Below, piece after piece: positions 1-20,446 of a stretch of DNA of 20,446 bases. A program made the translations under genes and the position numbers. The notes under the pieces are model-generated. The model made no database searches and was not told the origin of the DNA. It saw only the letters and a program-made list of their open reading frames with translations. Source of the stretch: a virus; the IMG/VR virus record IMGVR_UViG_3300024518_000240, positions 1 through 20,446 of that record; one strand, 5' to 3'. The stretch's first letter is position 1. Every line of letters begins with the position of its first letter.

Positions 1-2
1 CT

Positions 3-515
3 GTAAAGAAACCTGTAAAGAAACCTACTGGTATTCGGAGAAAACTACAAGGAAAATCTGCTACAGATATTCATAAGGCTTATACAATTCCACAAATAAA
101 TCAGATGAAGAAAAATCTTGGACAAGCTGGAACTCCTGACTCAAAACTTATTAATAGGCTTAATAAGGCACTTGCTGTTCGTAAAAAAGTAACTAAGAAA
201 CCAAAGACAAAAGAATTTGATTGGAAGGAAGCTGGTTATACAGAAAATGAATGGAGAGATGTATTAGGATTAACAAGAAAAGATCCTGAAACTGGAATGA
301 TGGTTCACCATAAAGGTGGTGGTAAAGTAGGTAAGAAAAAACAAGGTTATAAAGCCCGGAAAGATGAATCGATTGCGATGAGGGTCAAGAAGAAAAGGAC
401 CAAGAAACAACTTAAAGCAAGTCGAAATGAATCCTATGGTAAGCCCGGTAAGGGTAAAGGTAAAGGAAAGATAAATCGTTCTGGATCTTCTTTAGTTGCT
501 TCCTCTTACGATTAA
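3..515 (+). CDS. Lysine-rich basic protein, 5'-truncated
   Basis: The reading frame is open from the left edge, so the gene starts outside the window; at least 170 residues are seen. The first ATG inside the window (105) is probably internal, because the upstream codons already encode matching basic sequence, including a tandem VKKPVKKP. The protein is strongly basic, with lysine/glycine tracts near the C-terminus (GKPGKGKGKGK) and no membrane segment or signal peptide. A central segment (FDWKEAGYTENEWRDVLGL) looks folded and helical. Its basic, low-complexity nature suggests nucleic-acid or capsid contact. Its place just before the neck and tail genes fits a virion or DNA-binding protein, but I do not recognise a family. 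It ends with tandem TAA stops, and the next frame opens before this one closes. Confidence 0.75.
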   Translation, partial: VKKPVKKPTGIRRKLQGKSATDIHKAYTIPQINQMKKNLGQAGTPDSKLINRLNKALAVRKKVTKKPKTKEFDWKEAGYTENEWRDVLGLTRKDPETGMMVHHKGGGKVGKKKQGYKARKDESIAMRVKKKRTKKQLKASRNESYGKPGKGKGKGKINRSGSSLVASSYD

Positions 516-690
516 TAAAGAACTTTACGAGAAGTCTGTTAGAGAAGGTCTTGATGATTATTCATTAATAGACTATAGTATTTCTAAACCAAAAGAAGAA
601 GATTACAAAACTTTTAATGAATATTTTCAAGATCTTTCTAATTATATATGTTTAAAATTTAGGTATACTTATGGCAGTAAAGCAGAATAG
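496..690 (+). CDS. Small hypothetical protein, TTG start
   Basis: This encodes 64 residues. The in-frame TAG at 493-495 forces the start to TTG 496 or later, and no ATG is available near the N-terminus. It overlaps the end of the lysine-rich gene by 20 bases and has no clear Shine-Dalgarno site, so translation may be coupled to the upstream gene. The protein is charged and rich in tyrosine, aspartate and lysine (for example EEDYKTFNEYFQDLSNY), probably helical and soluble. The next gene begins 8 bases later behind a good ribosome site. The family is not recognised. A frameshift extension of the upstream protein is a less likely alternative. Confidence 0.55.
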   Translation: MLPLTINKELYEKSVREGLDDYSLIDYSISKPKEEDYKTFNEYFQDLSNYICLKFRYTYGSKAE

Positions 691-698
691 GAGATACT

Positions 699-896
699 AT
701 GATTGATTATAAACATTTAAAAGATGTTAAATTAAATTACATTAAACATCTTAGGTTTACATGGTTTGAAAGTATCAGAGGAATGTTGGTAATGATAGGA
801 TTAATAATACATGGCATATTCCCTTTTATTCTTACCAATATGTTTTCCTCTTATATTAAAAATGCTGAAATAAGAATTAAAGAAATTGGTACATAG
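699..896 (+). CDS. DUF6356-like small membrane protein
   Basis: This 65-residue protein has AGGAG placed 6 bases upstream of its ATG. It matches by memory the DUF6356 pattern of small proteobacterial and phage proteins: a tyrosine followed by HLRF (YIKHLRF), a hydrophobic stretch, then HGIFPF and a polar tail containing SSYI. Residues about 28-48 (GMLVMIGLIIHGIFPFILTN) form one membrane segment or re-entrant helix. The function of the family is unknown. It lies in a run of very small genes between the lysine-rich protein and the neck genes, and the next small gene starts 5 bases after its stop. Confidence 0.7.
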   Translation: MIDYKHLKDVKLNYIKHLRFTWFESIRGMLVMIGLIIHGIFPFILTNMFSSYIKNAEIRIKEIGT

Positions 897-901
897 AGAA
901 A

Positions 902-1054
902 GTGGAAACGATAAGTCATGTTTGCATACATTGCGAACACCCCTGTCATTGCGATATGATGTGTTCTTTTCATGAAGATGGTAAAATATGTAAATGTGAT
1001 GAATGTAATTGCAGACCTTCTGATTGGGGCGCACCTACAGAATATATGGAATAG
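902..1054 (+). CDS. Cysteine-rich 50-aa putative metal-binding protein
   Basis: This short reading frame starts with GTG at 902 and stops with TAG at 1052-1054; an in-frame TAA at 878-880 limits its 5' end. The 50-residue product has nine cysteines and several histidines in two clusters. Residues 8-21 follow C-x2-C-x3-C-x-C-x3-C, and residues 30-37 (CKCDECNC) follow C-x-C-x2-C-x-C. The clusters are joined by SFHEDGKI, and the tail is acidic and aromatic (DWGAPTEYME). This density is typical of zinc- or other metal-binding microproteins; metal identity and function cannot be read from the sequence. It fits between the DUF6356-like gene (5-base gap) and the next gene (12-base gap). Start choice is uncertain, but later ATGs (953, 956) would lose the first cysteine cluster. 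Confidence 0.65.
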   Translation: METISHVCIHCEHPCHCDMMCSFHEDGKICKCDECNCRPSDWGAPTEYME

Positions 1055-1066
1055 AAAGGAAGTAAT

Positions 1067-1435
1067 ATGACACATCCCTTTCCTAAAGTTTGGGATAATG
1101 AATTACCAGATGGTATGATGTCTGATTCGGAGACTATGAACTTTTGTCTTGATTCTAATGGTGAGTGGGAAGAAAGCAAAAAGTATACAACTATTGGCAG
1201 TACAGTAGATGCTAAAGGAACTATAACATCCCCAGATAATTATATGTGGGAGGTTAAGTGTTCTTCAGATACAGATCCTGAATGGGAAAAAGAATATGAT
1301 AACGTACCTACTGGACAGGAAGTAGATTTTGATATTCATACAATGCTTGGAACGACAAAAGTTACTTTGAAAATCTATTCAATGAATGGATCTGCTGATG
1401 CAGGTGTATGCGGAACAGTTAAATTGAGTACATAA
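1067..1435 (+). CDS. Acidic hypothetical protein, probably virion-associated
   Basis: The 122-residue product has a clear Shine-Dalgarno (GGAAG, 6 bases before ATG). The first half is acidic and tryptophan-containing (DSNGEWEES, DPEWEKEYDNV). From about residue 45 it alternates like beta strands (GTITSPDNYMWEVKCS, TKVTLKIYSMNG), ending CGTVKLST. It has three cysteines, at residues 27, 65 and 115. There is no signal peptide or membrane segment. It is followed after one base by the adaptor gene, so it may be a small head decoration or neck component. No family is recognised. Confidence 0.7.
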   Translation: MTHPFPKVWDNELPDGMMSDSETMNFCLDSNGEWEESKKYTTIGSTVDAKGTITSPDNYMWEVKCSSDTDPEWEKEYDNVPTGQEVDFDIHTMLGTTKVTLKIYSMNGSADAGVCGTVKLST

Positions 1436-1436
1436 T

Positions 1437-2114
1437 ATGGCAGTATCAGGTACATATAACTTTAATCTGGATATAGACGAGATAATCCAAGAAGCTACCG
1501 AAATGATTGGTGGTGAAAATACACTAGGACATACTCCAGCTACAGCCAGACGTTCTATTAACCTGATGCTGAGAGATTGGCAGAATAGAGGTGTTCTTCT
1601 CTGGACAACAAGTACTACGGCTGTTACAGTAGCTGCTTCCGTAGCCGACTATTCTTTAAGTAGTTCTACAATTAATGTTTTGGAAGCTACAACTCGCAGA
1701 GATAATACGGATATTAAAATTACCAGAATTACTCCTGAAGAATACTTACTTATCCCAGCAAAAACTCAGACAGGAAGAGCTTCCCAGTATAGTATAAGGA
1801 GAGGGAGAGATAATCCTGTCATGTCTATATGGCCTATACCAGAAAATTCTACTGATATTCTTAGGATGGAAATTGTAAGTGAACTAGAAGATGTAAATAA
1901 ATCTGCTATACAGAATGCAGATACCCCTAAAAGATTTTTACCTGCACTTACCTGTGGTCTGGCTTATTACTTATCTATGAAAAGGCCGGGAGTAGAAGCT
2001 ACTAAAACTGCAATGTTAAAGGCAAACTATGAGGAGATATTAGGAAGGGCAATGGAAGAAGACAGAGAAAGAGCTAGTATTTATCTTCTGCCCAGACTGA
2101 CATTTTATAATTAG
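1437..2114 (+). CDS. Probable head-tail adaptor (P22 gp4 / T7 gp11-like)
   Basis: The 225-residue protein has the layout of short-tailed-phage adaptor proteins. An N-terminal helical region (IDEIIQEATEMIGG) leads to a helix with RRSINLMLRDWQNRGVLLW. A beta-rich middle contains VADYSL, the substrate-like segment RRGRDNPVMSIWPIP and MEIVSELEDV. The C-terminal helices contain FLPALTCGLAYYLSMKRPGV and ANYEEILGRAMEEDRERAS, then LLPR. In P22 and T7 such proteins form a dodecameric ring below the portal and receive the tail nozzle. Assignment is by pattern and position upstream of the fibre and nozzle genes, not by an alignment. The start lies one base after the previous stop. Confidence 0.6.
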   Translation: MAVSGTYNFNLDIDEIIQEATEMIGGENTLGHTPATARRSINLMLRDWQNRGVLLWTTSTTAVTVAASVADYSLSSSTINVLEATTRRDNTDIKITRITPEEYLLIPAKTQTGRASQYSIRRGRDNPVMSIWPIPENSTDILRMEIVSELEDVNKSAIQNADTPKRFLPALTCGLAYYLSMKRPGVEATKTAMLKANYEEILGRAMEEDRERASIYLLPRLTFYN

Positions 2115-2129
2115 AGGAACTAGAGTTCT

Positions 2130-2405
2130 ATGGCAACACAACGAAGAGCATTAGCAATGTGTGATACATGTGGGTTTGTTTATCCGCATAGAGTCATGAG
2201 ACTGAATAGTTATGGAATGTTGGTATGCCCTCAAGACTTTGAAGGACAATATGATTTAAAGAATAATCCTCAGAATAAAATACCAAGAGTAAAAGATAAC
2301 CCTGCTATTAGAAATCCCAGACCAGACACTGGCGGCAGAAGTATTGCATGGAATAATGCTTCCACTAAATGGGATGAGACAGAAAGGCTTTGGCAACAGA
2401 TATGA
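2130..2405 (+). CDS. Zinc-ribbon-like small phage protein
   Basis: The 91-residue product contains CDTCGFVYPHRVM at residues 11-23 and a second partial knuckle, MLVCPQDFEGQYD, near residues 30-42. This resembles a treble-clef or zinc-ribbon half with Cys11, Cys14, Cys33 and a fourth ligand that could be Asp or His (for example His20). The rest is rich in Asn, Pro and Arg and probably extended, ending in ETERLWQQI. Similar CDxCGFxYP proteins are common next to neck genes of uncultured phages; their role is unknown. Its stop overlaps the next start as ATGA. AGAGGAAC at 2112-2119 can serve as the ribosome site. Confidence 0.65.
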   Translation: MATQRRALAMCDTCGFVYPHRVMRLNSYGMLVCPQDFEGQYDLKNNPQNKIPRVKDNPAIRNPRPDTGGRSIAWNNASTKWDETERLWQQI

Positions 2406-3961
2406 CAGATTTAACAGGAACACTAATATCCAATACCTATAAGGATTTACTACAGGTTAACTCCAGTGCATCTAATGGGGGAATTACAACTTCTCTGACT
2501 AATATACAATCAGGTAATGGAGTTAATACAGCATTAAAACTTGCTACTAATCAAGCAAAGATAGATGGAAACTTAGAAGTAGCAGGTACAGTATGTGCAT
2601 CCACATATTACGGAGATGGGTCTAATCTTACAGGTGTTTCGGGTGTTGTAGGAGGTAATATATGTGTAGGGAATGCCTCAGTTGTTGGTAATCTTTATGT
2701 AAGCGGAACAACAAGTATTACTGGTGCTACGGTTCTACATTCTACTGCAACTGTAAGTGGAGCTACTGGCTTTCTAGGAACAGTAAGAGTATCTGGAGCT
2801 ACTTCTTTAGAAGCGGCTGTTGTTATGAAAGATACAGCAACTGTAAGTGGGGCTGCTGGATTTCTAAGCACAGTTAGAGTTAGTGGTAATACAACTATTG
2901 GAGGTACTCTGGATGTACTTGGGAATGTATGTCTGGGAGGAAATGTAACTGTAAAAGGAGATGTACATGTAAGCAGTAAAGTATGTGCTAGTGCTTTCTT
3001 CGGAGATGGTTCAAATATTACAGGTATTCCAATTAGTGGAAATATATCAGTAGGTAATGCTACCATAGCTGGTAATCTTTATGTGAGTGGGACAACAAGT
3101 ATTACAGGAGCAGCAGTTCTTAAATCTACAGCTACTGTATCAGGTAATGTAGGATTTCTTGGAACAGCTAGAGTAGCTGGAGCTACTTCTCTTGAAGGTG
3201 CTGTAGTAATGACTGATACTGCCACTATTACTGGTAACTCAGGTTTTCTGGGAACTCTTAGAGTATCTGGGGCTACTAGTCTGGAGGCGGCTGTAGTAAT
3301 GTCTGATACTGCTACTGTATCTGGAGCAGCAGGATTTCTGGGAACAGTCCGGGTAAGCGGTAATACGACTATTGGAGGTACACTTGATGTATTAGGAAAC
3401 GTATGTCTGGGAGGTAATGTAACCGTAAAGGGTGATGTTCATGTAAGTAGCAAGGTTTGTGCTTCTGCTTTCTTCGGAGACGGGTCTAATATAACTGGAG
3501 TCCCTGTAGCAGGTAATATCTCAGTAGGTAATGCTACCATAGGAGGAAACCTATATGTAGCAGGAACAGCCACTGTATCAGGTAATGCGGCATTCTTGGG
3601 ACAAATAGCTCTCTCTAAATCAGCAGCAGCTTCTGTACATGCAACAGCAATAGATGGAATAACTTCTGTATCCCTTAATTTTGGAACAGCACAGAATTTT
3701 CTGACTACGGTTACAGCAGCACATACAATGGCACAACCAACAAATGCTAGAGTAGGACAAACAGGAAGTATCTTTTTTGTACAGTCAGGAGGAAGTGGAA
3801 CTCTCTCTTGGAATGCTGCTTGGAAATTCCCAGCAGCTACTGATCCAACTTTCTCTACTTCTAATGGAGCAGTAGATAGACTCGATTATATAGTTGCATC
3901 AGTATCAAGTGATGGTGCTGGTGATAACATTCAGGCAATCTTATCACAGGAGTATGGTTAA
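2402..3961 (+). CDS. Repetitive tail fibre protein
   Basis: The product has 519 residues when started at ATG 2402, which overlaps the previous stop as ATGA; an in-frame TTG at 2390 is less likely. After a short head (MTDLTGTLISNTYKDLLQVN) the protein is built from beta-strand repeats of types GTVRVSGATSLEAAVVM, ATVSGAAGFLG and FFGDGSNITG-ISVGNA. Two long units start at 2591 and 2981, and a third partial unit starts at 3455. The second unit has one extra 30-residue module. This is the pattern of trimeric beta-prism/beta-helix fibre shafts. The C-terminus (from about residue 410) is a separate domain containing RVGQTGSIFFVQ and TLSWNAAWKF, shared with the fibre at 5550-6512, probably for trimerisation or receptor binding. 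Confidence 0.8.
   Translation: MTDLTGTLISNTYKDLLQVNSSASNGGITTSLTNIQSGNGVNTALKLATNQAKIDGNLEVAGTVCASTYYGDGSNLTGVSGVVGGNICVGNASVVGNLYVSGTTSITGATVLHSTATVSGATGFLGTVRVSGATSLEAAVVMKDTATVSGAAGFLSTVRVSGNTTIGGTLDVLGNVCLGGNVTVKGDVHVSSKVCASAFFGDGSNITGIPISGNISVGNATIAGNLYVSGTTSITGAAVLKSTATVSGNVGFLGTARVAGATSLEGAVVMTDTATITGNSGFLGTLRVSGATSLEAAVVMSDTATVSGAAGFLGTVRVSGNTTIGGTLDVLGNVCLGGNVTVKGDVHVSSKVCASAFFGDGSNITGVPVAGNISVGNATIGGNLYVAGTATVSGNAAFLGQIALSKSAAASVHATAIDGITSVSLNFGTAQNFLTTVTAAHTMAQPTNARVGQTGSIFFVQSGGSGTLSWNAAWKFPAATDPTFSTSNGAVDRLDYIVASVSSDGAGDNIQAILSQEYG
2870..3025 (+). repeat. Fibre coding repeat, copy 1
   Basis: This stretch encodes 52 residues, from TVRVSGNTTIGG to GDGSNITG, that are identical in copy 2 at 3344-3499. 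The DNA differs at about 29 of 156 positions by my hand count, and every difference is synonymous. Confidence 0.85.
3344..3499 (+). repeat. Fibre coding repeat, copy 2
   Basis: This is the second copy of the 52-residue block. The synonymous changes against copy 1 include an Arg AGA to CGG, a Leu CTT to TTA and a Ser AGT to TCT; the last cannot occur by one silent base change. Confidence 0.85.
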
Positions 3962-3963
3962 AA

Positions 3964-4644
3964 ATGTTTCAGAATAATTTGTTAATGGCAGCGGCTAGTA
4001 CTATTGCTGCTCCTGCTACAGCGACATTTACACAAAGTTCAACAAATGCAGTAGCAGGGAATACATCGTATACTTTTACATCACAGGATTTTGGTACTGC
4101 TAAGACAGATCGAAAAATTATTGTAGCTGTAAATCTGGCAACTAACAGCGGTGCGTCTGGGGCTATTTCAGGTATGACGATTGGTGGGGTGACAGCATCT
4201 TTAATTAAATTCCAAGCGAATGCTGCTCAAGGAGGTTACTCTTCTGAAATGTGGCAAGCTGCGGTTCCTACTGGTACTAGTGGAACAGTGGCTTTTACAC
4301 TATCTGCGGCTGGTTATCGACTTGGCATTGGTATCTATGCTTGTTATGGAGCTGCTGCCTCTGCTAACGACACTGATGGCGATGGTTCAAGCGATCCCAT
4401 GACAACCACAATCGATTGTCCTGCAAATGGTTTTGTTATTGCTGCTGCTCAGTTCAATACTGCCACTGGAGTAACAGCTTGGACGGGTGTTGACGATGAT
4501 TACTATGATGCAATTACCGAACAAAATTCAGCGGGAGCCAGTAAAGAATATTCTACAGTGCAGTCGGGGATAACAATTACCTGTGATCCGAATGCTAGTA
4601 CGAATCGATTCGCAATGTCTGTCTGTTCATTTGGACCTGCATAA
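3964..4644 (+). CDS. Beta-rich tail structural protein of unusual composition
   Basis: The 226-residue product is rich in Ala, Thr, Ser and Gly. After a hydrophobic N-terminus (LLMAAASTIAAPATATF) it runs as short strands (TSYTFTSQDFG, RKIIVAVNLAT, GTVAFTLSA, RLGIGIYACYG, NGFVIAAAQF), suggesting a beta-sandwich or jelly-roll fold. Cysteines near residues 126, 152, 207 and 221 could pair, but this is a guess. It lies two bases after the fibre stop, with AGGAG upstream. It is probably a fibre tip or other receptor-facing component; no family name is certain. Its DNA is visibly more GC-rich than its neighbours, and all three arginines use CGA while adjacent genes mostly use AGA, so it may be a recent acquisition. 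Confidence 0.7.
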   Translation: MFQNNLLMAAASTIAAPATATFTQSSTNAVAGNTSYTFTSQDFGTAKTDRKIIVAVNLATNSGASGAISGMTIGGVTASLIKFQANAAQGGYSSEMWQAAVPTGTSGTVAFTLSAAGYRLGIGIYACYGAAASANDTDGDGSSDPMTTTIDCPANGFVIAAAQFNTATGVTAWTGVDDDYYDAITEQNSAGASKEYSTVQSGITITCDPNASTNRFAMSVCSFGPA

Positions 4645-4672
4645 TTTGAATTATCTTAATAGGAGAATATAA

Positions 4673-5194
4673 ATGTTTAAGTACAAAGACAAAGAAATAT
4701 TTCCGGGGAAAGGATGGAAAAACGATGAAGGAGTCAGGCATCCAAAAAACTGGAATATTTGGTCTAGTGCTGAAAAAAAAGAAAGAGGAGTAGTAGAAAT
4801 AATTCCTGATACTCCTCCTGATTCAAGGTTATATGAGTGGTCAATGGATGGTGATGGAAAGATAACATCTACTGCAAAAGATCTTAATGACAGTGGTTCT
4901 GGAGAAAATCTTGTTCTGGGTCTTAAATCTACCATGAAGAATGATGTTAAAGCTCAACAAGGATCTCTTTTAAGTCGAACTGATTGGGCATACATACGAC
5001 ACTATGATACTGGAACAGATGTTCCTGCTAATATTGAAACATGGCGCAATGCTATACGTGCCAAAGCTACGGAGATGGAAAATGCTATTGACAGTGCTAC
5101 TGATACTGATGCAGTTGCCGCTCTTTTTATAAGTCACGATAAGGACGGTAAAAAAAGCGGAATACTTTATGATTGGCCTGAACTGGAGGAATAA
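4673..5194 (+). CDS. Tail-fibre assembly-like protein
   Basis: The 173-residue protein has a strong ribosome site (AGGAG, 7 bases before ATG). The N-terminal part is tryptophan- and lysine-rich (FPGKGWKNDEGVRHPKNW). The C-terminal half, about residues 90-150, contains LLSRTDWAYIRHYDTGTDVP, then a helix (ETWRNAIRAKATEMENAID) and a final acidic segment (DWPELEE). The L-L-x-x-TDW-x-x-x-R plus W/YRxAIR arrangement is typical of tail-fibre assembly chaperones and related C-terminal domains in fibre loci. Such proteins help fold or attach fibres and may or may not enter the virion. It sits between fibre genes, and its stop overlaps the next start (TAATG). Confidence 0.65.
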   Translation: MFKYKDKEIFPGKGWKNDEGVRHPKNWNIWSSAEKKERGVVEIIPDTPPDSRLYEWSMDGDGKITSTAKDLNDSGSGENLVLGLKSTMKNDVKAQQGSLLSRTDWAYIRHYDTGTDVPANIETWRNAIRAKATEMENAIDSATDTDAVAALFISHDKDGKKSGILYDWPELEE

Positions 5195-5544
5195 TGTTTA
5201 AAAAAATATTAATAATAAATGTCTTACTTTTTTTTATTTCTGGAGTTGCATATTCTCAGGAACAAAAATCTGAATTAGTTTTAGGAACTATAATGACAAC
5301 TCATAGAGCGCATTGCGCTCCATCAAAAGAGATGACTAAAGTATTTAAAAATGAACAGATAGTATTTACAGGGGTTGTAGATCAATCTAATATATTTAAA
5401 GTATATTTGAAAGAGGATGGGATTTGGACATCTATGTTAACTAATATATCAGGTGTATCCTGTATCTATTTCTCAGGAATGCCGGGAATATTAAGTCCTA
5501 AGAAGTCTATTAAAAAGGATACAAGTGCAAGGATATGGGAGTAA
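5194..5544 (+). CDS. Secreted small protein with signal peptide
   Basis: The 116-residue product starts with MFKK followed by a hydrophobic core (ILIINVLLFFISGVAYS), a standard Sec signal peptide. A likely cleavage site follows Ala-Tyr-Ser at residues 19-21. The mature part is about 95 residues, with two cysteines (41 and 90) that could form a disulfide in the periplasm, and motifs HRAHCAPSKEM, FTGVVDQSNIFKVYL and GVSCIYFSG. No lipobox is seen. It is translationally coupled to the preceding gene by TAATG and lies between fibre genes. It would act in the cell envelope of the infected host, for example in superinfection exclusion or envelope modification. That role is inferred; the family is not recognised. 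Confidence 0.7.
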   Translation: MFKKILIINVLLFFISGVAYSQEQKSELVLGTIMTTHRAHCAPSKEMTKVFKNEQIVFTGVVDQSNIFKVYLKEDGIWTSMLTNISGVSCIYFSGMPGILSPKKSIKKDTSARIWE

Positions 5545-5549
5545 GATAA

Positions 5550-6512
5550 ATGGCTAGTACATATACAACAAATCTTCGCCTGACTAAACAAGGGGATGGA
5601 GACAATCCAAATACATGGGGCGAAGTTCTCAATAATGTTATTAGCCTTGTTGATCAGGCTGTAGCATCTTATACTACAGTTTCTATAGGATCTGCTGCTA
5701 CTGTTACCCTTACTGAAAATCTGGGAAATTCAGATCAATCTCGCTCTGCCATACTGGAACTTAAAGGTTCAGTAGGGGGAGTAGCTACTTCTATTTTTGT
5801 TCTTATACCTAATTCACCAAAAACTTATGCAATTAGGAATGTAGTTTCAGCTAATACAACTGCTAGTGATGCTGTTGTTTTAAGAGTAGCTGGTAATGCT
5901 GGTGTAACTGTGCCTACAGGAGGAATAGGTTATTTTCTTACTAATGGAACATCTGTATTTTCTCTTAATGCTGCTGGTATCCCCGGTTTAGGCACAGTAG
6001 CTACAAAAGATGTAGGAGTTTGTGCTACAAATATTCCTGATACATCCCTAGCTGATATAAGATATGTACGAACTTCCGTATCCAGTTCTATTGTAGCAGA
6101 GAAAACATTTACAGCTTCGGTTATCTTTACCAGTGCAGTTAGAATGGAATCAGCAGTTAGAATGGATGGATTAGTATCTTTAGCAGGTGCTGTTAAATCT
6201 CACATAACAACTCTTACAGATGCTGCTTCAATTACTACAGATTTTAATACTGCTAATACATTTATGGTAACTTTAGCTGGTAATAGAACACTGGCGGCTC
6301 CCAGTAATGCTCTGGCAGGACAAACAGGAAGTATATATGTAGTACAGGATGGTACTGGAGATAGAACTTTAAGTTATAATGCCGCTTGGAGATTTTCTGA
6401 AGGTTCTGTTCCTGTTGCTACAACTGCTGCTTCTGCTGTAGATCTTTTAATTTATAATGCTAGAAGTGCAACTACAATTGATGCAGTAATGTTACTAGAC
6501 TTTAAGAGATAA
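5550..6512 (+). CDS. Tail fibre protein with marine-phage-type N-terminus
   Basis: The 320-residue protein opens with YTTNLRLTKQGDGDNPNTWG followed by VLNNVISLVDQAVA, an N-terminal attachment segment found in many phage fibres (L-x-L-x-K/T-G-x-x-x-x-x-WG). A beta-rich middle follows. A short repeated shaft (ESAVRMDGLVSLAGAV, residues about 203-220) resembles the repeats of the fibre at 2402-3961. The C-terminal domain contains LAGQTGSIYVVQDGTGDRTL and SYNAAWRF, clearly paralogous to the end of that fibre. GGAG upstream of the ATG is a good ribosome site. Probable role: adsorption. The C-terminal domain is likely the trimerising or receptor-contacting part. Confidence 0.8.
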   Translation: MASTYTTNLRLTKQGDGDNPNTWGEVLNNVISLVDQAVASYTTVSIGSAATVTLTENLGNSDQSRSAILELKGSVGGVATSIFVLIPNSPKTYAIRNVVSANTTASDAVVLRVAGNAGVTVPTGGIGYFLTNGTSVFSLNAAGIPGLGTVATKDVGVCATNIPDTSLADIRYVRTSVSSSIVAEKTFTASVIFTSAVRMESAVRMDGLVSLAGAVKSHITTLTDAASITTDFNTANTFMVTLAGNRTLAAPSNALAGQTGSIYVVQDGTGDRTLSYNAAWRFSEGSVPVATTAASAVDLLIYNARSATTIDAVMLLDFKR

Positions 6513-6515
6513 TAT

Positions 6516-8666
6516 ATGACCGCCAAGCTTGCAAAATTTGATTTCAATCAAGGGTTTAATAGGGAAACTACCCAGTATGCTGAAGAAGGAAACTGGTTTG
6601 ATGGAAATCGTGTAAGGTTTCGTGCTGGTAGACCAGAGAATATAAGAGGATACCAGACAAAAGTTTCTGCTTCTTTTGATGGTTCTGCCAGAGATCTGAT
6701 TGCATGGAAAGATAACAGCAATAAGAAGAGGTCTATCTTCGGTACGCCTGATAAGGTATATGAAAATAATGGAGATTCTATTACTGATATTACTCCTATT
6801 ACTACGATTGTAACCCTGACTAACTGTTTTGGTACAAGTGTAGGAACAACCAGAGTATGCTGTTCTGATGGGTCACATGGAAGACAAAAGAATGATTGGG
6901 TTTTATTTACTTCGGCTGCTACTTTTGGAAGTGATGTAAGTCTTACAGGAAATATATATCAGATTACTTCTATTGTAGATATAAATGTTTTTACAATATC
7001 TATTACGAGTAATGCAGCAGCTACTTCTACTCAGGCAGGGTCAGCCAGCTTTAATTATTATATTGCTACAGGAACAAGTGTAGCTACACAAGGAGTAGGA
7101 TATGGAGCTTCTGACTACAATGCGGCAGATCCTGTTTCAGTGGGTCTTAGCAAGATTACAGCTACTGGTGGTAATGCGCTTGTTACTGTTTCCTGTGCTT
7201 CTGCTCATGGTGGTGTGGCTAATGATTTTGTAGTTTTTCAAAATACTTCCATAGATTCTGTGGCGGCTACCATAGGCGGTAATCTAAATCTAACCAAGTC
7301 AGCAGCAGGAGGTCCAGAGTTTACTATTGTATCTGTTAATGGTACACAGGTTATTGTAAGTGCAGGAGCGAATGCCAGTTCCAGTGGAGATGTAACATCA
7401 GGGTTTAATATGACAGCCTTGATCTATAAACAGACAGATGGAGGAGGATCAGGAAGAGCTTGGGATATTGAAGCTTCAGCAGATGCTACTGATCTGGCTT
7501 TGGATATAGCGCAATGGAGTATGGATAACTGGGGAGAAGATGTCTTATTAAATCGTAGGGGAAGTAATATATTTTATTTTGAGACTGCTCTTTCCACTAC
7601 GCCCATGAGAGCAACGACTGTAACGACATCTCCTATTAGTGTAAACTCTGTGATTGTCTCTCCAAACGACAGACATGTTGTTGCATTGGGAGCTAATGAA
7701 TTTAGTCCTACTGCTACTGTAAGCGGAACATTTAATCCTATGCTGGTCAGATGGTCTGATCAGGATAATAGAACTAATTGGGTTCCTTCAGTAAGTTCTA
7801 CGGCAGGTGAGGTTGTCCTGACAGACGGTACTCGTATTGTAGGAGCAGTCAGGTCAAAGAATGCTATTAATGTATGGACAGACAACTCTCTATGGCTGAT
7901 GGAATTTGCTGGTCCTCCTTTTACCTTTAAGTTTCAACAGGCAGGAACGAACTGTGGAATGATAGGACCACATGCAGGGATTGACTATAATGGTGTGACT
8001 TACTGGATGGGATTTGATAACTTCTATGCCAATACAGGACAGGTAGAAGTACTGGATTGCACAGTCAGAAGGTTTGTCTTTGATAGATTGAATACAACCT
8101 ATTATGATAAAGTATATACAGGAATTAATTCGGAGTTTAAGGAAATTATATGGCTTTATGTTTCCAGTACTGCAACAGAATGTGATAGTTATGTAATCTT
8201 TTCTCCTGAAGAAAACTACTGGGTATATGGAGATACATTCTTTACAACTTTCAAAGATAGAGAAGTCTTTGGAAATACAATAACTACTGGAGCTACTACT
8301 ACAGGAAACTTCTTATTTGATAATGAACCAGCAGGAGTGTTTGATGGGGATGGGGCAACACTAACTTCTTTTGTAGAGTCTGCTGACTTTGATGTAGATG
8401 ATGGTAATGCCATTATGTATATGAGTAGAATTATACCTGACTTTGATTTAAGTACAGGTAAGATCAAGCTACATCTGACAAGTAAACAGTTTCCTGAAAG
8501 TACTGAGTCTGTAACAAAAGAGTTTGATATAACCAATACAACCAATAAAGTAGATTTTAGAGCTAGAGGAAGGCAAGCGAAGATTAGGGTATCTTGTGAT
8601 TCTAACAATGCCAGTTGGAGATGGGGATCTGTAAGGCTGGCATTACAAGGAGACGGTGGAAGATAA
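6516..8666 (+). CDS. Large tail nozzle / DNA-stabilisation-type protein
   Basis: The 716-residue protein begins MTAKLAKFDFNQGFNRETTQ and has GNWFDGNRVRFRAGRPENIRG near residues 25-45. This N-terminus is characteristic of a widespread phage family placed with P22 gp10 (packaged-DNA stabilisation) or T7 gp12 (nozzle). The body alternates beta-propeller-like strands with aromatic turns (DLIAWKDNSNKKRSIFGT, RAWDIEASAD, NVWTDNSLWLMEFAGPPFTF, GMIGPHAGIDYNGVTYWMG, ECDSYVIFSPEENYWVYG). It is longer than P22 gp10 and nearer T7 gp12 in length. It would form the hexameric tube under the adaptor. Membership is judged from pattern and gene order; which of the two named families is closer is not settled. 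Confidence 0.65.
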   Translation: MTAKLAKFDFNQGFNRETTQYAEEGNWFDGNRVRFRAGRPENIRGYQTKVSASFDGSARDLIAWKDNSNKKRSIFGTPDKVYENNGDSITDITPITTIVTLTNCFGTSVGTTRVCCSDGSHGRQKNDWVLFTSAATFGSDVSLTGNIYQITSIVDINVFTISITSNAAATSTQAGSASFNYYIATGTSVATQGVGYGASDYNAADPVSVGLSKITATGGNALVTVSCASAHGGVANDFVVFQNTSIDSVAATIGGNLNLTKSAAGGPEFTIVSVNGTQVIVSAGANASSSGDVTSGFNMTALIYKQTDGGGSGRAWDIEASADATDLALDIAQWSMDNWGEDVLLNRRGSNIFYFETALSTTPMRATTVTTSPISVNSVIVSPNDRHVVALGANEFSPTATVSGTFNPMLVRWSDQDNRTNWVPSVSSTAGEVVLTDGTRIVGAVRSKNAINVWTDNSLWLMEFAGPPFTFKFQQAGTNCGMIGPHAGIDYNGVTYWMGFDNFYANTGQVEVLDCTVRRFVFDRLNTTYYDKVYTGINSEFKEIIWLYVSSTATECDSYVIFSPEENYWVYGDTFFTTFKDREVFGNTITTGATTTGNFLFDNEPAGVFDGDGATLTSFVESADFDVDDGNAIMYMSRIIPDFDLSTGKIKLHLTSKQFPESTESVTKEFDITNTTNKVDFRARGRQAKIRVSCDSNNASWRWGSVRLALQGDGGR

Positions 8667-8941
8667 TGGCAAGATATCCTGCTCTTCCAAAAAGATTAAA
8701 TGATCAAGAACTCCTGTCAATGTACAAACAAATACAAAGATGGGGATCAGTATTAATTAATGAACTGGATAGTAGGGATTTGGATGAACAAAATAGACCA
8801 TCTACAAATATACTGAGCATAGTTACAATTACCAGTATAGGTAGACCTAAGAAGGGAGATATAACTTACTCAGCGAGTAGTGGAAAGTTTAGAGGGTATG
8901 TAAGTCTTGGAGCAGAAACATCTTGGCAGGATTTAAATTAA
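8666..8941 (+). CDS. Small virion-associated protein
   Basis: ATG 8666 overlaps the nozzle stop as TAATG and has GGAG upstream, giving 91 residues. An earlier in-frame ATG at 8615 would overlap the upstream gene by 52 bases and lacks support. The N-terminus (RYPALPKRLNDQELLSMYKQ) leads into a helix that could form a short coiled coil (LLSMYKQIQRWGSVLINELDSRDLDE). The C-terminus is beta-like (LSIVTITSIGRPKKGDITYS, GKFRGYVSLGAETSWQDLN). The GDxxYSxxxGKFRGYVS segment resembles fibre or neck-appendage tips. It may be a small trimeric neck or tail accessory protein; function unproven. Confidence 0.65.
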   Translation: MARYPALPKRLNDQELLSMYKQIQRWGSVLINELDSRDLDEQNRPSTNILSIVTITSIGRPKKGDITYSASSGKFRGYVSLGAETSWQDLN

Positions 8942-9174
8942 TGAAAACAACAGCAGAACATATGAAATTTATCCATAATCCTAGTAATACTTATATACGT
9001 AATTTATATGGAGGAAGTATATTAGATAAGAGTAGGTACTCCATGCAGCAGAAGGTACAAGATCAGTTTAAAAAAATTAAGTCTGATTATAATAATATTA
9101 ATAATTTTAAGGATGATAGTAGTAACTTTGCAAGTAATCAGTTACAACAGGTAGGATATAAATATGGCTCTTGA
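8941..9174 (+). CDS. Hypothetical protein, Asn/Lys-rich
   Basis: The start is taken as ATG 8941, which overlaps the previous stop as TAATG; a TTG at 8923 is less likely. The 77-residue product is rich in Asn, Ser, Lys and Tyr, with a helical central part (MQQKVQDQFKKIKSDYNNIN) and an N-terminal TTAEHMKFIHNPSNTYI. There is no membrane segment and no cysteines. The family is not recognised. It is coupled at both ends: its last 11 bases overlap the start of the next virion-associated gene. Confidence 0.6.
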   Translation: MKTTAEHMKFIHNPSNTYIRNLYGGSILDKSRYSMQQKVQDQFKKIKSDYNNINNFKDDSSNFASNQLQQVGYKYGS

Positions 9175-9826
9175 GAGAATGGGAAGAACAGGACAAGCAA
9201 TGGCTTTTCAACAGGAAGCTAAATCTAATCCTATGGGTGCTTTAGAAATGGCTAGAGGTCCACAAGGACTTCAGGCTGCTCCTCCTCAAGGTGCTACAGG
9301 AGGGATGGGAGGACAAGCTCCTATACCTCAGTTTGTTCCTGATGAAGTTATGTCTATGGATGTTAAACAAAATTTAAATGAAATGCTGACAGCTACATTA
9401 CCTGATGGAGATTCAATAGCAGCTAAAGCTTTAGAAAAAATGATTAAGAATAATAAATTACTTACAGGAATGCTTGAAGAAACAAGAGATATTACACAAG
9501 CTGCTTCTGGTGGTGGTCTTATGCAGTTAGCAGCAGGTGGTGAGTTTACAGGAAGAGTACCGGGAGATGGACATGGCATGGAAGATAATGTTCGTATGCC
9601 AATTAAAGAAGGGGAAGAACAAGTAGCTACATTGGCAGTAAGTCCTACTGAATATGTAGTTGATAGTTATACAATGGCAGCACTGGGTAATGGGAATCCA
9701 GATGAAGGAGCAGATGTAATGGATAAGGTTGTAGAAAATGTTAGAGAAAAGGCATATGGTACAAACCAACAGCCTAATGAAATTAATGGCCTTGCTGCTC
9801 TAAGGCCAATGATAGAAAGGGTGTAA
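9164..9826 (+). CDS. Virion-associated protein with GRVPGDGxGMEDNVRMPI domain
   Basis: The 220-residue protein has a low-complexity N-terminus rich in Gln, Gly, Ala and Met (residues 1-55), then a helical part (VMSMDVKQNLNEMLTATL, KALEKMIKNNKLLTGMLEE). Residues 116-126 form GGGLMQLAAGG, and the rest is a conserved C-terminal domain: EFTGRVPGDGHGMEDNVRMP, VATLAVSPTEYVVDSYTMAA, LGNGNPDEGADVMDKVV and REKAYGTNQQPNEINGL. This C-terminal domain recurs in marine phages next to internal virion genes; its function is unknown to me. The SPTEYVV and MAALGNGN segments look like tightly conserved turns. The gene sits 3 bases upstream of the first giant internal protein and shares a motif with it. Confidence 0.7.
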   Translation: MALERMGRTGQAMAFQQEAKSNPMGALEMARGPQGLQAAPPQGATGGMGGQAPIPQFVPDEVMSMDVKQNLNEMLTATLPDGDSIAAKALEKMIKNNKLLTGMLEETRDITQAASGGGLMQLAAGGEFTGRVPGDGHGMEDNVRMPIKEGEEQVATLAVSPTEYVVDSYTMAALGNGNPDEGADVMDKVVENVREKAYGTNQQPNEINGLAALRPMIERV

Positions 9827-9829
9827 GCA

Positions 9830-12800
9830 ATGGGTTTTTTATCTTCATTATTTGGTATTAAGGGAAGTCAACCAAAGACTAGTACAGTTGTACAATCTCA
9901 AAAACTTCCAGAAGAAATATCTCCTTTTGTAAAAGAGATACTAGGAGAAGCACAAGATTTATATAAAGCAGAAATAGAGAGAGGTTATGATCCTTATACA
10001 GGAGAAACCATAGCTCCTTTAACTGCTGAAGAAGAAGCTGCAATGGCAGGAATTGCTGGTCTGGCAGGTACAACAACTCCCTTTTTAGAAGAAGCTGTAG
10101 AAACATATCGTACTGGTGCAGAGAAGTTTACACCCGAAGCTGCCGAAGAGTATATGTCTCCTTACCAGAGGGCTGTTACCGACATTGAAAAGAGGGAAGC
10201 AGAAAGAACTTTTGAACGTGATACCATGCCAAGGTTTGAAGCTAGTGGTGTAGAGGCTGGTGGTCTTAGCGGATTAGGTACAAGAGCAGGAGTACAGGCA
10301 GCAGAACTCCAAAGAAATCAAAATATACTTCTTGCTGATATAGAAGCAAAAGGACAACAGCAAGCATTTCAGGATGCTCGTATGGGATTTGAGGCTCAGA
10401 AAGCCAGAGAAAGACAGATGGCTGGAGATGTAGGAAAAATTGGACCTGCTTTATTTCAAGCTGGACTAGCAGAACAAGGAGCATTACAAACTGTAGGAGA
10501 ACAGAAGAGAGGTCTAGGTCAGTCAGCACTTGATGAAGCTTACTATAGATTCCTTGAAGAAAAACAATTCCCAAAACAAACATTATCTGATTACTCAGGA
10601 ATGGTTTATGCTAATCCTATGGCTGGTTTAACAACTCAAACAGATACTACAACAGGAACTCCTTTTGTTCCTAGTACAGGTCAGCAAATAATGGGAATGG
10701 GATTAGCTGGTCTGAATGTATTTGGAATGGGTGGTGGATTTAGTCCGGGTGGTTTTGATGCTTCTAAAATCTGGTCTAATAAAGCAGAAGGTGGACCTGT
10801 AATAGGTAGAGCAAGAGGAGGGCAGACTGGAATTTGGAATGATGCTTATGCTGAATATAAAGAAACTCCATCAGGACTGCAACTAATGATGAAAGGATCT
10901 GATGGAAGATATTATACACAAGGAGGAGAAGATCAAAGAGGTTTATATTATCCTGAAGAGGTACGTGAAGAGATTGAAGTTGAAAGTAGTGATGAAATTA
11001 CAGATGGTGCGCCTCCACCAACACAACCATCTCCCTTACAACAAGAACTACCTCCACCAGCATCTCCTTTACCTCTTTCACAACCTATGACACGAGGACT
11101 TCCTTGGGGAACTGGAGATCAGAGTGTGACAAGACTAGGAGATGTAGACAGACAAGAATATGATAGACGACAACGAGATCAAGAATTTAATAGAGCGTTA
11201 AGAGAGATAGCTACTTGGAGAAAGCAAGATGACGGTCCTCCTGCTAGTCCTGCTTATCCTCCAACATATAGTGATTTAAGTCCGGGTGCTTTAGGAGGAA
11301 AATTACCACCTCCAAATCCTATTCAGACAATACTAACTCCAGAACAACAGGCAGCACAACAACAGAAAGATAGGGATCATTATTGGAATACAATACAAGC
11401 ACAGGAAAAACTAAGAGGATCTGATGATAAACCAGATGCTCCCGGATGGGGTGGATTAACTGGTGCGGATGTTGGATTTGGAGGAGCTTTCTTTAAACAT
11501 GGAGGAGGTCTAAGTCAGTTAGCTAATGGTGGTCCTGTAATATACAGGCAACAGGGTCAAGGAGTAAGACCAAAATATGGACGAAGAACATTCTTAGGTA
11601 GAGGAAGACCTACTAGAGCAGGTTCCTTTTCTGCTATGCATCCTTCTTTAATGCAAACACAAGCAGGAGCTATACAACAAGCTACACAAGGTAGTACTAT
11701 ACCTGTAAGTCAATTAACTAATGTATTAGCTAGGCGGCAACAACGTCCTACAATTGGTAAGGCAACTCCTAGTGAATCAGGATTTGGTCTAACAGGAGGT
11801 GTAGTACAAGGAGGTGGTCAGCCGGGACAATTTGCTGGTGTTTCTACTCTAACTCAACCTAGAGGTCAAAGTCCCGGTAGAAGGATTGCTCAACATGGAC
11901 AACAGGGAGCATTTACTACTGCTGGTAGTGCAGTTAATGCAGCTACTGTTCCCGGTGGTGGTATAGATACTACAGATATAGTTAATCGAACAATACAAAG
12001 TTTAGGGAAAGATTTTCTTTCAGGTCGTGGAAAAAATTTCTCTGAAACAGTTACTGAAGCTAGGACAAGGATAGGTGGAGAAGAAGGCTTTAGTAAAACA
12101 AAGATGACCGAATCTTTTACAGATTACCAAACTAAACTAAAAACTTTACAGAAAAGAATGAATGCAAAAAATAAAGCTAAACGAGCAGAGTTTAATGAGG
12201 CTGATAAAAAAGCTTCTGAAGAGTTTTTTGCAGCACAAGAAAAAGCTATTAAGTCTGGTAATAATGCAGACATTATTGCAGGAGCTATGGATGAAGCCAA
12301 CCAAAGGCAAATAAAACAAGGTGGAGGAACAATAGCTCAATGGTTAACTGACATAATGAATGTTGGTGTAAAGGGAATAGGAACCAGACGTAAGGAACAA
12401 GGGAAAGAATTAAGAGAACTTGCCAAAGCAAAATATAAGGAAGCTAGAACTGATCGTAAGACAAACAGAAGTGAAGAGCTTGCAGAGATTAATAAAGAAT
12501 CCTTACAAGAAGCTAAACTTCTGGTCGATAAGTATGGCTTCACTAAAGAACTTGCCAATATGGATAGAGCTACCAAAACAGCAGCCTTAGCTGAGATAGC
12601 AGCTATGACAGCATTTGAACGTGGTGAATTAACAAAAGTAGAAATGATGGCTAAATTATTGGATGTTCAAAATAAAGGTAAAACAGGAGGAGGTAAACCT
12701 GTTAACTTTACTGATAAAATGAAAGAAATTAGACGTGGAGTTGCAGATATGTTTAATTGGACACTTGGTGATGATGATGAAGTTAGAGATGGAAATGGTA

Positions 12801-13099
12801 ATGTTATATTGAAGAGTGATCCATCATTACAACAATATATTGACGAAGTAAACAAACGACAAAGATTATTTTTAGAGACAGCAATTGCAGGTGGTATGAC
12901 TCAAACAAGTCAGGCTATAGCTGTACATAAAGTAATACCACCAGCAGGTGCTACTACACAAGCAAGTAGTGCTACACCTCCTCCTAGACCACAAGGAGTT
13001 CCTTCTAATACTCAGCAAAGAAAGCAAGGTAATCAATATATTTGGGTAGATGTAACTTCTGGAAAAGCTTGGGATTCATCTGGAAATCAATTACCATAA
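9830..13099 (+). CDS. Large internal virion (ejection-type) protein
   Basis: The 1089-residue protein has a helical N-terminal third (AAEEYMSPYQRAVTDIEKRE, RNQNILLADIEAKGQQQAFQ), Gly-rich linkers (GMGLAGLNVFGMGGGFSPGG), and a Pro/Gln-rich middle about residues 385-520. Two copies of an A-x-GGPVI-x-R motif occur (about 319-327 and 565-573). The second follows GGGLSQLAN. The C-terminal half is highly charged and helical (residues about 740-960, Lys/Glu/Ala-rich) and probably forms coiled coils. A small C-terminal tail reads NQYIWVDVTSGKAWDSSGNQ. Size, helix content and position before a second giant gene and the lysis pair fit the internal proteins that short-tailed phages eject to cross the envelope. 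No enzyme motif was found. Confidence 0.65.
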   Translation: MGFLSSLFGIKGSQPKTSTVVQSQKLPEEISPFVKEILGEAQDLYKAEIERGYDPYTGETIAPLTAEEEAAMAGIAGLAGTTTPFLEEAVETYRTGAEKFTPEAAEEYMSPYQRAVTDIEKREAERTFERDTMPRFEASGVEAGGLSGLGTRAGVQAAELQRNQNILLADIEAKGQQQAFQDARMGFEAQKARERQMAGDVGKIGPALFQAGLAEQGALQTVGEQKRGLGQSALDEAYYRFLEEKQFPKQTLSDYSGMVYANPMAGLTTQTDTTTGTPFVPSTGQQIMGMGLAGLNVFGMGGGFSPGGFDASKIWSNKAEGGPVIGRARGGQTGIWNDAYAEYKETPSGLQLMMKGSDGRYYTQGGEDQRGLYYPEEVREEIEVESSDEITDGAPPPTQPSPLQQELPPPASPLPLSQPMTRGLPWGTGDQSVTRLGDVDRQEYDRRQRDQEFNRALREIATWRKQDDGPPASPAYPPTYSDLSPGALGGKLPPPNPIQTILTPEQQAAQQQKDRDHYWNTIQAQEKLRGSDDKPDAPGWGGLTGADVGFGGAFFKHGGGLSQLANGGPVIYRQQGQGVRPKYGRRTFLGRGRPTRAGSFSAMHPSLMQTQAGAIQQATQGSTIPVSQLTNVLARRQQRPTIGKATPSESGFGLTGGVVQGGGQPGQFAGVSTLTQPRGQSPGRRIAQHGQQGAFTTAGSAVNAATVPGGGIDTTDIVNRTIQSLGKDFLSGRGKNFSETVTEARTRIGGEEGFSKTKMTESFTDYQTKLKTLQKRMNAKNKAKRAEFNEADKKASEEFFAAQEKAIKSGNNADIIAGAMDEANQRQIKQGGGTIAQWLTDIMNVGVKGIGTRRKEQGKELRELAKAKYKEARTDRKTNRSEELAEINKESLQEAKLLVDKYGFTKELANMDRATKTAALAEIAAMTAFERGELTKVEMMAKLLDVQNKGKTGGGKPVNFTDKMKEIRRGVADMFNWTLGDDDEVRDGNGNVILKSDPSLQQYIDEVNKRQRLFLETAIAGGMTQTSQAIAVHKVIPPAGATTQASSATPPPRPQGVPSNTQQRKQGNQYIWVDVTSGKAWDSSGNQLP

Positions 13100-13108
13100 G
13101 GTAGAATA

Positions 13109-16100
13109 ATGCCTCCACAAATAGATTATACAAAATGGGGTGAAGCTGTAGAGCAACAACAAACTAAACCTATTGATTATACTCAATGGGGTGAAGCTGT
13201 TGATACACAAAAACAAACCCAACCTCAACCTCAACAACAAACTAAACCTATTGATTATACTCAATGGGGTGAAGCTGTTACCACAACAGAGGTTGAACCT
13301 GTAGAAACTCCAGACGAAATGGATGAAGATGTACTCGACACTAACAAACAGTGGCTGAGTAATGCTGCCATAATCTATCAAGCTGAAGAAGGAGAGAAGT
13401 GGAAAGGTTCTCAGAAAGCTCTCTCTGATTGGATGAAGGATAGACATTCAAAACTCAATTGGGATATTACCAATATGGGTATGACAGCCTATAATATGGA
13501 TCAGCTAACTGAGGAACAGAAGAAAGCTTGGCTGGAATCCACAACTCAATACTCAGATACAGCTACAGATTGGTCACAATTTGGAAGAGGTCTATATCAT
13601 ACCTTAACAGATCCTGTTACTCTACTTAGTATAGCTACTGGTATTGGTGCGCCTCTCTTATTTGGTGGTAAGGTAGCTGCTGGAGCAGGACTTAACTTTC
13701 TAGGTAAAACTCTTTATAAAAATAATCTGAAAGATGCCCTTATAAAGAAAGGAGTTAGTGCAAAGCTGGCTGAACAGGCATCCAAGAAAGGATCAACAAA
13801 GGGAATAAAGAAAGCTGTTCTAGGAAAAGCCAGAAAGGAAGCTGCTAAAACAACTGCTAAATACTCAGGACTATATGGAGCAGTAGAAGGTGCTGCTTAT
13901 ATGACAGCAGAAGATATAGGTCAACAAGCTTTAGATCTTGGTCTGGATGTAGACAGAATGAAATTTGTTGAAGCTGTTAATGAAGGAGCAAGTTACGAAC
14001 AGGCTATGGAGATAGCCAATAAGACTGATTTTGATTATGGTCAGATGGCAACAATGGCTGGAGCAGGTGCTTTATTTGGGGGAGTTATGGGAGGAGGGCT
14101 TACCAGACTCGCTGAAAAGATAGGGAGAAAGTCAGCCTTACAGAAGGCAGGATGGGAAGGACCAGAAGGAGAGGTCCAGAAGGTAAGTGAGGCTTCCATA
14201 CTTATAGGATCAAAAGATACTCCTAATAATATTATAACTAAAGTAAACGAAGTAAAAGATAAGTTAGAAGTAGATGGTACAGTAACTGTAGATGTATCTA
14301 AATCCAGAAAAGATTTGGCTGATGAATTAAGGGAAATGAAAAAGACAGATGAATGGAAGGATATGACTCCCAAACAAAGGAGGGAGTGGAGAACTAATGC
14401 TCGTAAAGGACATGTAGAAAGGGAAGTAACTGTACAAGATACATTTGAAAATGAAGGTATTGTACTAGAACCTGTAAAAGGACAAAGAGGAAAGTATGTA
14501 GGAAGAAAGATTACAGAGGAAGTAACAGAGGAAGGAAGCGGAATAGGAGATCAAAGAAAAGTTGGAGAAAGAATTGTAGCTAAATTTAAAGGAGAATTTT
14601 TTGATGATGGGGGTACTAATAATGCTGTAAAATTAGCTAGAACCAGAAAGGATTCTGCCTTTAGAGCCATTGAAAGAAATGTAGAAGGATTATTAAAAAA
14701 GTATTCTAAAGCTATTCAAAAGAATTATGAACTTCCTTTAAGAAAAATTCCTAAAGAATTAAATAAGGTATTAGATGATGCCTTCAGAGGAGATGCAACA
14801 CAACTTGCCAAGCTTGAAAGTGAAGCTCCAGAAACTGCTACTGTAATAAAAGAAATGAGGGAACAAATTAAATTTCTTCAAAGGCAATTGGTTGAGGAAG
14901 ATCCTACAACTGGAAAAAAATTAGGAATTATAAAAGAAGGAAAAGCAGGTGAAGAACTTGAAGCCAAGATTGTAGCTTCCATGACTGATACAGGTAAACC
15001 TACTCTCTATGTTACTCGTAAGTATCAGATGCATGATAATCCTAAGTGGACAAAGTTTTTAAATAAAACAGATGAAGGTGCTAAAATAAGAGAGAGAGCC
15101 AGAAATTTTATTAAATTACAGGCTGCTTCTCGTCACCCGGCACTTGGGGCTGTCCTAAAGAAAAATGCTTCACAAAGAACAGTAGAAGATAAGCAGATCC
15201 TTGAATCCTATATGGGTACAGATGGTTATGTAGATAATGTAATTACTGATATTCTTAAAATGAATGATGAATCAGATTTAATTACTGTATTTTCTAAAGA
15301 ATACAATAAGAAAAATAGTTTATATGATAATGCTTCTGATATTTTAAAGAGAAGGCAAGATATTCCAAAAGAGATACGTGAGTTGATGGGAGAATATGAT
15401 AATCCTGTTTCAAATTATGCCAATACAGCAATGAAAGTGTTTCAGACTATTGAAGACTTTAAGTATGAAAAACAAATTGCAGATGCTATTAAACTGGGAG
15501 ACATAGCAGGAACAGCTACTCGTAAACTTCCTTCAGAAGGAATAACAGTTCCATTAAGATCGAGCCTTCCACCCACAAAAGGAGTAGTACAACCTTTAGA
15601 GGAAGCAGCAGGTATAGTGAAACCTCTGGCAGGAATAAAGGAGGGCGATCAAATGTATGGTACAAAAGAAGTCGCTGCCTTTATTGCCAATGGAAACGAA
15701 ATGGCAATATCTTTTCCTAAATCTATACAGACATACCTGATGTTGCAAGGACATTCCAGAGCAGCTAAAACAATCTGGAGTGTAACATCTACAGCCAGAA
15801 ACTTCCTTAGTGGTGGATGGATGGCTCTTGGAGCAGGATACCTGAACCCTAAACATCTGAAAGAAATTCCCAGAGTCTTCAGAGGAATGTATCTTAAATC
15901 TAATGAAGCTCTTAACATTGATATGGAAAGAGGACTAGCTCTGGGTATTATACAGAGTGGTACAGATATAGGATCATTCAGGGGAGCTATGAAGGATGCT
16001 GGACAAGAATCTTTTTGGGATCTTACCTCTCCTCTTTATAAAGGAGAAAGAAGTCTAATAGATAGAGCTAAGAGTGCTAATACTACTGCTGCTAAATTCT

Positions 16101-17596
16101 ATCAGTCAATGGATGATATGTGGAAACAGTATGCCTTTATGAATGAGAAGGGAAACTACAGACAGATCCTTATAGATCAAGGTGTTAATCCAGAAGAAGT
16201 TACCAGAACTCTTAGATCAACAGATGGTCTTCCAATTGAAATAACTAAACTAGATGAAGCTGCTGCTGAAGCTGTAAATAAACATATGCAGAATTATGCA
16301 GGTGTGCCTAAGTTTATCAGGCGTATGAGGCTTGCTCCTTTTGCTGACTTCCTTGCTTTTAAATCAGAGATGCTCAGAACACAGAAGAATATAATTAAGT
16401 CTGCCTTCAATGATATTAAAGATGGAAGTATCCAGATAAAGAAGGGAGAAAGAAATGCAGATGGTTCTCTGAAAGGAGTAGCCCAAAGAAATCTGGGACT
16501 TAAGAGAGCAGGATCTTTCCTTGCTGCTCAAAGTGCTGCTCCTGCACTAGCCACTACTTCGGCTCAATTGTGGGGAATGAATGAAACTTTGGAAGGACAG
16601 GATACTACAATAAAAGCTGGAACAGAAGCCTTTGAACAGGAGTATAATAAGGGAGCTAACTTCTTCTATATGGGGAAACCAGATGAGAAAGGAAAAGGAA
16701 GAAGAATAAATATTAGTTATATTAATCCTTGGTCACCTATGCAAGATCCTATTATGGCAGGATTTAGAGCTTTAAATCGTGGAGAATATGTAGATGGTGT
16801 AGTAGAAGAAGCAGCTTATAGGGCTGTTGTCGAACCTTTACGAGATGCCTTTGGTCCTTCAATGGTAATGTCTGCTATCTCTCAATTTATGAATAATGTA
16901 GACGACTATGGAAACCCCATCTTTGATGACGTTACACAAACTACTGGTCAAAATATAGCGAATGGAATGTCTACTTTCATGCAAGCTTTTGAACCGGGAG
17001 GAGTAAAAAGTATTAGGGATATCTACCAAACCTACAACCTAATGGATCAAGATAAAAAGTTTGGTGTTGCTAAGAAAGGAAGAGAACGATATCGAGATGA
17101 TGCTTGGATAGCTTTGTCAGGTGTTAAACCAGAACGATATGATATTAGTCAGGCTCTATCTTTTAAATTGTATGGATTAAAAAGAGATATGGGAGCTACA
17201 GATAAAATATTTAAGAATGCTTACCAACAAAGAAGTCCTATCTCTGTAGATGAATTGGTAGATGCCTATAGTCAGGGAATGGAAAAACAGTTTGCCTTAG
17301 CTACCGAAATGTTTGACTATATTTCCAAAGCCAAGAGTGCAGGTCTGAGTAATAAGCAAATCATTAATGCAGTAACAGAGAATGGTTTATTCGGGAGTAG
17401 GCTGGATAATAAAGTACTTCATAATATGGTTAAGAAGGGTGTCTTTGTTCCTCAACAGCCTTTAAAGAAAGATGTTTATTTATGGGGAATATCTACCCAA
17501 AAAAGAACAGGACAGAAACCTCCTATCAGGGAAGCCCAGAGAGAACTCATGAATGTCTATCGTTCCTATGTGGGCAGTAGAACTGGTGTGCGGTAA
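13109..17596 (+). CDS. Giant internal virion (ejection-type) protein
   Basis: At 1495 residues this is the largest gene here. The N-terminus carries three IDYTxWGEAV repeats (residues 5-14, 22-31, 48-57). Then follow helices and hydrophobic, glycine-rich segments that could insert into membrane: about residues 168-200 (DPVTLLSIATGIGAPLLFGG) and 310-335 (MAGAGALFGGVMGGGL). A long charged helical body continues, with further hydrophobic helices near 900 and 1135. The DWSQFGRGLYHTLTDPVTLL segment is typical of giant internal virion proteins in uncultured phages. By analogy with T7 gp15/gp16 and P22 ejection proteins it would leave the head with DNA and form an envelope channel. I looked for lysozyme or transglycosylase catalytic motifs and saw none I trust. 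Its stop overlaps the next start (TAATG). Confidence 0.7.
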   Translation: MPPQIDYTKWGEAVEQQQTKPIDYTQWGEAVDTQKQTQPQPQQQTKPIDYTQWGEAVTTTEVEPVETPDEMDEDVLDTNKQWLSNAAIIYQAEEGEKWKGSQKALSDWMKDRHSKLNWDITNMGMTAYNMDQLTEEQKKAWLESTTQYSDTATDWSQFGRGLYHTLTDPVTLLSIATGIGAPLLFGGKVAAGAGLNFLGKTLYKNNLKDALIKKGVSAKLAEQASKKGSTKGIKKAVLGKARKEAAKTTAKYSGLYGAVEGAAYMTAEDIGQQALDLGLDVDRMKFVEAVNEGASYEQAMEIANKTDFDYGQMATMAGAGALFGGVMGGGLTRLAEKIGRKSALQKAGWEGPEGEVQKVSEASILIGSKDTPNNIITKVNEVKDKLEVDGTVTVDVSKSRKDLADELREMKKTDEWKDMTPKQRREWRTNARKGHVEREVTVQDTFENEGIVLEPVKGQRGKYVGRKITEEVTEEGSGIGDQRKVGERIVAKFKGEFFDDGGTNNAVKLARTRKDSAFRAIERNVEGLLKKYSKAIQKNYELPLRKIPKELNKVLDDAFRGDATQLAKLESEAPETATVIKEMREQIKFLQRQLVEEDPTTGKKLGIIKEGKAGEELEAKIVASMTDTGKPTLYVTRKYQMHDNPKWTKFLNKTDEGAKIRERARNFIKLQAASRHPALGAVLKKNASQRTVEDKQILESYMGTDGYVDNVITDILKMNDESDLITVFSKEYNKKNSLYDNASDILKRRQDIPKEIRELMGEYDNPVSNYANTAMKVFQTIEDFKYEKQIADAIKLGDIAGTATRKLPSEGITVPLRSSLPPTKGVVQPLEEAAGIVKPLAGIKEGDQMYGTKEVAAFIANGNEMAISFPKSIQTYLMLQGHSRAAKTIWSVTSTARNFLSGGWMALGAGYLNPKHLKEIPRVFRGMYLKSNEALNIDMERGLALGIIQSGTDIGSFRGAMKDAGQESFWDLTSPLYKGERSLIDRAKSANTTAAKFYQSMDDMWKQYAFMNEKGNYRQILIDQGVNPEEVTRTLRSTDGLPIEITKLDEAAAEAVNKHMQNYAGVPKFIRRMRLAPFADFLAFKSEMLRTQKNIIKSAFNDIKDGSIQIKKGERNADGSLKGVAQRNLGLKRAGSFLAAQSAAPALATTSAQLWGMNETLEGQDTTIKAGTEAFEQEYNKGANFFYMGKPDEKGKGRRINISYINPWSPMQDPIMAGFRALNRGEYVDGVVEEAAYRAVVEPLRDAFGPSMVMSAISQFMNNVDDYGNPIFDDVTQTTGQNIANGMSTFMQAFEPGGVKSIRDIYQTYNLMDQDKKFGVAKKGRERYRDDAWIALSGVKPERYDISQALSFKLYGLKRDMGATDKIFKNAYQQRSPISVDELVDAYSQGMEKQFALATEMFDYISKAKSAGLSNKQIINAVTENGLFGSRLDNKVLHNMVKKGVFVPQQPLKKDVYLWGISTQKRTGQKPPIREAQRELMNVYRSYVGSRTGVR
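13154..13201 (+). repeat. 48-nt exact direct repeat, copy 1
   Basis: This 48-base stretch encodes QQQTKPIDYTQWGEAV and is identical, base for base, to 13232-13279. The period is 78 bases, a multiple of three, so the reading frame is kept. Confidence 0.9.
13232..13279 (+). repeat. 48-nt exact direct repeat, copy 2
   Basis: This is the second identical copy. It is separated from the first by a Gln/Pro/Thr-rich linker, which itself contains a small repeat of CAACCT. Confidence 0.9.
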
Positions 17597-17958
17597 TGCT
17601 AGAACTAGGACCAAGAGAACTCCTGACATTTGGGATAGTGCTGGCTGGTGTAGCTACTACATGGGGAGTCCTGAAAGCTACCATTAGATCTATTATAAAT
17701 CAACTGGATAGTATGAAACAAAACGTAACAGAAATATTTACCCGGATAGATAAGGTAGAAGCAAGACAAGCTGTTGCTCTATCCTCTATTGATGTCATGG
17801 CAAAGGACATACTCTCTCCTCAAATTCTGAAGGAAAGATCTGAGAGAGATGGAGCTATTGAAATGAGACTAGCAGCTATTGAAAAAGATCTGGATAGGTT
17901 CTATCGAATGCATAATGGAACACATCCCCCACCAACCAAAGAAAAGGAAGAAGAATAA
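17596..17958 (+). CDS. Membrane-anchored coiled-coil lysis protein (holin or inner-spanin candidate)
   Basis: The 120-residue protein has a short polar start, one membrane segment about residues 9-30 (LLTFGIVLAGVATTWGVLKA), and a long charged helix (IINQLDSMKQNVTEIFTRID, then EMRLAAIEKDLDRFYRMHNG) likely to be a coiled coil. The tail is Pro/Glu-rich. It overlaps the preceding stop (TAATG) and is overlapped by one base by the endolysin start, so it belongs to a lysis pair. This topology fits an inner-membrane spanin subunit or a single-span holin. No outer-spanin lipoprotein is seen nearby. A second, clearer holin lies on the other strand at 19842-20243. Confidence 0.6.
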   Translation: MLELGPRELLTFGIVLAGVATTWGVLKATIRSIINQLDSMKQNVTEIFTRIDKVEARQAVALSSIDVMAKDILSPQILKERSERDGAIEMRLAAIEKDLDRFYRMHNGTHPPPTKEKEEE

Positions 17959-18335
17959 TGTGGCAGTACTTTAGTGTTGAAGAACTTAAGTGCAAAGGTA
18001 CAGATGAATGTCAGATGGACACAGAATTTATGAAAAAGCTTGAAGCTTTGCGGAGGGAATTTAATCAGCCTATGATCATAACTTCAGGATACAGACATGA
18101 ATCTTATAATCAGGTTATAGGAGGATCTAAAAACTCTCCACATTTATACGGTAAAGCAGTTGATGTCTTGGTCAGTGGTAAGACTGCCTATAGATTAATG
18201 AAGTTAGCTATCCAACATGGCTTCACTGGCATAGGAGTATCTCAAAGAGGACCACATGAAGGTAGGTTTCTACACATAGATACTATGGATAGTAGTAATA
18301 TACATCCCAGACCTTGGATATGGAGCTATAAATAG
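17958..18335 (+). CDS. M15-family (Peptidase_M15_3) endolysin
   Basis: The 125-residue protein matches small zinc D-Ala-D-Ala/L-Ala-D-Glu-type carboxypeptidases used as phage endolysins. Key features are MIITSGYRHESYNQVIGG (residues 39-56), the zinc site HLYGKAVD (His62, Asp69), a second site FLHID (His106, Asp108), and the C-terminal RPWIWSYK. His62, Asp69 and His106 are the expected metal ligands, and Asp108 lies beside the catalytic site. There is no signal peptide, so export depends on a holin. GGAAG upstream of the ATG gives a good ribosome site and the start overlaps the previous stop. It ends the rightward arm. Confidence 0.88.
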   Translation: MWQYFSVEELKCKGTDECQMDTEFMKKLEALRREFNQPMIITSGYRHESYNQVIGGSKNSPHLYGKAVDVLVSGKTAYRLMKLAIQHGFTGIGVSQRGPHEGRFLHIDTMDSSNIHPRPWIWSYK

Positions 18336-18337
18336 CT
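18324..18337. other. Small palindrome containing both convergent stop codons
   Basis: The sequence AGCTA-TAAA-TAGCT can form a 5-bp stem with a 4-base loop. It contains the TAG of the rightward endolysin (18333-18335) and abuts the leftward nuclease stop (18336-18338). No T-tract follows on either strand, so a classical intrinsic terminator is not supported. Confidence 0.4.
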
Positions 18338-18653
18338 AATTAATAAATGTAAATGTATTATTTATTTTATCAACCGCTAACAATCTAATTCCTAATTCTC
18401 TCTGCTTTTGTTTTATATAAGGAAGATCAGTTACTTCTGTACCATCTCGTCTTATTCTACTGCTACAAGTCTTAACATCTATTTTTAATATTTCTTGAGT
18501 TTCCACATTATAAGCAATTATATCTATTGGTCCTGAACAACATTCATTACGAAATACTTCATATCCTTGTTCCAATAGCCATACTACTGCTTTATGTTCT
18601 GATATATCTCCAGATCTATTTTGTGAAAACACGATTTTCATCCTACGGGCCAT
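18336..18653 (-). CDS. PD-(D/E)XK-type small nuclease
   Basis: The 105-residue protein has the compact pattern of PD-(D/E)XK nucleases: Glu19 in GDISEHKAVVWLLEQGYEVF, Asp44 in SGPIDIIAY, and Asp59-x-Lys61 in ILKIDVKT. This is the order seen in Holliday-junction-resolvase and restriction-endonuclease-like folds, followed by YIKQKQRELG and a short strand (IRLLAVDKINNTFTF). Three cysteines (38, 39, 63) lie near the active site. GAGG lies 4 bases before the chosen ATG; another ATG 12 bases further in (18641) is possible. It is the last gene of the leftward operon, 6 bases after the small terminase, so a role in DNA processing at packaging, branch resolution or attack on host or rival DNA is plausible. 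The substrate is unknown. Confidence 0.7.
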   Translation of the reverse strand: MARRMKIVFSQNRSGDISEHKAVVWLLEQGYEVFRNECCSGPIDIIAYNVETQEILKIDVKTCSSRIRRDGTEVTDLPYIKQKQRELGIRLLAVDKINNTFTFIN

Positions 18654-18659
18654 ACAGCC

Positions 18660-19172
18660 TCATACAGGAGAAGTAGCCTCTTCAGGCTGGGGTAGGTCCA
18701 GAGACTCCTCTACACCCCCCTCAGTGACGCTCTCTGGCTCTCCATTTTCCTCATCATCCTCATAAATCGTAAAGTCACACTTAGATAGAAGGTCTAATAC
18801 CTTTTCTTCTCCTAAAACGTTAAGACATCCTACAATTGCACCTTCTAAAGTTTCTTCATCCAGATTAATGTTAACATCTGAGTTAGCTCCCCTCACTCTG
18901 GAGAGTAATTCAAGAGCTTTGATTGCACTATTGGTATGTCCATTTGCTTTGGCATAGGTATACTGACTTTCTATTTCTTCTATAACATTAACATTTGTTT
19001 CAAGCTCTTGTTCAAGATCTTTTATTCTTTCTGTAATCTCATCTGACTGAAGTAATCTATATCCCTGATTGTAGGCAGATGCTTTTGCATAACCTGCTGC
19101 TCTAGCTGCTTCAGTAGCATTCCTGTGAAGAACATAAGCTTGAGCAAACTTTTCCTGTTTATCATTTAACAT
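18660..19172 (-). CDS. terS: Terminase small subunit (Terminase_2-like)
   Basis: The N-terminal 50 residues carry the Terminase_2 DNA-binding pattern: LNDKQEKFAQAYVLHRNATE, AARAAGYAKASAYNQGYRLL, and SDEITERIKDLEQEL. A helical oligomerisation region follows, then an acidic Pro/Glu-rich tail. The small subunit binds the packaging start site and recruits the large ATPase/nuclease. I chose ATG 19172 (170 residues) because the product then begins directly with the family pattern; ATG 19190 would add six residues and has no ribosome site. It overlaps the preceding membrane-protein gene by 11 bases. The large subunit is not in this window. Confidence 0.8.
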   Translation of the reverse strand: MLNDKQEKFAQAYVLHRNATEAARAAGYAKASAYNQGYRLLQSDEITERIKDLEQELETNVNVIEEIESQYTYAKANGHTNSAIKALELLSRVRGANSDVNINLDEETLEGAIVGCLNVLGEEKVLDLLSKCDFTIYEDDEENGEPESVTEGGVEESLDLPQPEEATSPV

Positions 19173-19416
19173 AATAAGATACCAATCCATTAATTAATAA
19201 GACAAGAGAGACAGCATTGATTACAAGTAATGCTCTGTCATTCCAGATGATAGCTACAATAAACCATCCAAACATTCCAATGGCATGAACCATCAGGTTA
19301 AGAGGGTAGATGTTATTGCTGGTCAGGATAACTCCTCCTACCAGTATGATTGAAGCTATCCATTTAATATACCAATCAAGAGTATGAGTTGGTGTTTGTT
19401 TAATTAATTTAGTCAT
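19162..19416 (-). CDS. Small integral membrane protein, three predicted spans
   Basis: The start is ATG 19416, overlapping the stop of the Fe-S carrier as ATGA, giving 84 residues; upstream ATGs at 19443 and 19437 would lie inside that gene. Three hydrophobic segments are visible: about residues 18-33 (WIASIILVGGVILTSN), 38-57 (LNLMVHAIGMFGWFIVAIIW), and 61-83 (ALLVINAVSLVLLINGLVSY). Short polar loops separate them; the N-terminus is basic (MTKLIKQTPTHTLDWYIKW). Similar small three-span proteins accompany packaging genes in marine phages. The function is unknown, and a holin-like or holin-modulating role is possible. Confidence 0.7.
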   Translation of the reverse strand: MTKLIKQTPTHTLDWYIKWIASIILVGGVILTSNNIYPLNLMVHAIGMFGWFIVAIIWNDRALLVINAVSLVLLINGLVSYYVK

Positions 19417-19742
19417 ACCTGAAAACTTTCTCCGCATCCACACATGGATTCTACATTAGGGTTATCAATCATAAGACGCTGACCAAAGATGTCCTTCTTA
19501 TAGTCCACCGTCATTCCTGCTACATAAACACTGGAGATATTATCGATAACAAGTTTACCTGTATCCAGATCTATAATGAAGTCATCGATAATGTCATCGA
19601 ACTCTTCCTCAGTGACAAGCTGCCAATCATAGGTAAAGCCAGAGCATCCTCCGCTGTTAACTGCTAGTCGAATAGCAGCTACCTTATTCTCTGCAACAAC
19701 AGAGGATAGGTGTATGTCTGCGTTGTCAGTCAGCTTTATCAT
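19413..19742 (-). CDS. A-type iron-sulfur cluster carrier (IscA/ErpA/HesB-like)
   Basis: The 109-residue protein has the length and signature of A-type Fe-S carriers. The first cysteine is in SGGCSGFTYDWQL (Cys33), and the last two are in CGCGESF (Cys101 and Cys103) near the C-terminus. Between them are the family-typical GMTVDYKKDIFGQRLMIDNPN. All three cluster-binding cysteines are present, so it is likely functional. Such proteins receive a [2Fe-2S] or [4Fe-4S] cluster from a scaffold and hand it to target enzymes in the cytoplasm. No other Fe-S assembly gene is in the window, so it would plug into the host machinery. It lies in a holin/terminase operon, overlapped at both ends. Confidence 0.9.
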   Translation of the reverse strand: MIKLTDNADIHLSSVVAENKVAAIRLAVNSGGCSGFTYDWQLVTEEEFDDIIDDFIIDLDTGKLVIDNISSVYVAGMTVDYKKDIFGQRLMIDNPNVESMCGCGESFQV

Positions 19743-19842
19743 CTTTCTTACCTGAGAAATATTTAGGGTTACCTGTACCTGACAGCTTTTTATTTAGCCA
19801 GATACAGAACCTCCACTGCAATTTATAAAGCCACTTAAGCAT
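19726..19842 (-). CDS. 38-aa hypothetical protein between holin and Fe-S carrier genes
   Basis: This short frame starts with ATG 19842-19840, which overlaps the holin stop as TAATG. It ends with TGA at 19728-19726, 17 bases inside the Fe-S carrier gene. The product is basic and aromatic: MLKWLYKLQWRFCIWLNKKL, then SGTGNPKYFSGKKDDKAD. The first 17 residues form an amphipathic or weakly hydrophobic helix with three tryptophans and one cysteine; the rest is polar. It fills what would otherwise be a 99-base gap in an operon with no gaps, and both junctions show translational coupling. No family is recognised. It could associate with the membrane or with its holin neighbour. Confidence 0.6.
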   Translation of the reverse strand: MLKWLYKLQWRFCIWLNKKLSGTGNPKYFSGKKDDKAD

Positions 19843-20243
19843 TACTTCATATTATTTCTTTGTATACCCTTGAACTTTTCAAAAGATCTCATAGATCCAA
19901 GACCTAGTAAGGATAAAGTTAACGGCATTAAACCTTCTGTTTCAAAAAGTGGGAGCATAAGTTCTGATCCACTAACTGCAAGTATCCATGCAGCTACAGG
20001 CTGAAAGACAAACTGCCAACCCAGACCAAAGGCACATATCCACATGATGGCTGGCCTAGCTCCTGCAATAAACACACTGGAATGTTTTGCTTGCTCAAGG
20101 TTTGTTTGTGCCTGAGCCAGATCCAGTGATATAATTTGTGACTTAAGTTCTGATTCAAGTTTTCTCTTTAAATCTTTATCTTCAACAAACTTATCAAGAA
20201 CTTTACCTGCTACTCCTACTACTGATTCTACTATTCCTAACAT
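19842..20243 (-). CDS. 3-TM holin (GTA_holin_3TM family)
   Basis: The 133-residue protein matches the GTA_holin_3TM layout. An N-terminal amphipathic region (residues 1-20) is followed by DKFVEDKDLKRKLESELKSQ, a helix ending QAKHSSVFIAGARPAIMW (the EAKh-S-x-F-x-AG-x-RP motif), two membrane spans (about 62-90), a loop, a third span (about 105-118) and the closing GLGSMRSFEKFKG. Such holins accumulate in the inner membrane and release the endolysin. They are common in alphaproteobacterial phages and gene transfer agents. A near-perfect Shine-Dalgarno precedes it. The endolysin it would serve is on the opposite strand. Confidence 0.88.
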   Translation of the reverse strand: MLGIVESVVGVAGKVLDKFVEDKDLKRKLESELKSQIISLDLAQAQTNLEQAKHSSVFIAGARPAIMWICAFGLGWQFVFQPVAAWILAVSGSELMLPLFETEGLMPLTLSLLGLGSMRSFEKFKGIQRNNMK

Positions 20244-20446
20244 TCTTCTGCCTCCTCCTTTTGAAATTGTATTATTCTGGGGTAACTATCTATCTGATAT
20301 CCTTTCGTTAGAACATGATCAACATCATCTTCAAAGAAGCCATTAAAGAAAGGATAGATAATAAGATCTTTATGGTTGCGACTTTCATGTGCCAAGAATT
20401 GTAACCAATCCTGATGATGGAATACTGAGACATGAACATTCGTACC
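20237..20446 (-). CDS. C-terminal end of an unidentified gene
   Basis: An uninterrupted frame enters from the right edge and ends with TAG at 20239-20237, overlapping the holin start by 7 bases. The visible 69 residues include TNVHVSVFHHQDWLQFLAHE, SRNHKDLIIYPFFNGFFEDD, VDHVLTKGYQIDSYPRIIQF and the tail QKEEAEEC. It looks like a real globular protein end. The histidine and aspartate content is high, but no family is recognised from this fragment. It is likely the upstream member of the same leftward operon. Confidence 0.6.
   Translation of the reverse strand, partial: GTNVHVSVFHHQDWLQFLAHESRNHKDLIIYPFFNGFFEDDVDHVLTKGYQIDSYPRIIQFQKEEAEEC
20251..20260 (-). promoter_or_regulatory. Strong Shine-Dalgarno for the 3-TM holin
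   Basis: The minus-strand AAGGAGGAGG lies 7 bases before the holin ATG. It is inside the coding end of the upstream gene and is the strongest ribosome-binding sequence I saw in the window, implying high or efficient holin translation. Confidence 0.75.

Follow-up and report, generated by a model that had tools for sequence, protein, structure and literature searches.

Polyubiquitin carries identical protein repeats that differ at many synonymous sites, a pattern attributed to purifying selection under birth-and-death evolution (Nei et al. 2000) or to slow concerted evolution (PMC10457151). In their 2016 survey, Persi, Wolf and Koonin reported that protein repeats typically pass through rapid divergence once duplicated and are conserved thereafter (PMC5120217). 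Here, we describe a marine phage gene, probably for a tail fibre, that encodes the same 52 residues twice in differing DNA, in a 20,446-nucleotide stretch of viral DNA (IMG/VR record IMGVR_UViG_3300024518_000240; hereafter, the window). As in polyubiquitin, the repeats (blocks A and B) lie in one gene, their protein is kept while silent sites diverge, and the copies would arise from duplication or unequal exchange; unlike in polyubiquitin, they belong to one structural fibre and are not processed into monomers. Each block is also nearer to its orthologues in other phages than to its partner, the reverse of what PMC10457151 describes for polyubiquitin. As with the repeats surveyed in PMC5120217, orthologues of each copy are strongly conserved, but the amino acid divergence between the two paralogues is zero, so that the conserved phase of that scheme fits and the fast phase does not. 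Among the open-access papers on synonymously diverged repeats in phage tail fibres, we found none on the present case. The reading that we favor, with a probability of about 0.82, is an ancient module duplication followed by independent evolution, with silent drift and purifying selection on the shaft or junction.

The probable fibre gene and its shaft

The probable tail-fibre gene (2402–3961, with all of its parts on the + strand) encodes 519 amino acids from the ATG at 2402 (MTDLTG..., a start shared by relatives) to the stop codon at 3959–3961. Near its N-terminus lies a diverged relative of the 3' half of the block (VCASTYYGDGSNLTG; 2591–2637, repeat family D5). Five 30-residue shaft units follow, the first two at 2744–2833 and 2834–2923 and the remaining three at 3128–3217, 3218–3307, and 3308–3397, with the second running into block A (2870–3025) and the fifth into block B (3344–3499). 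The C-terminal domain (3593–3958) is kin to the C-terminus of a second fibre-like gene (5550–6512), matching its positions 6132–6509 with 43% identity over 94 residues (E 7e-23). PHROG matches of the gene were mostly to families of unassigned function, with a weaker match to the tail-fibre family phrog_4549 (E 6e-6), and a Pfam search of the fibre yielded a sub-threshold LED_rpt match only, which we set aside. The marine phage fibre or virion families PHROG 5070, 7964, 36281, and 697 matched 29 of 29 aligned two-block segments, and 4549 matched 28 of 29; these matches cover the repeat segments, not full-length proteins, and most of the families lack an assigned function.

The fibre gene adjoins an SU10-adaptor-like gene. 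The nearest annotated relatives of a virion structural gene downstream include the Pelagibacter phages HTVC023P and HTVC027P and the Roseobacter phages CRP-901 and CRP-902, all at <60% identity, and these two groups have been described as related (PMC10149686). Toward the far end of the window, a peptidase M15 endolysin-like gene occupies 17958–18335 (+), and the genes switch strand at about 18335. Beyond this point, the genes at 19842–20243 (−) and 18660–19190 (−) encode a three-TM holin (GTA_holin_3TM) and a terminase small subunit, respectively. The gene at 19413–19742 (−) matches the iron-sulphur cluster biosynthesis protein family Fe-S_biosyn (PF01521, 4.8e-16) and is possibly a host-derived metabolic gene.

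The block reads in six-residue steps (TVRVSG, NTTIGG, TLDVLG, NVCLGG, NVTVKG, DVHVSS) followed by FFGDGSNITG, and the step pattern of the shaft is xVxVxG. Two AlphaFold monomer models (pLDDT 52 and 66) were used for their six-residue spacing only; one, of low confidence, spaced its strands six residues apart along most of the shaft, and the second, a low-confidence model covering the A-to-B segment, lacked such strands. A fold search of the PDB returned nothing at E <= 0.001. The profile of the A-to-B segment matched hexapeptide-repeat proteins in the PDB (4e75 at E 2e-6), a resemblance that we ascribe to the repeat pattern rather than to kinship. The six-residue spacing is common to the fibre and the LpxD/LpxA acyltransferases, which are hexapeptide-repeat left-handed beta-helices; however, the fibre has no enzyme domain, and both the protein and its context are different. 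Most likely, the block is a fibre-shaft segment that ends in a GDGSN junction and whose step residues are held by packing.

One protein segment in two DNA versions

The residues TVRVSGNTTIGGTLDVLGNVCLGGNVTVKGDVHVSSKVCASAFFGDGSNITG are encoded by both blocks at an offset of 474 nt. Our recount reproduced exactly the coordinates and counts of the preliminary description, which had reported identical 52-residue blocks with about 29 of 156 bases differing silently. Of the 156 bases, 29 differ between the blocks, as do 26 of the 52 codons, with AGA/CGG and AGT/TCT pairs among them; all of these differences are silent, and the codon alignment returned no amino acid difference (0/52). The residues flanking the blocks do differ (S/G before, I/V after), and a longer repeat encloses the block, with five amino acid differences over 94 aligned codons (2786–3067 against the stretch 474 nt downstream) and silent divergence as high as that within the 52 codons. 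Because the path averaging of Nei and Gojobori scores codon pairs that lie two steps apart (AGA/CGG and AGT/TCT, for example) as partly nonsynonymous, the blocks were also read via silent paths, giving a dN of 0 and a dS of 2.55, which lies beyond reliable estimation. Chance or a chimera was rejected as the source of the pair, as the same protein is encoded, with 100% identity, by loci L004 and L005, which come from two IMG/VR samples. The A/B pattern is present in all relatives that retain both copies.

The preliminary description had also proposed selection for DNA divergence, under which silent changes would be favored as they block recombination between A and B and the consequent loss of the 474-bp segment. 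As a null model, we encoded the 52 residues with codons drawn at random according to the codon usage of the gene. Independent draws differed at 30.1 ± 4.2 bases against the 29 observed, and the longest exact run between A and B, 15 bases, was the null median. The same test detected no excess A-B divergence in seven further records (L006–L011 and L016, not all independent), so that divergence and longest runs matched random synonymous recoding in 8/8 records. The silent sites of A and B are saturated, not beyond saturation, and blocks of unrelated phages are equally scrambled relative to each other. Consistent with selection for divergence, no long-range deletions between A and B were seen among the relatives fetched, and the longest exact A-B runs are short (11–23 nt). 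However, exact DNA repeats are tolerated, with 96 nt in the fibre of L016 and 48 nt elsewhere in the window, and the number of 30-residue (90-bp) units varies among relatives, indicating that repeat-driven indels are tolerated as well. As the silent divergence and exact runs are those of random synonymous recoding, nothing indicates that divergence was selected; this earlier proposal was not borne out, and we regard it as extremely improbable.

Both units of the exact 48-base repeat (13154–13201 and 13232–13279) encode QQQTKPIDYTQWGEAV; they lie close to the beginning of a 1495-aa gene, with a third copy at 13103–13150 (67%). It is a young counterpart of the fibre repeat.

Two copy lineages among relatives

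Scanning IMG/VR yielded 28 loci encoding relatives of the whole fibre protein. The A/B comparison covered the window, L006/7, L008, L009, L010/11/16, L018 (A only), and L012 and L013 (B only), with six lineages having copy A and five having both. Base differences between phages amounted to 0–15 for A against A and 0–18 for B against B, versus 23–35 for A against B. The A-to-B spacing in close relatives with both copies is 474 bases, or 564 in L016, and both blocks keep the same residues in these relatives except for D31N in block A of L010, L011, and L016, a D-to-N change confined to one lineage. In a maximum-likelihood tree of 82 blocks, A and B formed separate groups divided by a branch with 92% SH-aLRT support, a separation matched by 0 of 500 label shuffles. 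Within the window's lineage, the copies group by position, not by genome, and A and B of one genome are not more alike than orthologues are. The existence of two separate lineages implies that the copies were distinct before the sampled phages split and that no homogenisation has occurred since; recent gene conversion between A and B was rejected on account of these two lineages.

The relatives L012 and L013 are without block A and carry a different module in its place, with B intact. A deletion between A and B, or a chimera, was rejected for these single-block relatives, as they combine B-type codons with the different module upstream. The preliminary description had named homogenisation of the copies in relatives as evidence that would speak against its account. 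Between A and B, none was seen; outside this pair, an A-type module was copied ectopically to the N-terminal position in L008, so that counter-evidence of this kind exists in part.

Constraint on the protein and spread of the block

Between orthologues from relatives keeping A, dN/dS was 0 in block B and 0–0.04 in block A. In the same relatives, the N-terminal, pre-A, between-block, and C-terminal parts ranged from 0.05 to 0.76, and the N-terminus, pre-A, and between-block segments from 0.11 to 0.76; the 32 codons directly after B likewise had a dN/dS of 0 in some pairs. The earlier claim that the duplication is old and its protein strongly constrained is upheld by the two orthologous lineages, the dN of approximately 0 in each, and the silent saturation between A and B. 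The copies are thus repeats under purifying selection without homogenisation, polyubiquitin-like in the birth-and-death sense.

A scan with the 52 residues recovered 354 matching stretches, and the analysis retained the best 80. Among all loci fetched, 63 distinct ones contained copies of the block, 38 of them with two or three, and the core GGNVTVKGDVHVSSKVCASAF.GDG was near-invariant across the 63. Paired copies in other lineages differ at 5–19 residues, often position-specifically, which argues that the matching of A to B is no general requirement; the full identity of two copies is special to the window's lineage. That A and B are constrained to match each other, for example through binding of the two shaft junctions to one another or to a common partner, is very unlikely. 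If true, such mutual matching would mean that fibre modules evolve in concert at the protein level while their DNA is not currently being homogenised.

In a comparison across five families, pairs of copies from one phage were slightly more alike than pairs from different phages (residues, P 0.03; silent codons, P 0.01), which is a weak hint of old exchange. Such a pattern would be expected under slow concerted evolution, in which occasional short-tract exchange within a phage keeps the proteins alike and silent sites re-diverge between events. Blocks 2 and 3 of L014 could be viewed in the same way, sharing AGNTSL, IKG, and FYG where both copies in the window's lineage have LGNVCL, VKG, and FFG; this sharing hints at either old within-phage exchange or parallel change. 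The silent divergence between these two L014 blocks is saturated. However, the comparison comprises five families only, and no exchange between A and B has taken place since the sampled relatives of the window's lineage split, and we consider slow concerted evolution a rather doubtful explanation of the pair.

Block A differs silently from the single block of L019 at 23–33% of shared codons, with 9–10 amino acid changes, versus 42–63% between block A and block B. As its silent codons are nearer to those of L019 than to those of B, block A may not derive from a simple in-gene copy of B. This resemblance to the upstream block of L019 supports a mosaic origin, in which the second copy, already diverged in DNA, was acquired through recombination from the fibre of another phage that had the same module. 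The wide distribution of the block over 354 matching stretches, the different segment that L012 and L013 hold in A's place, the A-type module at the N-terminal position of L008, and the flank of A in L014, which resembles that in the window's lineage, all agree with an import. Nevertheless, all 52 residues are common to A and B, among them LGNVCL, which otherwise occurs only in L017 among the loci fetched, and in the DNA tree the two blocks fall within a common group (86% SH-aLRT), although silent saturation prevents a firm choice. Taken together, import from another phage is a possible but not a probable source of the second copy.

How the copies may arise

Compared with L010/L011, the fibre of L016 has an extra 90-base unit, with a 96-base exact repeat. 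In L008, the A-type module (the 3' half of the block plus its flank) stands at the N-terminal position, at residue 76, and agrees with the phage's own A copy in 45 identical residues, with 14 of 135 bases changed, all silently. This module indicates that, within the fibre family, segments are at times copied from one position to another. The copies thus range in age from the exact 96 nt of L016 through the 14 silent changes of L008 to the saturated pair A/B, a series that we read as duplicates whose silent sites decay while purifying selection acts. The 30-residue shaft units around the blocks do diverge. Sampling bias could influence this picture, as short-read assembly would break or collapse young identical repeats and leave the silently diverged ones in contigs, and the contigs of L016 and L018 indeed end within the repeat region. 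However, such bias accounts for missing repeats and not for protein identity, and some exact repeats were assembled (L016), which makes it an unlikely explanation.

According to the favored reading of ancient duplication with independent evolution, the fibre shaft would be built of six-residue steps grouped into larger modules, one of which (block plus flank) would have been doubled, 474 bases apart, by DNA-level copying long before the sampled relatives separated. We infer that this event took place within the gene. The copies would then have evolved independently, their silent positions drifting to saturation, while purifying selection on the shaft or junction structure would have purged nearly all amino acid changes in each copy. 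The constraint presumably stems from the hexad-repeat fold of the fibre and its GDGSN junction. Protein identity would consequently reflect the same structural constraint acting twice, rather than ongoing gene conversion, and the DNA difference would be neutral drift.

In our judgment, the case is real and clean but ordinary: scrambled DNA beneath an identical protein requires no selection for scrambling. The GGNVTVKGDVHVSSKVCASAF.GDG core marks a widespread, uncharacterised marine fibre module that is worth a structure. Moreover, this fibre family would offer a clean phage example of shafts growing by module copying, in which exact, silently diverging, and saturated copies occur within one family while the protein stays frozen.
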